Source: Methylobacterium segetis
Lineage (GTDB): Bacteria; Pseudomonadota; Alphaproteobacteria; Rhizobiales; Beijerinckiaceae
Direction: 5' to 3'
NCBI RefSeq assembly: GCF_004348265.1
Contig: NZ_SMNT01000009.1
Location: forward strand, 1 to 64,000
DNA length: 64,000 nucleotides
Of the stretch, positions 1 to 64,000 are shown in pieces. A program made the position numbers and the translations under genes. The notes under the pieces are model-generated. The model had not been told where the DNA came from. It was given only the letters and a program-made list of their open reading frames with translations, and made no database searches. The first letter of the stretch is position 1, and every line of letters begins with the position of its first letter.

Positions 1-677
1 CGGGCCGCAGGCGCGGCGGGACGCTGGGGCGCGGCAGGCTGCGCGGCGGCAGGAGCGGCTTGGGCGGGGGCAGCTTGGGCGGGCGCGGCCGGAACCGGCG
101 CGCTCGGAGCGGCAGCGGCAGCGGGCGGGGCGGGTGCGCGGGTAGCCTCGGCGTCGGTGCGCCGCAGGGCCTCCTCGGTCGCGCGGCGGCGCAGCTCGTC
201 GTCCTGCCGGCGACGGGCCTCCTCGTCGCGCTTGCGCTGCTCGGCGGCTTCGCGCTCGCGCTGCTCCGCCTCCTCACGCTCGCGGCGCTGGCGCGCCTCG
301 TCCTCGGCGTTCTGGCGAATCTCCTGCTCGCGGCGCTGCGCGTCGGCGAGAGCGGCGGCGCGGGCGTCGCGCTCCTGCTCGCTCAGCGTCCGAAGGACGA
401 CGCCGGAAGACGATCGCTGCGGAGCGGCTGCCGGACGCGCGGGTGCGGCCGGTGCCGACGCTGCGGGACGGCCGGCGGGCGCAGCCTCACGCGGTGCGGC
501 CGTGCCGGGCGTCGCGCCGATGACCCGGCGCTTCACCGTCTCGACCACGACCTGCTTGGAGCGGCCGTGGGAGAAGCTCTGACGGACAGTGCCCTGCTCG
601 ATCGGACGCTTCAAGGACAGCGGCTTCGAGGGTGCCTTCGTCAGAGTCTTGTCTCCCGGATTGTTCGTATCGCTCAT
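1..677 (-). CDS. infB: translation initiation factor IF-2, N-terminal part (cut by window edge)
   Basis: IF-2 is the GTPase that places initiator tRNA on the 30S subunit and promotes subunit joining. Only about 225 N-terminal residues lie in the window; the G domain is beyond the left edge. The visible part begins [13 protein letters not shown], then a basic stretch with KRRVIG, long Ala/Pro-rich linkers, the motif [14 protein letters not shown], and a charged Glu/Arg-rich coiled-coil segment typical of long alphaproteobacterial IF-2 N-termini. The start ATG directly abuts the TGA of the ylxR gene (TGAATG), so translation is probably coupled. It is the last visible gene of the rimP-nusA-ylxR-infB operon. 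Identity rests on the N-terminal pattern plus the conserved operon position, since the GTPase motifs cannot be seen. Confidence 0.9.
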
Positions 678-1478
678 TCAGCCCAAACCCTGAGGGTTTC
701 CATCGTCCCGTCCACCGGCAACCGTCCCGGTACCGGCCAGATCCGTCACATCGTCGTCAGGCAGATCGGAGCCGATCTCGCCATCGCGGGCGGAACCGGT
801 CCCCTCAGTCGTCGTGGCAACGCCCTCGAAGGAGCGGTACCGACGCCAACGCGCCAGGCAGCCGGACGCACCGACTCCTGCGACGAGCGCAGCGTGTATC
901 ACATGATCCCGACCCAAGGCCATGTCCAATTCGACACCGGACAGGTCATCGATGATCGGTACACGGGATATGGCATCGCCATGCCGCCGGTGCAATGCCG
1001 CGGCGATCTTCCGGCGTCCATCCGCACTGGCATCGGAGGCGTGGACGATCGCTGCGACGCCGGCGCGGTCGCCGATCGCGGCCTCGACCTTGGCGAAGCC
1101 GGCGACCACGCAACCGGCCTTGTTGGCGAGGGCCAGCCCCTGCCGCAGGTCCTCGCGCAGCGACTCGGCGATCCGGTCGGCCACATCATCCGCCGCCTCG
1201 GCCGTCTTCGTCTTGAAGGCGCGCTGAAACAGGCGGCGGCGCGCGGCCTCGGCCACGGCCTCGCGCCGCGCGCTCACCCAGGCGCCGCGGCCGGGCAGGC
1301 GCGCGCGCAGGTCCGGCACCACCGTCCCGTCGGGCCCGAGCACGAAGCGGATCAGTCGGGCGGGGTCCTGCGAAACGCGCGTGACGATGCAGGTCCGCCG
1401 AGCCCCGTGCCGGCCCGTGAGGGGGCCCGCATCGAGATCGGCGATGGCCGGATCATCCGCCTCGCGCGCTGTCGTCAT
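678..1478 (-). CDS. YlxR-family (DUF448) RNA-binding protein with C-terminal extension
   Basis: A small nucleoid/RNA-associated protein encoded between nusA and infB in many bacteria. Residues about 25-90 carry the YlxR fold: RRTCIVTR near the start, an RFVLGPDG strand, and the signature LPGRGAWV. The protein is 266 aa, much longer than stand-alone YlxR (about 90 aa); residues about 115-220 (LALANKAGCVVAGFAKVE, then a strand-helix pattern) resemble an L7Ae-type RNA-binding domain, a fusion common in alphaproteobacteria. It begins 25 bp after nusA and its stop touches the infB start. In other species YlxR has been linked to RNase P and to nucleoid-associated regulation; its role here is inferred from context only. 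Confidence 0.88.
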   Translation of the reverse strand: MTTAREADDPAIADLDAGPLTGRHGARRTCIVTRVSQDPARLIRFVLGPDGTVVPDLRARLPGRGAWVSARREAVAEAARRRLFQRAFKTKTAEAADDVADRIAESLREDLRQGLALANKAGCVVAGFAKVEAAIGDRAGVAAIVHASDASADGRRKIAAALHRRHGDAISRVPIIDDLSGVELDMALGRDHVIHAALVAGVGASGCLARWRRYRSFEGVATTTEGTGSARDGEIGSDLPDDDVTDLAGTGTVAGGRDDGNPQGLG

Positions 1479-1503
1479 CGGAATCTGATTCCCTCGGCTC
1501 GCC

Positions 1504-3108
1504 TCAGGCCTCCGCCTCCGCCTCCGCGGCTTCCTCGCCCTCTGCCGGCTCCTCGGGCAGAGCCTCGATCCAGCCGGCCTTGAGGCGCGCCGCCATGATC
1601 ATGGCCTCGGCCTCGGCCCGCGAGACGTCGAACCCGTCGAGGTAGCCGGCGTGGCGCACGGCGTCCTGGCCGCGGCCCTCGGTGTAGCCCACGAGATCGT
1701 CCGTGGCACAGCCTGCCAGATCCTCGACCGTCTTCACCTCGTTCTCGCCGAGGGCGACGAGCATCGGGGTGGTGATGCCCTCGATCTCCCGAACGTCATC
1801 CTCGACGCCGAGTTCCTGGCGGCGAGCATCGTATTCCGACTCGACGCGGGCAAGGTAATCCTGCGCGCGGGCCTGGATCTCGGCGCCGGTCTCTTCGTCT
1901 AGGCCCTGGATGTTGCCGAGTTCCTGCGGCTCGACATAGGCCACTTCCTCGACGTTGCGGAAGCCTTCCGCCGCGAGAAGCTGGCCGACCGTCTCGTCGA
2001 CGTCGAGGGCTTCCATGAAGACCTGGGTCCGCTCGGCGAATTCTTTCTGGCGACGCTCCGATTCCTCGGCCTCGGTCAGGATGTCGATGTCCCAGCCCGT
2101 GAGTTGCGAAGCGAGGCGCACGTTCTGGCCGCGGCGGCCGATGGCGAGCGAGAGCTGGTCGTCGGGCACCACGACCTCGATACGGTCGGCCTCCTCGTCG
2201 AGCACCACCTTGACCACTTCCGCCGGCTGCAGCGCATTGACGATGAAAGTCGCCTGGTCCTCGGACCACGGGATGATGTCGATCTTCTCGCCCTGAAGCT
2301 CGCCGACCACCGCCTGGACGCGCGAGCCCCGCATGCCGACGCAGGCGCCAACCGGGTCGATCGAGCCGTCCCGGGAGATGACGGCGATCTTGGCCCGCGA
2401 GCCGGGATCGCGCGCCACCGCCTTCACCTCGACGATGCCGTCGTAGATCTCGGGCACCTCCTGGCCGAAGAGCTTGGCCATGAATTGCGGATGCGAGCGC
2501 GAGAGGAAGATCTGCGGCCCGCGCACCTCGCGGCGCACGTCGAAGAGATACGAGCGGATGCGGTCGCCCGGCCGGAACGTCTCGCGCGGGATCATCTCGT
2601 CGCGCCGCACGATGCCCTCGCCGCGCCCGAGATCGACGATGACGTTGCCGTACTCGACGCGCTTGACGAGGCCGTTCACGACCTCGCCGATGCGGTCCTT
2701 ATACTCCTCGTACTGGCGGTCGCGCTCGGCATCGCGGACCTTCTGGACGATCACCTGCTTGGCGGACTGGGCGGCGACGCGCCCGAAATCGAAGGGCGGC
2801 AGGGTGTCGGAGATCACGTCGCCGACTTGGGCGGCGGGGTTGTAGCGGCGGGCCTGATCGAGGGTGATCTCGCGGGCGTCGTTCTCGACGAGATCGACCA
2901 CGAGGAGGTGGCGCGACAGGCGAAGCGCCCCCGTCTTCGCGTCGATCTCGGCATGGACATCGGTCTCGGCGCCGTAGCGGGAGCGAGCCGCCTTCGCGAT
3001 CGCCTCCTCCATGGCCTCGATCACGATCTGTCGGTCGATCACCTTCTCGCGGGCGACCGCATCGGCGATCTGCAGGAGTTCGAGCCTGTTGGCGCTGACG
3101 ACGGCCAT
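1504..3108 (-). CDS. nusA: transcription termination/antitermination factor NusA
   Basis: NusA binds RNA polymerase and nascent RNA and controls pausing, termination and antitermination. The 534-aa product has the full order: N-terminal polymerase-binding domain (about 1-130, with the [12 protein letters not shown] region), S1 domain (about 135-200, [20 protein letters not shown]), two KH domains (about 225-345, with [15 protein letters not shown] and [20 protein letters not shown]), then helix-hairpin-helix-like C-terminal repeats. It ends in an unusually acidic tail ([16 protein letters not shown]). The ATG start at 3108 gives [15 protein letters not shown], the normal family start. It lies 66 bp after rimP and 25 bp before the ylxR gene, in one operon. 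NusA could act on the hairpin in the operon leader, but that is inference. Confidence 0.98.
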
Positions 3109-3174
3109 CGGAATCGTTCCTTCTCTCTCACAATCTGTTCACGCCCCGCCGCAGACGGCGGGACAGGGGCTCGT

Positions 3175-3939
3175 TCAGTGGAGCTTGCCGGAATCCTTCA
3201 GACGCACGGCCTTGGTGACGGCGGATTTCGCCTTCTCCTTCTGCTCCGGCGTCTTGGGCTGTGGGACCTTGGGCTTCACAGGCTTTGCTTCCTTCAGCTT
3301 CGGCCGCTGCGGAGCGGGCACGAGGCGCACCGCGTGCGGTGCGTCGGCCTCGACCTGATCCGGTTCGAGATCCTCGTCGTCGTCCTGCGGCGGGGCGGAC
3401 CCGCGGCGGAGCGATTCGCGGATCAAATCGTCGGTGAGGACGAGATGGGCCTCGGCGAGATCGCGCAGCGGCACGTCGATCCGGCTCGGCAGGCCCTCCT
3501 TCACATCGGGCAGATCGACCGGCACGGTCCGCCCGTCCGGGCTCGGCGTGTCGATGATGCCGCGGAAGCGCTTGCGGCCGTCGAGCGGCACGGCAAGCTC
3601 GATCTTGGCCTCGTAGCCCGCCCAGCGGGCAAAGTCGGAGACGCGCACCAGCGGCCGGTCGATGCCGGGCGAGGAAATCTCCAAGTGGTAAGGCCGACCG
3701 ACCGGGTCTTCGAGATCGAGGATCGGCGAGAGCGCGCGGCTCACCGCCTCGCAATCCTCCACGGTCATCGACCCGTCCGGCCGCTCGGCCATGATCTGGA
3801 CCGTGCAACCGTTCGTGCCCGAGACCTTCACGCGCACGAGTTGGTAGCCGAGCCCCTCGAGGGGGGCCTCGACCACCTGCACGACGCGCGCGGCGACGCC
3901 GCTCTCGCTGACCAGACGCTTCTCGGGGGCTTCCGCCAT
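3175..3939 (-). CDS. rimP: ribosome maturation factor RimP
   Basis: RimP assists 30S subunit maturation. I chose the internal ATG at 3939 ([19 protein letters not shown]) because it matches the family N-terminus; an upstream in-frame ATG at 4014 would run the coding sequence through the strong hairpin and U-tract of the leader. Family features visible: [45 protein letters not shown], and a C-terminal SH3-like domain. The 254-aa product is longer than E. coli RimP because of a Lys/Pro/Ala-rich C-terminal tail (from about residue 205), common in Rhizobiales homologues. First gene of the rimP-nusA-ylxR-infB operon. Confidence 0.96.
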
Positions 3940-3984
3940 GCGCTCAAGGCTCCGACGTGACAGGCCGGGTCGCGCGATGCGGCA

Positions 3985-4016
3985 ATAAAAAAGAGCGGGC
4001 CCGGTGGGGCCCACTC
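3985..4016 (-). terminator. intrinsic terminator/attenuator in the rimP operon leader
   Basis: Read on the minus strand, GAGTGGGCCC, loop CACC, and GGGCCCGCTC form a 10-bp stem (one G-T pair) followed at once by a run of six T and then ATT. This is a textbook intrinsic terminator shape, but it lies 46 nt upstream of the rimP start and downstream of a promoter-like element at 4060-4087. That arrangement suggests transcription attenuation of the rimP-nusA-ylxR-infB operon. If the promoter assignment is wrong, it could simply end the toxin-immunity transcript that comes from the same strand further upstream. Confidence 0.85.
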
Positions 4017-4059
4017 CCGAACCGCAGCCTCACGACTGCAACCAGAACTGTTGGGTCTG

Positions 4060-4087
4060 AAATAGCGCCGGGAGCGCCGGGATTCAA
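4060..4087 (-). promoter_or_regulatory. putative promoter of the rimP-nusA-infB operon
   Basis: On the minus strand TTGAAT (4087-4082) is followed after 16 bp by CTATTT (4065-4060) within GCTATTTC, resembling the alphaproteobacterial housekeeping pattern TTGAC...GCTANA. A start of transcription near 4053 would give a leader of about 115 nt that contains the attenuator hairpin. It rests on motif reading only. Confidence 0.45.
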
Positions 4088-4147
4088 GCCAATTTCTCGC
4101 GGATAGAATGCTCCCTTCCAACAGAGAGGGGGTGCGGCGAGCGGTCG

Positions 4148-4260
4148 TCAGCCGATCTCGATGGGGAAGGGCGCGGGTATCCGGTTGGGCTCGATCGCGA
4201 TGCCGCGCGGTGTCCGGCTCTCGGCTATGGAGGAGCAGCCCGATGAGCGCCGTCTGGCTG
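4148..4260 (-). pseudogene. decayed copy of the 3' end of the neighbouring immunity-like gene
   Basis: On the minus strand, codons ending at the TGA at 4150-4148 read AESRTPRGIAIEPNRIPAPF and then PIEIG. The last residues of the intact gene at 4502-5203 read WEAENVRGTAIEPYWAPTPF and then PLEREV. The shared pattern RG-x-AIEP-x(3)-P-x-PFP-x-E at the C-terminus, plus matching nucleotides in between, indicates homology. Upstream the similarity appears to switch frame (ALIGLLLHSRE against ASLARILQRWE), so this is a remnant, not a gene. It suggests a former tandem array of immunity genes. The rest of the 3940-4501 interval shows nothing beyond the operon leader. Confidence 0.6.
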
Positions 4261-4501
4261 ACGGGCGGGCGCACGCTTGATCGCGCCTATCCTCGCGGGC
4301 GAGGCGGGGTGCGAGGCGGACGGCTCAGTCTCGACAAGCGGACTTGCTGGCCCCTGCCGGATCCCGATGTGTTCGCATGCCGGATGCCAGGCGTCGCTAT
4401 CAGGCCTCTTCAAGATCGGGAGGAAGAGCTGTCGGACTTGCCTCTTGGTCGTCCTGCGTTCTGGTCCAACCGGGACATGGCGGGCTGACAGGACGTGTCG
4501 G

Positions 4502-5203
4502 TCAGACCTCACGCTCAAGCGGGAAGGGCGTCGGCGCCCAGTACGGCTCGATCGCGGTGCCCCGCACGTTCTCGGCTTCCCACCGTTGGAGGATCCGCGC
4601 CAAGGAGGCTCGGTCATCCGCCATGAGAGGCTCGCCGATCTCGCAATAGCGATCGTACAGGAACTGATCCTGTGGGTCGCGCATGACCTCCCCTTTCCAA
4701 TACAGGTGGCCGCGCTCCCGCCAGAGGTCCCGCGCGGCATCAAGCTCCCCGAGTGCCACGGCGGCAACGAGGTGCCACCGCCAGCCACGGGTCAGGACCG
4801 TCGGCTGGTGGCCGCGCACGAAGGCGAGCGCCTTCTCCAAGCTGTCGAGCGGATGGAGCATCGGCAACACGCTCTCCTCCATAGCCTGCCGGAAGCCGCC
4901 CGGCATGGCCGGATCGTCCCAATCCCATCCAACGAAATCCTCGCCTTTCGAACCGGTCCGCCGCAGGAATCTCTGGCCGCAGCACCCGTAGGATCGGGCC
5001 GGCCTCGCTTCGGGTGCATAGAGTTCGGTGACTTCCCAGCTCAGATAGAACCGTCGTGCACATGAGGATCGATCAAACCGGATGGTGCGCCCGACATGGT
5101 CGATCGGCTTAAGCCAAATCACGTGACCCTTAATCAGGATCAAATCAGAGCGTTGATCGAGCAAATCCTTTGAAAGACTCTTAATCTGTTTTAATGTCGT
5201 CAT
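4502..5203 (-). CDS. hypothetical protein, probable immunity partner of the adjacent toxin
   Basis: A 233-aa protein whose family I do not recognise. It has no signal peptide or membrane segment and is predicted cytosolic, rich in Trp and Asp (GEDFVGWDWDDPAMPGGFRQ), with a helical C-terminal half (DSLEKALAFVRGHQ, LVAAVALGELDAARDLWRERG). Its ATG overlaps the stop of the nuclease-domain reading frame by four bases (ATGA), so it is translationally coupled to the toxin. A toxin 3' end followed at once by a small cytosolic gene is the classical polymorphic toxin-immunity layout, hence the immunity role, which is inference only. A degenerate second copy of its 3' end lies about 240 bp downstream. 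The gene is intact although the toxin is broken. Confidence 0.65.
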   Translation of the reverse strand: MTTLKQIKSLSKDLLDQRSDLILIKGHVIWLKPIDHVGRTIRFDRSSCARRFYLSWEVTELYAPEARPARSYGCCGQRFLRRTGSKGEDFVGWDWDDPAMPGGFRQAMEESVLPMLHPLDSLEKALAFVRGHQPTVLTRGWRWHLVAAVALGELDAARDLWRERGHLYWKGEVMRDPQDQFLYDRYCEIGEPLMADDRASLARILQRWEAENVRGTAIEPYWAPTPFPLEREV

Positions 5204-6293
5204 GTCCGAGGCCTCACTTGCACGATGATGATCTGCTGAACGTGGGGATAGCGTTTCTTCACAATGGTCGCGATCCAGAGAGCGCGTGAAGCGGAGAGCC
5301 CCCGCGATCCCGTCTTATGGTCATAGACACACACCGTGTTGTGCTTTGTATTTTCAAGCACATCTAGAGAAATAGATCCGAGATCTCCGTAATCAGCCTC
5401 TTTTCCATTATCGTCGAAAGAAATTTCAGCAACGAAATCAGGATCATTTCGCGAATTTATCGCGTTGGCTATTTCGTAGTGCAGGGCATTTCCGAAATTT
5501 TGCGGTGTGAGCAGCGGCTTCGACTGCCTCAATTGAGCAGCGACCCGATCGGCAAGAGCCGAGACTTCACCTGCTCGCGGACAGGCGACCTCAAGCTCCG
5601 ATCACGTCAGCGGCCTCACCCACACCAACGGAGCGTTTTCCAGGCTTCCGTCTGGCGCGTACCCGTTGGCGGAGAGACCGAGGGCAGCCCCAAACCGGCC
5701 TCCGCGTGCCGAAAGAACCGTGGCGAGGATGGCTGCCAGTTCGACCGTGGTCGTGACGACCAGCGGCAGCGCAGGAAGGAAAGGAAAGCGGGCTGAACGC
5801 TCGCGACGGGCTCCACGCCCGTTCCGGTGAAGCGCGTACGGGACAGAATCTCGCCGGACGACCCATCCCGGATGGTTTGCATGTCGCCGGACGTCTCGAA
5901 GACCCGACTCTCGCCGTCCGGTGCGGTGACCGTGTGCTCCTCGTCACCGGCGCGCGGGCCCGCATGGATCCGGATGGTGAGAACTTCGGAGCCGTCCTCG
6001 AGCAGCGTGCGCTCGCGGCTGCGACCGTCTTCGCCTGCCTGATCCTTCGACGCGAGGGAGGCCCAGCGGCCCGGCCCCACGAGCGCGGGATCGACGTCTC
6101 CCTCGCGTGCTCCGCTGCCCTCCGAGATCCACTGGCCGCCATCCGGTTGACCGGCCGGCGCGCGGGGCTGATCGGGACTGTACTTGCGGGCGAGGCTCCG
6201 CGAGAGACGGATGAGCTTCGTCTCGACCAGCAGCCCCGCCAGCACCTGGCGGATGCGGCTGAGTTCGCTGTCGCGCGGCGGCAAACCTAACAT
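5200..6293 (-). pseudogene. broken polymorphic toxin gene with C-terminal PD-(D/E)xK nuclease domain
   Basis: Three segments read as one disrupted gene of about 364 codons. Segment 1 (6293 to about 5780) begins MLGLPPRDSELSRIRQ and carries YSPDQPRAPAGQPDGGQW, a motif of Rhizobiales toxin-like proteins, then a strand-rich region. Near 5780, in a CTTTCCTTTCC tract, the reading must shift by -1. Segment 2 then reads FPFLPALPLVVTTTVELAAI, a membrane segment, followed by LGLSANGYAPDGSLENAPLV. A TGA at 5604-5602 interrupts this frame. Segment 3 continues in the same frame to 5200: EISF, then SLDVLE, 13 residues, and YDHKTG, fitting a D...DxK nuclease core. Its start at 5532 would be a TTG without a convincing ribosome site. 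GC content falls clearly across 5180-5540, suggesting horizontal acquisition. The gene abuts an immunity-like gene. Confidence 0.75.
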
Positions 6294-6384
6294 CTCGACA
6301 GCCTGTGTTCGTGCTTTGTTCTTTAATCGGTACAGATTCCTAGGTCTGTTGTCACATCACGTCCGCGTTACGGCCCAAACGAGA

Positions 6385-6414
6385 AGCGCCGCCCCGCTCA
6401 GGCGGGACGGCGCT
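6385..6414 (-). terminator. intrinsic terminator downstream of asd (possibly bidirectional)
   Basis: AGCGCCGCCCCGC (6385-6397) pairs with GCGGGACGGCGCT (6402-6414) with a single mismatch and a 4-nt loop. The minus-strand product, relevant to asd, is followed by TCTCGTTT; the plus strand has the better run (TTTTT at 6414-6418) but no plus-strand gene ends here. Confidence 0.7.
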
Positions 6415-6444
6415 TTTTGGACCGAAGACGCGTGCGACGGCGGC

Positions 6445-7479
6445 TCAGGCCGCCTGCTTCGCCTTGCTCAGGAGCTTCCGATTAATCAGCACCTCGGCGA
6501 TCTGCACGGCGTTCAGCGCCGCGCCTTTGCGCAGGTTGTCCGAGACGCACCAGAAGGCGAGCCCGTTCTCCACCGTCGCGTCCTCGCGGATGCGGGAGAT
6601 GTAGGTGGCATCCTCGCCGGCCGCCTCGTGGGGCGTGATGTAGCCGCCGGGCTCACGCTTATCGACCACGAGGATACCCGGCGCCGCGCGCAGGATCTCG
6701 GTGGCCTGCTCGGGCGACAGGGGACGCTCGAACTCGACGTTCACCGATTCCGCGTGCCCGATGAAGACCGGCACGCGCACGGCGGTGGCCGTGAGCTTGA
6801 TCTTCGGGTCGAGCATCTTCTTGGTCTCGGCGACCATCTTCCACTCTTCCTTCGTGTAGCCATCCTCCATGAACACGTCGATGTGGGGGATGACGTTGAA
6901 GGCGATGCGCTTGGTGAACTTCTCGACCTTGACCTCGCCTGCCGTGAAGACGGAACGGGTCTGGTTGAAGAGCTCGTCCATCGCGTCCTTGCCGGCGCCG
7001 GAGACGGATTGGTAGGTCGAGACGACGACGCGCTTGATCGTCGCCGCGTCATGCAGCGGCTTGAGCGCGACGACGAGCTGCGCCGTCGAGCAATTCGGAT
7101 TGGCGATGATGTTCTTCTTGGAGAAGCCCACGATCGCGTCAGCGTTCACCTCGGGCACGATCAGCGGCACGTCCGAATCGTAGCGAAAGGCCGAGGAGTT
7201 ATCGATCACGACGCAGCCCTGCTGGCCGATCCGCGGCGACCACTCCTTCGAGGCCTCGCCGCCCGCCGACATCAGGCAGATGTCCGTGTCCGAGAAATCG
7301 TAGGTATCCAGCGCTTTGACCTTGAGGATCTTGTCGCCGAACGAGACGTCCTGCCCCTGGCTCCGGCGCGAGGCCAGTGCGACGACCTCGTCGGCCGGGA
7401 AGGCGCGCTCGGCCAGGATGTCGAGCATCTCGCGGCCCACGTTCCCCGTGGCACCGACGACGGCGACCTTGTAACCCAT
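6445..7479 (-). CDS. asd: aspartate-semialdehyde dehydrogenase
   Basis: Catalyses NADPH-dependent reduction of aspartyl phosphate to aspartate semialdehyde, the branch point to lysine, diaminopimelate, threonine and methionine. Visible: the nucleotide-binding GATGNVGREMLDIL at the N-terminus, the active-site cysteine in NPNCSTAQLVVALKPLHD, the segment VSTYQSVSGAGKDAMDEL, and RVPVFIGHAESVNVEFE before the C-terminus. I chose ATG 7479 (MGYKVAVVGATG), preceded by GGAG eight bases upstream, rather than the in-frame ATG at 7545 whose extra residues are not family-like. The 344-aa length is normal. It stands alone, convergent with nothing, followed by a hairpin terminator. Confidence 0.97.
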   Translation of the reverse strand: MGYKVAVVGATGNVGREMLDILAERAFPADEVVALASRRSQGQDVSFGDKILKVKALDTYDFSDTDICLMSAGGEASKEWSPRIGQQGCVVIDNSSAFRYDSDVPLIVPEVNADAIVGFSKKNIIANPNCSTAQLVVALKPLHDAATIKRVVVSTYQSVSGAGKDAMDELFNQTRSVFTAGEVKVEKFTKRIAFNVIPHIDVFMEDGYTKEEWKMVAETKKMLDPKIKLTATAVRVPVFIGHAESVNVEFERPLSPEQATEILRAAPGILVVDKREPGGYITPHEAAGEDATYISRIREDATVENGLAFWCVSDNLRKGAALNAVQIAEVLINRKLLSKAKQAA

Positions 7480-7868
7480 TTCTCCCACTCCGCTTGAAAC
7501 CTTCGACCCGCGACCGCACGGTTTTTCCGGCGACGGTCCGGCCATCCTGCCCTGCGGGCATATCCTCGACGCGCAGACGGCGACCGCCGGGACGAGATCC
7601 GCGCCGCACCCGGGCGGAGCGTCGCCATCCGATCCCCGTCCCGGCTTTCATCCGAGGTGGGGCCTCCGGCCGGCGGGAGCAAGACTCCGCGGTCGCGCAG
7701 CTGTCAAGGGCGACCGCGCCACAGCCTCGGCGATCCCTGACGGAAAAGACTCGATTTACTGAGACCGCAGAAAGGCGGCCGAGAGATCTCGCGCGGAAAC
7801 CCGGTGGCGAACGGGAGCGCCCATGATGCCTGCAAATGCCCGCCCGGAGCCTGAACCGCGCCCGCGAG
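7480..7868. other. intergenic region between divergent asd and the 7869 gene
   Basis: About 390 bp with no supported gene. Short frames on both strands have low-complexity Arg-rich translations typical of noncoding GC-rich DNA. It must hold the promoter of asd (minus) and perhaps that of the plus-strand gene, but I could not identify convincing -35/-10 pairs. Confidence 0.5.
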
Positions 7869-8789
7869 ATGCCGATGACGAGAGAACGCCGCGAACCGCA
7901 TTTCGACGCGCTGGGAGGAGCCGATATTCAGGCCGACGGGGCGCCCACCGCTCCCGCCCTGCGCCCGTTCGGGGCTGCCCGGTTCACGCTCCGCGCGACG
8001 GCTGCGGCCGCGGTGATCGCCGTGCTCAGCCTCTATGCCCGCAATACGATCCGGACAGACCCGCCTGTCCGTGAACCGGAGCAGGCGGTCACCGTCGCCT
8101 TCGTGCCCGCGTCGGCTCTGCCGGTCAGGCCGGCTTTACCGATCGCCGAGGCGGGTCCGCGGCTGCGGCTGGAGGATCCCGCCGGGTTCGAGGCGATCCG
8201 CCCGGAGCCGGCCCGCATCAACGCCGCCACGTCCTTGCGCGAGGCGAGCCTGTCCCGCGGCGACTTTTCCGCGATCGAGGAATCCCATCTGCGGGTGACG
8301 CTGACCCAGGGGGTCACGAGCGAGCCGACCCCGAGCCTGTTCGTCGCGTTGGCACGCCGAGCCGCGGACGGCCCGGGCCTCTCCGTGACGCGCACAGGCG
8401 AACGCGGCCGTGTGGTCACGAAATTCGGTGCGGTCGAAACCCTTGAGGCTGTGCTGGCGGGGGGCACGAGCCGCACCTGCACCGGGTTTCTCAGTCTCGA
8501 GGCCGCGCCGGTTCGCCTCGAAGGCTGGCTCTGCGCTCCGCTCGCACGACCTCCGGAGGCGGCGGCGCTCGCCTGCGCCCTGGATGGCCTCGCCCTCGAC
8601 GGATCCGCGGACGCGGCGACCGAGGCCGTCTTCCGTGAAGCGGCGGCGCGGCGCGACCCGCGTTGCCGGAGCGAGAATTCGGTTTCGACCGTGTCCGATC
8701 AGGGCGGGCAGACCGGGTCGATCGGCCCCGCGCGGATCGATGAAAAAATAAGGCGAAAACGGGGCGAAAACGTGCAAGCTAGGCCGTGA
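7869..8789 (+). CDS. hypothetical membrane-anchored protein
   Basis: A protein of about 306 aa of unknown function. After a short N-terminal cytoplasmic stretch there is one hydrophobic segment (TLRATAAAAVIAVLSLYARN, near residues 40-60), then a long region expected to be periplasmic. The C-terminal half contains several cysteines (TCTGFLSLE, GWLCAPLA, ALACALDGLA, DPRCRSE) that could form disulfides, and ends in a basic tail. Start choice is uncertain: ATG 7869 or 7875 give MPMTRERREPH, while ATG 7836 adds eleven residues and has GGGAGC too far upstream. It is a single gene with no functional neighbours. No domain is recognised. Confidence 0.7.
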   Translation: MPMTRERREPHFDALGGADIQADGAPTAPALRPFGAARFTLRATAAAAVIAVLSLYARNTIRTDPPVREPEQAVTVAFVPASALPVRPALPIAEAGPRLRLEDPAGFEAIRPEPARINAATSLREASLSRGDFSAIEESHLRVTLTQGVTSEPTPSLFVALARRAADGPGLSVTRTGERGRVVTKFGAVETLEAVLAGGTSRTCTGFLSLEAAPVRLEGWLCAPLARPPEAAALACALDGLALDGSADAATEAVFREAAARRDPRCRSENSVSTVSDQGGQTGSIGPARIDEKIRRKRGENVQARP

Positions 8790-8956
8790 GTCGGGAACAA
8801 CGGCTCCGCTGGCACGTCTTCTCCACAGACAAGCCGAGGACCAATGGCCGGAAACACCGATCGGCGCAGGAGCTAGGACAGCTGCGCGCCAGCTTGGCGT
8901 GACAGGCTCTTAACCCTTCGGTGCCAAAGTCAGTCCGAATTTAACCAAGGTGCGTC

Positions 8957-9370
8957 ATGCGCTCTTTCAAGATTGCCCTCGTGGGAGCCCTCGCTGTCGC
9001 CGGCCTCGGCCTCAGCACCGCAGCGGATGCTCAGGGGCGCTACGCGCCGGCGGGCTACCGGGTGAGCCAGCCGCTGCCGATCCGCATCCGTCCGCGGAGC
9101 TGGCTCGATGCCGGCAACGTGGTCGAGCCGGGCAGCACCGCGGGTGGGCTCGGGAACCCGGCCACCAACCCGCAGCTCATCGCCGCTTCGAACCAGCTGA
9201 ACCCGGTCTACGGCCGCAACGATCGCTTCGGCGCGGGCATCCTGCCCGACCCGATCACCAATGGCCCGTTCATCGGCGCCCGGTCGAGCGCGATCCGCAA
9301 CGTCGACTTCTCGGCGGTCGATGCGATCGACCCGACCTCCTACGTCTCGCGCTACGGCAACCCGTACTGA
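8957..9370 (+). CDS. small exported hypothetical protein
   Basis: A 137-aa protein with a clear Sec signal peptide (MRSFKIALVGALAVAGLGLS) and likely cleavage after ADA at residues 24-26. The mature part is about 110 aa, polar and Gly/Pro/Asn-rich (RYAPAGYRVSQPLPIRIRPR, NPVYGRNDRFGAGILPDP), without cysteines, so a periplasmic or surface location is likely. The ATG follows AAGGTG at a good spacing. The gene is monocistronic and ends just before a strong bidirectional terminator. The function is unknown; it looks lineage-specific. Confidence 0.85.
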   Translation: MRSFKIALVGALAVAGLGLSTAADAQGRYAPAGYRVSQPLPIRIRPRSWLDAGNVVEPGSTAGGLGNPATNPQLIAASNQLNPVYGRNDRFGAGILPDPITNGPFIGARSSAIRNVDFSAVDAIDPTSYVSRYGNPY

Positions 9371-9394
9371 GACGACACGAACGACCGAAGCAAG

Positions 9395-9419
9395 AAAGGG
9401 CGCCCGCGGGGCGCCCTTT
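9395..9419 (+). terminator. bidirectional intrinsic terminator
   Basis: AAAGGGCGCCC (9395-9405), loop GCG, GGGCGCCCTTT (9409-9419), a perfect 11-bp stem followed by a further T. It sits between the convergent exported-protein gene (plus) and leuB (minus) and can serve both. Confidence 0.9.
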
Positions 9420-9469
9420 TCGTTGGTGAGGTCCTCGACCGCTGCCGGTGAGTGTCGGCCGACGCGCGC

Positions 9470-10579
<1,110 letters not shown>

Positions 10580-10663
10580 GGTGGACCTCGTCTGCTGAAA
10601 CGGAACGTGCCGCGCGGCTCTATCGGCGCGGGCCGGCCTTTGGCAAGCGGGCGGGGACCGCGA

Positions 10664-11650
10664 TCAGGCCTTGCGGGCCACCGTGAAGCGGGCCGCCTCG
10701 CGCAGGATCTCGGCCTTCGCGCCCCAGCGCGAAACCGCCTCTTCGCAGACGCCGACGAGCCGGTCGCACTCGGCACGCGCACCGTCGAGACCGAGCCGGT
10801 CGACGAGGGTCGCCTTGCCGGCCTCCTTGTCCTTGCCGGTCGCCTTCCCCATCGCCTCTGGCGAGGCTTCCCGGTCCAGGATGTCGTCGGCGATCTGGAA
10901 GGCTTGGCCGAGCGCGAGGCCGTAGCGGAGGAGCGCCGCACGTTCGTCGGCATTCGCGCCGCCGACGATGGCACCCGCCTCGACCGAGAAGGCGAGGATC
11001 GCGCCGGTCTTCATGGCCTGGAGCTTCAGCGTGTCGTCCACGTCGACCGCGATCGGTCCGAAGCGTCCCTCGGCCCCGAGGTCGAGGAGCTGGCCGCCGA
11101 CCATGCCGCCGAGCCCTGAGGCTCGGGCGAGGCCGAGGACGAGATCCGCGCGAATGGCGGCATTCGCCTGCCAGCGGGAATCGGCGAGGATCTCGAAGGC
11201 CAGGGTCTGCAGGGCATCGCCGACGAGGATCGCGGTCGCCTCGTCGTAGGCCCGGTGGACGGTGGGCTTGCCGCGCCGCAGGTCGTCGTTGTCCATCGCC
11301 GGCAGGTCGTCATGGACGAGCGAGTAGCAGTGCACGAGCTCGATCGCCGAGCCGGCTGCGAGCGCGCCCTCCTCGGGACCAGCGAGCATCCGTGCCGTCT
11401 CCACGGCGAGAAACGGGCGCAGCCGCTTGCCGCCGCCGAGCACGGCGTGGCGCATCGCCTCCATCAGACGGGGGGGACGTGCGATCTCGCCCGTCCCCGC
11501 CTCGGGCCCGAGCCGCTCGGCGAGAAACGCCTCGACGGCGTCGGCGACCGTGCCGAGCCTGTGGGAAAAGGCATCCGCCGGCGTGCCCGGGTTGACCGAA
11601 GCGTGGGAAGCTTGCGATGAGGGCTTCGAGGTGGTCATCGGGGTCGTCAT
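10664..11650 (-). CDS. ispA: polyprenyl synthetase (farnesyl diphosphate synthase type)
   Basis: Condenses isopentenyl diphosphate with allylic diphosphates to make short-chain prenyl diphosphates (FPP/GPP) for quinones, hopanoids and undecaprenyl phosphate. Visible: GGGKRLRPFLAVE, the first aspartate-rich motif in SLVHDDLPAMDNDDLRRGKP, the catalytic GQLLDLGAEG region, LQAMKTGAILAFSVEAGAI, and the second motif QIADDILDREASPE. The 328-aa length and the spacing fit class IspA/CrtE; the exact chain length cannot be told from sequence. A second in-frame ATG at 11638 is an equally good start. It is divergent from mtgA, with only about 40 bp between the two starts. Confidence 0.93.
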   Translation of the reverse strand: MTTPMTTSKPSSQASHASVNPGTPADAFSHRLGTVADAVEAFLAERLGPEAGTGEIARPPRLMEAMRHAVLGGGKRLRPFLAVETARMLAGPEEGALAAGSAIELVHCYSLVHDDLPAMDNDDLRRGKPTVHRAYDEATAILVGDALQTLAFEILADSRWQANAAIRADLVLGLARASGLGGMVGGQLLDLGAEGRFGPIAVDVDDTLKLQAMKTGAILAFSVEAGAIVGGANADERAALLRYGLALGQAFQIADDILDREASPEAMGKATGKDKEAGKATLVDRLGLDGARAECDRLVGVCEEAVSRWGAKAEILREAARFTVARKA

Positions 11651-11687
11651 CGAGACTCAGGCCTTGATCGGAAATGAAAGCGTTGCG

Positions 11688-12455
11688 GTGGGGAGGATCG
11701 ATCGAAGCGGCGGACCGGGCGGCGCCGCGACCGGCTCGGGCGAACGGGACCTGCCGCGCGCACGGGGCACGCGCCGGGGGCGCAGCGGCTTGGCGCGGCG
11801 CATCGCCGGCCTGATCCTGCTCCTCCCCATCCTCGGCCTCGCCCTCATCCTTCTGCTCGCGCTCGTCTATAGCGCGCTGACGCCGCCCTCAACCCTGATG
11901 CTCGGCCGATGGTTGACGGGCCAGCCCGCTCAGCGGACCTCCGTCCCCCTCGACGCGATCTCGCCGCACCTCGTGCAGGCCGTCATCGCCTCGGAGGACC
12001 AGCGCTTCTGCGCCCATCGCGGGGTCGACTGGGCCGCGCTCCGGGACGTCGTGGACGACGAGGAAGGGCCGAGCCGGGGCGCCTCGACGATCACCATGCA
12101 GACGGTGAAGAACGTCTTCCTGTGGCCGGGCCGCTCGATCATCCGGAAGGGTCTGGAGATCCCGCTCGCGATGCTGGCCGACACGCTGTGGGGCAAGCGC
12201 CGGGTGATGGAGATCTACCTGAACGTCGCCGAGTGGGGGGAGGGGGTGTTCGGCGCGCAGGCCGCAGCCCGCCACTGGTTCGGCAAGGATGCCCGGGCGC
12301 TCAGTCGAAGTGAGGCGGCGCTGCTGGCCGCGGCCCTCCCGAACCCCATCCTCCGGAGCGCCGGCAAGCCCTCACGGGGCGTGCGTGCGGCCGCCGCGCG
12401 CATCCAGGGCCGCCTCGGGCAGGTCGAGGGACTGATGGGGTGCCTGCGCGGCTGA
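11688..12455 (+). CDS. mtgA: monofunctional biosynthetic peptidoglycan transglycosylase
   Basis: Polymerises lipid II glycan strands at the periplasmic face of the inner membrane. A single N-terminal membrane anchor (IAGLILLLPILGLALILLLA) precedes a GT51 glycosyltransferase domain: SEDQRFCAHRGVDW (with the catalytic Glu), GASTITMQTVKNVFLW, RKGLEIPLAMLADTLWGKRR, EIYLNVAEWGEGVFGAQAAA and SEAALLAAALPNP. There is no transpeptidase domain, so it is the monofunctional form. The start is uncertain: GTG 11688 gives about 255 aa, the usual size; TTG 11664 is in frame, while the nearby ATG at 11674 is not. The long upstream extension of the open frame is antisense to ispA and unlikely to be translated. 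Confidence 0.93.
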   Translation: MGRIDRSGGPGGAATGSGERDLPRARGTRRGRSGLARRIAGLILLLPILGLALILLLALVYSALTPPSTLMLGRWLTGQPAQRTSVPLDAISPHLVQAVIASEDQRFCAHRGVDWAALRDVVDDEEGPSRGASTITMQTVKNVFLWPGRSIIRKGLEIPLAMLADTLWGKRRVMEIYLNVAEWGEGVFGAQAAARHWFGKDARALSRSEAALLAAALPNPILRSAGKPSRGVRAAAARIQGRLGQVEGLMGCLRG

Positions 12456-12493
12456 GCGGGCAGGGCGACGTCACGCTCGGGAGCGAGCGCCAC

Positions 12494-12733
12494 TCAGTCG
12501 AAACGGACGCCGACCTCGGCCCCCGAACGCCACAGGGTCTGGCAAGTCACGCGAATCTGTTGAGGCTCGATGACCAGCGTGAAGGCCGCCGGGATTTGCC
12601 CTGCATCGGACGTGGTCAAGCGTGCGCCGACTTCAGACATCGCTTCAATCATGACGGGCAAATCTGCTCCGCCTTCCACCACTATTCGGCCCTTACGGCG
12701 AAATCGATTTCCGGACAGGGACATGCTCAGCAT
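12494..12733 (-). CDS. small PilZ-domain-like protein
   Basis: About 79 aa. The pattern NRFRRKGRIVV, a short strand, MIEAMSEVGARL, then PAAFTLVIEP, RVTCQTLWRSGAEVGVRF matches the compact PilZ fold common in alphaproteobacteria, including the basic RxxR-like start and the terminal W-R-x-G...GV-x-F. PilZ domains often bind cyclic di-GMP, but here the second motif (D/N-x-S-x-x-G) reads MSEVGA, so ligand binding is uncertain. Start ATG 12733 or 12724; neither has a clear ribosome site. The frame continues open upstream to 12964, but those residues do not look like protein. It has no operon partner. Confidence 0.65.
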   Translation of the reverse strand: MLSMSLSGNRFRRKGRIVVEGGADLPVMIEAMSEVGARLTTSDAGQIPAAFTLVIEPQQIRVTCQTLWRSGAEVGVRFD

Positions 12734-13008
12734 GGAGGGGCTCGGGCTCGAAAGTCTCGCCCTGTCTCTCACACATCCACTTACTGGATCTTTACTGCAG
12801 ATCACCGAGCGGAGCGCAGCCTCGTCGCGCCAGAGTGTAGTATAGATTTCCAGTTGCAGATTTAATTGAGGACAACCGCCGGAACCCGATCGGATCTTCG
12901 ATGTGCGCATCGGCGCAGCGAGGATCTGCCCCACTATCTTGCGGACGGTATGCGCCGTCCGCACCGATCACCTGCGCCGTACCGATCGGAGAGGTGCGGC
13001 GTGGCCCC

Positions 13009-14247
13009 TCAGCCGCCGAGCTTCTTCCTGCGCTGAGCGAGGGTACGCAGCCGCAGGGCGTTGAGCTTGATGAAGCCCGCCGCGTCGCGATGGTCGTAGG
13101 CCACCGCGCCCTCCTCGAAGGTCACGAGGTCCTGGTCGTAGAGGGAGTTCGGGCTCTCGCGGCCGATAACGTGGACGCCACCCTTGTAGAGCTTCAGCCG
13201 CACCGTGCCGGTGACCTGATCCTGACTCTTGTCGATCAGCGCCTGCAGCATCTCGCGCTCCGGCGAGAACCAGAAGCCGTTGTAGATGAGCTCCGCGTAG
13301 CGCGGCATCAGCTCATCCTTGAGATGCGCCGCGCCCCGGTCGAGGGTGATCGACTCGATGGCCCGATGCGCCGGCAGCAGAATCGTGCCGCCAGGCGTCT
13401 CGTACATGCCGCGGCTCTTCATGCCGACGAAACGGTTCTCGACGAGATCGAGGCGGCCGATGCCGTTGGCGCGGCCGAGCTCGTTCAGCTTGGCCAGCAG
13501 CGTCGCGGGCGACATCGCCTCGCCATCGATCGAGACGGCATCGCCCCGCTCGAAGCCGATACTGATCACGGTCGGCGTGTCGGGCGCCTCCTCGGGGGAG
13601 AGCGTCCGCGAATAGACGTAATCCGGGACCTCGTCGGCCGGATCCTCCAGCACCTTGCCCTCGGAGGAGGCGTGCAGGAGGTTCGCGTCGACCGAGAACG
13701 GGCTCTCGCCGCGCTTGTCCTTGGCAATCGGGATCTGGTGCTGCTCGGCGAAGGCGATGAGCGATTCGCGGGAGCGGAAATCCCACTCGCGCCAGGGTGC
13801 GATCACCGTCACGTCAGGCTTGAGCGCATAGTAGCCGAGCTCGAACCGGACCTGATCGTTTCCCTTGCCGGTCGCGCCGTGACAGACCGCATCCGCGCCG
13901 ACCTTCTCGGCGATCTCGATCTGCTTCTTGGCGATGAGCGGGCGCGCGATCGAGGTGCCGAGGAGATAGACGCCCTCGTACTGCGCGTTCGCCCGGAACA
14001 TCGGGAACACGTAGTCGCGCACGAATTCCTCGCGCAGGTCCTCGATGAAGATGTTCTCGGGCTTGATGCCGAGAAGCTCGGCCTTGCGGCGGGCGGGCTC
14101 CAGCTCCTCGCCCTGGCCGAGATCGGCGGTGAAGGTCACGACCTCACAACCGTAGGTCGTTTGCAGCCATTTCAGGATGATCGAGGTGTCGAGGCCGCCC
14201 GAATAGGCGAGGACCACCTTGCTGACGGGCTTCTGAGATTGGGACAT
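13009..14247 (-). CDS. argG: argininosuccinate synthase
   Basis: Joins citrulline and aspartate with ATP to make argininosuccinate in arginine biosynthesis. The ATP-pyrophosphatase loop is [16 protein letters not shown] near residue 15; further signatures are [50 protein letters not shown], and the C-terminal [13 protein letters not shown] start at ATG 14247 ([18 protein letters not shown]); an in-frame ATG at 14391 would add 48 unlikely residues. The 412-aa length is normal. It is a single gene, divergent from the DsbA-family isomerase at 14413. Confidence 0.98.
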
Positions 14248-14412
14248 GGGATCGGGACTTCGGTTCGCCGGGCTTCGCGGCGGCTTATCGTGGCGGGGCC
14301 GGCCCTGCAACCGGCGGGCCGCGTCGATCGTTCGGAAGGGCCCGGCCGCCTTATCGCGGACACGGCGGTGGGGGAGGACTAGCCTGCACACTCGCTCCGG
14401 AGATTTCCCGAC

Positions 14413-15039
14413 ATGGCGCGGCGGCCGACCCTCGAGTTCTGGTACGAGTTCGCCTCCACCTACTCCTATCTGGCGGCGATGCGCGTGGAGGCCTTGGCGC
14501 AGTCCGCCGGCGTCGCGGTCCGCTGGCGGCCCTTCCTGCTCGGGCCGATCTTCGCGGCACAGGGCTGGACCTCCTCGCCGTTCAACCTCTACCCGGCCAA
14601 GGGCCGCAACATGTGGCGCGACCTGGAACGCGAGGCCGCGCGCCTGGGGCTGCCGCCGATCACACGGCCGGACCCGTTCCCGCAGAACAGCCTCAGCGCC
14701 ACCCGCGTCGCGGTGTTCGGCGCGGATCAGGATTGGCTCCTACCCTTCAGCAAAGCGGTCTACGCGGCGGACTTCGCGGAGGGCCGCTCCATCGCGGAGC
14801 CGGCCTCCGTCGCCGCGATTCTCGACCGGCTCGGCCTCGACGGGACGCTCACCCTGAAGAGCGCCTCGGCCGAGGCGAACAAGACGCGGCTGCGCGTCGC
14901 CGGCGAGGAGGCGCGCTCCCGCGGCATCTACGGCGCGCCGACCTTCCTGACCGACGACGGAGAGTTGTTCTGGGGCAACGACCGGCTGGAGCAGGCCCTG
15001 GCCTGGGCGGGGGGCGACCGGCCGGGGGACCTCCGCTGA
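14413..15039 (+). CDS. DsbA-family 2-hydroxychromene-2-carboxylate isomerase
   Basis: A 208-aa thioredoxin-fold protein of the HCCA isomerase (kappa-class GST-like) family: N-terminal [20 protein letters not shown], then [27 protein letters not shown], and a C-terminal thioredoxin half with [27 protein letters not shown]. There is no CxxC; the usual Ser of the family is in the FASTYSY region. Known members act in naphthalene degradation or as glutathione-dependent oxidoreductases; the substrate here is unknown and no catabolic genes lie nearby. The protein is cytoplasmic. The start ATG has GGAG about ten bases upstream. Confidence 0.9.
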
Positions 15040-15057
15040 GACCGGAGGTGGCCCGCA

Positions 15058-15825
15058 TCAGGGCTTCGGCGCAGCCTCCGCGGCCGGCGCCGGCTTGACC
15101 TCATCCGCGGCCGGCGCGGCACCGGACGTGTCGGTCTCCTGGCGCCGACGCGCCTCCTCCGCACGACGCGCCACCTCGGCCTGATACTTCTTCTGCTCCT
15201 CCTCGGTCATGGCCGGGCCGTCGAGCGCGCCCCCGAGTCCCGCGAGCGGCACCACGAAGTTCAACTCGCGCTGGGTCTGGTTGAAGACCGCAAGCTTTAG
15301 GGCAGATCCCGTCCGCAGAGCCGCGAGCGCGTCGGGACCGATCGTGACCTCGGAGAAGCAGCCGATCACGGTGCAGGTGGAGAACTTGCCGGAGGTGGGG
15401 TGCTGCCCGTCGACCGTGACGCGGATGCCCGGCTGGAGAATGAGCCCGAGCGGCACGAGGAAGCGCAGGATGCGGGCCTCCTGCTTGGTCTGCGCGCTGC
15501 GCATCTCGTAGAGGGCGATCGCCATCAGCGGCTTGCCGCCCTCCGACACGAAATCCCGGGTGACGCTGCAGAGGTTGTTGCCGCCCGGGTCCTTGTTGCA
15601 GATCTTGAGCCAGCCGGGCTGCCCGGAATCGGGCTTCACGTTGATCACCTGCGGCGGCTGCTGGGTCGTGGCCGTCATCGGAGCGGTGATCGGCGGCGCC
15701 GTGAGCGGCGGCGGCGCGAGCTTCCCGGACGGCTCCGCCGAGGCCTGGCCCGCGGCGAGGGCGCCCGCGAGCGCGAGAAGCGCGATGGCGCGGGAGCGGC
15801 GCGTCTCGGATTGGGCAACGAGCAT
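15058..15825 (-). CDS. invasion-associated locus B (IalB) family exported protein
   Basis: A 255-aa periplasmic protein with signal peptide (RRSRAIALLALAGALAAGQ, cleavage near ASA) followed by a Pro-rich linker and an IalB domain: WLKICNKDPGGNNLCSVTRDF, ALYEMRSAQTKQEARILRFLVP, LILQPGIRVTVDG, CTVIGCFSEVTIG. Conserved cysteines pair in this family. A charged, Ala/Pro/Glu-rich C-terminal tail (EEEQKKYQAEVARRAEEARR onward) is added. IalB of Bartonella aids erythrocyte entry, but the family is widespread in free-living Hyphomicrobiales and its general function is not settled. ATG 15825 was chosen: it has GAGGGG upstream and gives a proper signal peptide, unlike the ATG at 15885. Confidence 0.9.
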   Translation of the reverse strand: MLVAQSETRRSRAIALLALAGALAAGQASAEPSGKLAPPPLTAPPITAPMTATTQQPPQVINVKPDSGQPGWLKICNKDPGGNNLCSVTRDFVSEGGKPLMAIALYEMRSAQTKQEARILRFLVPLGLILQPGIRVTVDGQHPTSGKFSTCTVIGCFSEVTIGPDALAALRTGSALKLAVFNQTQRELNFVVPLAGLGGALDGPAMTEEEQKKYQAEVARRAEEARRRQETDTSGAAPAADEVKPAPAAEAAPKP

Positions 15826-16087
15826 CGGAACGGACCCCTCGGATAACCGGACTTCGAAAGCTTGGATCGGAGGCTCGTACAGCACGCGCCCTCGATGCGG
15901 CAGGGGGCCTGATTTCCTCCGGAATACGGCGAAGACATGATGCGGAGGCGGGTCGGCGCCCGACCGGGCAGATGCATCGGCCTGGGAAACCCATTAAGAG
16001 CCGCCGCGATCCGCCGCCGTCGCGGCGTCGACCCCTTCACAGCCGGCCGCCGGGATCGGGCAGCCGTGGCACCCCGGATCCGCGCCC

Positions 16088-16783
16088 ATGCCGCTCGACC
16101 GACGCCGCTTCCTCGCCGCCGCAGCCGGCCTCGCCACCGGGACGGGATGGGCCGGCGGCGCTGAGGCGCAGGGATACGGCCAATCCTACGGTGTGACGAG
16201 CGACGAGGGACGCCCGGTGGCCAACATGCGGCTCCCGGGCGAGATCACGGGCGAGATCCCGGCGCTGCGCGGCGTGACCTATCTCGGCACCCGCGAGGCC
16301 GAGACCACCCTCTACGAGTTCTTCGACTTCAACTGTCCCTATTGCCGAAAGGCGGCGAGCGACATCGCTTCGCTCTCGGCCAGCGACGGCTCGCTGCGCA
16401 TCGGCCTCATCCACAACCCGATCCTGTCCGTGCAATCGGCGCAGGCCGCGAAGGTCGCGCTCGCCGTCCAGCGCAAGCTCGGCTCGGCGGCGGCCTGGAG
16501 CCTCTACACGCAACTTCTCGGGAAGCCCGGCCGGATCGACGGGCCGGGCGCCCTGGACGCGGCCGCCGGCTTGGGGCTGCCGGCGGGGGAGGCCGAGGGC
16601 ATCGCCGACAGCGAGGAGGTCCGGCTCGCCCTGAAGAGCCACATGCGGATGGCGGCCGATCTCGGCCTCTACGCGACCCCCTCCTACGTGCTCGGCAATA
16701 CCGGCATTCTCGGGCATCCCGGGCCTCGCGCGCTCGCCAAGATGATCGCTTCGCTTCGCCGCTGCGACCGCATCGCCTGTTGA
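16088..16783 (+). CDS. exported DsbA-family thiol oxidoreductase
   Basis: A 231-aa protein with a probable Tat signal (LDRRRFLAAAAGLATG, cleavage near AEA). The mature protein is a DsbA-like thioredoxin fold with the active site FNCPYCRKA, the helical insertion (SAQAAKVALAVQRKLGSAAAW), and a cis-proline loop region (YATPSYVLGNTGILG). It is likely to oxidise or isomerise disulfides in the periplasm. The Cys-Pro-Tyr-Cys motif resembles DsbC/DsbG-like and BdbD-like proteins more than classical E. coli DsbA (CPHC). It stands alone between the IalB gene and the atp operon, with no DsbB gene seen. Confidence 0.92.
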   Translation: MPLDRRRFLAAAAGLATGTGWAGGAEAQGYGQSYGVTSDEGRPVANMRLPGEITGEIPALRGVTYLGTREAETTLYEFFDFNCPYCRKAASDIASLSASDGSLRIGLIHNPILSVQSAQAAKVALAVQRKLGSAAAWSLYTQLLGKPGRIDGPGALDAAAGLGLPAGEAEGIADSEEVRLALKSHMRMAADLGLYATPSYVLGNTGILGHPGPRALAKMIASLRRCDRIAC

Positions 16784-16897
16784 GAACCGGACATTCGGCG
16801 GGCGAGGGTGAGGCCTCACCTTTGCCACCGTTCACCATCACGGAAGGCAGCCCGCGGCAATGCCCCAACGCCGGCTTCCGGCGCCGGTTGGCTCGCC

Positions 16898-16924
16898 TTG
16901 CGCCCACCCATCTCCCATGCTAGG
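16898..16924 (+). promoter_or_regulatory. putative promoter of the atpHAGDC operon
   Basis: TTGCGC (16898-16903), 15 bp, then GCTAGG (16919-16924), resembling the alphaproteobacterial TTGAC...GCTANA pattern. This lies in a 281-bp gap with no other gene, about 140 bp before atpH. Motif reading only. Confidence 0.35.
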
Positions 16925-17064
16925 CGGTCGCCGCGTCGGCAAAGGGGCATCTTCGCGCCCCGAGCAGCCGGCATATTCCCAATACCCAGGGTCCCAGTGC
17001 CGAGCGCCTCGTGAGGGGCGCGATCCGGCCGAAACCCGGGCAAGGATAAAAGAGAGAGCGGCGG

Positions 17065-17637
17065 GTGGCGCAGAACGGTAACGAAGCGGGTCCCCTGGTT
17101 GCAGGCGTGGCTGGCCGCTACGCCTCCGCCCTGTTCGAGTTGGCACGGGACGAGCGTCAGGTCGACGCCGTCGCCGAGAACCTCGACCGGTTCGGCGCGC
17201 TCCTCCAGGAGAGCGCGGACCTGAACCGCCTCGTGAAGAGCCCGGTCTTCTCCGGCGAGGAACAGGCCGCCGCGATCGGCGCCGTCCTCGACCGAGCCGG
17301 CATCACGGGCCTCGCCGCCAATTTCATCCGGCTCGCCGCTGCCAACCGCCGGTTGTTCGCGCTCCCCGACATGATCCGGTCCTTCCGCGCCCTGGTGCGG
17401 GCCTCGAAGGGCTTCGTCCGCGCCGAGGTCCGGGTGGCCGAGAAGCCCTCGGAGGCGGTGCTGGAGGAGATCAAGTCCAGCCTGCGCGACGTCGCCAAGT
17501 CCGAGGTCGACATCGACCTGCATGTCGATCCGCGCCTGATCGGCGGCCTCGTGGTGAAGCTCGGCAGCCGCATGGTCGATGCCAGCCTGCGCACCAAGCT
17601 CAACGGAATTCGCCTTGCGATGCGGGAAGCCCGGTAG
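17065..17637 (+). CDS. atpH: F1Fo ATP synthase subunit delta
   Basis: Delta forms part of the peripheral stalk joining F1 to Fo. The 190-aa product starts at a GTG (17065, read as Met: MAQNGNEAGPLVAGVAGRYA), with an AGAGAG ribosome site upstream. Family features: GRYASALFELARDE, LVKSPVFSGEEQAAAI, FIRLAAANRRLFALPDMI and the C-terminal DPRLIGGLVVKLGSRMVDAS. It is the first gene of atpHAGDC; genes for the Fo subunits a, b and c are absent, which is the usual split arrangement in alphaproteobacteria. Confidence 0.97.
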   Translation: MAQNGNEAGPLVAGVAGRYASALFELARDERQVDAVAENLDRFGALLQESADLNRLVKSPVFSGEEQAAAIGAVLDRAGITGLAANFIRLAAANRRLFALPDMIRSFRALVRASKGFVRAEVRVAEKPSEAVLEEIKSSLRDVAKSEVDIDLHVDPRLIGGLVVKLGSRMVDASLRTKLNGIRLAMREAR

Positions 17638-17669
17638 GCGCCTGACGCCGACCCCGCTCCCGTCCCTGA

Positions 17670-19229
<1,560 letters not shown>

Positions 19230-19304
19230 GGCGACGGATCGCCGAAGCCGGGCGCCCGCCGCGCCCGGCCCTGAGCCGCCCGTGACCCACCTGGAAATCT
19301 CCCG

Positions 19305-20192
19305 ATGCCGAGTTTGAAGGATCTGCGTAACCGCATCACTTCGGTGAAGGCGACGCAGAAGATCACCAAGGCGATGCAGATGGTCGCCGCCGCCAAGCTG
19401 CGGCGCGCCCAGAATGCGGCCGAGAGCGCGCGGCCCTACGCCGAGAAGATGTCCCAGGTGCTCGGCAACCTCGCCGGGAACCTCGTCGGCGGCGTCGGTG
19501 CTCCGAAGCTTCTGTCCGGCACGGGTGAGGACCGCACGCACCTCCTCGTGGTCTGCACCGCCGATCGCGGCCTGTGCGGCGCCTTCAACTCGTCGATCGC
19601 TCGGCTCGCCCGCGACCACGCCAACCGCCTGATGGCGGAGGGCAAGACGGTGAAGATCATCACCGTCGGCAAGAAGGGCTACGACATCCTGCGCCGCCAG
19701 TTCCGGCAGCAGATCATCGAGAACATGGACCTGCGGGGCAACAAGCCCGTCGATTACGAGTTCGCCTCGGAGATCGCCGACAAGATCCTCGCACGCTTCG
19801 ACGCGGGCGAGTTCGACGTGGCGACGCTGTTCTACTCCGAGTTCCGCTCGGTCATCTCGCAGATCCCGACCGCTCAGAAGCTGATCCCGGCGCAGCTGCC
19901 GGAGGGAGCGGAGAGCACCACCGGTGCGCCCGCCGATTCCGCCCTGGAATTCGAGCCGAGCGAGGAAGCGATCCTCGCGACGCTCCTGCCGCGCAACCTC
20001 ACCGTCCAGGTCTTCCGGGCGCTTCTCGAGAACGCAGCCTCCGAGCAGGGCTCGCGCATGAGCGCCATGGATTCCGCCACCCGCAACGCGGGCGAGATGA
20101 TCAAGAAGCAGACGCTGATCTACAACCGCACGCGTCAGGCCATGATCACCAAGGAACTGATCGAGATCATCTCGGGCGCCGAGGCTCTCTAA
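19305..20192 (+). CDS. atpG: F1Fo ATP synthase subunit gamma
   Basis: The central rotary shaft of F1. The 295-aa product begins [20 protein letters not shown] with the conserved [17 protein letters not shown] helix, has the central [17 protein letters not shown] segment, and ends in the C-terminal shaft helix [39 protein letters not shown]. It lies 75 bp after atpA and 48 bp before atpD. Confidence 0.98.
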
Positions 20193-21698
<1,506 letters not shown>

Positions 21699-21705
21699 AC
21701 CGGCC

Positions 21706-21802
21706 GTCTCCCTCCCCGCCTCGCGGGGAGGGGCCAAGGGTGGAGCGGCCTGCCCGCACCACCCCGCTCCCAGCTTCTCCCCGCGGGGAGGAGAGCTTCT
21801 GA
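21706..21802. repeat. palindromic REP-like element between atpD and atpC
   Basis: Two GC-rich palindromes flank a spacer: CCCTCCCCGC, loop CTC, GCGGGGAGGG (21710-21732), and CTCCCCGCGGGGAG (21777-21790). The element resembles those at 30706-30820 and 53705-53722 in having CTC-CCC/GGG-GAG arms and occurs in an intergenic gap within an operon, like REP/BIME sequences. It would be transcribed between atpD and atpC and could alter mRNA stability. Confidence 0.65.
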
Positions 21803-21817
21803 AGAGACCCTGATCCG

Positions 21818-22219
21818 ATGGCCACCTTCCAGTTCGATTTCGTCGGCCCCGAGCGGACGCTCTATTCCGGCCAGGTCGAGGCCGTGCAGCTGCCGGGCAC
21901 CGAGGGCGAGATGACCGTCCTTCCCGGCCACGCGCCGGTGCTGACCTCGCTCAAGGTCGGGGTCATCCTCGTCACCGAGCGCCAGAACAGCGGCAAGCGC
22001 ATCCTCGTCCGCGGCGGCTTCGCGGATATCGGCCCGACCGGCGTGACGGTGATCGCCGAGCGCGCGGCCCCGATCGAGGAGGTGACCCCCGCCTCGATCG
22101 ACCGCGACATCGAGGCGGTCGAGCTTCAGCGGGATGCGACCGAGGATTTGGAGCGTCGCGAGGAGCTGAACGGGCAGATCGTGCAGCTTCAGGAGACGAA
22201 GGTCGCCCTCGGCCTCTGA
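21818..22219 (+). CDS. atpC: F1Fo ATP synthase subunit epsilon
   Basis: Epsilon sits at the foot of the central stalk and can inhibit ATP hydrolysis. The 133-aa product has the N-terminal beta-sandwich (FDFVGPERTLYSGQVEAVQL, PGTEGEMTVLPGHAPVLTSL, ILVRGGFADIGPTGVTVIAE) and a C-terminal helical region (IDRDIEAVELQRDATEDLER). Last gene of the operon, 119 bp after atpD, and followed by a terminator. Confidence 0.97.
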   Translation: MATFQFDFVGPERTLYSGQVEAVQLPGTEGEMTVLPGHAPVLTSLKVGVILVTERQNSGKRILVRGGFADIGPTGVTVIAERAAPIEEVTPASIDRDIEAVELQRDATEDLERREELNGQIVQLQETKVALGL

Positions 22220-22249
22220 GCCGATCGCCGGCTCGTCAGGACGGAATTA

Positions 22250-22285
22250 TCCGCCGCTCTCGGCTCAGCCGAGGGCGGATTTTTT
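22250..22285 (+). terminator. intrinsic terminator of the atp operon
   Basis: TCCGCC (bulge GCT) CTCGGC, loop TCA, GCCGAG GGCGGA then TTTTTT: a 12-bp stem with one 3-nt bulge and a strong T-run, 30 bp after atpC. Confidence 0.9.
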
Positions 22286-22334
22286 GTCCGGTCGGAAGGC
22301 GGCAATCTGCGGCTCGGCAACTCGCCCGGGTCAC

Positions 22335-23591
22335 TCACGCCCTTCGGATCACTTCGAGCGCCTCCTCGAGCAGCGCGTCGCGCGATGCCGCGTCGACGGG
22401 GCAGCCGCGGGCGAGCCAGAGCTTGCGCGCGGCGGCGAGGGCGCGCCCGATCTGAGGTCCGGGCGCCAGACCGCGGGCGACGAGGTCGGCGCCGGCGAGG
22501 GGCATCACCGGTCGGGGTGCGGCCGGATCGAGGAGGGCGGGGAGCAGCGCACGGGCCTCCGGCGAGAGGCGAGGGCGCGGCTCGCCCCGGGTGGCTTCGA
22601 GCACGCGTCCGAGCGCCGCCGCGCCGTGTTCTGCCGCGAAGGCCCGGAGCGCGGTCGCGTCGATGCTGTCTGGGCTGAGGAGCGCGGCCAGCGCCCGGGC
22701 ATAGGCGAGAAGGACGGCCTGCTCGGCATTCGAGAGGCGCAACCGGTCTCGTAGCCGCTCGACGTCCGAGGCGCTGAGGACGAAGGCGGCGGCGAGCCGC
22801 CCAGTGGCGCAGAGCCCTGCTCGGGCGGCCCGTCCGAGCCGGCCGAGATCGCAGAGGCCGCCGATGAGACGCGGCAGCAGCCCGGTCCGGCTCAGGATCT
22901 CGAACGCTTCGGTGACGCCCGGTGTCGTCAGGATCTTGAGGAATTCCGCCCGCACGCGCTCGCGGGACAAGCCGTCGAGGCTGTCGCGAGCCCGGATACA
23001 GGCGGCGAGGCCGGGAGCGTCCGGCTCGCCGGCTCCGAACCGGGCGTGAAAGCGGAAGAAGCGCAGGATGCGCAGGGCATCCTCGCGGATGCGCGTGTCC
23101 GGGTCGCCGATGAAGCGGACACGGCCCTCGGCGAGGTCGGCGAGGCCCTCGGTGAGGTCGTGAAGCGCGCCGTCCACGCCCAGGGACAGGGCGTTCATGG
23201 TGAAGTCGCGCCGCTCGGCGTCGCGCCGGAAGTCGCGCCCGAACCGGACGATGGCGTGCCGCCCGTCCGTCTCGATGTCCTCTCGGAGCGTCGTCACCTC
23301 GAACGGGTCGCCGTCGGCGATCACCGTGACCGTGCCGTGCTCGAACCCGGTCGGGATCGCCTTCAGCCCGGCGGCGGTGGCCCGCGCCATCGTCTCGGCG
23401 GGCAGCAGGGTCGTCGCGAGGTCGATGTCGGCCACTTCCCTGCCCAGCAGCGCGTCGCGCACGCACCCGCCGACGAGGCGGGTCTCCTCGCCCGGCCCAT
23501 CGAGGGCAGCGAGCACGGCGGCTACGCCCGGCCGCGCGAGGAGCCGGCTGAGGCCGAGCGAGTCGAGACTGTCCGGGATCGTCGGCATCAC
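22335..23591 (-). CDS. cca: CCA tRNA nucleotidyltransferase / poly(A) polymerase family
   Basis: Adds or repairs the 3' CCA of tRNAs. The N-terminal class II nucleotidyltransferase head has RLVGGCVRDALLGREVADID with the catalytic DxD (ADIDLAT), then FEVTTLREDIETDGRHA, DFRRDAERRDFTMNALSL, and the RNA-binding neck RFIGDPDTRIREDALRILRFFRF. The 418-aa length is normal for alphaproteobacterial members, which lack an HD domain. Its ATG overlaps the stop of the DUF6111 gene (ATGA), so the two are coupled. A poly(A) polymerase activity cannot be excluded from sequence. Confidence 0.93.
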   Translation of the reverse strand: MMPTIPDSLDSLGLSRLLARPGVAAVLAALDGPGEETRLVGGCVRDALLGREVADIDLATTLLPAETMARATAAGLKAIPTGFEHGTVTVIADGDPFEVTTLREDIETDGRHAIVRFGRDFRRDAERRDFTMNALSLGVDGALHDLTEGLADLAEGRVRFIGDPDTRIREDALRILRFFRFHARFGAGEPDAPGLAACIRARDSLDGLSRERVRAEFLKILTTPGVTEAFEILSRTGLLPRLIGGLCDLGRLGRAARAGLCATGRLAAAFVLSASDVERLRDRLRLSNAEQAVLLAYARALAALLSPDSIDATALRAFAAEHGAAALGRVLEATRGEPRPRLSPEARALLPALLDPAAPRPVMPLAGADLVARGLAPGPQIGRALAAARKLWLARGCPVDAASRDALLEEALEVIRRA

Positions 23592-23845
23592 CGGAACTGC
23601 CCCGGTACGAGGCGGCCATTCTCCATATGAGCCGGCACGTAACCGCCGGCATGGCGCTCGGAGAACAGGCCGGTGAGGACGAGAGAGGCGATCACGACGC
23701 CGAAGCCCGCCAGCACGAGCCGGAAGACCTGCGCCTCCCAGTGAACCCGGTGGAACGGGTTCCGGCCGACGAGGAGGAGGTAGCCGAAGAAGAGCAGGAA
23801 CGGGATGAGGAAGAGGCCGAGCTCTTCGAGGACGCGACGCAGCAT
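23588..23845 (-). CDS. DUF6111-like small membrane protein
   Basis: An 85-aa protein with two hydrophobic helices (LGLFLIPFLLFFGYLLLVG and RLVLAGFGVVIASLVLTGLF) and a C-terminal FSERHAGGYVPAHMENGRLVPG motif. The pattern fits the short alphaproteobacterial family DUF6111, which commonly lies between the CoA pyrophosphatase and cca genes. The function is unknown. Its stop overlaps the cca start by four bases; it starts 45 bp after the NUDIX gene. Confidence 0.85.
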   Translation of the reverse strand: MLRRVLEELGLFLIPFLLFFGYLLLVGRNPFHRVHWEAQVFRLVLAGFGVVIASLVLTGLFSERHAGGYVPAHMENGRLVPGQFR

Positions 23846-23890
23846 AGCACCCGGGCGGTCAACGGATCAGGCGGGCGGCGACGCCCTGGC

Positions 23891-24574
23891 TCACAGACAT
23901 AAGCGCTGATGGAGATTGTGCAGGATCCCGGCCGTGAGACCCCAGATCATGCGCTCGCCGAAGGGAATGGCGTAGTAGTGCCGCAGCTGGCCCTTCCACA
24001 GAAGGGCGTTCCGCTCGTAGCGCGAGGGGTCCATCAGGACGGCGAGCGGCACCTCGAAGATCTCGGCGACCTCCGCCGGGTTCGGCGCCAACGGTGCGGC
24101 GGGATCAACGAGGCCGACCACGGGCGTGACGAGGAAGCCGGTCGCCGAGAGGTAGGGGTCGAGATATCCGATCGTCCGCACCCGCTCGGGGGCGAGGCCG
24201 ATCTCCTCCTCGGCCTCGCGGAGCGCGGCGTGCCGGGGCGTCTCGTCGTGCGGGTCGATCTTGCCGCCGGGGAAGGCGATCTGGCCCGAATGGTCGCGCA
24301 GATGGGGGGCGCGCTTCGTCAGGAGGACGAACAGGCTGCCGTAGCGGGGCACCACCGGCACCAGCACGGCGGCGCGGCGATGCGGACCGGGCGGCGCCAC
24401 GGCCTTGCCCTCGGGATCGAGGGAATGGTCGCCGCGCGGGTTGGAGGTCGGATCGCAGGGACCCGGCGGCTCGCGCGAGAGCCGGGCCTCGGCCCGGGCG
24501 AGGAAATCGGCCAAGGCCGCCTCGTCGGGCGGTGGGGCGGCCACCGGGGCCAGGACGCGAGAGGACACGCTCAC
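23891..24574 (-). CDS. CoA pyrophosphatase (NUDIX hydrolase)
   Basis: About 227 aa. It hydrolyses CoA or related nucleoside diphosphate derivatives. The NUDIX box reads GGKIDPHDETPRHAALREAEEEIGL (the G-x5-E-x7-REUxEExGU pattern). The CoA-type NUDIX signature is present upstream (LLTKRAPHLRDHSGQIAFPG), followed by YLDPYLSATGFLVTPVVGLV. I start at GTG 24574 because it overlaps the preceding DUF1285 stop as GTGA and fits coupling; the frame is open further upstream but overlaps that gene. Confidence 0.93.
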   Translation of the reverse strand: MSVSSRVLAPVAAPPPDEAALADFLARAEARLSREPPGPCDPTSNPRGDHSLDPEGKAVAPPGPHRRAAVLVPVVPRYGSLFVLLTKRAPHLRDHSGQIAFPGGKIDPHDETPRHAALREAEEEIGLAPERVRTIGYLDPYLSATGFLVTPVVGLVDPAAPLAPNPAEVAEIFEVPLAVLMDPSRYERNALLWKGQLRHYYAIPFGERMIWGLTAGILHNLHQRLCL

Positions 24575-25158
24575 GCAGCCTCTGCGGGCGCGATCCGGTG
24601 GAAGGCGCCGCCCGCTGCGAGCCCGAACCAGCGGGTCCCGTCGATCTCGCGCTCTTCGCCCATCTCCACGAGGTCGTAGGTCAGAGCGCGCGTCATGAGT
24701 GCCCAGAGACCGCGCCGGACGTGGATATAGGGGCGCAGACCCCCATCCCGATCCTGCTCGAACCGGAGCGCGTGCTCGGTATCCAGCGGGACGAGATCGT
24801 CGACGTTGGTGCGGAAGGCGAGGCGCCGCGCTTCGCCGGTGCCCTCGACGGCCATCTCGACGGCCAAGAAGGGCGCGTCGTCCACGGCGATGCCGACGCT
24901 CTCGACGGGTGTGACGAGGACGATGCGTCCGTCCGGCTCCTTCCGGAGAAGCGAGGCGAAGAGCTTGACCAGGGCCGGCCGCCGGATCGGCGATCCGTTG
25001 TGGAACCACGTCCCGTCCGCGGCGATCCGCATGTCGATCTCTCCGCAATAGGGCGGGTTCCACGATTCGACCGGCGGCAGCCCGCGCGGCTCCAGCCCAC
25101 CGAGCGCGTCGCTGAGGCGGCAGAGGATCGGATCGGCGGTCGCGTCGGCGGCTGTCAT
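24571..25158 (-). CDS. DUF1285 family protein
   Basis: A 195-aa cytoplasmic protein of the DUF1285 family: LPPVESWNPPYCGEIDMRIA, DGTWFHNGSPIRRPALVKLF, LLRKEPDGRIVLVTPVESVG, and LVPLDTEHALRFEQDRDGG. The function of the family is unknown. It is widespread in proteobacteria and in alphaproteobacteria typically sits just upstream of the CoA pyrophosphatase gene and divergent from a MoxR gene, as here (apart from the intervening thioesterase). ATG 25158 (MTAADATADPIL) was taken as start; the frame is open upstream but antisense residues are not family-like. Confidence 0.88.
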   Translation of the reverse strand: MTAADATADPILCRLSDALGGLEPRGLPPVESWNPPYCGEIDMRIAADGTWFHNGSPIRRPALVKLFASLLRKEPDGRIVLVTPVESVGIAVDDAPFLAVEMAVEGTGEARRLAFRTNVDDLVPLDTEHALRFEQDRDGGLRPYIHVRRGLWALMTRALTYDLVEMGEEREIDGTRWFGLAAGGAFHRIAPAEAA

Positions 25159-25220
25159 GGGTGCATCAGATAGGGCCGGGCGGACGCTGGCAATCGGCTC
25201 GCGACGCGGTGCCACCGCCA

Positions 25221-25646
25221 TCATGGCGCGGGCTTGCGGCGGAGGATCTTCCAGATGCCCGTGGCGCTGGCGACGATATCCGTCCCGCAGGTGAGGTCCG
25301 TGCGCAGGAAGACGAGGGAACTCGTGCGTCTCACAATCTCGGGGCGGGCCTCGATCCAGTCGCCGATGCGGCCCGCTCCGACGAACTGCATCTCGAGTTG
25401 GATCGTCACGCAGTTCGCTCCGTCGGCGGCCGCCATCGCGGCGACGCCGAGAGCCCGGTCGGCGAAGGTCATCAGCATGCCGCCCTGCACGATCCCGATC
25501 AGGTTGGCGTGCTTCGTCTCCGCACGGAAGCCGTAGGCCCCCTCCGGCCGGTGCCAGACCGGGCCGACATGGTCGATGAAGCCCGGATCGTCGAAAGCTT
25601 CCCAGCCGTCGGACGGCTCGGGCAGGAGGGCGGGGTCGGCCGGCAT
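25221..25646 (-). CDS. PaaI-family hotdog thioesterase
   Basis: A 141-aa hotdog-fold protein: FIDHVGPVWHRP, AETKHANLIGIVQGGMLMTF (the HxNxxGxxQGG-type signature), ADRALGVAAMAA, TIQLEMQFVGAGRIGDWIEA. Members hydrolyse acyl-CoA or aryl-CoA thioesters; the substrate is not predictable here. Start ATG 25646 was chosen over longer open frames. It lies between the DUF1285 gene (same strand, 62 bp apart) and the divergent MoxR gene. Confidence 0.92.
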   Translation of the reverse strand: MPADPALLPEPSDGWEAFDDPGFIDHVGPVWHRPEGAYGFRAETKHANLIGIVQGGMLMTFADRALGVAAMAAADGANCVTIQLEMQFVGAGRIGDWIEARPEIVRRTSSLVFLRTDLTCGTDIVASATGIWKILRRKPAP

Positions 25647-25881
25647 GGCGATCTCGTGAAGCGGGACGGTGGGATCGTGGACAGAACTCGGTGCGCCGGC
25701 GGTTGATCCGAGGGGTTGAGGGAGCGGACCGGGCTGCGGCGACACCGACCTTGCCAGCCCGCCCAAAAGGACGCCACACTCCGGCCCTTCGACAGGTCCC
25801 GGGCGTTCGTCCCGGGCACGGCCCCTGCACACCGACCGCGAGGCCCGCGCGCCGGGCCGCGAGAGACGGGAAACGACGCGC

Positions 25882-26886
<1,005 letters not shown>

Positions 26887-26889
26887 CGG

Positions 26890-27801
26890 ATGGTCGCGAC
26901 CCGGGTCTCCGGCCCCTCCGAGCGCGCCCCCGGACGGCGCGAGACCGAGCGCGCGCTCTCCCTGGCGGAGCGCATGCCGCGCCTCGTGCTGGAGGCGCGG
27001 CGTGTCTCGTCGACGCTGGCGCACGGCCTTCACGGGCGCAGGCGGGCGGGACCGGGCGAGAGCTTCTGGCAATTCCGGCCCTTCGTGACGGGTGAGGCGG
27101 CGGCCCGCATCGACTGGCGCCGCTCGGCCCGGGACGACCGGCTCTACGTGCGCGAGCGCGAGTGGGAGGCCGCCCACAATGTCTGGCTCTGGATCGACCG
27201 ATCCGCCTCGATGGGCTTCGTGTCGGACCTCTCCGAGACCCCGAAGGTCGAGCGCGCCCTCGTCCTCGGCCTCGCTTTGGCCGACACCCTGGTGGAGGGC
27301 GGCGAGCGGGTCGGCCTGCTCGGGCTGACGCGGCCGAACGCCTCCCGGCGGATCGTCGAGGCGATGGCGCAGGAGATCGTCGGCGACGAGGCCGGACTCG
27401 CGCAGGACCTTCCGCCCCGCGCCGCCCTCGGGCGGTTCGACGAGGCGATCCTGGTGAGCGACTTCCTGACGCCGCTGCGCGAGATCGAGCCCGCGCTGCG
27501 CACCCTCGCGGGGCACGGTACGCGGGGCCATTGCGTCCTCATCGCCGACCCGGTCGAGGAGACCTTCCCCTTCGCGGGACAGGCGGTGCTGCAGGATCCG
27601 GAAGCCGGGATCAGCCTGGATGTCGGCGACGCGGCGGCCTGGGGGGAAGCCTATCGCGAGCGCATCGCCGCCCATCGCGCCGGGCTTCTCGGACTGACCC
27701 GGGACCTCGGCTGGACGCTGACGCTCCACCGCACCGACCGCCCGGCGAGCGAGGCGGCGTTGCGCCTCGTCACCCTGGTGGCCGCCCGCGGCGCCGGCTG
27801 A
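26890..27801 (+). CDS. DUF58 domain protein
   Basis: A 303-aa protein with the DUF58 core: HGLHGRRRAGPGESFWQFRP, ARIDWRRSARDDRLYVRERE, then a VWA-like half beginning NVWLWIDRSASMGF with the D-x-S-x-S metal site. There are no membrane segments in this version. DUF58 proteins are almost always encoded beside MoxR ATPases and are thought to be their partners; their biochemical role is not established. Coupled by a 3-bp gap to moxR and about 10 bp before the DUF4159 gene. Confidence 0.95.
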   Translation: MVATRVSGPSERAPGRRETERALSLAERMPRLVLEARRVSSTLAHGLHGRRRAGPGESFWQFRPFVTGEAAARIDWRRSARDDRLYVREREWEAAHNVWLWIDRSASMGFVSDLSETPKVERALVLGLALADTLVEGGERVGLLGLTRPNASRRIVEAMAQEIVGDEAGLAQDLPPRAALGRFDEAILVSDFLTPLREIEPALRTLAGHGTRGHCVLIADPVEETFPFAGQAVLQDPEAGISLDVGDAAAWGEAYRERIAAHRAGLLGLTRDLGWTLTLHRTDRPASEAALRLVTLVAARGAG

Positions 27802-27811
27802 GGAGGGCGTG

Positions 27812-30643
27812 ATGCTCGGACCGCTGACCTTCGCCGCCCCCTTCGCGCTCGCCGCCCTCGTCGCCCTGCCGGCCCTCTGGTTCCTGCTGCGGGTGACGCC
27901 GCCGCGCCCGCGCCGGATCGATTTCCCGCCGCTGCGGATCGCGGCCGATCTCGCGCCGCGCCGGGAGACGCCGGCCCGCACGCCGCCCTGGCTGCTGATC
28001 CTGCGGATGCTGGCGGCAGCCGCCCTCATCCTCGCCGTGGCGGGGCCTGTCTGGAACCCGGCCGGGATCGGTGCGGCGGGCGGGCGCAACCCGCTCATCC
28101 TGCTGATCGACAATGGGTTTTCCGCGGCCCACGATTGGCGCGAGCGCCTGCGCGTCGCCATCGACGCGGTCGAGGGCGCGGCCCGCGACGGGCGCCCGGT
28201 CGCGATCCTCAGCCTCGCCGATCCGGCCGCCGCAGCCGAGGCGCGCAACCCGGCCGCCGCGCTGGAGCGCCTGCGGGCGATCGCGCCGCGGCCCCATCTC
28301 GCCGACCGGGCGGCGCATCTGCCGGCCATCGGGAGCGTCCTGGAGCGGATGCCGGGAGCCGGCATCGTCTGGATCAGCGACGGCGTCGCGGGGACCGGGG
28401 AGGGGCGTTTCGCGCCGGATCTGGAGGCGCTCGCGACGAAGCACGGCGTTGATCTCGCGATCCTCAAAACCGACCAGCCGACGTTGATCGCGATCACCGG
28501 CTCGGAGGGGGGCGGACGGCTCACCGCCCGGGTCCTGCGCGCGGCGCCCAACGGGCGCGACACGGGCCTCGTCCGGGCGCTCGACCAGAAGGGCCTGCCC
28601 CTCGCCGAGCACGATTTCGCCTTCGCGCCGAACGCCACCGAGGCCGAGATCGTGTTCGACCTGCCGGTGGAGCTGCGCAACGCGATCGCGCGGCTCGAGA
28701 TCGCCAACGAGCGCTCGGCCGGAGCCGTGGCCCTGATGGACGAGCGCGGCAAGCGGCGCCGCGTCGGCCTCGTCTTCGGCGGCACGGCCGATCAGGCGCA
28801 GCCCCTGCTGGCGCCGACCTACTATCTCGCCAAGGCGCTGACGCCCTTCGCCGACGTGCAGGAGCCCCGGGGCGCCAAGGGCACGGCCGAGTCGATCGGC
28901 CAGATGCTCGACAGCCAGGTCTCCGTGCTGGTTCTGGCCGATGTCGGGGCGCTCGACGAGCAGACGCTCGGCCGCGTCTCGACCTTCGTCGATGGCGGCG
29001 GCCTCCTCCTGCGCTTCGCCGGGGCCCGGCTCGCCGCCGGCAACGATCCGCTCGTGCCCGTGCGCCTGCGCCGGGGCGGCCGGACGCTCGGCGGCACGCT
29101 CTCCTGGGACAGCCCGAAGACGCTGGCTCCCTTCGCCCCCGAGAGCCCCTTCGCGGGCCTCGCGCCGCCGGCCGATATCGGCGTGCGCCGCCAGATCCTG
29201 GCGGAGCCCGACGGCGAGTTGCCGAGCCGGACCTGGGCCTCGCTCCAGGACGGCACGCCGATCGTCACCGCCGAGAAGCGGGGCCAGGGGCTCGTCGTGC
29301 TGTTCCACGTCACCGCCGACACGACCTGGTCGAACCTGCCCCTGTCCGGCCTCTTCATCGACATGCTGCGGCGGGTGGTGGGCCTGGCCGGCAGCAGCGC
29401 CGCCCCGGTGGCCGAGGGCGGCCCGCGGCCCGCGGCCGCCGTCCTGGCGCCGCGGCTGACCCTCGACGGGTTCGGGGCGCTCGGCAGCCCGCCCGCCTCC
29501 GCCAAGGCCGTCTCGGCCGATTACGGGGACCGGGCGACGGGCGAGCACCCGCCGGGCTTCTACGGGCCGCCCGATGGCGGCATCGCCGTCAACGCGCTCC
29601 GGCCGGACGACCGGCTGAAGGCCCTCGACCTCGCGAGCCTGAAGAATGCCCGCCTCGGCTCGCTGGCCGGGGCCGAGACCCTTGACCTTCGGGCCCACCT
29701 CTTCACCCTTGCCCTGATGCTCCTCGTCCTCGACACGCTCGCCGGCCTGTGGCTCGGCGGGTTCCTCAGCCGGTCGACCGGAGGCCTGCTGGGCCGGGTC
29801 GGCAACCGGCCGGCCGCCCTGCTGCTCGCCGGCCTCGCCCTCCTGGCGCTGGCGGCTCCGCTCCCGGCGCGCGCCGAGGAGCCGGCGGCGAACCGCCCGA
29901 ACGGCTTCGAATCCGCCCTCGTGACGCGCCTCGCCTACGTGATCACCGGCGACGCGGCCGTCGACGAGGCGAGCCGGGCCGGCCTCTCGGGGCTGACCCA
30001 GATGCTCGCCTCCCGCACGGCGCTCGAACCCGGCGAGCCCGCGGGCCTCGACCCGGCCAGGGACGAGCTCTCCTTCTACCCGCTGATCTACTGGCCGATC
30101 GCGCCGGGGCGCCCGCAGCCGAGCGAGGCCGCGATCCGCCGGATCGACGCCTTCATGCGCAACGGCGGCACCGTCCTCTTCGACACCCGCGACGCCCTGA
30201 CGAGCCGCCCGGGCGACGGGCCGACGCCGGAGGCGGCCTACCTGCGCAAGATGCTGGCGACGCTGGAGGTGCCGGAACTGGAGCCCGTTCCGATCGACCA
30301 CGTGCTCACCAAGGCCTTCTACCTCGTCGAGACCTTCCCCGGCCGCTACGCCACGGGCCAGACCTGGGTCGAGGCGCTGCCCCCCGCGGCGGACGGGGGC
30401 GAGCGGCGCCCGGCGCGCGCGGGCGACGGGGTCAGCCCCATCATCATCACCGGCAACGACCTCGCCGCCGCCTGGGCGGTCGGCCGCCGGGGCGAGGCGC
30501 TCTATCCCGTCACCGGGGGCGACCAGCGCCAGCGCGAGATGGCCTTCCGCGGCGGCGTCAACATCGTGATGTACACGCTGACCGGCAACTACAAGGCGGA
30601 TCAGGTCCACGTGCCGGCCCTGCTGGAGCGGCTCGGACAGTGA
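27812..30643 (+). CDS. BatA/VWA-like membrane protein with C-terminal DUF4159 domain
   Basis: A 943-aa protein. It starts with a BatA-type N-terminus with two membrane helices (FAAPFALAALVALPALWFLL and LLILRMLAAAALILAVAG), followed by a VWA-like domain (NPLILLIDNGFSAAHDWRER). A gatase-like central region and further helices (LFTLALMLLVLDTLAGLWLG, and a segment ending RPAALLLAGLALLALAAPLP) follow. The C-terminal DUF4159 domain begins near FESALVTRLAYVITGD and includes LSFYPLIYWPIAPGRPQPSE. It is probably a membrane-spanning partner of the MoxR/DUF58 system. The start is ATG 27812 (a GTG lies one codon upstream), with GGAGGG just before. Confidence 0.93.
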   Translation: MLGPLTFAAPFALAALVALPALWFLLRVTPPRPRRIDFPPLRIAADLAPRRETPARTPPWLLILRMLAAAALILAVAGPVWNPAGIGAAGGRNPLILLIDNGFSAAHDWRERLRVAIDAVEGAARDGRPVAILSLADPAAAAEARNPAAALERLRAIAPRPHLADRAAHLPAIGSVLERMPGAGIVWISDGVAGTGEGRFAPDLEALATKHGVDLAILKTDQPTLIAITGSEGGGRLTARVLRAAPNGRDTGLVRALDQKGLPLAEHDFAFAPNATEAEIVFDLPVELRNAIARLEIANERSAGAVALMDERGKRRRVGLVFGGTADQAQPLLAPTYYLAKALTPFADVQEPRGAKGTAESIGQMLDSQVSVLVLADVGALDEQTLGRVSTFVDGGGLLLRFAGARLAAGNDPLVPVRLRRGGRTLGGTLSWDSPKTLAPFAPESPFAGLAPPADIGVRRQILAEPDGELPSRTWASLQDGTPIVTAEKRGQGLVVLFHVTADTTWSNLPLSGLFIDMLRRVVGLAGSSAAPVAEGGPRPAAAVLAPRLTLDGFGALGSPPASAKAVSADYGDRATGEHPPGFYGPPDGGIAVNALRPDDRLKALDLASLKNARLGSLAGAETLDLRAHLFTLALMLLVLDTLAGLWLGGFLSRSTGGLLGRVGNRPAALLLAGLALLALAAPLPARAEEPAANRPNGFESALVTRLAYVITGDAAVDEASRAGLSGLTQMLASRTALEPGEPAGLDPARDELSFYPLIYWPIAPGRPQPSEAAIRRIDAFMRNGGTVLFDTRDALTSRPGDGPTPEAAYLRKMLATLEVPELEPVPIDHVLTKAFYLVETFPGRYATGQTWVEALPPAADGGERRPARAGDGVSPIIITGNDLAAAWAVGRRGEALYPVTGGDQRQREMAFRGGVNIVMYTLTGNYKADQVHVPALLERLGQ

Positions 30644-30705
30644 GGAACATGCAGGCACAGGTGAGACGGTCGCCGGCTCGCAGCCCGGCTCGATCGGGCG
30701 CCCTT

Positions 30706-30820
30706 CAGCTCTCCCGCCCGGGAGAGGTCGACGCCGCGCGAGCCGACCGGGTGAGGGGGACAGGTTTTTCGGAAACGGTCGCACCCCTCACCCCGTCCCT
30801 CTCCCGAACGGGAGCGGGGG
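30706..30820. repeat. REP/MITE-like palindromic element inside the MoxR operon
   Basis: CTCTCCCG...GGGAGAG (30710-30726) and GGGTGAGGGG are followed after a short AT-richer centre (CAGGTTTTTCGG) by CCCCTCACCCC and CTCTCCCGAACGGGAG. The two halves are inverted relative to each other, giving a large imperfect palindrome of about 115 bp between the DUF4159 and VWA genes. The TCTCCCG/CGGGAGA arms match the palindrome at 53705-53722; the element at 21706 is related in style. Confidence 0.75.
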
Positions 30821-30875
30821 CGCGGCGCGGGCTTGATGATCGCCGGTGCACCCCTGATCGCGGAGGGCTCGCTCC

Positions 30876-32957
30876 GTGCTGAGCCTCAGCTTCACGCCCC
30901 TCGTCCCCTGGCCGGTTCTCGCCGGCTTCGGCGTGCTCGCCCTCCTGTTCGGCGGCCTCGCCCTCGTGGCGCGCGGGCGGACGGCGGGCCTGCGGGCCCT
31001 CGTGCTGATCCTCGTCCTCGCCGCCCTCGCGAACCCCTCCCTCGTGCGCGAGGACCGCGAGCCGGTGAAGGACGTCGCGGCGGTCGTCGTCGACCGCTCG
31101 GGCTCGCAATCGCTCGGCGATCGCCCGGCCATGACCGATCAGGTCCGGGCCGAGCTGCAGCGCCGCTTCGGCGGCCTCACCAACATCGAGCCGCGCTTCA
31201 TCGACGTGCCGGATTCCCGCGAGGGCGACGGCGGCACGCAACTCTTCGCGGCGCTCTCGCAATCGCTCGCCGACGTGCCGCCGGAGCGGTTGGCGGGCGT
31301 CGTGATGCTGACGGACGGCGTGATCCACGACATCCCGGCCACCGCCGCCGCGCTCGGCCTCAAGGCGCCGCTCCACGTCCTCGTCACCGGGCATCCGGAC
31401 GAGCGCGACCGGCAGATCAAGCTCCTGGAAGCGCCCCGCTTCGGCATCGTCGGCAAGGAGCTGACGATCCGGGCCGAGGTGATGGAGCGGGGCGGCACCG
31501 GCAACGCCGTGGTGACGGTCCGCCGCGACGGCGAGCAGATCGGCCGGCGCAGCGTGCCGACGGGCAGGGCCTTCGCGCTGACGACGAAGATCGAGCATGG
31601 CGGCCCGAACGTCGTCGAGATCGAGGTCGAGCCGCTGCCGGGCGAGCTGACCACGGTCAACAACCGGGCGGTGCTGCCGATCGAGGGCATCCGCGAGAAG
31701 CTGCGCGTGCTCCTCGTCTCCGGCGAGCCGCACCAGGGCGAGCGGACGTGGCGCAACCTCCTCAAGTCCGACGCCAATGTCGATCTCGTCCACTTCACCA
31801 TCCTGCGCCCGCCCGAGAAGCAGGACGGCACGCCGATCTCCGAACTCTCCCTGATCGCCTTCCCGACGCGCGAGCTGTTCGTCCAGAAGATCAAGGATTT
31901 CGACCTGATCATCTTCGACCGCTACGCCAACCAGAGCGTGCTGCCCTCGGCCTATTTCGACAACATCGTCCGCTACGTGCAGGAAGGCGGCGCGCTCCTC
32001 ATCGCGGCGGGCCCGGAATTCGCCTCCTCGGCGAGCCTCGCCCGCACCCGGCTCTCCTCCATCCTGCCGGGCGACCCGAACGGCCGGGTCGTCGAGCAGC
32101 CCTACAAGGCCGCCCTCACGCAGACCGGGGCGCGCCACCCCGTCACGCGGGCGCTGCCCGGCTCCGAATCGAGCCCGCCGGCCTGGGGCGACTGGCTGCG
32201 CATCGTCGCGGCGCAGACCCGGCCCGGGATCCAGCCGATCCTGGCAGGGGCCAACAACCTGCCATTGCTCGCGCTCTCCCGCGAGGAGAAGGGGCGCGTC
32301 GCGCTGCTGCTCTCGGACCATGCCTGGCTCTGGGCGCGGGGCTACCAAGAGGGCGGCCCGCATCTCGACCTGCTGCGCCGCCTCGGCCACTGGCTGATGA
32401 AGGAGCCGGCGCTGGAGGAGGAGGCGCTGCGCGCCCAGACCACGGGCCGGGGCCGCGAGGTCCGCGTCGAGCGCCAGACCATGTCGGACACGGCCGAGCC
32501 CGTCACCGTCACCGGCCCGACCGGGCAGGAACGGACCCTGACCCTCACGGAGGCGCAGCCCGGCCTGTTCTCGGCGACCTTCGAGGCGAGCGAGCTCGGC
32601 CTCCACACGCTGCGCTCCGGATCCCTCGTCGCCTTCGTCAGCGTCGGCCCGGCCAATCCGCGCGAGCTCACCGACGTGTTCAGCGACACCGAGCGGACGC
32701 GGGCGCTCGCCGAGGCGACGGGCGGCTCGATCCGCCGCGTGGCGGATGCGGGCGGGATCAGCGTGCCGCGTCTGCAGAGCGTGCGCAGCGGACGCCTGAG
32801 CGGCGGCGACTGGATCGGCTTCCGCCCGAGCGACAGCGCCATCATCCGGGGCGTCGAGGTCTACCCGCTCGCCCTCGGCCTCTGGGCTCTGGCCGCCATC
32901 GGCGCGGCGCTGCTGGCGATGTGGCTCGTGGAGGGGCGCCGCGGGCGCGCCGCCTGA
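30876..32957 (+). CDS. membrane-anchored VWA/glutamine-amidotransferase-like protein of the MoxR operon
   Basis: A 693-aa protein with two N-terminal helices (VPWPVLAGFGVLALLFGGLA, and a second segment around LRALVLILVLAALANPSLV), a VWA-like domain (AAVVVDRSGSQSLGDRPAMT with D-x-S-x-S), a class I glutamine-amidotransferase-like central part (RVLLVSGEPHQGERTWRNLL, FDLIIFDRYANQSVLP, IVRYVQEGGALLIAAGPEF) lacking an evident catalytic Cys, and a C-terminal helix (YPLALGLWALAAIGAALLAM). It starts at GTG 30876 with GGAGGG eight bases upstream. Last gene of the four-gene MoxR cluster, separated from the third by a repeat element. The role is unknown but probably envelope-related, with the MoxR partner. 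Confidence 0.9.
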   Translation: MLSLSFTPLVPWPVLAGFGVLALLFGGLALVARGRTAGLRALVLILVLAALANPSLVREDREPVKDVAAVVVDRSGSQSLGDRPAMTDQVRAELQRRFGGLTNIEPRFIDVPDSREGDGGTQLFAALSQSLADVPPERLAGVVMLTDGVIHDIPATAAALGLKAPLHVLVTGHPDERDRQIKLLEAPRFGIVGKELTIRAEVMERGGTGNAVVTVRRDGEQIGRRSVPTGRAFALTTKIEHGGPNVVEIEVEPLPGELTTVNNRAVLPIEGIREKLRVLLVSGEPHQGERTWRNLLKSDANVDLVHFTILRPPEKQDGTPISELSLIAFPTRELFVQKIKDFDLIIFDRYANQSVLPSAYFDNIVRYVQEGGALLIAAGPEFASSASLARTRLSSILPGDPNGRVVEQPYKAALTQTGARHPVTRALPGSESSPPAWGDWLRIVAAQTRPGIQPILAGANNLPLLALSREEKGRVALLLSDHAWLWARGYQEGGPHLDLLRRLGHWLMKEPALEEEALRAQTTGRGREVRVERQTMSDTAEPVTVTGPTGQERTLTLTEAQPGLFSATFEASELGLHTLRSGSLVAFVSVGPANPRELTDVFSDTERTRALAEATGGSIRRVADAGGISVPRLQSVRSGRLSGGDWIGFRPSDSAIIRGVEVYPLALGLWALAAIGAALLAMWLVEGRRGRAA

Positions 32958-32972
32958 GCCGCCGGCTGAGGC

Positions 32973-33371
32973 TCAGGCGCGCCGGGTGCGCATGCCGGGA
33001 ACGATCCTGAGGTCCGTGCGCGCGGCGAACATCGCATAGGCCTGCGTCTCGACGCCGTAGGCCGCGACGCGGCCCGCCGCATCGTGGTGCAGCCCCCAGC
33101 CGTGCAGCTTCACCAGCGGCGAGGCGCGCAGGCACGCCTGCGGCCGGGCCAGGAAGGCGGCGCGCTCCGCCGGCCGCTCCGCCTCCGTGAGGGCGCGGCG
33201 CCTCGCATGGACCTCGAACAGCAGGTCGTCGCTCGTGAGCCCGTAGGGATCGGCGAGGAGGAGGGCGTGCTGGATCTGCGCGATCGAGCCCGACTTCAGG
33301 GGGGCGAGGCCGGCATCGGCCGGGCTGTCGGCGGAGGCGAGGATGAACGCGTCGAAATAGTTGGTGCTCAT
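32973..33371 (-). CDS. DUF6157-like hypothetical protein
   Basis: A 132-aa cytoplasmic protein: MSTNYFDAFILASADSPADA, SGSIAQIQHALLLADPYGLT, SDDLLFEVHARRRAL, RASPLVKLHGWGLHHDAAGR. The pattern fits family DUF6157, of unknown function. ATG 33371 with GGAGGGG upstream is preferred to the ATG at 33449, which would overlap the acetyltransferase gene. It lies 22 bp after that gene on the same strand and may be cotranscribed. Confidence 0.82.
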   Translation of the reverse strand: MSTNYFDAFILASADSPADAGLAPLKSGSIAQIQHALLLADPYGLTSDDLLFEVHARRRALTEAERPAERAAFLARPQACLRASPLVKLHGWGLHHDAAGRVAAYGVETQAYAMFAARTDLRIVPGMRTRRA

Positions 33372-33393
33372 CGCCCCTCCGGCGCGCGCAGGT

Positions 33394-33891
33394 TCAGCCG
33401 CCCGAGACCGGGCCTTCGGCCGCCGCGAAGGCGCCCTCGGCGAGTTCAAGCCAGAGGAAGCGGGCCGGATCGACCGGACCCGGCAGGACGAGGCGGCCGG
33501 TCGGCACCGGCACGAAGCCGAAGCGGCGGTAATAGGGGGCGTCTCCCACCAGCACGACGAGGCCGTGCCCGGCCTCCCGCGCCGCCGACAGGCTCGCCTC
33601 CATCAGGGCGGCCCCGACGCCGCGGTTGCCGAAGCTCGGATCGACGGTGAGAGGGCCGAGCACCAGGATCGGCCGGTCGCCCGCCCGGGCGGGTCCGACC
33701 CGCACCGAACCGACGAGGAAGGTGCCGACGAGGGCCGTGAAGCTGAGCTCGGTCCGGTGCCCCACGCCCTCGCGCAGGCGGTAGGCGGTGCGGGCGAAGC
33801 GTCCCGGCCCGAAGGCCCGGGCATGCAGGCGCTCGATGGCCGGCCCGTCGTCGGGATGCTCGGGCCGGATGACGAGGGAGAGGGGAGACAC
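33394..33891 (-). CDS. GNAT-family N-acetyltransferase (YhbS-like)
   Basis: About 165 aa with the GNAT fold: LVIRPEHPDDGPAIERLHAR, LGPLTVDPSFGNRGVGAALM (acetyl-CoA site Q/R-x-x-G-x-G/A type), VVLVGDAPYYRRFGFVPVPT. The YhbS-like C-terminus is present. The substrate is unknown. The start is uncertain: GTG 33891 (MSPLSLVIRPEH) matches the fold start; an ATG at 33948 would add 19 residues. Followed by the DUF6157 gene. Confidence 0.88.
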   Translation of the reverse strand: MSPLSLVIRPEHPDDGPAIERLHARAFGPGRFARTAYRLREGVGHRTELSFTALVGTFLVGSVRVGPARAGDRPILVLGPLTVDPSFGNRGVGAALMEASLSAAREAGHGLVVLVGDAPYYRRFGFVPVPTGRLVLPGPVDPARFLWLELAEGAFAAAEGPVSGG

Positions 33892-34119
33892 GCGCGCTTC
33901 CGGGATCCAGGCGTCGCGCCCGATAGCAGCGCGGGGGCCCGGCTGCAAATGGGGCTTGCGCGCCCGGCCCGGCAGCGGCGGGGGCGGGGCCTGTCTGCCC
34001 GCTTGAGCTCGGCCGCGAAGACTGCCAAGCTCAAGTCACGCGGGAGCGCGCCCGGGTCTCCGACCAGTCGTCGCCGGCCGGCCGGGAGCCCGAACCTGAA
34101 CAACCCGGAGCGTTCGACG

Positions 34120-34902
34120 GTGCCGCGCGCCCTCTACTCGATCGGTCCGCCGATCCGCCCGAAGATCCGCCACGACAACGGCTTCCTCGACCAGTATCAG
34201 AAGCGCGCGCCGTCGCTCGGCGACCGGAAGACGCTGGCCCGCTGGAAGCTGCTGCTGGAAGCCGCCGAAGCCGGCCAGAACGTACCGTTCCTGCCGCACA
34301 ACGACGTGCCGGATGCGCTCGCCGCCTATCGGCACTTTCTGGAAGGAAGCGGGCGGACGCGGCGGATCGGCTACGAGCGCTACCTGCGGGACGATCCGAG
34401 CGGGCGGATCACCCTCGACAACATGATCCGCGACGCGCGCGAGGGCGCCGTCGGCCTCTACGAGCGGTCCTTCCCGAGGCGCGATGCAAGCTTCAGCATG
34501 ACCTCGACCGCGCTCGCGGCGGGCGGCACCCAGTCCCCGTTTCCCTACCCGCAGACCGAGAATTGGCAGAAGGCCATCGGCGCGCACAATTTCTGGATCA
34601 GCGCCGACGTGATCGTGAGCGCGCATCCCGCCTACCCGGTCTACGAGATGACGATGACCATCCACGTCGAGGACATGTACAACTTCAACCCGGGCGCGCA
34701 GGACATCGCCACCGGCATACCGGACGACGCCAACGGCCTGTTCGAGATCACGGGGCTGGCGCAGCAATATCTCAATGTGGCGGAGGTTCAGCGGCACGTC
34801 GCATGGCGCGGCTCGGCGGTGGCCGCCGCCCGCGTGACCCTGGCGGACACCTCGCGGCAGAGGCGGCCCTCCGACAATCGCCGCTTGCGGAACCGCCTGT
34901 GA
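34120..34902 (+). CDS. uncharacterised protein, possible effector-like first gene of a coupled pair
   Basis: About 260 aa; I do not recognise a named family. No signal peptide or membrane helix. The N-terminal half is helical and charged (GDRKTLARWKLLLEAAEAGQ, YRHFLEGSGRTRRIGYERYL). The C-terminal half has strands and a striking motif: ISADVIVSAHPAYPVYEMTM followed by DMYNFNPGAQDIATGIPDDA and NGLFEITGLAQQYLN. Similar DxYNFNPG...DIATG...NGxFxxxGLA motifs occur, as far as I recall, in putative secreted toxin-type proteins of Gram-negative bacteria; this is memory, not a search. The start is GTG 34120 with GGAG about ten bases upstream. Its stop overlaps the next start as GTGA. Confidence 0.7.
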   Translation: MPRALYSIGPPIRPKIRHDNGFLDQYQKRAPSLGDRKTLARWKLLLEAAEAGQNVPFLPHNDVPDALAAYRHFLEGSGRTRRIGYERYLRDDPSGRITLDNMIRDAREGAVGLYERSFPRRDASFSMTSTALAAGGTQSPFPYPQTENWQKAIGAHNFWISADVIVSAHPAYPVYEMTMTIHVEDMYNFNPGAQDIATGIPDDANGLFEITGLAQQYLNVAEVQRHVAWRGSAVAAARVTLADTSRQRRPSDNRRLRNRL

Positions 34903-35432
34903 GCCCGGACCGGGGACCGGGCTCCCTGACGCGGCGGGCCGCGCTGCTGCGCCTCGGCCTCTCGCTCGGGGGGCAAGTGCTCGGGGGGCAAGTGCTTGGC
35001 GGTCAGGCGCTCGGCCTCGCCGCCACAGGGCGCGCCGTTGCGCGGGAGAGGACAGAGGCCGTGACCGTCAGCACCGATATCGAGGCCCTCGGGCGGCTGA
35101 TCCGCCTGCCGGCGCGGCCGCAGGAGGCGTGGTGGCAGACGCAGGCGCTGGGCGAGGCGGGCGGCCTCGGCCCGTCCGACTGGCTCCTCGTGGCGGTCCT
35201 TCGCTTCGCGCCGGACGCCGCCCGCCCGCTTCTCGCCGGCGCCGCGCAGACCCAGCTGCCGCCGGGAGACTTCCCCGACTGGGCCCTGGCGCGGGTCCTC
35301 GGCGGAGGGCCCGGCGAGTCGGAGGCGCGCGCCTGCGCGATCGACCCTTTCGCGAAGCCGCCTCTCCTCGACGGAGCGTGCTTCCATCTCGCGGGGGCGG
35401 ACCTCTTCCTCCTCCGGCTCCACACGACCTGA
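34899..35432 (+). CDS. exported uncharacterised protein coupled to the preceding gene
   Basis: About 177 aa with an N-terminal twin-arginine-like signal (SLTRRAALLRLGLSLGG) interrupted by a threefold five-residue repeat (LGGQV LGGQV LGGQA), then cleavage probably near AVA. The mature domain (STDIEALGRLIRLPARPQEA, GGLGPSDWLLVAVLRFAPDA, and two C-terminal cysteines in ARACAIDPF and DGACFHLAG) belongs to no family I can name. It starts at GTG 34899 overlapping the previous stop by four bases. A cytosolic gene coupled to a periplasmic partner is reminiscent of effector-immunity pairs acting in the periplasm, but this is speculation. It ends 10 bp from the convergent yejB-like gene. Confidence 0.72.
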   Translation: MSPDRGPGSLTRRAALLRLGLSLGGQVLGGQVLGGQALGLAATGRAVARERTEAVTVSTDIEALGRLIRLPARPQEAWWQTQALGEAGGLGPSDWLLVAVLRFAPDAARPLLAGAAQTQLPPGDFPDWALARVLGGGPGESEARACAIDPFAKPPLLDGACFHLAGADLFLLRLHTT

Positions 35433-35442
35433 GGGAGCGCCC

Positions 35443-36546
35443 TCAGGTCGCGCGCGCGGAGAAGTCGATGCGCGGGTCGATCCAGACGTAGATGAGGTCG
35501 GAGAGCAGGTTCACCGCGAGCCCGAGCAGGGAGAAGATGTAGAGCGTGGCGAAGACGACCGGATAATCGCGCCCGACGATCGACTGGAACGAGAGCAGGC
35601 CGAGCCCGTCCAGGCTGAAGATCGTCTCGATCAGGAGCGAGCCCGTGAAGAAGGCCGAGATGAAGGCCCCGGGAAAGCCCGCCACCACGATCAGCATCGC
35701 GTTGCGGAAGACGTGCCCGTAGAGGACGCGGCGCTCGCTCAGGCCCTTCATGCGGGCGGTCAGCACGTATTGCTTGCGGATCTCGTCGAGGAAGGAGTTC
35801 TTGGTCAGCAGCGTCGAGGTGGCGAAGGCCCCGATCACCAGGGCGGTGAGCGGCAGCACCATGTGCCAGGCGTAATCAACGATCCTCTCACCCCAGGTGA
35901 AGCTCTCCCAGCCCTCGCTGGTGAGGCCGCGCAGGGGGAAGATCTGCACGAAGGAGCCGCCCGCGAACAGGATGATCAGCATCAGCCCGAACAGGAAGCC
36001 CGGGATCGCGTAGCCGATGATGACGACGAAGGAGGTCCAGAGATCGAAGCGGGAGCCGTCCTTCACGGCCTTGCGGATGCCGAGCGGGATCGAGATCGCG
36101 TAGGACAGGAGCGTCATCCAGAGCCCCAGCGAGATCGAGACCGGCAGGCGCTCGCGGATCAGCTGCAGCACGCTGACGTCGCGGAAATAGCTCCGCCCGA
36201 AATCGAACCGGGCATAATCCCAGAGCATCTTGGCGAAGCGCTCGGGTGCCGGCCGGTCGAAGCCGAATTGCTGCTCGAGCTTGGCGATGAATTCCGGGCT
36301 CAACCCCTGCGCGCCGCGGTACTTCGAGCTCGTCTCGCCGGTGCGGTTGGCGGACATCCCGCCGCCGAGATCGCCCGCGCCGCCGGTCACGCGCGAGAGC
36401 GCGCCGTCGCCCTGGCCCTGGAGCTGGGCCAGCACCCGCTCCACCGGGCCGCCGGGGGCGAATTGCACGATCGCGAAGGTGATCAGCATGATCCCGAACA
36501 GGGTCGGGATCATCAGGGCGACGCGGCGCAGGATGTAGGCGAGCAC
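35443..36546 (-). CDS. yejB: peptide ABC transporter permease, YejB type
   Basis: A 367-aa inner-membrane permease: [20 protein letters not shown], the long periplasmic loop with [16 protein letters not shown] characteristic of Yej[21 protein letters not shown], and the coupling EAA-like motif [20 protein letters not shown], ending [10 protein letters not shown]. The E. coli homologue imports microcin C and peptides as YejABEF. Here it follows two binding-protein genes. The other permease (yejE) and the ATPase (yejF) do not follow: the next gene is convergent, so those subunits must be encoded elsewhere or be lacking. Confidence 0.94.
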
Positions 36547-36564
36547 GAGGGTCCCCTTCCGCGG

Positions 36565-38427
36565 TCAGTTGCGGCCGATCCGGCGCGCCTTGTCGGCGTC
36601 GAACCACCAGATGGAGGGCGCGCCGAGCCCATAGCGCGGGCCGGCGGCCGGGCGGCCGTAGACGTCCCAGACCGCGAGGCGGTGGCTGCCCGAATACCAC
36701 ATGGGCACCCAGTAGCGGCCGGCCCGCAGCACCCGGTCGAGGGCGCGGCAGGCATGGGTCAGGTCCTGGCGCGAGGCGGCGTTCGCGACCTTGTCGAGGA
36801 GCGCGTCGATCGCCGGGTCCGCGATGCCCGCGAGGTTGTTCGAGCCCGGCGTGCCGGCCGCGCGCGAGCCGTAGGCCTGGCGGAGTTCGGCGCCCGGCGT
36901 GACGCCGTTCGTGAAGCGGCGCGAGGTGACGTCGAAGGCGAAGTCGTTGAGGCGCGCCTGGTATTGCGAAGGATCCACCTGCCGGATCGTGCCCTTGATG
37001 CCGATCAGCCCGAGATTGCGGATAAAGGGGTGGGTGTGCGGCTCGAGCGCGGGGTCGGTGTCGAGGAACTCGATCTCGATCGGCTTGCCGCCGGGCAAGC
37101 GGGCTATGCCGCCCTCGCGGGTGCAGCCGGCCTCGCGCAGCAGCGCCACCGCGCGGCTGAGGAGCGCCCGGTCCTGGCCGGAGCCGTCCGAGGCGGGCGG
37201 GGTCCAGGCCTCGCCGAACACCTCCGCCGGCAGGCCGTCGCGCAGGGGGTCGAGGAGGGCGAGTTCCTCCGCCGAGGGTTTGCCCGTCGCCTTGAGGTCC
37301 GAGTTCTCGAAATACGAGGCCGTGCGCGTGTAGGCGCCGTACATCAGGTTGCGGTTCGTCCAATCGAAATCGAAGCAGAGGCCGATCGCTTCGCGCACCC
37401 GCGGATCGCGGAAGGGCTCGCGGCGGGTGTTGATCCACCAGCCCTGCGTGCCGGAGGGGGTGGCGTCGGGCAGGGTCGTCTGCACGACGCGGCCTTCCTT
37501 GACGGCCGGGAAGTCGTAGCCCGTCGCCCAGACGCGGGCGGTGAACTCCTCCCGGTAGGTGAAGGCGCCGCTCTTGAACGCCTCGAAGGCCACCTGCCGG
37601 TCGCGGAAATACTCGTAGCGGATCGAATCGAAGTTGTTCTGGCCGACATTGACCGGCAGGTCGGCCGCCCAGTAGTCGCGCACCCGCTCCAACTCGATGA
37701 AGCGGCCGACATCGAGCCGCCCGACCTGGTAGGGGCCGGAGCCGAGCGGCGGCTCCAGGCTCGCCGCCTCGAAGTCGCGGGTCTCGTAATAGGCCGCCGA
37801 GAAGATCGGCAATTGCGCTACGAAGAGCGGCAGGTCGCGGCTGCGCCCGGGCGCGAAGGTGACGATCACGGTGCCCTCGTCGGGGGCCGCCGCGTCCGTC
37901 ATGTCGGCGATCACCTGCGAGATCTCGGGATGCCCCTTCGCCTTGAGGAGCTTCAGCGAGGCGGCGACGTCCCGGGCCGTCAGCCGCGACCCGTCATGGA
38001 AGCGGGCCTGCGGGCGCAGGCGGAACGTGTAGGTGAGCCCGTCCTCGCTCACCTCGACCGCGCGGGCAACGAGGCCGTAGAGCGCGTCCGGCTCGTCGAG
38101 GGCGCGCACCATCAGGCTGTCGAAGGTGAGGTTCATGCCCGCCGCACCGTCTCCGCGCAGGACGTAGACGTTGAGCGTGTTGAAGGTGTTGCCGTTCTGG
38201 TTGCCGAAGGTCGCCGAGAGCTGCGCCGAGAACCGGCCGCCATGGGGCGCGGCCGGGTTCACGTAGTCGAAATTCTGGAAATCGGCCGGGTATTTCAGGT
38301 CGCCGAAGCTCGAGAGGCCGTGGGCGGGCCGGGGATTCTGGGCGCGGGCTCCGCGCGGCAGGCAGGCCGCGCCGGCGAGCGCCCCGGCGCCGAGGACGAG
38401 GCCGCGCCGTGTGGGAGCGGGGCTCAA
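36565..38427 (-). CDS. extracellular solute-binding protein, YejA type (second copy)
   Basis: About 620 aa, SBP family 5. The start is TTG 38427, overlapping the previous gene's stop as TTGA, which yields a Tat-like signal peptide (TRRGLVLGAGALAGAACLPR, cleavage near ARA). The mature protein opens with the YejA hallmark FGDLKYPADFQNFDYVNPAA followed by PHGG. It has RFHDGSRLTARDVAASLKLL and GSGPYQVGRLDVGRFIELER typical of peptide-binding proteins. It delivers peptides to the permease encoded 18 bp downstream. It is only moderately similar to its neighbour, suggesting an old duplication with different specificity. Confidence 0.93.
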   Translation of the reverse strand: MSPAPTRRGLVLGAGALAGAACLPRGARAQNPRPAHGLSSFGDLKYPADFQNFDYVNPAAPHGGRFSAQLSATFGNQNGNTFNTLNVYVLRGDGAAGMNLTFDSLMVRALDEPDALYGLVARAVEVSEDGLTYTFRLRPQARFHDGSRLTARDVAASLKLLKAKGHPEISQVIADMTDAAAPDEGTVIVTFAPGRSRDLPLFVAQLPIFSAAYYETRDFEAASLEPPLGSGPYQVGRLDVGRFIELERVRDYWAADLPVNVGQNNFDSIRYEYFRDRQVAFEAFKSGAFTYREEFTARVWATGYDFPAVKEGRVVQTTLPDATPSGTQGWWINTRREPFRDPRVREAIGLCFDFDWTNRNLMYGAYTRTASYFENSDLKATGKPSAEELALLDPLRDGLPAEVFGEAWTPPASDGSGQDRALLSRAVALLREAGCTREGGIARLPGGKPIEIEFLDTDPALEPHTHPFIRNLGLIGIKGTIRQVDPSQYQARLNDFAFDVTSRRFTNGVTPGAELRQAYGSRAAGTPGSNNLAGIADPAIDALLDKVANAASRQDLTHACRALDRVLRAGRYWVPMWYSGSHRLAVWDVYGRPAAGPRYGLGAPSIWWFDADKARRIGRN

Positions 38428-40322
38428 CGGGGCGCCCCGGTCTTGGCGGCCAGCGTCTCGTCGTACCACCACGTCGTCGGGAAGCCCGAGCCGCCGTAGC
38501 GCGGCAGCAGGTCCGGATGGCCGAAGCGGTTCCAGCGCAGGGTGCGGGAGACGCCGGAGGCCCATTGCGGCACCACGTAATGGTGGGCGAGCAGGGTCCG
38601 GTCGAGGGCGCGGGTCGCGGCGACGACGCCGGGCCGGTCCTTGGCGAAGATCACCTTCTCGATCAGGGCGTCGATGCCCGGATCCTTGATGCCGGCGATG
38701 TTGCGCGCACCCGGCTTGTCGGATGCGGCCGAGCCCCAGTACTCGCGCTGCTCGTTGCCCGGCGAGAGCGATTCGGGCCAGGAACTCGTCGTGATGTCGA
38801 ACTCGAAGGCGCGCATCCGGTTCTGGTACTGCGCCTGATCGATGACGCGCAGCGTCGAATCGATGCCGATCAGCTTCAGCTGCGCGGCAAACGGCAGGAT
38901 CACCCGCTCGAAGACGTTCTGGAATTCGAGGAACTCGACCGTGAGCGGCTCGCCGGTCTTGGCGTCGACCATCTTGCCGCCGCGCAGCTCGTAGCCCGCC
39001 TCGCGCAGGAGCTTGACCGCCTCGCGCAGGTTCGCCCGCACGGCGTCGGGGCCGTCATTGACCGGGTTCCTGTAGGGCGTGGTGAAGACGGAGGCCGGGA
39101 CCTTGTCCCTGACGCTCTCCAGGATCGCCTTCTCCTCGCCCTCGGGCAGGCCCGAGGAGGCGAGCTCCGAGCCGAAATAGTAGGAGTCGATCCGCTTGTA
39201 GAGGCCGAAGAACAGGGCCCGGTTCATCTCCTCGAAATTCATGACGAGGTTGAAGGCGCGCCGCACGCGCTCGTCCTTGAACTTGTCCCGGCGCAGGTTG
39301 AACACGAAGGCCTGCATGATGCCGTTCCCGCGGTCCGGGAACTCCTCCTTGACGAGGCGGCCCTCCTTGACGGCGGGGAAGTCGTCGTAGGCGGTGGCCC
39401 AGTTGCGGGCGACGTTCTCGGTGCGGAAATCGTAGAGGTCGCCCTTCAGCGCCTCGACCAGCACGGTCGAGTCGCGGAAATACTCATTGCGGATCGTGCC
39501 GAGGTTGTTGCGCCCGGCATTCACCGGCAGGTCCTTGCCCCAGTAATCGGCCACCCGCTCGTAGGTCGCGCTGCGGCCCGGATCGACCTTGGCGAGGCGA
39601 TAGGGGCCGGAGCCGAGGGGGATCTCCAGGCTGGTCTCGGTGGGATTGCGCGCCTTGCCCTCGGCGTTCTTGCCCGTCCACCAGTGCTTGGGCAGCACGC
39701 GGAGCTGGCCGATCACCTGCGGCAACTCGCGGTTCCCGGTCTCGCTGAAGGTGAAGGTGACCTCGCGCTCGCCCGTCTGCTCGGCCTTTGCCACGTTCTG
39801 GTAGTAGGCGGCGTAGAAGGGGCTGCTGTCCTTGAGGATGCCGAAGGACCAGATCACGTCCTCGGCCGTGATCGGCTTCCCGTCATGCCAGCGCCCGCCC
39901 TCGCGCAGCCGATACGTGACCGAGGACAGGTCGGGCGCGATCCGGACGGATTCGGCGAGCAGCCCGTAGGAGGTGAAGGGCTCGTCGAGGGATTCCGTCA
40001 TCAGCGTGTCGTAGATGAGCAGGACCCCGCCCTCGAGATCGCCCTTGAGCCCCGACACGATCGTGTTGAGGTTGTCGAAGCCGCCGAGCGCGCCGAGGCG
40101 CACGAGGCCGCCCTTCGGCGCGTCGGGCTTGGCGTACTCGAAATGCTTGAAGTCCGGCCCGTATTTCGGCTGGCCCATCAGCGTGACGGCGTGCGCCCAC
40201 TCGCCCGTCGGCGCGGCCACGGAGGCGGCGGAGGATTCGGGCGCCGCTCTGGCCGGAAGCCCCGGTAGGGCGACGCAGAGCGTCGCGGCGAAGAGGCGTC
40301 CGATCAGGGCGTGGGCTGTCAC
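38424..40322 (-). CDS. yejA: extracellular solute-binding protein, YejA type (first copy)
   Basis: A 632-aa periplasmic peptide-binding protein with Sec signal (ALIGRLFAATLCVALPGLPA, cleavage near ARA). YejA pattern: MGQPKYGPDFKHFEYAKPDA, PKGGLVRLGALGGFDNLNTI, WHDGKPITAEDVIWSFGILK, LGSGPYRLAKVDPGRSATYE. First gene of a three-gene transcript (binding protein, binding protein, permease). The substrate is presumably oligopeptides or peptide-like antibiotics, by analogy with YejA; this cannot be verified from sequence. Confidence 0.94.
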   Translation of the reverse strand: MTAHALIGRLFAATLCVALPGLPARAAPESSAASVAAPTGEWAHAVTLMGQPKYGPDFKHFEYAKPDAPKGGLVRLGALGGFDNLNTIVSGLKGDLEGGVLLIYDTLMTESLDEPFTSYGLLAESVRIAPDLSSVTYRLREGGRWHDGKPITAEDVIWSFGILKDSSPFYAAYYQNVAKAEQTGEREVTFTFSETGNRELPQVIGQLRVLPKHWWTGKNAEGKARNPTETSLEIPLGSGPYRLAKVDPGRSATYERVADYWGKDLPVNAGRNNLGTIRNEYFRDSTVLVEALKGDLYDFRTENVARNWATAYDDFPAVKEGRLVKEEFPDRGNGIMQAFVFNLRRDKFKDERVRRAFNLVMNFEEMNRALFFGLYKRIDSYYFGSELASSGLPEGEEKAILESVRDKVPASVFTTPYRNPVNDGPDAVRANLREAVKLLREAGYELRGGKMVDAKTGEPLTVEFLEFQNVFERVILPFAAQLKLIGIDSTLRVIDQAQYQNRMRAFEFDITTSSWPESLSPGNEQREYWGSAASDKPGARNIAGIKDPGIDALIEKVIFAKDRPGVVAATRALDRTLLAHHYVVPQWASGVSRTLRWNRFGHPDLLPRYGGSGFPTTWWYDETLAAKTGAPR

Positions 40323-40440
40323 GGTGGAGCGATCTCCCGGTGGGCGCCCGACCGGGGTCGGGACGCGGGGCCGGGCGACGTTCTAGGACGGACGGGCGCC
40401 GCACGCCAAGCCGGCGCGTCCGCGCAGGGCTCCCGCCCGG

Positions 40441-40614
40441 TCAGGAAGCGTCCGAGGGCGGGGCCTTGGCGAGGCGCGGACGCTGGAGGAGCCGCACCGA
40501 TTCCTCGATCCGGGCCCGGCTCGACTCGATCGCGAGGCGGGTGAGCGCGAGGCACCGGTCGGTGCGGGCCTGGAAGGTGAAGTCGATCCGTGCGGGACGC
40601 GGGAGCGTGTGCAT
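40441..40614 (-). CDS. small hypothetical protein (57 aa)
   Basis: The frame from ATG 40614 encodes MHTLPRPARIDFTFQARTDR, then CLALTRLAIESSRARIEESV and a short Arg/Lys/Pro tail. The middle is a plausible amphipathic helix. There is no strong ribosome site. It lies between the cytochrome gene terminator and the binding-protein gene, in an otherwise empty interval. I support it only because its composition looks like protein; it could be a chance frame. Confidence 0.45.
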   Translation of the reverse strand: MHTLPRPARIDFTFQARTDRCLALTRLAIESSRARIEESVRLLQRPRLAKAPPSDAS

Positions 40615-40697
40615 ACCGCTTTGTGGCCGCACGAGGCTCCGGCCGCATTCACCTGTATCAAGCGGGGCGGAGGGCCGGGCGGGACCGGCAGAACGAC

Positions 40698-40724
40698 GAA
40701 GGCCGGGCGCGGGGCCCGGCCTTC
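40698..40724 (-). terminator. intrinsic terminator of the cytochrome c gene
   Basis: GAAGGCCGGGC (40698-40708), loop GCGGG, GCCCGGCCTTC (40714-40724): a perfect 11-bp stem 20 bp after the cytochrome stop. The tail on the minus strand (GTCGTTCT) is T-poor, so termination may be partial. Confidence 0.7.
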
Positions 40725-40744
40725 GCTGGGGCGTCGGACGCCCT

Positions 40745-41707
40745 CTATTGCTGCGCGGGCTTGCTGCCTGCGTCGAGATCCTTCGCCTTCTGCTCGGCCG
40801 CCGGATCGGGCTTGGCGGGAGCCTCCGTCGCGTCGGGCGCGCTCGGGGCGGCGGGTGCGGGCGCGTCCTTGGCGGAGGGCGCCGGGCCGCCGGCCTCGGG
40901 GGCCTGCTGCGGGGCGACCTCGTTGTGGCCCTCGACGCTGCCGGCGGGCTTCGGCCCGACGGGCTTGGCCTCCTTCGTGTCGGCGGGCTTGGCCGGGCTG
41001 TCCTTGCCCTCGGAGGGCTTGTTCGCCGCCGGCGTCTCGGCGGAGGGCTTGTCGCCCCCGGCCTTCGTCGGCGCGGCGTCGGCGGGCTTGGACTCGGGCT
41101 TCGCATCCGCCGGCTTCGCGTCCGCCGGCTTGGCCTCGCCCGATTTGGCCTCGCCCGATTTGGCGTCGGCCTTCTCGGCGGCGGGAAGCGGCTTCGGGCT
41201 GTCGGAGAGCGTACGCAGGTAGGCGATGACGTTGGCGCGCTCCTGCGGGGAGGAGATGCCGGCGAAGGCCATCTTCGTGCCCTTCGCGTAGCCCTTGGGG
41301 CTTTCCAGGAAGTGGTCGAGATCCTCGTAGGTCCAGGCGCCGCCCTTCTCCTTCAGGCTGGCCGAGTAGTCGAAGCCCGGCTCATGGGCCTTCTGGCGCT
41401 CCACCACGTCCCAGAGATGGGGACCGACCTTGTTCGGGCCGCCCTTCTCAAAGCTGTGGCAGGACTGGCAAGCCTTCGTCCCGGCCTGCCCCTTCTCGAC
41501 ATTGGCGCTGGCGAGCCGCACGGAGACGGGCTCGGCCTTCGCGGCGGGGGCGCCGCCGGCCTCGGCCTTCGGCTCCGGCAGCTCGTAGCCGGCGCTGCCC
41601 GCGGGCTTCGGGTGGTAGATCAGCTCGGCGACGAACCCCGATCCCATCGCGAACAGCAAGGCTCCGAGCACCGCGCCGGCAACCTTGTTCACCTCGAATG
41701 AGTCCAT
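40745..41707 (-). CDS. membrane-anchored cytochrome c (CycM-like) with long Ala/Pro/Lys tail
   Basis: A 320-aa electron carrier. An uncleaved N-terminal anchor ([20 protein letters not shown]) leads to a single class I cytochrome c domain with haem site CQSCHSF (about residue 85), [18 protein letters not shown], and the Met ligand in [20 protein letters not shown]. This pattern matches CycM/cytochrome c552 that passes electrons to the aa3 oxidase in rhizobia. The last 140 residues are a low-complexity tail of Ala, Pro, Lys, Asp and Glu with repeats such as [10 protein letters not shown] and [10 protein letters not shown], which is unusual for the family. No other respiratory genes adjoin. Confidence 0.93.
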
Positions 41708-41995
41708 TCTCGACAACTCCGGCGCGCCGCCGGGCTGCGCCCCCGCGGCACAAGATTGCGACCGGCGGGGGAAGGCGCCGACCTTGGAAAAGTTCGAGGG
41801 TGCCTTAGCCGCTCCGCACGGATCTTGACAATGGCGGATTCGGCGACCGCGAGGTCGCAGAGGCCACGGAGCGGGACAAGTGTCCCTCGAATCCTCGCCA
41901 TGACAACACGCCTGCCGCCTGTTAAGCACCCCGGCCGCGAGACGAAGCCTGCCACGAGGGCTGTCGCGAAGGCTGTTGCGAAGGTTGTTGACAGC

Positions 41996-42739
41996 ATGTC
42001 CGACCCCCTGGTCCTGATCCCCGCGCGGCTCGCCGCGACGCGCCTGCCGAACAAGCCGCTCGCCGACATCGCCGGCGAGCCGATGATCGTGCATGTCTGG
42101 CGCCGCGCGACGGAGGCGGGCATCGGCCCGGTTGTGGTGGCGACCGACGCGCCGGAGATCGCGGCGGCGGTCGAGGCGGTCGGCGGCCTCGCGGTGATGA
42201 CGCGGGCCGATCACCCCTCGGGCTCGGATCGCCTCGCCGAGGCGCTGGAGATCGTCGATCCGGAAGGCCATCACGATGTCGTCGTCAACGTCCAGGGCGA
42301 CCTGCCGACGATCGACCCGCGCGCCATCGGCGCGGCCGTGACGCCCCTCGCCGACCGGGCCGTCGACATCGCCACGCTCTGCGCCGTGATCACCCGCGAC
42401 GAGGAGGCGACCGACCCGAACGTGGTCAAGCTCGTCGGCGTCCCGGTCGGCCCGGACCGGCTGCGCGCCCTCTACTTCACGCGGGCCCGCGCCCCGTGGG
42501 GGGAGGGGGCGCTCCATCACCATATCGGCCTCTACGCGTATCGCCGCACGGCGCTCGCCCGCTTCATGGCCCTGCCGCCCGGCCACCTCGAGACCCGCGA
42601 GAAGCTGGAACAGCTGCGGGCGCTCGAGGCCGGCATGCGCATCGACGCGATCGTCGTCGACGACCTTCCGCTCGGCGTCGACACGCCCCATGACCTCGAA
42701 CGCGCCCGCGCCCTGATGGGCGCCCGCCGCCTGAACTGA
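41996..42739 (+). CDS. kdsB: 3-deoxy-manno-octulosonate cytidylyltransferase
   Basis: Activates Kdo with CTP for lipopolysaccharide inner-core synthesis. The 247-aa product from ATG 41996 opens [20 protein letters not shown] with the CMP-Kdo synthetase signature, followed by [57 protein letters not shown], and [20 protein letters not shown]. The open frame extends upstream through Ala/Lys/Val repeats; ATG 41900 is possible but not family-like. It is followed 6 bp later by the prephenate dehydratase gene, a pair conserved in Rhizobiales. Confidence 0.96.
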
Positions 42740-42745
42740 CGCACG

Positions 42746-43603
42746 ATGACCAACCGCACCATCTCCTACCAGGGCGAGCCCGGCGCCAACTCGCACATCC
42801 TCTGCGCGCAGGCCTATCCGGACTGGACGCCACTGCCCTGCCCGACCTTCGAGGACGCCTTCGCGGCGGTGACGGAGGGGCGCGCCGCGCTCGCCATGAT
42901 CCCGATCGAGAACTCGATCGCGGGGCGGGTCGCCGACATCCACCACCTGCTGCCGACCTCGCCGCTCCACATCGTGGCCGAGCACTTCCTGCCGATCCAC
43001 TTCCAGCTGATGGCGCTTCCGGGCGCATCCGCCGAGGGGCTGACCAGCGTGCACAGCCACGTCCACGCGCTGGGCCAGTGCCGCCGCATCATCCGGCGGC
43101 TCGGGCTCAAGGCGGTGGTCGCCGGCGACACGGCCGGCGCCGCGCGCGAGGTGGCGGAGGCCGGCGACCCGACGCGGGGCGCGCTCGCCCCGGCACTCGC
43201 CGCCGAGGTCTACGGACTCGAGATCCTGGCGCGCGACGTCGAGGACGAGGCGCACAACACCACCCGCTTCGTGGTGTTCTCGCCCGATCCGATCACGGCG
43301 CAGGCCGGCGAGGGGCCGATGGTGACGAGCTTCATCTTCCGGGTGCGCAACATCCCGGCCGCCCTCTACAAGGCGCTCGGCGGCTTCGCGACGAACGGCG
43401 TCAACATGTCGAAGCTCGAGAGCTACATGGTCGAGGGCCAGTTCACGGCGACGCAGTTCTACGCCGAGGTCGACGGGCACCCGGACGATCCGGGACTGGC
43501 CCGGGCCCTCGACGAGCTCCGCTACTTCTCGCGCGAGTGCAAGATCATCGGCGTCTACCCGGCCCACCCCTTCCGCGAGACGACCCGGCTCGCGGCGGAG
43601 TAG
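42746..43603 (+). CDS. pheA: prephenate dehydratase
   Basis: Converts prephenate to phenylpyruvate in phenylalanine synthesis. The 285-aa monofunctional enzyme has the catalytic domain ISYQGEPGANSHILC, RAALAMIPIENSIAGRVADI, AHNTTRFVVFSPDP (TRF motif), then a C-terminal ACT domain with KLESYMVEGQFTATQFYAEV that normally senses phenylalanine (ESRP motif replaced here by ESYM). No chorismate mutase domain is present. Cotranscribed with kdsB. Confidence 0.96.
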   Translation: MTNRTISYQGEPGANSHILCAQAYPDWTPLPCPTFEDAFAAVTEGRAALAMIPIENSIAGRVADIHHLLPTSPLHIVAEHFLPIHFQLMALPGASAEGLTSVHSHVHALGQCRRIIRRLGLKAVVAGDTAGAAREVAEAGDPTRGALAPALAAEVYGLEILARDVEDEAHNTTRFVVFSPDPITAQAGEGPMVTSFIFRVRNIPAALYKALGGFATNGVNMSKLESYMVEGQFTATQFYAEVDGHPDDPGLARALDELRYFSRECKIIGVYPAHPFRETTRLAAE

Positions 43604-43607
43604 CGGC

Positions 43608-44333
43608 CTACTCGCGCCGGATCACCCGGTCGACCAGCACGTCGGACCAGAACCCCGCCCGGAAGGACCGCCGGAGCGCCTCCGGATCGTACGCGGTCTC
43701 GACCCAGGTGAGGAAGTCGAGCCCCCGCGGCTCGCCCTCGCGCAGGTAGAGCGCGAAGAACGCGTCGAGGATCCCGGTCTTGGCGAAGCGGAAATGGCCG
43801 AAGCGCGCCGAGAGCTGGCGGGCCGCCTCGGCCACGGGCCGGTTCTCGTGCAGGATCAGGTAGAGGGCGGCGGCGAGCCCCGCCCGGTCCGCCCCCGACT
43901 TGCAATGCATCACCGCCGGGTACTCGATGCCCGCGAAGACGTCGCGTGCGGCGAGGATCGTCTCCCGCGACGGCGCGTCGCGGGAGCGCAGCACGAACTC
44001 GACGAGCTTCAGCCCGTGCCGCTCGCAGGCCTCCCGCTGCAGGGGCCACGACCCGTGCTCGCGCCCGCCGCGGAGCGAGATGATCGTGCGCACGCCCTGG
44101 CGGTGGAAGCGGGCGAGGTCGCGCGGGCTCGGCTGGGCCGAGCGCCAGATCTCGCCGGCCCCGACCCGGTGCCGGTTCAGATAGGCGAGGCGGAACACCC
44201 CGTGATCCACGAGGAGCATGTTCGCCCAGGCCATCAGGCGGGCGCCCGGCCCCGAGATCGGCCGCTCGAAGCGGGCGATGCGGGCCAGACGCCGCGCGTT
44301 GCGGACCTCGGTGGTGCGGAATCGGTTGAACAC
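43608..44333 (-). CDS. tyrosine/dual-specificity phosphatase-like protein
   Basis: About 241 aa with a cysteine-based phosphatase fold: IWRSAQPSPRDLARFHRQGV, RTIISLRGG, the general-acid region LRSRDAPSRETILAARDVFA, and the P-loop VMHCKSGADRAGLAAALYLI (C-x5-R). Such proteins in alphaproteobacteria are of unknown substrate. The start is uncertain: GTG 44333 gives a compact protein; ATG 44525 or 44549 would extend it over the start of the divergent acetyltransferase gene. It is convergent with pheA (4 bp apart). Confidence 0.85.
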   Translation of the reverse strand: MFNRFRTTEVRNARRLARIARFERPISGPGARLMAWANMLLVDHGVFRLAYLNRHRVGAGEIWRSAQPSPRDLARFHRQGVRTIISLRGGREHGSWPLQREACERHGLKLVEFVLRSRDAPSRETILAARDVFAGIEYPAVMHCKSGADRAGLAAALYLILHENRPVAEAARQLSARFGHFRFAKTGILDAFFALYLREGEPRGLDFLTWVETAYDPEALRRSFRAGFWSDVLVDRVIRRE

Positions 44334-44523
44334 GGGATGCGCGGAAGGGCTCGCGGAAGGGGCGGAGGCCGCCTCTAACAGCCCGGCCGGACCCTCGCAA
44401 ATCGAGGGTACGTTTCCGGCATCGGCCTTGCCTTCTCTTTGCCGGCATCCGGGCAGAACCTGAGGCAGGGCATTCGGGTTTCCCACCGGCAACGAAGCAC
44501 GCTTGCGAGAAGGGATCCGGGGC

Positions 44524-45033
44524 ATGAGCACGCGCAGCACGACGAGCATCCGCCGGGCCCGCGAGAGCGACGCGGGGTCCCTCTCCGCGGTGTTCGACGC
44601 GTCCTGGCGGGAAGCCTATCGCGGCATCATTCCCGGGCTCGCCCTGGAACGCCTGATCGCGCAGCGGGACGGCCGCTGGTGGCGGGGCGCCCTGCGCCGC
44701 GGACGGCCGATCGCCGTGGTCGAGACGGCCGAGGGCGTCGTCGGCTACGCGGCCTACGGGCGGGCCCGCAGCGTCGCCCTGAAGGCGGAGGGCGAGATCG
44801 ACGAGCTCTACCTCGCCCCCGAATACCAGGGCGTCGGGCTCGGCCGGCGCCTGTTCCGGGCCGTGCGCAACGATCTGGGCGATCACGGGCTCGCGCGCGT
44901 CGGCGTCTGGTCGCTGGAGGAGAACGAGCGGGCGGGCGCCTTCTACGAAGGTCTCGGCGGCGTCCCCGGGCCGCGGGGCCTCGACCGAATCGCCGGATTG
45001 CGCCTCGCCAAGGTCGGATACCTGTTCCGGTGA
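44524..45033 (+). CDS. GNAT-family N-acetyltransferase
   Basis: A 169-aa acetyltransferase: TSIRRARESDAGSLSAVFDA, SWREAYRGIIPGLALERLI (the RimI-like W-R-x-AY-x-GI-x-P pattern), EIDELYLAPEYQGVGLGRRL (acetyl-CoA loop Q-x-x-G-x-G), VWSLEENERAGAFYEGLGG. The substrate is unknown. ATG 44524 chosen; an upstream in-frame start at 44503 is possible. Confidence 0.92.
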   Translation: MSTRSTTSIRRARESDAGSLSAVFDASWREAYRGIIPGLALERLIAQRDGRWWRGALRRGRPIAVVETAEGVVGYAAYGRARSVALKAEGEIDELYLAPEYQGVGLGRRLFRAVRNDLGDHGLARVGVWSLEENERAGAFYEGLGGVPGPRGLDRIAGLRLAKVGYLFR

Positions 45034-45184
45034 GGGCCGCGTACCGGGTCCGGTGAGGGCCGCGTCGGCAACGATTCGGCGGAAACGTCGCCACGGCGGG
45101 GCGTGGCCGATTTCCTTCGTCGGGCAACGGCTTTAAGAGACCGGCGGACGGGGCTCGCGCCCCCGATACCGGAGACGAGGGACC

Positions 45185-45724
45185 ATGCGTATCGACGCCA
45201 TCTCGATCGGCAAGACTCCGCCGCAGGACGTCAACGTGATCATCGAGGTCCCGCTCGGCGGCGAACCGATCAAGTACGAGATGGACAAGGATGCGGGCGC
45301 GCTCGTCGTCGACCGCTTCCTCTACACCTCGATGGTCTATCCGGGGAATTACGGCTTCATCCCGCACACGCTCTCGGGCGACGGCGACCCCTGCGACGTG
45401 CTCGTGGCCAACACCCGGGCCATCGCGCCGGGCGCGATCATGAGCGTGCGCCCGGTCGGCGTCCTCGTGATGGAGGACAATGCGGGCGAGGACGAGAAGA
45501 TCGTGGCCGTGCCCTCGCGCCACCTGACGATGCGCTACGACCGCATCGAGAACTACACCGACCTGCCCGACATCACGCTCAGCCAGATCCAGCACTTCTT
45601 CGAGCATTACAAGGACCTGGAGCCCGGCAAGTGGGTCAAGGTCGTGCGCTGGGGCGACAAGGCCGAGGCCCACCGCCTGATCCTCGAGGGGATCGAGCGC
45701 GCAAAGGGCGAGAAGAAGGCCTGA
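45185..45724 (+). CDS. ppa: inorganic pyrophosphatase (family I)
   Basis: Hydrolyses pyrophosphate, driving biosynthetic reactions. The 179-aa soluble enzyme has the family I signature: [40 protein letters not shown] with metal-binding DGDPCDVLV, and [11 protein letters not shown]. The C-terminus contains [14 protein letters not shown]. Length and motifs are standard. Single gene, with a ribosome site ACGAGG just upstream. Confidence 0.98.
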
Positions 45725-45742
45725 GCGGCCTCCGGCGGGGCG

Positions 45743-46999
45743 CTACAGCGCCTCGCCCCTCATGAGCCGGGGCTGCGCGCCGCGCTGGCCCGCGGCCTCG
45801 CCGATGAAGTAGCGCTTCAGCGCCGGCATCCGGTCGACGAGGCCGAGGCCGAGGTCGCGGATGAGGCGCACCGGCAGCACGTCGTTCGAGAACAGCCGGT
45901 TGAGCCCGTCGGTGGCCGCCGCCATCGCCAGCGCGTCGAAGCGGCGGCTGCGCTCGTAGGCGCGCAGCACATCCTCCCCGCCGGGATCCATCCCGAGGCG
46001 CACGGCGTCGCTCACGGCCTCGGCGAGCGCCGCCGCGTCGGCGAGCCCCAGATTGAGCCCCTGGCCGGCGATCGGATGGATGACGTGGGCGGCATCGCCG
46101 AGGAGCGCGAGGCGCTCCGCCCGGAAGCTGCGGGCGAGGCCGAAGGCGAGGGGATGGGCGCTCGGCCCGTCGAGCAGGGCGAGCTCCCCCAGATTGAGGG
46201 TGAAGCGCCGCTCGATCTCGGCCAGGACCTCCTCCGGCCCGCCGCCGAGCAGGGCCGGCACCTCCGCCGCGCGCTCCGTCCAGACGATCGAGGAGCGATG
46301 GCCGAGGGGGCCGCCCGCGCTGAGGGGCAGGATCGCGAAGGGGCCACCCGGCAGGAAATGCTCCCAGGCCCGGCCCTCGTGATCGCGGGCGTGCCCGATC
46401 GTCGCGACGATGCCCGATTGCGGGTAGGACCAGCCGACCCAGCCGATGCCGGCGGCCTCGCGCAGGCGCGAGCGCGCCCCGTCCGCGGCCACGACGAGGC
46501 TCGCCGTGAGAACGCGGCCATCCGCCAGGGCGACGCGCATCGCGCCCCGCTCCGGCCGCGCGCGCGCCACGCCGACCGGATCGAGGGCGATTTCCGCCTC
46601 CCGCGCGGCCGAGACCAGGGCCTCGGCGAGGGGCTCGGCCTCGACCATGTGGGCGAAGGGGGCGTCCGCCTCGCGGTCCTGCCCGAAGGTCAGGAAGACG
46701 GGCCGGACGGGATCGGCGAGCCGGCTGTCGCTGATCGCCATGTCGCGGATGGGCTGCGCCGCGCCCGCGAGGCGGCCCCAGATCCCGAGCCGGTCCAGCA
46801 TGCGCCGCGCGCCCGCGGCGACCGCGTAGGCCCGCCCGCGCTGGCGGGCGGCCGCCGCGGCGAGGCCGGGATCGCAGACGGTGATCCGGAGCGCCGGCCC
46901 GTGCGCCTGCCCGAGGGCGAGCGCCAGGGCGAGACCGGGGATGCCGCCGCCGGCGACGAGGAGGGAGCGGGCGCCGGGCCGGGCTGTCGAACTCGTCAT
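45743..46999 (-). CDS. FAD-dependent ubiquinone-biosynthesis hydroxylase (UbiH/Coq6 family)
   Basis: A 418-aa flavin monooxygenase: N-terminal dinucleotide-binding VAGGGIPGLALALALGQ, the DG motif LVVAADGARSRLREAAGI, the GD motif LALLGDAAHVIHPIAGQGLN followed by LGLADAAALAEAV, and the C-terminal FSNDVLPVRLIRDLGLGLVD typical of the UbiH/UbiF/Coq6 group. It hydroxylates the ubiquinone ring; which carbon is not decidable by reading. The ATG 46999 start gives MTSSTARPGARSLLVAGGG. Divergent from tesB across a 92-bp gap. Confidence 0.92.
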   Translation of the reverse strand: MTSSTARPGARSLLVAGGGIPGLALALALGQAHGPALRITVCDPGLAAAAARQRGRAYAVAAGARRMLDRLGIWGRLAGAAQPIRDMAISDSRLADPVRPVFLTFGQDREADAPFAHMVEAEPLAEALVSAAREAEIALDPVGVARARPERGAMRVALADGRVLTASLVVAADGARSRLREAAGIGWVGWSYPQSGIVATIGHARDHEGRAWEHFLPGGPFAILPLSAGGPLGHRSSIVWTERAAEVPALLGGGPEEVLAEIERRFTLNLGELALLDGPSAHPLAFGLARSFRAERLALLGDAAHVIHPIAGQGLNLGLADAAALAEAVSDAVRLGMDPGGEDVLRAYERSRRFDALAMAAATDGLNRLFSNDVLPVRLIRDLGLGLVDRMPALKRYFIGEAAGQRGAQPRLMRGEAL

Positions 47000-47091
47000 G
47001 GCTCCGTCGCCTCCCGTGGATCGGTGTTGCCCAAGCCTGCTATGACCTGCCGCCCGAGGCCACAAGGCCCCCTTCAGCCGCATGTGATGCC

Positions 47092-47961
47092 ATGACCGGA
47101 CTCGTCGCCGAACTCCTCGACATCCTCGACCTCGAGCGCCTGGAGGTCGATCTGTTCCGCGGCGTCAGCCCGCAGATCGGCTGGCCGCGGGTGTTCGGGG
47201 GGCAGGTCGTCGCGCAGGCGCTCGTGGCGGCGACGCGGACGGTGCCGAGCACGCGCCCGCCGCATTCCCTGCACGCCTATTTCCTCCTCGGCGGCGACCC
47301 GAAGGTGCCGATCATCTACGAGGTCGAGCGCATTCGCGACGGGCGCAGCTTCACCACGCGGCGGGTCAAGGCGGTCCAGCACGGGCGCGCGATCTTCGCG
47401 ATGTCGGTCTCCTACCACGACGTGGAGGAGGGCTACAGCCATCAGGCCCGGATGCCCGAGGCGCCCGATCCCGAGACGCTGCCCGACACGCGGGCCCTCC
47501 TCGCTGCGGGCGGCAAGGGCATCCCGTTTCCCGTCGCCGCCTATTTCGCCCGCGAGCGCCCGATCGAGCTGAAGCCCGTCTCGATCGAGCGCTACCTCGT
47601 GCGCGAGCCGCGGGAGCCGCGCTGCCGCGTCTGGCTGCGGGCGGCCTCGCCCCTGCCGGACGACCCCGCGATCCATCAGGCGGTGCTCGCCTACGCCACC
47701 GACATGACGCTCCTCGACGCGACCCTGATCGCGCATGGGCGCACCGTGTTCGACACGGACATGCAGTCGGCGAGCCTCGACCACGCGCTCTGGTTCCACC
47801 GGCCCTTCAGGGCGGACGATTGGCTGCTCTACGCCCAGGACAGCCCGGCCGCAGAGGGCGCGCGCGGCTTCGCGCGTGGCCAGATCTTCAGCCGCGCGGG
47901 CGAGCTGATCGCCTCGGTCGCGCAGGAGGGATTGATCAGGCCGCGCCGGGCGCAGGATTGA
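47092..47961 (+). CDS. tesB: acyl-CoA thioesterase II
   Basis: Hydrolyses medium- and long-chain acyl-CoAs. The 289-aa double-hotdog protein shows LERLEVDLFRGVSPQIGWPR, VFGGQVVAQALVAATRTV, SLHAYFLLGGDPKVPIIYEV, and the second hotdog TLLDATLIAHGRTVFDTDMQ, SASLDHALWFHRPFRADDWL, with the terminal VAQEGLIR. Length and start (MTGLVAELLDILDLERLE) are typical. Confidence 0.96.
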   Translation: MTGLVAELLDILDLERLEVDLFRGVSPQIGWPRVFGGQVVAQALVAATRTVPSTRPPHSLHAYFLLGGDPKVPIIYEVERIRDGRSFTTRRVKAVQHGRAIFAMSVSYHDVEEGYSHQARMPEAPDPETLPDTRALLAAGGKGIPFPVAAYFARERPIELKPVSIERYLVREPREPRCRVWLRAASPLPDDPAIHQAVLAYATDMTLLDATLIAHGRTVFDTDMQSASLDHALWFHRPFRADDWLLYAQDSPAAEGARGFARGQIFSRAGELIASVAQEGLIRPRRAQD

Positions 47962-48144
47962 CGGCATCGACCGTGCGCTTCCGGACGCTTTCGACCCGGA
48001 AAAGCTGAATTTTGCCTAATGCGAAGACGATCTGCACAATCGAATGGCAGATTGTCGCCGGCTGCCGCCCGGAACATCAGCATGAGCGGTCCAAAACCTG
48101 GGCAGACGGCGAAGTCGGGAAAAGGTTCCCGGCCAGGAAAGCGC

Positions 48145-48160
48145 TGGCATAGTCCTTGAA
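48145..48160 (+). promoter_or_regulatory. putative sigma54 promoter of glnK-amtB
   Basis: TGGCATAGTCCTTGAA matches the -24/-12 consensus TGGCACG-N4-TTGCA at GG(-24) with ten bases to G(A) at -12, differing at the C of the -12 GC. It lies about 110 bp before glnK. About 100 bp further upstream (48034-48050) TGCACAATCGAATGGCA is a weak NtrC-like dyad. The 47962-48271 gap contains no other feature that I see. Confidence 0.55.
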
Positions 48161-48163
48161 TGA

Positions 48164-48610
<447 letters not shown>

Positions 48611-48701
48611 GCCGGCCCAAATCCGCGCCGGGCCCCGGCGGGCTCAGCGGCAACACACCGTTTCACAACAGAATCGCATCGCGATCGGGAGTCTCGTGTC
48701 C

Positions 48702-50204
48702 ATGAAACTTCGCAACATCCTCGCGCTCGGCTTGGGAGGGGCAGCGCTCGCCGCCCTCCTCGTCGAGCCGTCCCTGGCGCAGACGCCGACGCTGGAGGCT
48801 GCCGCAGTCCCGGCCGCCTCGCCCGTGCCGGCCAAAGGCGATACGGCCTGGATGCTGATCTCCAGCGCCCTCGTCCTGATGATGACCGTGCCGGGCCTGG
48901 CGCTGTTCTACGGCGGCCTCGTCCGCACCAAGAACATGCTCTCCGTCCTGACGCAGGTCTTCGCGATCGCCTGCATCGTCTGCCTGCTGTGGGTCTTCTA
49001 CGGCTACAGCCTCGCCTTCACCAACGGCGGCGGCCTGAACGACTTCATCGGCGGCTTCTCGAAGGCCTTCCTGAAGGGCATCGACCCGAACTCGACGGCC
49101 GCCACCTTCTCGAACGGCGTCGTGATCCCCGAATACGTCTACATCTGCTTCCAGATGACGTTCGCGATGATCACCCCGGCCCTCATCGTCGGCGCCTTCG
49201 CCGAGCGGATGAAGTTCTCGGCGCTCGTCGTGTTCTCCATCCTGTGGGTCACGCTGATCTACTTCCCGATGGCGCACATGGTCTGGTACTGGGGCGGACC
49301 GGACGCGGTCGGCAACGCCGCCAAGGCCCTGGCCGCGGCGACCGACGAGGCCGCCAAGAAGACGGCGCAGGACGCGCTCGACGCCGTCAACGCCGATGCG
49401 GGCCTGCTCTTCAAGTGGGGCGCCCTCGACTTCGCCGGCGGCACCGTCGTGCACATCAACGCCGGCATCGCGGGCTTCGTCGGCTGCCTCATGCTCGGCA
49501 AGCGCATCGGCTACGGCCGGGACCTGCTCGCCCCGCACTCCCTGACCATGACCACGATCGGCGCCTCGCTCCTCTGGGTCGGCTGGTTCGGCTTCAACGC
49601 CGGCTCGAACCTCGAGGCCAACGGCACCACGGCGCTCGCCATGATCAACACCTTCGTGGCCACCGCGGCCGCGGCGGTCTCGTGGCTCTTCGTGGAATGG
49701 GCGCTCAAGGGCAAGCCGTCGCTGCTCGGCATGCTGTCGGGCGCCATCGCCGGCCTCGTCGCCGTCACCCCGGCCTCCGGCTTCGCCGGCCCGATGGGCT
49801 CGATCGTCCTCGGGCTCGTCGCTGGCGCGATCTGCTTCGCGATGTGCTCCACCGTGAAGAACGCGATCGGCTACGACGACTCGCTCGACGTGTTCGGCGT
49901 GCATTGCATTGGCGGCATCATCGGCGCCCTCGCGACCGGCATCCTGGTCAACCCGGATCTCGGCGGCGTCGGCATCCCGGACTACACCACGAAGCCCGGC
50001 GAGCTCGTCGTCGGTGCCTACGACCTGACGACCCAGCTCATCACGCAGGCCAAGGCGGTCGGCATGACGATCCTGTGGTCGGGCATCGGCTCGGCGATCC
50101 TCTACAAGCTCGTGGACGTCACGATCGGCCTGCGGGTGACGCAGGAGGAGGAGCGCGAGGGTCTCGACATCGCCGATCACGGCGAGCGCGCCTACAACTA
50201 CTGA
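48702..50204 (+). CDS. amtB: ammonium transporter
   Basis: A 500-aa Amt channel for ammonium. It has an N-terminal signal-like helix (KLRNILALGLGGAALAALLV), then 11 expected membrane helices. Signatures: NTAWMLISS-type start (here DTAWMLISSALVLMMTVPGL), FYGGLVRTKNMLSVLTQ, and the pore twin histidines in FPMAHMVWYWGG and FGVHCIGGIIGAL. The cytoplasmic tail ends TQEEEREGLDIADHGERAYN, the usual Amt C-terminus. ATG 48702 is preferred over GTG 48696. It follows glnK by 91 bp in one operon and ends at a strong terminator. Confidence 0.98.
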   Translation: MKLRNILALGLGGAALAALLVEPSLAQTPTLEAAAVPAASPVPAKGDTAWMLISSALVLMMTVPGLALFYGGLVRTKNMLSVLTQVFAIACIVCLLWVFYGYSLAFTNGGGLNDFIGGFSKAFLKGIDPNSTAATFSNGVVIPEYVYICFQMTFAMITPALIVGAFAERMKFSALVVFSILWVTLIYFPMAHMVWYWGGPDAVGNAAKALAAATDEAAKKTAQDALDAVNADAGLLFKWGALDFAGGTVVHINAGIAGFVGCLMLGKRIGYGRDLLAPHSLTMTTIGASLLWVGWFGFNAGSNLEANGTTALAMINTFVATAAAAVSWLFVEWALKGKPSLLGMLSGAIAGLVAVTPASGFAGPMGSIVLGLVAGAICFAMCSTVKNAIGYDDSLDVFGVHCIGGIIGALATGILVNPDLGGVGIPDYTTKPGELVVGAYDLTTQLITQAKAVGMTILWSGIGSAILYKLVDVTIGLRVTQEEEREGLDIADHGERAYNY

Positions 50205-50234
50205 TCGTCAGCCCTCGGGCATCGATCCGAAGGG

Positions 50235-50266
50235 GAGGGCCCCGGCTCGCGAGAGCCGGGGCCCTC
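50235..50266 (+). terminator. intrinsic terminator of glnK-amtB
   Basis: GAGGGCCCCGGCTC (50235-50248), loop GCGA, GAGCCGGGGCCCTC (50253-50266): a perfect 14-bp stem followed by TCTCGTTT, 31 bp after amtB. Confidence 0.88.
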
Positions 50267-50502
50267 TCTCGTTTCGAGCCACCGATTCGATCGCGCGACG
50301 GGCGCGCCGGCCTGATTCGTTCGGCCCCGGCGGCGGCGCGGAGCGGTCACCGAAAGGTGAGGCGTTGCGGGAGCCCGGTCGGTCCGGCGTCGAAGGCCCG
50401 CCGTCAGCAAATTCGTCGCGTGGCAAGTGCCGTCCCGAACAAAAAAGCGTGTCCTCGGCGCAACATGGCCCGATGGAAGCTGTGAGCCCCCCTGAACTGC
50501 CT

Positions 50503-50530
50503 CCAAACTAGGCAATTGCCTGGAGTTTGG
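50503..50530. promoter_or_regulatory. dyad-symmetric element upstream of the porin gene
   Basis: CCAAACT, a perfect 12-bp palindrome AGGCAATTGCCT, two extra G, then AGTTTGG and TTTT. The two arms pair around the palindrome with a GG bulge. It lies 65 bp upstream of the porin ATG in an AT-richer patch within the 50267-50595 interval, which holds no gene. It could be an operator or a weak terminator/leader hairpin. A TTGACTATACA sequence follows at about 50563 and may be part of the promoter. Confidence 0.5.
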
Positions 50531-50595
50531 TTTTGCGCTGCACGGGCCGATCCGGCACCTTGACTATACAAGATCAAACATTGGGGCTCGACACG

Positions 50596-51864
50596 ATGAC
50601 CTTCAAACTGTTCCTGCAGTGCGGCACGGCCGCGGCCGCGATATCGCTCTGCCTCGGACAGGCTCAGGCGGCGGACATGCCGGCGGCCCCGCCCCCGGCC
50701 CCGGTGGTCGAGGCCTGCAAGGCCACGATCACCTTCCCCGCCTTCGGCGGCGTCATCAAGCAGAACCCGAACCCCGCCTGCTTCACCACGGGCATCGGCG
50801 ACATCTATGTCGGCGGCGCGGTCACGGGCTACGCCTACAATTACTCGAACGCGTTCGGACCCTTCTACACGCCTCCGGGCGAGCGCGACGACCGCTACGG
50901 CCGCGTCGACATCAGCAACCTGCAGGCCTTCATCCAGAAGGCCGACGGCCCGTTCCAGTTCTACATCCAGACCGGCCTCTACTCGATCCCGGCGCTGGGC
51001 TTCCCGACCTTCAGCTCGTTCAGCCAGACCGACCTGCTGTTCGGCCCCGTGCCGGTGGCCTTCGGCAAGATCGCGATCAACGACGAGTGGTCGGTGCAGG
51101 GCGGCCGGATGCCGACCAATATCGGCTCGGAGCTCGCCTTCACCTTCCAGAACCTGAACATCTCGCGCGGCCTCCTGTTCAACCAGGAAATTATCATCAA
51201 CCAGGGCGCGCAGGTCAATTATTCGAGCGGGCCGCTCGCGGCCTCGATCGCGGTGACGGACGGCTTCTACTCCGGCGAGCTCAACTGGGTCACCGGCGCC
51301 ATCACCTACAAACTCGACGACGCCAACACGATCGGCATCAACGGCGGCACGCACTTCTCGAGCTACAATTCCGGCTTGCGCAGCCTGCGCTTCCAGTACG
51401 CGACGCCGGTGGCGCTGCAGAACAGCAGCATCGTCAGCGCGAACTACACCTACTCGGCCGGCCCGTGGATCGTGACGCCGTACGTCCAGTACACGAACGT
51501 CGAGCCGGTCTTCGGCCTCGCCGGCGCCGAGACCTTCGGCGGTGCGCTGCTCGCGAGCTACGCCTTCACCGACAACTTCGCGCTCGCCGGCCGCTTCGAG
51601 TACATCAGCCAGAGCGGCAGCCGCTTCAACCCAGCCGGCCAGACCTCCGTGCTCTACGGCGCGGGCAGCTCGGCCTATTCCTTCACGATCACGCCGACCT
51701 TCACCTTCGACCGGTTCTTCATCCGCGGCGAGTACTCGCATGTCGAGCTGGTCGACTTCCAGCGCCCGGATCTCGCCAACGGCATCGTGGGCCTCGGCTT
51801 CGGCCGCATCGGCAACCGCGCCGGCCAGGACCGCTACATGATCGAGACGGGCTTCACCTTCTGA
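50596..51864 (+). CDS. outer-membrane beta-barrel porin-like protein
   Basis: A 422-aa outer-membrane protein. The Sec signal peptide (KLFLQCGTAAAAISLCLGQA) is cleaved near AQA. The mature protein starts with a Pro/Ala linker and then has many alternating aromatic beta strands (DIYVGGAVTGYAYNYSNAF, FYIQTGLYSIPALGFPTFSS, FDRFFIRGEYSHVELVDF), and ends in YMIETGFTF with a C-terminal phenylalanine as in barrel substrates of BamA. It has only two cysteines near the N-terminus of the barrel. The pattern fits the alphaproteobacterial outer-membrane beta-barrel family; the transported solute is unknown. Monocistronic, with its own terminator. Confidence 0.9.
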   Translation: MTFKLFLQCGTAAAAISLCLGQAQAADMPAAPPPAPVVEACKATITFPAFGGVIKQNPNPACFTTGIGDIYVGGAVTGYAYNYSNAFGPFYTPPGERDDRYGRVDISNLQAFIQKADGPFQFYIQTGLYSIPALGFPTFSSFSQTDLLFGPVPVAFGKIAINDEWSVQGGRMPTNIGSELAFTFQNLNISRGLLFNQEIIINQGAQVNYSSGPLAASIAVTDGFYSGELNWVTGAITYKLDDANTIGINGGTHFSSYNSGLRSLRFQYATPVALQNSSIVSANYTYSAGPWIVTPYVQYTNVEPVFGLAGAETFGGALLASYAFTDNFALAGRFEYISQSGSRFNPAGQTSVLYGAGSSAYSFTITPTFTFDRFFIRGEYSHVELVDFQRPDLANGIVGLGFGRIGNRAGQDRYMIETGFTF

Positions 51865-51920
51865 TTCCGGCTTAACCCCGGCGCCGAGCCCATCGGCGCC
51901 GGGCGAACCGCTCGACGAAA

Positions 51921-51951
51921 CGGGCGCGCGTTCGGTCGGAACGCGCGCCCG
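51921..51951 (+). terminator. bidirectional terminator between porin and serA
   Basis: CGGGCGCGCGTTC (51921-51933) pairs perfectly with GAACGCGCGCCCG (51939-51951) around a 5-nt loop; TTCTGCATT follows on the plus strand. It lies between convergent genes. Confidence 0.82.
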
Positions 51952-52024
51952 TTCTGCATTCTCCGCGGGTTGCGGCCCGCCGCACCGAGCCGTCGGGCCG
52001 CACCGACGCGGCGGGCGATGCGTC

Positions 52025-53617
52025 TCAGAAGCTCACCGCTCGCACACGCTTCACCTGCGGGATCTCGGCGATCTTCTCCAGCACGTCCGGCCCGACCGGC
52101 CCGTCCACCGCCACGAAGGCGATGGCGTTGCCGCCCTCGGTCTCGCGGCCGAGAGTGAAGGTCGCGATGTTGACGCCGGCCTCGCCGAGCAGGCTGCCGA
52201 AGCGGCCGATGAAGCCCGGCTTGTCGTGGTTGCGCACGTAGAGCATGTGCGGCGCGAAGGCCGCATCGATGTCGATGCTGCGAATCTCGATGATCCGGGG
52301 CTTGCCGTCGTGGAAGACGGTGCCGGCGGCATCCCGCGGCATGTCCTCCGCATCGACCGTGATGCGCACGACCGATTCGTAATCGCCGTCCCCGCCCTCG
52401 CGCTTCACCTCGTCGATGACGATGCCGCGCTCGCGGGCGATGGCTGGGGCCGAGACCATGTTGATGTCGGCGAGGAACGGGCGCAGCACCCCGGTCACCG
52501 CCGCCGAGGTGAGCGCGCGGGTGTTCATCCCCGCGACCGCCCCCTCGTAGGTGATGCGGATGCCCTTGATCGGCGCGTCGGTGAGCTGGCCGAGGAACGA
52601 GCCGAGCTTGTCGGCGAGCGACACGTAGGGCCTCAGGCGCGGCGCCTCCTCGGCCGAAATCGAGGGGAAGTTGATGGCGTTGGTGATGGCCCCGCTGAGG
52701 AGGTAATCCGCCATCTGCTCGGCGACCTGGAGCGCCACGTTCTCCTGCGCCTCGTTGGTCGCGGCGCCGAGATGGGGCGTGCAGATCACGTTCGGGTGGC
52801 CGAAGAGCGGGTTCTCCTTCGCCGGCTCCTCCACGAAGACGTCGAAGGCCGCGCCGGCCACGTGGCCCGAATCGAGCGCCGCGCGGAGCGCCGCCTCGTC
52901 CACGAGGCCGCCGCGGGCGCAATTGACGATGCGCACGCCGGGCTTCGTCCGCGCCAGCGCCTCGGCCGAGAGGATGTTGCGGGTCTTGTCCGTCATGGGG
53001 ACGTGCAGGGTGATGATGTCGGCGCGCGCGAGCAGCCCGTCGAGCTCGACCTTCTCGACCCCGATCTCGCGCGCCCGCTCGGGCGACAGGAAGGGATCGT
53101 AGGCGATCACCTTCAGCTTCAGGCCGATGGCGCGGTCGGCCACGATCGCGCCGATATTGCCGCAGCCGATCACCCCGAGGGTCTTGGCCGTGAGCTCGAC
53201 GCCCATGAAGCGGTTCTTCTCCCAGCGGCCGGCCTGCGTCGAGGCGTCGGCCTGCGGGATCTGGCGGGCGAGCGCGAACATCATCGCGATGGCGTGCTCG
53301 GCCGTGGTGATCGAGTTGCCGAAGGGCGTGTTCATCACGATCACGCCCTTGGCGGTGGCGGCCGGCACGTCGACGTTGTCGACGCCGATGCCGGCCCGGC
53401 CGACGACGCGCAGGCGGGCGGCCTGATCGAGGATCTTCGGCGTCACCTTGGTGGCGGAGCGGATGGCGAGGCCGTCGTAATCGCCGATGACGGCGGCGAG
53501 CGCCTCCTTGTCCTTGCCGAGTTCGGGACGGAAATCGACGTCGATGCCGCGGTCGCGGAAGATCTGGATCGCGGCCTCCGACAGCGCGTCGGAGATGAGC
53601 ACCTTGGGAGCGGGCAT
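52025..53617 (-). CDS. serA: D-3-phosphoglycerate dehydrogenase
   Basis: First step of serine synthesis: oxidises 3-phosphoglycerate with NAD+. The 530-aa product is the long form: catalytic and NAD-binding halves (GVIGCGNIGAIVADRAIGLK, INCARGGLVDEAALRAALDS-like VNCARGGLVDEAALRAALDS, and the catalytic His in TPHLGAATNEAQENVALQVA), an intervening domain (PIKGIRITYEGAVAGMNTRA) and a C-terminal ACT domain (HDKPGFIGRFGSLLGEAGVN). It lies 133 bp after serC on the same strand; the gap contains a palindromic repeat. In methylotrophs serine metabolism also feeds the serine cycle. Confidence 0.98.
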   Translation of the reverse strand: MPAPKVLISDALSEAAIQIFRDRGIDVDFRPELGKDKEALAAVIGDYDGLAIRSATKVTPKILDQAARLRVVGRAGIGVDNVDVPAATAKGVIVMNTPFGNSITTAEHAIAMMFALARQIPQADASTQAGRWEKNRFMGVELTAKTLGVIGCGNIGAIVADRAIGLKLKVIAYDPFLSPERAREIGVEKVELDGLLARADIITLHVPMTDKTRNILSAEALARTKPGVRIVNCARGGLVDEAALRAALDSGHVAGAAFDVFVEEPAKENPLFGHPNVICTPHLGAATNEAQENVALQVAEQMADYLLSGAITNAINFPSISAEEAPRLRPYVSLADKLGSFLGQLTDAPIKGIRITYEGAVAGMNTRALTSAAVTGVLRPFLADINMVSAPAIARERGIVIDEVKREGGDGDYESVVRITVDAEDMPRDAAGTVFHDGKPRIIEIRSIDIDAAFAPHMLYVRNHDKPGFIGRFGSLLGEAGVNIATFTLGRETEGGNAIAFVAVDGPVGPDVLEKIAEIPQVKRVRAVSF

Positions 53618-53704
53618 GCGTGCCTCCTGCTCTAACAGGTCGGGGAAGCGGCCGGACGGGCCGGCCGCGGCAATCTCGATGTGTGGACGGCGCGGGCGGA
53701 CACC

Positions 53705-53722
53705 CTCTCCCCTACGGGAGAG
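53705..53722. repeat. palindromic repeat between serC and serA
   Basis: CTCTCCC, loop CTAC, GGGAGAG, followed by GTGAGG. The same CTCTCCC/GGGAGAG arms with an adjacent GTGAGG occur at 30706-30820, so this is probably a short member of the same dispersed repeat family. Confidence 0.6.
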
Positions 53723-53750
53723 GTGAGGCGCCGCGGCGCAGGGGCAGGCC

Positions 53751-54920
53751 CTACGCCGCCCGGGCGAGCTTCGCCTTGGCCTCGGCGAAGGCCCAGTCGA
53801 GCCAGGGCGTCAGCGCCTCGAGGTCGGCGCGCTCCACCGTGCCGCCGCACCAGATGCGCAGGCCCGCGGGCGCATCGCGGTAGGCGGCGATGTCGTAGGC
53901 GACGCCCTCGCGCTCCAGGGACCCGACGATGTCCTTGGCCACCGCCGCGACCGCCGCGTCGCCCTTGGCGAGCACGTCCGGGTCGGCGATCACGAGACAG
54001 ATGCCCGTGTTCGAGTAGGTGGCGGGATCGACCGCGAGATGGGTGATCCAGGGGGTGCGCGCCACCCACTCATGGATCACGCCGGCATTGGCATCGGCCC
54101 GCGCGTGCAGCGCGTCGAGGCCGCCGATGCTCTCCGCCCAGCGCAGGGTGTCGAGGTAATCCTCGACCGCGAGCATCGAGGGCGTGTTGATCGTGTCGCC
54201 CTTGAAGATGCCCTCGATCAGCTTGCCGCCCTTGGCGAGGCGGAACACCTTCGGCACCGGCCAGGCGGGGGTGTGGCTCTCGATCCGGGCCACGGCGCGG
54301 GGCGACAGGATCAGGATGCCGTGCGCGGCCTCGCCGCCCATCACCTTCTGCCAGGAGAAGGTGACGACATCGAGCTTGTCCCACGCCAGCGGCTGCGCGA
54401 AGGCGGCCGAGGTGGCGTCGCAGATCGTGAGCCCCTCCCGGTCGGCCGCGATCCAGTCGCCGTTCGGCACCTTCACGCCGGCGGCCGTCCCGTTCCAGGT
54501 GAAGATGACGTCGCTGCGCTTCGTGTCGATCTTCGAGAGGTCGGGGAGCACGCCGTAGGGCGTCTGGTGCACGACGGGGCTGATCTTCAGCTCCTTCAGC
54601 GCGTCCGTGACCCACTCGGCCCCGAAGGCCTCCCAGGCCGCGACCTCGACCGGCTTCGGGCCGAGCATCGTCCACATGGCCATCTCGACGGCGCCGGTAT
54701 CGGAGCCCGGCACGATGCCGATGCGATAATCGGCCGGCACGCGCAGGATCCTGCGCGTCAGGTCGATGGCTTCCTGGAGCTTGCCCTTGCCGAGGGGGGA
54801 GCGGTGCGAGCGCCCGAGCGCCGCGTCGGAGAGGGCATCGAGCGTCCAGCCGGGGCGCTTCGTGCAGGGGCCGGACGAGAAATAGGGCACGCGGGGACGC
54901 GTGTCGGGGCGGTTCGTCAT
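53751..54920 (-). CDS. serC: phosphoserine aminotransferase
   Basis: Second step of serine synthesis: PLP-dependent transamination of 3-phosphohydroxypyruvate with glutamate. The 389-aa product has [20 protein letters not shown] (the alphaproteobacterial SerC start), [20 protein letters not shown], and the PLP lysine in [23 protein letters not shown] 54920 ([15 protein letters not shown]) is preferred; ATG 54929 adds MDH. It is preceded by a conserved-type leader RNA and followed by serA, forming a serine biosynthesis operon. Confidence 0.97.
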
Positions 54921-54995
54921 GTGATCCATCCTTGCAGATGGGCGCTCCTCGTTGGGGAGGAGTGTCCCGTCGATCCGCATGATGGAACTTCGTTG
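54921..54995 (-). ncRNA. serC leader RNA (putative cis-regulatory element)
   Basis: On the minus strand, just before serC: TTCGCAACGAAGTTCCATC, then GGACA, the hairpin CTCCTC-CCCAAC-GAGGAG (54962-54945), CGCCCATCTGCAAGGATGG and the start codon nine bases later. CCATC (54981-54985) can pair with GATGG (54926-54930), closing the structure and covering the ribosome-binding region. This layout agrees with the published serC motif, a candidate regulatory RNA found before serC in alphaproteobacteria; the match is by eye and the ligand, if any, is unknown. Confidence 0.7.
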
Positions 54996-55057
54996 CGAAA
55001 GCAAGGTGGGCAAGGGTCGAAGGCCGTCGATCCTCCGTCCGTGTCACATGTGCGCAG

Positions 55058-55798
55058 TCATTCCGTGATCCGCGTCACGCTCCGATTGAGAAGATCCGGC
55101 CGGCGCTCGCGCGTGAGGCGAAGGGCCTCGTCCGCCCGCCAGCGGGCGATCGCCGCGTGGTTGCCGCCGGTGAGTACCTCGGGAATCGTGCGCCCCTCCC
55201 AGGCCCTCGGCCGCGTGTAGTGCGGGTATTCGAGCCGGTCGTTCTCGAAGCTCTCCTCGATGCCGGAGGCCTCCTTGCCCATCACGCCGGGCAGGAGGCG
55301 CACGCAGGCATCGATCAGCACCATCGCGGCGATCTCGCCGCCGGAGAGCACGTAGTCGCCGATCGAGACCTCCTCCAAAGCGCGGCCCGCGATGACCCGC
55401 TCGTCGACGCCCTCGAAGCGGCCGCAGACGACGACGAGGCCGGGGCCGGCGGCGAGCGCCCGCACCCGCGCCTGCGTCAGCGGGCGGCCGCGGGGCGACA
55501 TCAGAAGGCGCGGGCGCGGATCGTCGGGGCCGGCGGCCGAGTCGATCGCGGCGGCGAGCACGTCGCAGCGGAGCACCATGCCGGCGCCGCCGCCCGCGGG
55601 CGTGTCGTCGACGCTGCGGTGGCGGCCGAGCCCGTGCTCGCGGATGTTGCGCGCCGACAGGTCCCAGGCGCCGCGGCCGAGCGCGTCCCCGGAGAGGGAG
55701 ACGCCGAGGGGGCCCGGGAACATCTCCGGGTAGAGCGTCAGCACCGTGGCCTGCCAGGGTGCGGGCGCTCGGGAGGGCAGGGGGTCGTCGGCGGTCAT
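55058..55798 (-). CDS. trmD: tRNA (guanine-N1-)-methyltransferase
   Basis: Methylates G37 of tRNAs reading CCN, CUN and CGG codons; a SPOUT knot enzyme. The 246-aa product has [100 protein letters not shown], and [20 protein letters not shown]. It normally follows rimM directly; here an opposite-strand gene lies between them. rplS does not follow. Confidence 0.97.
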
Positions 55799-55906
55799 GC
55801 GTGGCGTCTTGGCGCGGAGCCCGTCCGGGGGTCAATGGCCGGGACCGCCGCCGACTGTGCGAACGCGCCGAGGCCCCTATTCTCCGAGGCCCCTCAGAGT
55901 GCCCCG

Positions 55907-56650
55907 ATGCCGCGCCCGATCCTTCCCGTTACCCTCCTCATCCTCGGACTCGCCGGGATCGCCTCGGCGGCCGAACCGCTCGGGCCGCCCGGCGCCCCGG
56001 CCTCGCTCTTCCCGAAGCCCGACCGGCCCGTCGCCGAGATCGTGGCGGCGCAATGGGCCCTGGAGAAGGAGCGCGAGAAGGCGGACGAGGTGGGGCAGGT
56101 GGCCCGCCTGATGGGCATCGCGCCGGGGCAGACGATCGCCGATATCGGCGCGGGCAGCGGCTACTACACGCTGCGCCTCTCCGAGCGCGTGGGGCCGCAG
56201 GGCCGGGTCCTCGCCGAGGACGTCACGCCGCGCTACCTCGCGGAGTTGCAGAAGCGGGTGCGCAAGGCGGGATTGCAGAACGTCACGATCGTGCGCGGCG
56301 AGCCGCACGACCCGCGCCTGAAGCCGGCCTCCGTCGACGCGGCCGTGCTCGTGCACATGTATCACGAGATCAGCCAGCCCTACGGCCTGCTTCACAACCT
56401 CGCCGCCGCGATGAGGCCGGGCGGCCGTGTCGGCATCGTGGACGCGGACGACATCCCCTCGCGCCACGGCACGCCGCCCGCGCTGCTGCGCTGCGAACTC
56501 GCCGCCGCGGGCTATCGCGAGACCGGCTTCAGCGTGCTGGAGGGGGGCGTCGGCTACCTCGCGATCTTCGAGGCGCCGGCACCGGAGCAGCGGCCCGACC
56601 CGCGCGCGATCCGGCCCTGCCGGGACGAGGCGAGCCGGGGCGCGAAGTAG
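55907..56650 (+). CDS. exported SAM-dependent methyltransferase-like protein
   Basis: A 247-aa class I methyltransferase fold with an N-terminal Sec signal peptide (MPRPILPVTLLILGLAGIAS, cleavage near ASA-AEP). Motif I is IADIGAGSGYYTLRLSERVG; then LAEDVTPRYLAELQKRVRKA, VDAAVLVHMYHEISQPYGLL, and LAAAMRPGGRVGIVDAD. The signal peptide is odd, since SAM is cytosolic; such proteins are common in proteobacteria but their activity is unproven. It lies on the strand opposite to trmD and rimM, splitting the usual ribosome-biogenesis operon. ATG 55907 was chosen because it yields the signal peptide. Confidence 0.88.
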   Translation: MPRPILPVTLLILGLAGIASAAEPLGPPGAPASLFPKPDRPVAEIVAAQWALEKEREKADEVGQVARLMGIAPGQTIADIGAGSGYYTLRLSERVGPQGRVLAEDVTPRYLAELQKRVRKAGLQNVTIVRGEPHDPRLKPASVDAAVLVHMYHEISQPYGLLHNLAAAMRPGGRVGIVDADDIPSRHGTPPALLRCELAAAGYRETGFSVLEGGVGYLAIFEAPAPEQRPDPRAIRPCRDEASRGAK

Positions 56651-56687
56651 CGACGGTGCGGCGGGGGAGTAGCGACGGCGCGGCGCC

Positions 56688-57374
56688 TCAGCCCGGCTCG
56701 TCCGGAGGCTTCGGGCCGGAAGGGGCGAAGAGGTCGTCCGGCGGGTCGACGGTGATCCGGCCGCCCGGCACGTCGAGCCCGGGCACGAACGCCTTGGTGA
56801 AGGGCAGGAGCGCGCTCGGTCCGCCGGCCTCGGGACGGATCTCCAGGAGGTCGCCCCCGCCGTAATTCGGCACCGCGACCACGGTGCCGAGGGTCTTGCC
56901 CGCGCTGTCGACGACGGACAGGCCGACGAGGTCGGCCGTGAAGAACTCGTCCTCGTCCTCCGCCTGCCCGAGCGTGTCGCGCGGGACGTAGAGGCCGACG
57001 CGGTTCAGCGCCTCGGCGCCGCTGCGGTCGGACACGCCCTTCACGCGGGCGACGAGGAGGTCCGGCGCGGGGCCGGGTGCGGGCCGGGCGCTCACGATCT
57101 CGATGCTGCGGCCATCGGCCGTGCGGAGCGGCCCGTAGGCGGCGATCGCCACCGGGTCGGCCGTGTAGGATTTCAGGCGGATTTCGCCGTTGAGCCCGTG
57201 CGCCCGGCCGAATTCGCCCAGGAGGACGAGGCCGGGATCGGGCGCGGTGGGCGCCGGCCTCGCCGCGGCGCCTTTCGGCCGGGGCGAGGTCTCGGACGCG
57301 GGCGCGAGGCGTGGGGGCCTCGCGCGGCGGGCGCCGTCCCCGCGGGGTGGTTGTCCGCCGGGACGGCGCGCCAT
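56688..57374 (-). CDS. rimM: ribosome maturation factor RimM
   Basis: Assists 30S head assembly and binds S19. The 228-aa product has the RimM N-terminal barrel [20 protein letters not shown] and [15 protein letters not shown], and a PRC-barrel second domain [61 protein letters not shown] low-complexity Arg/Pro-rich N-terminal extension of about 45 residues precedes the fold; a later start may be used. It begins 10 bp after rpsP. Confidence 0.95.
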
Positions 57375-57384
57375 CTCCCGCGCC

Positions 57385-57747
57385 TCAGGCCGCGGCGTCC
57401 TCGGCCGGGGCGGCAGCCGCCTCGGCGCGCTTGGCCGCGCGCTCCTTGGCCTTCTCGCCGGGCTCGGCCTTCTTCGGGTTGTTGCGGGCCGGGCGCTTGG
57501 CGAGGCCGGCGGCGTCGAGGAAGCGCAGGACGCGGTCCGTCGGCTGCGCGCCCTTGGCGAGCCAGGACTGGATCTTGTCGGTCTCGAGCTGCACGCGGGC
57601 CGGATCGTCCTTGGCCTTCATGGGATCGTACACGCCGACCTTATCGATGAAGCGGCCGTCGCGGGGGGCGCGGGCGTCGGCGACGACGATGCGGTAGTAG
57701 GGGCGCTTCTTGGCGCCGCCGCGGGTGAGACGGATCTTGAGGGACAT
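57385..57747 (-). CDS. rpsP: 30S ribosomal protein S16
   Basis: A 120-aa S16: [80 protein letters not shown]. The usual core of about 80 residues is followed by a Lys/Ala/Glu-rich tail ending in APAEDAAA, common in alphaproteobacteria. AGGAG lies at the right distance from the ATG. It lies 105 bp after ffh across an inverted repeat. Confidence 0.98.
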
Positions 57748-57782
57748 GCTTTCAACTCCTGAACGTGTACGTGGTCTGGTTA

Positions 57783-57854
57783 GAGCGAATAGTGAGTAGG
57801 GAGTAGCGAAGAGAGCGGAAACCCTGTTCGCTATTCGCTACCCTCTATTCGCTC
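57783..57854. repeat. 28-bp-arm inverted repeat built of 7-bp units between ffh and rpsP
   Basis: The left arm (57783-57810, GAGCGAATAGTGAGTAGGGA...) and the reverse complement of the right arm (57827-57854, GAGCGAATAGAGGGTAGCGA...) agree at 24 of 28 positions, with a 16-nt loop. Each arm is itself made of degenerate heptamers of the type TAGCGAA/TAGNGAN repeated four times. The right arm overlaps the ffh stop codon. GC content is far below the surroundings. Confidence 0.8.
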
Positions 57855-59406
57855 ACTTCTTCTTCCCGAACGGGAACCCGCCGAGGCCGGGAAGTCCCGG
57901 CACCTTCGGCCCGCCGAGCCCCGGAAGGCTCGGCATCTTTCCGCCACCCATTCCGGGCGGCATCGGCGGCAGCTTGCCGCCGAACTGCTTCTCGATCTGC
58001 GCGATCTGTTCCGGCGTCGGCTCGGGCATGCCCGGGGGCATGCCGCCCGGCATCCCGCCGCCGCCGAGGCCAAACATGTTGCCCAGAGCCTGCCCGATTC
58101 CCCGCTTGCCCGAGCCCATCGCCTTCATCATGTCGGCCATGGTCCGGTGCATCTTGAGGAGCTTGTTGATCTCCTCGACCTTCACGCCGGCGCCGGCGGC
58201 GATGCGCTTCTTGCGGGAGTTCTTGAGGAGATCGGGGTTCTTGCGCTCCTGCGGCGTCATCGAGGAGATGATCGCCCGCTGGCGCCTGAACATCTTCTCG
58301 TCGAGATTCGCGCCCTCGACCTGCTTCTTGATCTGGCCCATGCCCGGCAGCATGCCCATCAGGCCGCCGATGCCGCCCATCTTCTCCATCTGCCCGAGCT
58401 GCATCGACAAGTCCTCGAGATCGAACTTGCCCTTGCGCATCTTCTCGGCGGTGCGCATCGCCTGCTCGGCGTCGATCGTCTCCGCCGCCTTCTCGACCAG
58501 GGAGACGATGTCGCCCATGCCGAGGATGCGGTTGGCCACGCGCGCCGGGTGAAACTCCTCCAGCGCGTCGACCTTCTCGCCGGTGCCGACGAGCTTGATC
58601 GGCTTGCCCGTGACCGCGCGCAGGGAGAGCGCCGCGCCGCCGCGGGAATCGCCGTCCATGCGGGTGAGCACGATGCCGGTGACGCCGAGGCGCTGGTCGA
58701 AGGCGCGGGCGGTGTTGACCGCGTCCTGGCCGGTCAGCGCATCGGCGACGAGGAGCACCTCGTGGGGCCGCGTCGCCGCCTTCACCTCGGCGGCCTCGGC
58801 CATCAGGGCCTCGTCGACCGTGGTGCGGCCGGCGGTGTCGAGCATCACCACGTCGAAGCCGCCGAGGCGGGCCGCGTCCATGGCGCGCTTGGCGATCTGC
58901 ACCGCGGACTGGCCGGCGACGATCGGCAGGCTCTCGACGCCGACCTGACCCGCCAGAACGGCGAGCTGCTCCATGGCGGCCGGGCGCCGGGTGTCGAGGG
59001 AGGCGAGCAGGACGCGGCGGCGCTCGCGCTCGGTCAGGCGGCGGGCGATCTTGGCGGTGGTGGTCGTCTTGCCGGAGCCCTGGAGGCCCACCATCAGGAT
59101 GGCGACGGGGGCGGGGGCGTTGAGGTCGACCACCTCGGCCTGATCGCCCAGCATCGCCACGAGCTCGTCGTTGACGATCTTGACGACCATCTGGCCGGGC
59201 GTGATCGACTTGAGCACGGTGGCGCCCACCGCCTTCTCGCGCACCCGGTCGGTGAAGCCGCGCACCACCTCCAGCGCCACATCGGCCTCGAGCAGCGCGC
59301 GGCGCACCTCCCGCATGGCGGCGGTGACGTCGGCCTCGGTCAGCGCGCCGCGGCGCGTCAGCCCCGAGAGAATGCCGGAGAGGCGATCGGACAGGCCTTC
59401 GAACAT
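57853..59406 (-). CDS. ffh: signal recognition particle protein Ffh
   Basis: The GTPase that targets nascent membrane proteins with 4.5S RNA. The 517-aa product has the N domain (MFEGLSDRLSGILSGLTRRG), G domain with LMVGLQGSGKTTTTAKIARR, DTRRPAAMEQL, VMLDTAGRTTVDEALMAE, and TRMDGDSRGGAALS, and the Met-rich M domain (KGKFDLEDLSMQLGQMEKMG, RQRAIISSMTPQERKNPDLL, SRKKRIAAGAGVKVEEINKL). A Gly/Pro/Met-rich tail ends in KKK. ATG 59406 is the family start. It is the first gene of ffh-rpsP-rimM. Confidence 0.98.
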   Translation of the reverse strand: MFEGLSDRLSGILSGLTRRGALTEADVTAAMREVRRALLEADVALEVVRGFTDRVREKAVGATVLKSITPGQMVVKIVNDELVAMLGDQAEVVDLNAPAPVAILMVGLQGSGKTTTTAKIARRLTERERRRVLLASLDTRRPAAMEQLAVLAGQVGVESLPIVAGQSAVQIAKRAMDAARLGGFDVVMLDTAGRTTVDEALMAEAAEVKAATRPHEVLLVADALTGQDAVNTARAFDQRLGVTGIVLTRMDGDSRGGAALSLRAVTGKPIKLVGTGEKVDALEEFHPARVANRILGMGDIVSLVEKAAETIDAEQAMRTAEKMRKGKFDLEDLSMQLGQMEKMGGIGGLMGMLPGMGQIKKQVEGANLDEKMFRRQRAIISSMTPQERKNPDLLKNSRKKRIAAGAGVKVEEINKLLKMHRTMADMMKAMGSGKRGIGQALGNMFGLGGGGMPGGMPPGMPEPTPEQIAQIEKQFGGKLPPMPPGMGGGKMPSLPGLGGPKVPGLPGLGGFPFGKKK

Positions 59407-59425
59407 GGTCAGGCGATTCCGTGGG

Positions 59426-59647
59426 TCACTGGTGAAGGCCCGCCTTCTCGACGCGGCGCGCCTGCAGGGCGGCCTCGAAGCTCTGAAGCGCGCGGGCGAA
59501 CCGGTCCCGGCACTCGGGATCGCAGAACCCGACGACGGCACCGTTGTAGAGCGTCAGCGAATCCGCCGCGATCGGCTTGCCGGACCACGGGCAGGTCTCG
59601 TTGATCGCATCCTCGATGCGAAGGGGCGTCTCGCGTGCTGGCGTCAT
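59426..59647 (-). CDS. small YHS/TRASH-like zinc-binding protein
   Basis: A 73-aa protein with INETCPWSGKPIAADSLTLY and VVGFCDPECRDRFARALQSF: a C-x(n)-C-x3-C pattern resembling YHS/TRASH metal-binding domains. Homologues in alphaproteobacteria are often labelled glutathione S-transferase, a label that the sequence does not support. The function is unknown; metal binding is inferred. ATG 59647 chosen over an open frame to 59818. It ends 20 bp before the ffh start and could be cotranscribed with it. Confidence 0.78.
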   Translation of the reverse strand: MTPARETPLRIEDAINETCPWSGKPIAADSLTLYNGAVVGFCDPECRDRFARALQSFEAALQARRVEKAGLHQ

Positions 59648-59912
59648 GGCTTGGCACACCGGGGCAGGACGCGCTTCTTCCAACACGGAACACGCCCGAG
59701 GGCGCGGACGCGCTGTCGGGCGTTGACCTCCGGCCTCTCGGGCCGGTCGGCGTTCAGGTTGACGTCCATGCGTCGGATCGGGAGCGCGGGCCTTAGGCGG
59801 GCGTGGCCGAAATGTCAAATTCCCGGTTCGGACCGGGAAGGCTCCGTTAAGCTTTACGGTTCATTAAGCATGATCTGGTCGGATGGACCTGAGATCGCAA
59901 GGACGCCCGCAG

Positions 59913-60392
59913 ATGTCGGAACCCGCCCGTCAGTACCCGTCGCACGAGAGCGGCCGCCCGGCTCCCGGCCCCTTGCGCGACTGGCTCGCCGCGATGAAGG
60001 CCCACACCCCCCCGGTGCCGGAGCGGCCCGCGACGGTGCGGCAAGAGGCGCCCCGCGCAGCCGAGCCGCAGCAGAGCTGGGCCCCGCGCCTCGTTCCCGG
60101 CAACGCGGCGCAGGCCGAGCGCGCGCCGGCCGGACCGGCCCGCGCCGGAATGGGCACGGCGGACGGCGAGGACATGTCGGAGCTGATGGCCGAGAACCTG
60201 ATGCTCAAGGCCAAGCTGCGGATCGAGCAGGACCGCTACGCCGAGCTTCAGGCCATGCTGGCCCAGGAGATCCGCGACCTGCGCAAACACGTGCAGGACG
60301 AGATGAGCGCGCTGGAGAGCGTGCGCGAGGAGCGCGACCTCTGGCAGGCGCGGGCCGAGGCCCTGGCCCAGCCGCTGTTCCAGAAGCGCTGA
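59913..60392 (+). CDS. hypothetical coiled-coil protein
   Basis: A 159-aa cytoplasmic protein. The N-terminal 90 residues are Pro/Ala/Arg-rich and probably disordered; the C-terminal part (MSELMAENLMLKAKLRIEQD, RYAELQAMLAQEIRDLRKHV, QDEMSALESVREERDLWQAR) is a continuous heptad-containing coiled coil. No family recognised. ATG 59913 has AAGGA about nine bases upstream; an ATG at 59883 has none. Ends before a bidirectional terminator. Confidence 0.82.
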   Translation: MSEPARQYPSHESGRPAPGPLRDWLAAMKAHTPPVPERPATVRQEAPRAAEPQQSWAPRLVPGNAAQAERAPAGPARAGMGTADGEDMSELMAENLMLKAKLRIEQDRYAELQAMLAQEIRDLRKHVQDEMSALESVREERDLWQARAEALAQPLFQKR

Positions 60393-60419
60393 GACCCGCC
60401 GCAGGCACCCGGAATGCCG

Positions 60420-60445
60420 AAGGGCCGCCCCAAGGGGCGGCCCTT
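60420..60445. terminator. bidirectional intrinsic terminator
   Basis: AAGGGCCGCCCC (60420-60431), loop AA, GGGGCGGCCCTT (60434-60445), a perfect 12-bp stem. It ends the coiled-coil gene on the plus strand and would also end a short minus-strand transcript that carries the mini-ORF at 60495-60566. Confidence 0.82.
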
Positions 60446-60494
60446 CCATTGCCGAACCGCGGTCCGGCCGAAACTGTCTCGCGTCCCTGACGCT

Positions 60495-60566
60495 TTACGC
60501 GAAAGCGCCGGAGGCGACGGTCCAGGTCCGGAGAGCCGACGACCGCGGCTGATGACAATGAGACAC
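60495..60566 (-). CDS. 23-codon mini-ORF with near-perfect Shine-Dalgarno
   Basis: GTG 60566 opens VSHCHQPRSSALRTWTVASG and then AFA followed by TAA. The start is preceded by AAAGGAGGTGATCCA with seven bases between AGGAGG and GTG. The peptide has one Cys and two His (HCH) and a basic middle. On the minus strand there is no gene between it and the terminator at 60420-60445, so it would be made from a short independent transcript. It is too short for coding statistics; the support is the ribosome site and its spacing. The remainder of 60446-60757 shows no gene. Confidence 0.6.
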   Translation of the reverse strand: MSHCHQPRSSALRTWTVASGAFA

Positions 60567-60582
60567 TGGATCACCTCCTTTC
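60567..60582 (-). promoter_or_regulatory. extended Shine-Dalgarno complementary to the 16S rRNA 3' end
   Basis: GAAAGGAGGTGATCCA on the minus strand is complementary to the 3' tail of 16S rRNA (GGATCACCTCCTTTC) along its whole length. Most genes in this window have four to six matching bases. Such a long match normally marks either very high initiation or a ribosome-trapping leader. Confidence 0.75.
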
Positions 60583-60757
60583 GTTAGTTGCGGGAAACCC
60601 AAGGTAGGAAACCGCACGCCGGATGGGAAGGGGCTTGGCTGCGCCCTCTCGCCGCTGCCCTCCCGGCGCTGGCCAGCATCGGCGGGGCGCATTAAGGAGG
60701 GCGGCCCCTCTTCCGGTCCGTCGCGGCGGCCGGAAGCTCGAAGCTCGCGGTCCCCCC

Positions 60758-61855
60758 GTGTCGAACGCCCCCATCCCGACCCTGCGCCCGGCGCTCCCTT
60801 CGGACGAGGCCGCCCTCGATCCCGATGCCATGCGCCAGCCTCTGCCGGACGCGTGGTACTGCGTCGGCCGCGCCGACGCGCTCAAGGGCGGCAAGCTCCG
60901 CTCGGTCCCCCTCAACGGCGAGCTGATCGTGATGGGCCGGGACGCGTCGGGCGCACCCTTCGCCCTGCGCGACCGCTGCCCGCACCGGGGCATGGCGCTC
61001 TCGAAGGGGCGCTTCGACGGCGACGCGCTCACCTGCCCGTTCCACGGCTGGCGCTTCGGCACGGACGGGCGCTGCCGGGACGTGCCGACCCTCTCGGCCT
61101 CGGACGCGGCCGATTTCTCGCGCATCGCGGTGCAGCGCTTCCCCGTCCGCGAGAGCGCCGGCTTCGTCTGGGTCAATCCCCATCTCGGCCCCGCAGGCGT
61201 CGACCTGCCCGCTCCGCCCGAGCTCGATTTCGAGCCCGCGGGCTGCGTCGTGGTGGCGCTCGAAGTCGAGGCGTCCTTCGACCTCACGACGCTCAGCCTC
61301 GTCGATCCCGGCCACGTCGCCTTCGTGCACGATTCCTGGTGGTTCCGGCCCTCGAAGGAGCTGCGCGAGAAGGTGAAGTCCTTCCGGCCGACGCCGCACG
61401 GCTTCACGATGACGAGCCACGCCACCACCAAGAGTTCGCCCGTCTACCGGCTGCTCGGCGGCGTGCCCGATGTCGAGATCGAGTTCCGGCTGCCGGGGGT
61501 TCGCCTGGAGCGGATCCGGGCCGGGCGCAAGCGGGTGGCGAACTACACCTTCGCGACGCCGCTGACCGGAAACCGGACCCTGCTGACGAACGCCCTCTAT
61601 TTCAGCGTGCCGGCCCTCAGGCCCCTGCAGCCCCTCGCCAAGCTCCTGATGCGCCAGTTCCTGACCCAGGACCAGCAGGTGCTCCAGCACGCGCAGGCGG
61701 GCCTCGACCGCAAGCCCACCATGGTCCTGTTCGGACAGGGGGACCTGCCCTCGCAATGGTATTTCCGCCTCAAGCGCGAGGCGTTGCAGGCCGCCCGCGA
61801 GGCCCGGGCCTTCGCCAACCCCCTTCAGCCGCAGGAGCTGCGCTGGCGCTCCTGA
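60758..61855 (+). CDS. Rieske [2Fe-2S] aromatic ring-hydroxylating oxygenase, vanillate demethylase-like
   Basis: A 365-aa oxygenase alpha-subunit type protein. The Rieske centre is CPHRGMALSKGRF and CPFHGWRFGTDGR (C-x-H...C-x2-H). The catalytic domain has the mononuclear iron site LVDPGHVAFVHDSWWF (D/N-x-x-H-x3-H-like) and the aspartate further on. It resembles the VanA/phenoxybenzoate oxygenase group that demethylates or hydroxylates aromatic ethers. No reductase gene adjoins. The start is GTG 60758 without a clear ribosome site; ATG 60830 (MRQPLPDAWYCVGRADAL) is an alternative. Confidence 0.88.
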   Translation: MSNAPIPTLRPALPSDEAALDPDAMRQPLPDAWYCVGRADALKGGKLRSVPLNGELIVMGRDASGAPFALRDRCPHRGMALSKGRFDGDALTCPFHGWRFGTDGRCRDVPTLSASDAADFSRIAVQRFPVRESAGFVWVNPHLGPAGVDLPAPPELDFEPAGCVVVALEVEASFDLTTLSLVDPGHVAFVHDSWWFRPSKELREKVKSFRPTPHGFTMTSHATTKSSPVYRLLGGVPDVEIEFRLPGVRLERIRAGRKRVANYTFATPLTGNRTLLTNALYFSVPALRPLQPLAKLLMRQFLTQDQQVLQHAQAGLDRKPTMVLFGQGDLPSQWYFRLKREALQAAREARAFANPLQPQELRWRS

Positions 61856-61923
61856 CGGGCATCGGCTGCGGCACGGAGGCGTGACGCCTTGACGGGATCA
61901 CCGGCCCCGCCATCTCCCCGCCG

Positions 61924-62985
61924 ATGAAACGGCGAAGCCTCCTCGCGGCCGCCAGCGCCGCCACCGTGATGACCCTCGGCGGCGTCGGCTACGCCGCGCA
62001 CCGGCGCGGCCGCAACCCGTATTACGGGGGGCCGACGAGCGACCATTTCGACGGCGTCCGCTTCCACAGCCCGGATCAGGCCGGCGACAAGGACCTCGCC
62101 GACATCATCCGCTGGCAGCTCGCCCGCCAGGGCGAGGCGTGGCCGAAGAGCTTCCCGAGCCCCTTTCCGGCCGACAAGCCGCCGGAGCGCTCGGACGCCT
62201 TGCGCGTGGTGCTGATCGGGCACGCCAGCTACCTGTTCCAGGTGGCCGGGCGCAACATCCTGGTCGATCCGGTCTACGCCAAGCGCGCGAGTCCAGTCGG
62301 GTTCGCCGGTCCGAAGAGGGTCAACCCGCCCGGCATCGCCTTCGGCGACCTGCCGCCGATCGATGCGGTCTTGATCACCCACAACCATTACGACCATCTC
62401 GACGGGCCGACCGTCGCGCGGCTCTGGCAGGCCCATCAGCCCCTGGTCGTGGCGCCGCTCGGCAACGACGCGATCCTGCGCTCCTACGACGAGACCCTGC
62501 ATGTCGAGCCCCGGGACTGGGGCGAGAGCGTCGATCTCGGCGGCGGGCTCGCGATCCATCTCGTGCCGGCCAACCACTGGTCGGCCCGCGGCCTCAACGA
62601 CCGGCGCATGGCGCTCTGGTGCGCCTTCGTGATCACGGGGCCGCAGGGCGTCCACTACCATGTCGGCGACAGCGGCCTCGGCGACGGGTCGATCTTCCGC
62701 TCCGTGCGCGAACGCTTCGGGCCGCCGCGCCTCGCCACCCTGCCGATCGGCGCCTACGAGCCGCGCTGGTTCATGCAGCCCCAGCACATGAACCCGCAGG
62801 ATGCGGTCGAGGCCGTAGGCCTGCTCGGCGTGGAGCAGGCGCTCGGCCACCATTGGGGCACGTTCCGCCTCACCGACGAGGGCGTCGAGAGACCGGCCGA
62901 GGCGCTCGCCAGCGCGCTCGCGGCCGCGGGGCGCCCGGCCGACAGCTTCCTGGCGCTCCGCCCCGGGCAGGTTTGGACACCCTGA
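61924..62985 (+). CDS. exported metallo-beta-lactamase-fold hydrolase (NAPE-PLD/UlaG-like)
   Basis: A 353-aa protein with an N-terminal twin-arginine-like or lipoprotein-type leader (MKRRSLLAAASAATVMTLGG). The MBL core is LRVVLIGHASYLFQVAGRNI, VDAVLITHNHYDHLDG-like (IDAVLITHNHYDHLDGPTVA) with HxHxDH, VPANHWSARGLNDRRMALWC, YHVGDSGLGDGSIFRSVRER and LGHHWGTFRLTDEG. This is the family of NAPE-phospholipase D and related Zn hydrolases, possibly acting on membrane lipids; the substrate is unknown. It lies 68 bp after the Rieske gene on the same strand. Confidence 0.92.
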   Translation: MKRRSLLAAASAATVMTLGGVGYAAHRRGRNPYYGGPTSDHFDGVRFHSPDQAGDKDLADIIRWQLARQGEAWPKSFPSPFPADKPPERSDALRVVLIGHASYLFQVAGRNILVDPVYAKRASPVGFAGPKRVNPPGIAFGDLPPIDAVLITHNHYDHLDGPTVARLWQAHQPLVVAPLGNDAILRSYDETLHVEPRDWGESVDLGGGLAIHLVPANHWSARGLNDRRMALWCAFVITGPQGVHYHVGDSGLGDGSIFRSVRERFGPPRLATLPIGAYEPRWFMQPQHMNPQDAVEAVGLLGVEQALGHHWGTFRLTDEGVERPAEALASALAAAGRPADSFLALRPGQVWTP

Positions 62986-63094
62986 GCGCAGGATCGTCGG
63001 CGCGAAATCGTACGGCGCGAAACGAGGTGCTAAGACACGCGTGGCAAGATGATCGCTCCCGTCACGGCACATGCCGACCGTCCGAGCGATTTCC

Positions 63095-64000
63095 ATGCAT
63101 AGGTTTAGCAGCCTCACGACCAAGATCATCCTCCTAGCCGGAGGTGCGATCGTCTTGACGGTCGGGATTCTGCTCGCGGCAGCGAGCCACCAGATCTGGT
63201 CGCAGATCGAGGAGAAGCAGCGCGCCGAGGCCGAAACCCATATCCGGACGCTCGCCCTCGTTTTCGCCGGCAAGGTCCCGGGCGCAACGGCCGGCCTCGA
63301 CGGCGCGCGGCTCGCGCGGGTCACCACGCCCGATCTCGGCGCTCTCGGCGACCTGTCGATCGTCGACGACGTGACGGCCTATCTCGGCGGGAACGCCACG
63401 GTCTTCGCCCGCGAGCCCGGGGCCGAGCGCTTCGTGCGCCGCATCACCAACGTGAAGAAGGAGAACGGCGAGCGCGCCGTGGGCACGGCGCTCGCGGACG
63501 ACCACCCGGCCCAGGCTGCGATCCGGGCCGGCAGGGCCTATTCGGGCAGCGTCGTGCTGTTCGGGCGGCCGTTCTACACCGTCTACCACCCGACCTTCGA
63601 CAGGGCAGGCAACGTCAGCGGCATCCTCTACATCGGCATCCCGCTGGAGCGGTACTACGCCGATTACGGCGCGACGATGTGGATGATGGGCCTCGTCAGT
63701 CTCGCCGCGGCCATCCTGGCCTGCCTCGTCATCGTCCCCGTCGCCGTGCGGATGTTCCGCCCCCTCAACGAGATCGCCGCGCGCACGACGCGGCTCGCGG
63801 AGGGCGACCTCGACGCGCCGATCCCCTCGCAGGCGCGCCGCGACGAGATCGGCGCCGTCGCCCGCGCCCTCGGGTCGCTGCGCGACACGAGCCGGCGGGC
63901 CCGCAGCCTCGAGAGCGACCAGCGCACGGCGAGCGAGGGCGAGCGGCACCGCCGCGTGCTCCTCGACGGGGAGGTCGAGCGCTTCCGGGTCCGGGTCCAG
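63095..64000 (+). CDS. methyl-accepting chemotaxis protein, N-terminal part (cut by window edge)
   Basis: The first 302 residues of a chemoreceptor. A membrane helix (LTTKIILLAGGAIVLTVGIL), a periplasmic single-Cache-like sensor with RITNVKKENGERAVGTALAD, DHPAQAAIRAGRAYSGSVVL and FGRPFYTVYHPTF, a second helix (MMGLVSLAAAILACLVIVPV) and a HAMP domain (RMFRPLNEIAARTTRLAEGD) are visible. The signalling domain lies outside the window, so a sensor kinase is not fully excluded, though the Cache/HAMP pattern and linker are typical of chemoreceptors. ATG 63095 is used; ATG 63071 is in frame. Confidence 0.87.
   Translation, partial: MHRFSSLTTKIILLAGGAIVLTVGILLAAASHQIWSQIEEKQRAEAETHIRTLALVFAGKVPGATAGLDGARLARVTTPDLGALGDLSIVDDVTAYLGGNATVFAREPGAERFVRRITNVKKENGERAVGTALADDHPAQAAIRAGRAYSGSVVLFGRPFYTVYHPTFDRAGNVSGILYIGIPLERYYADYGATMWMMGLVSLAAAILACLVIVPVAVRMFRPLNEIAARTTRLAEGDLDAPIPSQARRDEIGAVARALGSLRDTSRRARSLESDQRTASEGERHRRVLLDGEVERFRVRVQ

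Follow-up and report, generated by a model that had tools for sequence, protein, structure and literature searches.

The stretch of Methylobacterium segetis DNA analysed here, positions 1 to 64,000 of contig NZ_SMNT01000009.1 and referred to as the window, carries on its minus strand a small RNA element of about 170 nt (60421..60590), which is recognised as Rfam family RF01867 (CC2171). Its 5' part contains an extended Shine-Dalgarno (SD) sequence, GAAAGGAGGTGATCCA, at 60567..60582, directly followed by a GTG start codon (60566-60564) and an open reading frame (ORF) of 23 codons at 60495..60566, which reads VSHCHQPRSSALRTWTVASGAFA and closes with a TAA ending at 60495. The extended SD is the exact complement of the 16S rRNA 3' tail of the genus over 16 bases, or 17 when the G of the GTG is counted, just as the earlier note had placed and described it. 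The tail, CGGCTGGATCACCTCCTTTCTAAGGAT, was taken from other genomes of the genus (three copies in two genomes), because the own assembly was searched for a 16S gene and holds none that is recognisable. Within the window the exact 16-mer has a single site, and sites with up to three mismatches number two, against a mean of 0.39 in shuffled sequence; in the own genome, GAAAGGAGGTGATC has one exact site and one site with a single mismatch. The 16-base complement is no chance match.

The 3' hairpin of the element begins 48 bases beyond the stop codon and forms a perfect 13-base inverted repeat (60419..60446, minus; arms 60419-60431 and 60434-60446, 100% complementary). It is a probable terminator, with a U-tract that is weak in this genome. 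Of the bidirectional terminator that had been proposed about 50 bp past the stop, the hairpin is real, but it carries no real U-tract on either strand and was not called by the terminator scan. On the 5' side, a putative promoter, CTTCCC and CTACCT with 17 nt between them, lies at 60601..60630 (minus). Similar CTTnnC / CCTACCTT sequences are seen by eye in the sequence listing upstream of many genus copies, and the scan for the sigma-70 consensus made no call at the locus. Just ahead of the SD (-10 to -5 before AAGGAGG), relatives share a CAACAA-like stretch, with an A at -9 in 142 of 162 sequences, which could mark the transcript start.

Upstream, and divergent from the element, lies a Rieske oxygenase-like gene (Pfam Rieske). 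Downstream, no minus-strand gene directly follows, in agreement with the earlier note; the convergent plus-strand ORF ends at 60392, and the convergent gene encodes a 169-residue protein with no Pfam match. These two flanking genes were found at 22 and 23 of the 31 genus loci searched, the own locus included. Further along the minus strand, at 55058-59406, the translation-related genes ffh, rpsP (S16), rimM and trmD stand in a row, on the same strand as the element and with the convergent gene in between. Two other Rfam families were observed in this region, namely the 'ffh' sRNA RF01793, just upstream of ffh (59684-59737, minus; 55.1 bits), and the serC leader RF00517 (54921-54972, minus; 64.3 bits), near the start of an ORF at 53751-55013 that by eye is aminotransferase-like.

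The assignment of the element to RF01867 rests on a cmscan match at 60590-60421 (minus) of 102.5 bits and E 2.7e-20, which covers the full model (1-159 of 159), lies above the gathering score of 75 bits and runs on through the 3' hairpin. The family is present in 59/59 genomes of the genus (58 above the cut-off) and in 85 of 385 genomes sampled from the class (14 above the cut-off), the own genome being included in both counts. The exact extended SD followed by a start codon occurs in 76/385 class genomes. In a sample of the phylum, it is found in 46 of 86 alphaproteobacterial genomes versus 0/213 of the other Pseudomonadota, and a pattern shortened by one base, which is fair to 16S tails with different ends, in 49/86 versus 8/213. 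A near-identical SD pattern is carried by 68 of 150 genomes of the order, with one copy each, and the reversed SD pattern gave no matches in the class, phylum and order samples.

Small mRNAs of this type are not new. Hahn et al. in 2017 (RNA Biol 14:1353) reportedly described rreB in Bradyrhizobium (14 codons) and rreR in Rhodobacter/Roseobacter (18 codons) as extended-SD small mRNAs, a class said to be recognised by a complement of at least 16 nt to the 16S 3' end directly 5' of a small ORF, and by a small monocistronic transcript with its own terminator. The rreB RNA is said to bind and co-sediment with the 30S subunit strongly, to be translated weakly, and to be stabilised when it lacks its start codon. 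Searching public genomes for the exact SD pattern gave at least 119 loci, and among those listed are Bradyrhizobium ORFs of 14 codons and Rhodobacterales ORFs of 18, which presumably correspond to rreB and rreR. The window locus has the tail complement of at least 16 nt before a small ORF, as well as a perfect 3' hairpin, and the promoter and terminator scans were negative; the 14-residue peptide of the Bradyrhizobium-type loci, VSxxKRCHLAGIAR, is replaced in the window by VSHCHQPRSSALRTWTVASGAFA. By these features, the window locus fits the rreB/rreR class of Alphaproteobacteria. The overlooked genetic element of the earlier note is thus conserved and was indeed missed by gene finding, yet it is of no new kind, because it matches RF01867 and fits the rreB/rreR type already published in 2017. 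The locus itself is no discovery, but a member of a known and unexplained class. As a side observation, an extended SD also stands before longer ORFs beginning MSHG at two loci, L148 and L187 (59 and 56 codons, hydrophobic N-terminus), which are perhaps ordinary genes using the same signal. For Mesorhizobium huakuii, a published table gives sequencing coordinates for the RF01867 locus, whereas other loci carry the mark 'no' (PMC5596092, Table 1).

The extended SD and the frame behind it both appear to be kept by selection. For the SD, only loci selected by RF01867 were considered, because the loci of the scan had been chosen by their exact SD. Among 99 such loci (59 plus 40, without the lowest-scoring loci of the class and some of those of the genus), the SD is clear in 98 and a perfect 15-mer in 66, where the best 15-mer was taken per locus and the RF01867 model itself scores the SD sequence. 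The 98 clear SDs contain 37 substitutions, and 29 of these stay pairable with the 16S tail as G-U, by changes from A to G at two places and from C to U at one; the other eight include five at one end of the duplex and two at the opposite end. Complementarity stops at the tail, as the base preceding the block is A in 19/162. The frame was followed in 180 unique sequences, drawn from 214 with enough DNA, of which 191 have Ser at codon 2 and 23 were excluded for that codon. In 178 of the 180 relatives, the frame meets its first stop at codon 13-36, whereas the other two frames have a stop there in 72/180 and 60/180 and shuffled sequences in 64 on average (maximum 82); therefore the frame is kept. 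All three stop codons are used (TGA 92, TAA 54, TAG 34). The earlier note had staked its reading in part on the conservation of SD, start codon and frame in relatives, and this conservation is found (98/99 SDs, 178/180 frames).

Two other readings of the tail complement were tried and set aside. That the minus strand holds what is left of a 16S gene was rejected, as the match ends after the tail complement and the sequence beyond is RF01867, not rRNA. A guide for pre-16S processing is disfavoured by the base before GAAAGG, which lies opposite the next 16S base (U) and is rarely the A that would pair with it.

One rival explanation is that the RNA titrates 30S subunits as a non-coding trap, with an ORF that is incidental. 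The full-length tail complement with its G-U compensation is consistent with a trap, and so is the reported behaviour of rreB, with its strong 30S binding and weak translation. The predicted fold of the window RNA (-84.6 kcal/mol, z -3.23) points the same way, in that the start codon is single-stranded and the SD is at most in a weak hairpin of 3 bp, while codon 3 onward lies within one long hairpin adjoining the terminator. However, a pure trap needs no stop codon, and titration leaves unexplained a frame that is open in nearly all relatives and closed by any of the three stops. There is usually one copy per genome, so that titration would need very high expression. We consider a trap unlikely.

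Inside the ORF, at codons 14-19 (60510..60526, minus), lies a segment, CCTGGACCGTCGCCTCC, that mimics the 16S tail and may act as an internal anti-SD, as indicated by forced folds and by nucleotide-level conservation in relatives. In the SH-type RNAs (lineage groups are set by peptide pattern, and their membership varies slightly between analyses, Rhodobacterales counting 13 or 15), the mimic is typically CCUGGAUC-GUC-GCCUCC, starting at +38 to +41, and in the window it is CCUGGACC-GUC-GCCUCC from +41. The strongest SD-complementary site lies inside the ORF in 63/70 SH-type RNAs, and in 46 of the 70 it ranks in the top tenth of shuffles. Across lineages, 169 RNAs qualified for analysis, of which 168 have a recognisable terminator; the window RNA failed the terminator finder, lies outside the sets of 168 RNAs and 106 representatives and those for accessibility and the mimic, and was folded separately. 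Among the 106 representatives, 33 reach p 0.05 or less for the mimic against 5.3 expected, and the true downstream sequence beats its own reversal (Wilcoxon 7e-12), the relatedness of the sequences inflating these and all other p-values. Shuffling the SD rather than the downstream part gives a weaker result, with 18/106 significant. The arrangement also differs between lineages. Bradyrhizobium RNAs have the SD core predicted paired inside the ORF at +24 to +27 in 13/13 (GAGGUGA with UCACCUC in the folds listed), Rhodobacterales RNAs are predicted to pair the SD with a CCUCC-like site in the 3' UTR (14/14 listed of 20), and sphingomonads show no tail mimic (3/24 in the top tenth, 0/9 at 0.05).

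Could the mimic act on other RNAs? Cuckoo-type anti-SD sRNAs carry CCUCC motifs in exposed loops and act in trans, and a trans-acting sRNA might likewise direct its CCUCC-containing internal segment at SDs in other mRNAs, and be switched off through the SD and ORF that it carries itself. The mimic could indeed pair with SDs in trans, and Rfam names the family a Caulobacter sRNA. Against this, the mimic matches its own SD, including the GAUCC part that is absent from ordinary SDs, and a role in trans seems quite improbable to us.

A third rival is the functional micropeptide MSHCHQPRSSALRTWTVASGAFA, with the RNA features merely tuning its expression; the earlier note had thought of a highly translated one. 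The conservation of start, stop and frame is what a micropeptide would need, and the mimic codons spell an apparent peptide motif, T-W-(I/T)-V-(A/T)-S, of which a TW..AS-like form recurs in several genera. However, the recurring motif is conserved at synonymous sites, beyond what a peptide requires. Among 70 unique ORFs that have Trp at codon 10-19, whose rows are related, the Ser four codons past Trp is TCC or TCT in 41/45 (30% expected from the flanking genes), the Ala/Thr three codons past Trp is GCC or ACC in 51/56 (56% expected), with Methylobacterium genes only as the background, and the Thr/Ala preceding Trp is ACC or GCC in 55/57. This codon choice implies that nucleotides rather than residues are kept, and it suggests that the TW(I/T)V(A/T)S motif is conserved as a mimic of the 16S tail, able to cage its own SD. 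The comparative data would thus explain the conserved look of the peptide, the motif being the internal anti-SD.

Nor is selection on amino acids detectable. With equal-length ORFs only within each set and codon 1 excluded, the pooled dN/dS of six lineage sets is 1.03, with 397/500 shuffles at or below it. The individual values are 0.79 and 1.69 in Methylobacterium, 0.89 in Rhodobacterales, 1.34 in sphingomonads, 1.28 in the Mesorhizobium type and 1.65 in Bradyrhizobium, and 0/6 sets beat column shuffles for purifying selection. Power is low in three of the six, which hold few sequences or hardly vary (7, 7 and 8 sequences), so that the null result is carried chiefly by the 23-codon Methylobacterium set (18), the Rhodobacterales (20) and the sphingomonads (23); two wider SH-type sets give 1.08 and 1.01. 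The method itself succeeds on windows of 22 codons from the two flanking genes, in 15/15 and 3/4, and 18/19 of these control windows stand at 2/200 shuffles or fewer. Additionally, the peptides are wholly different between lineages. It therefore appears, from comparison of sequences, that the openness of the frame rather than a protein sequence is kept by selection, and a functional micropeptide is very unlikely.

The neighbourhood bears on a last alternative. Neighbours in other lineages differ from those of the window, and none of the 22 largest neighbour clusters listed spans lineages, for which reason the element is treated as autonomous. The earlier note had also raised a leader peptide that has lost its host gene. 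Such an orphan leader or attenuator would account for a short ORF followed by hairpins and for the related gene that stands just after the element at 11 SH/VSD-type loci (same strand in 9/11 predicted ORFs), but the clusters listed contain no same-strand downstream gene common to lineages, the gene in the window is convergent, the relatives listed have the element closed by a hairpin of its own, and independent loss in so many lineages is implausible, which leaves this explanation scarcely credible. Separately, at 15 Rhodobacterales-type loci among L060-L239, the ORF is preceded by a same-strand gene that looks like one for a membrane protein and ends about 70 bases upstream of it; we take this gene to resemble a queuosine-precursor transporter.

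A second structural feature joins the ORF to the 3' end. In P1, a long-range helix, codons 3-5 pair with bases just before the terminator, in several lineages and with compensatory changes. In the window, the 5' arm is CATTGTC (60554..60560, minus) and the 3' arm GGCAATG (60447..60453, minus), which abuts the terminator hairpin; both arms are seen in the window fold and by covariation, the window lying outside the arm-swap set. The alignment A1 for covariation started from 70 SH-type RNAs, reduced to 66 (four with an odd terminator position) and to 55 (11 Methylobacterium copies out), and makes 56 with the window. Over these 56, the seven pairs are formed in 92.4% of cells and five of the seven show double changes, a result reached by 0/500 shuffles; sliding the partner gives 22-68% pairing. 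Among the 168 RNAs, own arms score 15.1 against at most 13.1 for swapped arms (300 permutations), and the arm swap gives 0/500 both on the 106 representatives and on 52 distinct arms. The predicted pairing probability of P1 exceeds 0.5 in 86/168 real versus 17/168 shuffled RNAs, by group in 54/70 SH-type, 15/22 MSS-type, 11/24 sphingomonad and 6/26 other RNAs, and in 0/13 Bradyrhizobium and 0/13 Rhodobacterales RNAs. P1 is therefore not universal. Applied to alignment A1, RNAalifold did not choose P1; it gave the terminator and, within the SD, a helix of 3 bp, and nothing more.

An open and a closed state can be predicted for the SD, and in the window their energies are close. With ends slightly different from those of the -84.6 kcal/mol fold, the minimum free energy is -86.6 kcal/mol. 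Forcing the SD open then costs 2.7 kcal/mol and forcing it onto the mimic 4.2, which gives -83.9 kcal/mol for the SD-open state and -82.4 for the SD:anti-SD state, 1.5 kcal/mol apart where energies of this kind are uncertain by more than 1.5. A simple CCUCC-like site is present in 52 of the 70 SH-type RNAs, by a site search that misses the pairing site of Bradyrhizobium. In these 52, the closed form is disfavoured by a median of 5.6 kcal/mol, and in 15 of them it is the favoured one. Real RNAs are predicted to expose the SD hardly more than shuffled ones do (mean accessibility 0.47 versus 0.42). The closeness of the two states in the window is the reason for which a switch is proposed.

The reading that we favour, and to which we give even chances, is a stand-alone, self-caged small mRNA that responds to ribosomes and requires the act of translation, not the peptide. 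Its 5' end is complementary to the whole 16S tail, and if it is transcribed in this species, free 30S subunits should therefore bind it very tightly. The tail mimic inside the ORF would cage the SD, and in the alternative fold with P1 the SD and start codon would be largely free while codons 3 onward are locked. On the simplest account, a free 30S and the internal mimic would be competitors for the SD, and a ribosome that goes on to translate would run through both the 5' arm of P1 and the mimic. The RNA may then be moved between its states by the binding of a ribosome and by translation of the short frame, with the peptide as a by-product, so that the supply of ribosomes would set the state of the RNA. 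As a consequence, the state and lifetime of the RNA could report or buffer the availability of 30S subunits. One published observation counts against a mechanism with a translated ORF. A ribosome-profiling study of Caulobacter states that ncRNA regions, which may include CC2171, are not translated (PMC4117421). The same study gives an SD at only about a quarter of Caulobacter genes (PMC4117421).

Extended to the class, the self-caged mRNA would be an alphaproteobacterial sensor of free 30S, built from a full-tail SD and an internal copy of the tail, in which the frame is kept for the translating act that resets the switch. This broader proposal is possible, though we lean against it. If it were true, ribosomes would be counted by an RNA whose ORF is indifferent to sequence, a riboregulator of a new type. 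An RNA responding to free 30S would also offer direct access to the way in which gene expression is matched to the supply of ribosomes in Alphaproteobacteria. What we infer beyond the known class is that the frame is probably kept for translation and not for a peptide, and that the peptide-like motif is likely a mimic of the rRNA tail; the covarying P1 pairing of several lineages also goes beyond what is familiar from the class. In the literature covered, mainly titles and the starts of abstracts with a few papers in more depth, there is no report of an internal anti-SD or of absent peptide selection.

Compared with known systems, the Rfam sRNA family and the extended-SD small mRNAs, which have two separate descriptions, appear to be one class. 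The window matches the whole RF01867 model, and its 5' block CGAAAGGAGGUGAUCCAGUGUCUCAU is identical letter for letter; Rfam describes an sRNA gene, whereas our reading of the block is an SD and a start codon that lead into a frame selected to stay open. With rreB and rreR as reportedly described, the locus shares an extended SD against the 16S tail, a GTG or ATG, a tiny ORF and probably a small monocistronic RNA, and it differs in its 23 codons and unrelated peptide. The predicted partner of the SD also differs, being codons 14-19 in the window, whereas Bradyrhizobium uses codons 7-9 and Rhodobacterales a site in the 3' UTR. The extended SD sites of Staphylococcus aureus are alike in a longer-than-usual SD:anti-SD pairing in initiation, small ORFs included (PMC13009471). 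There they are a general feature of many mRNAs (PMC13009471), whereas here there is usually one dedicated, self-complementary RNA per genome.
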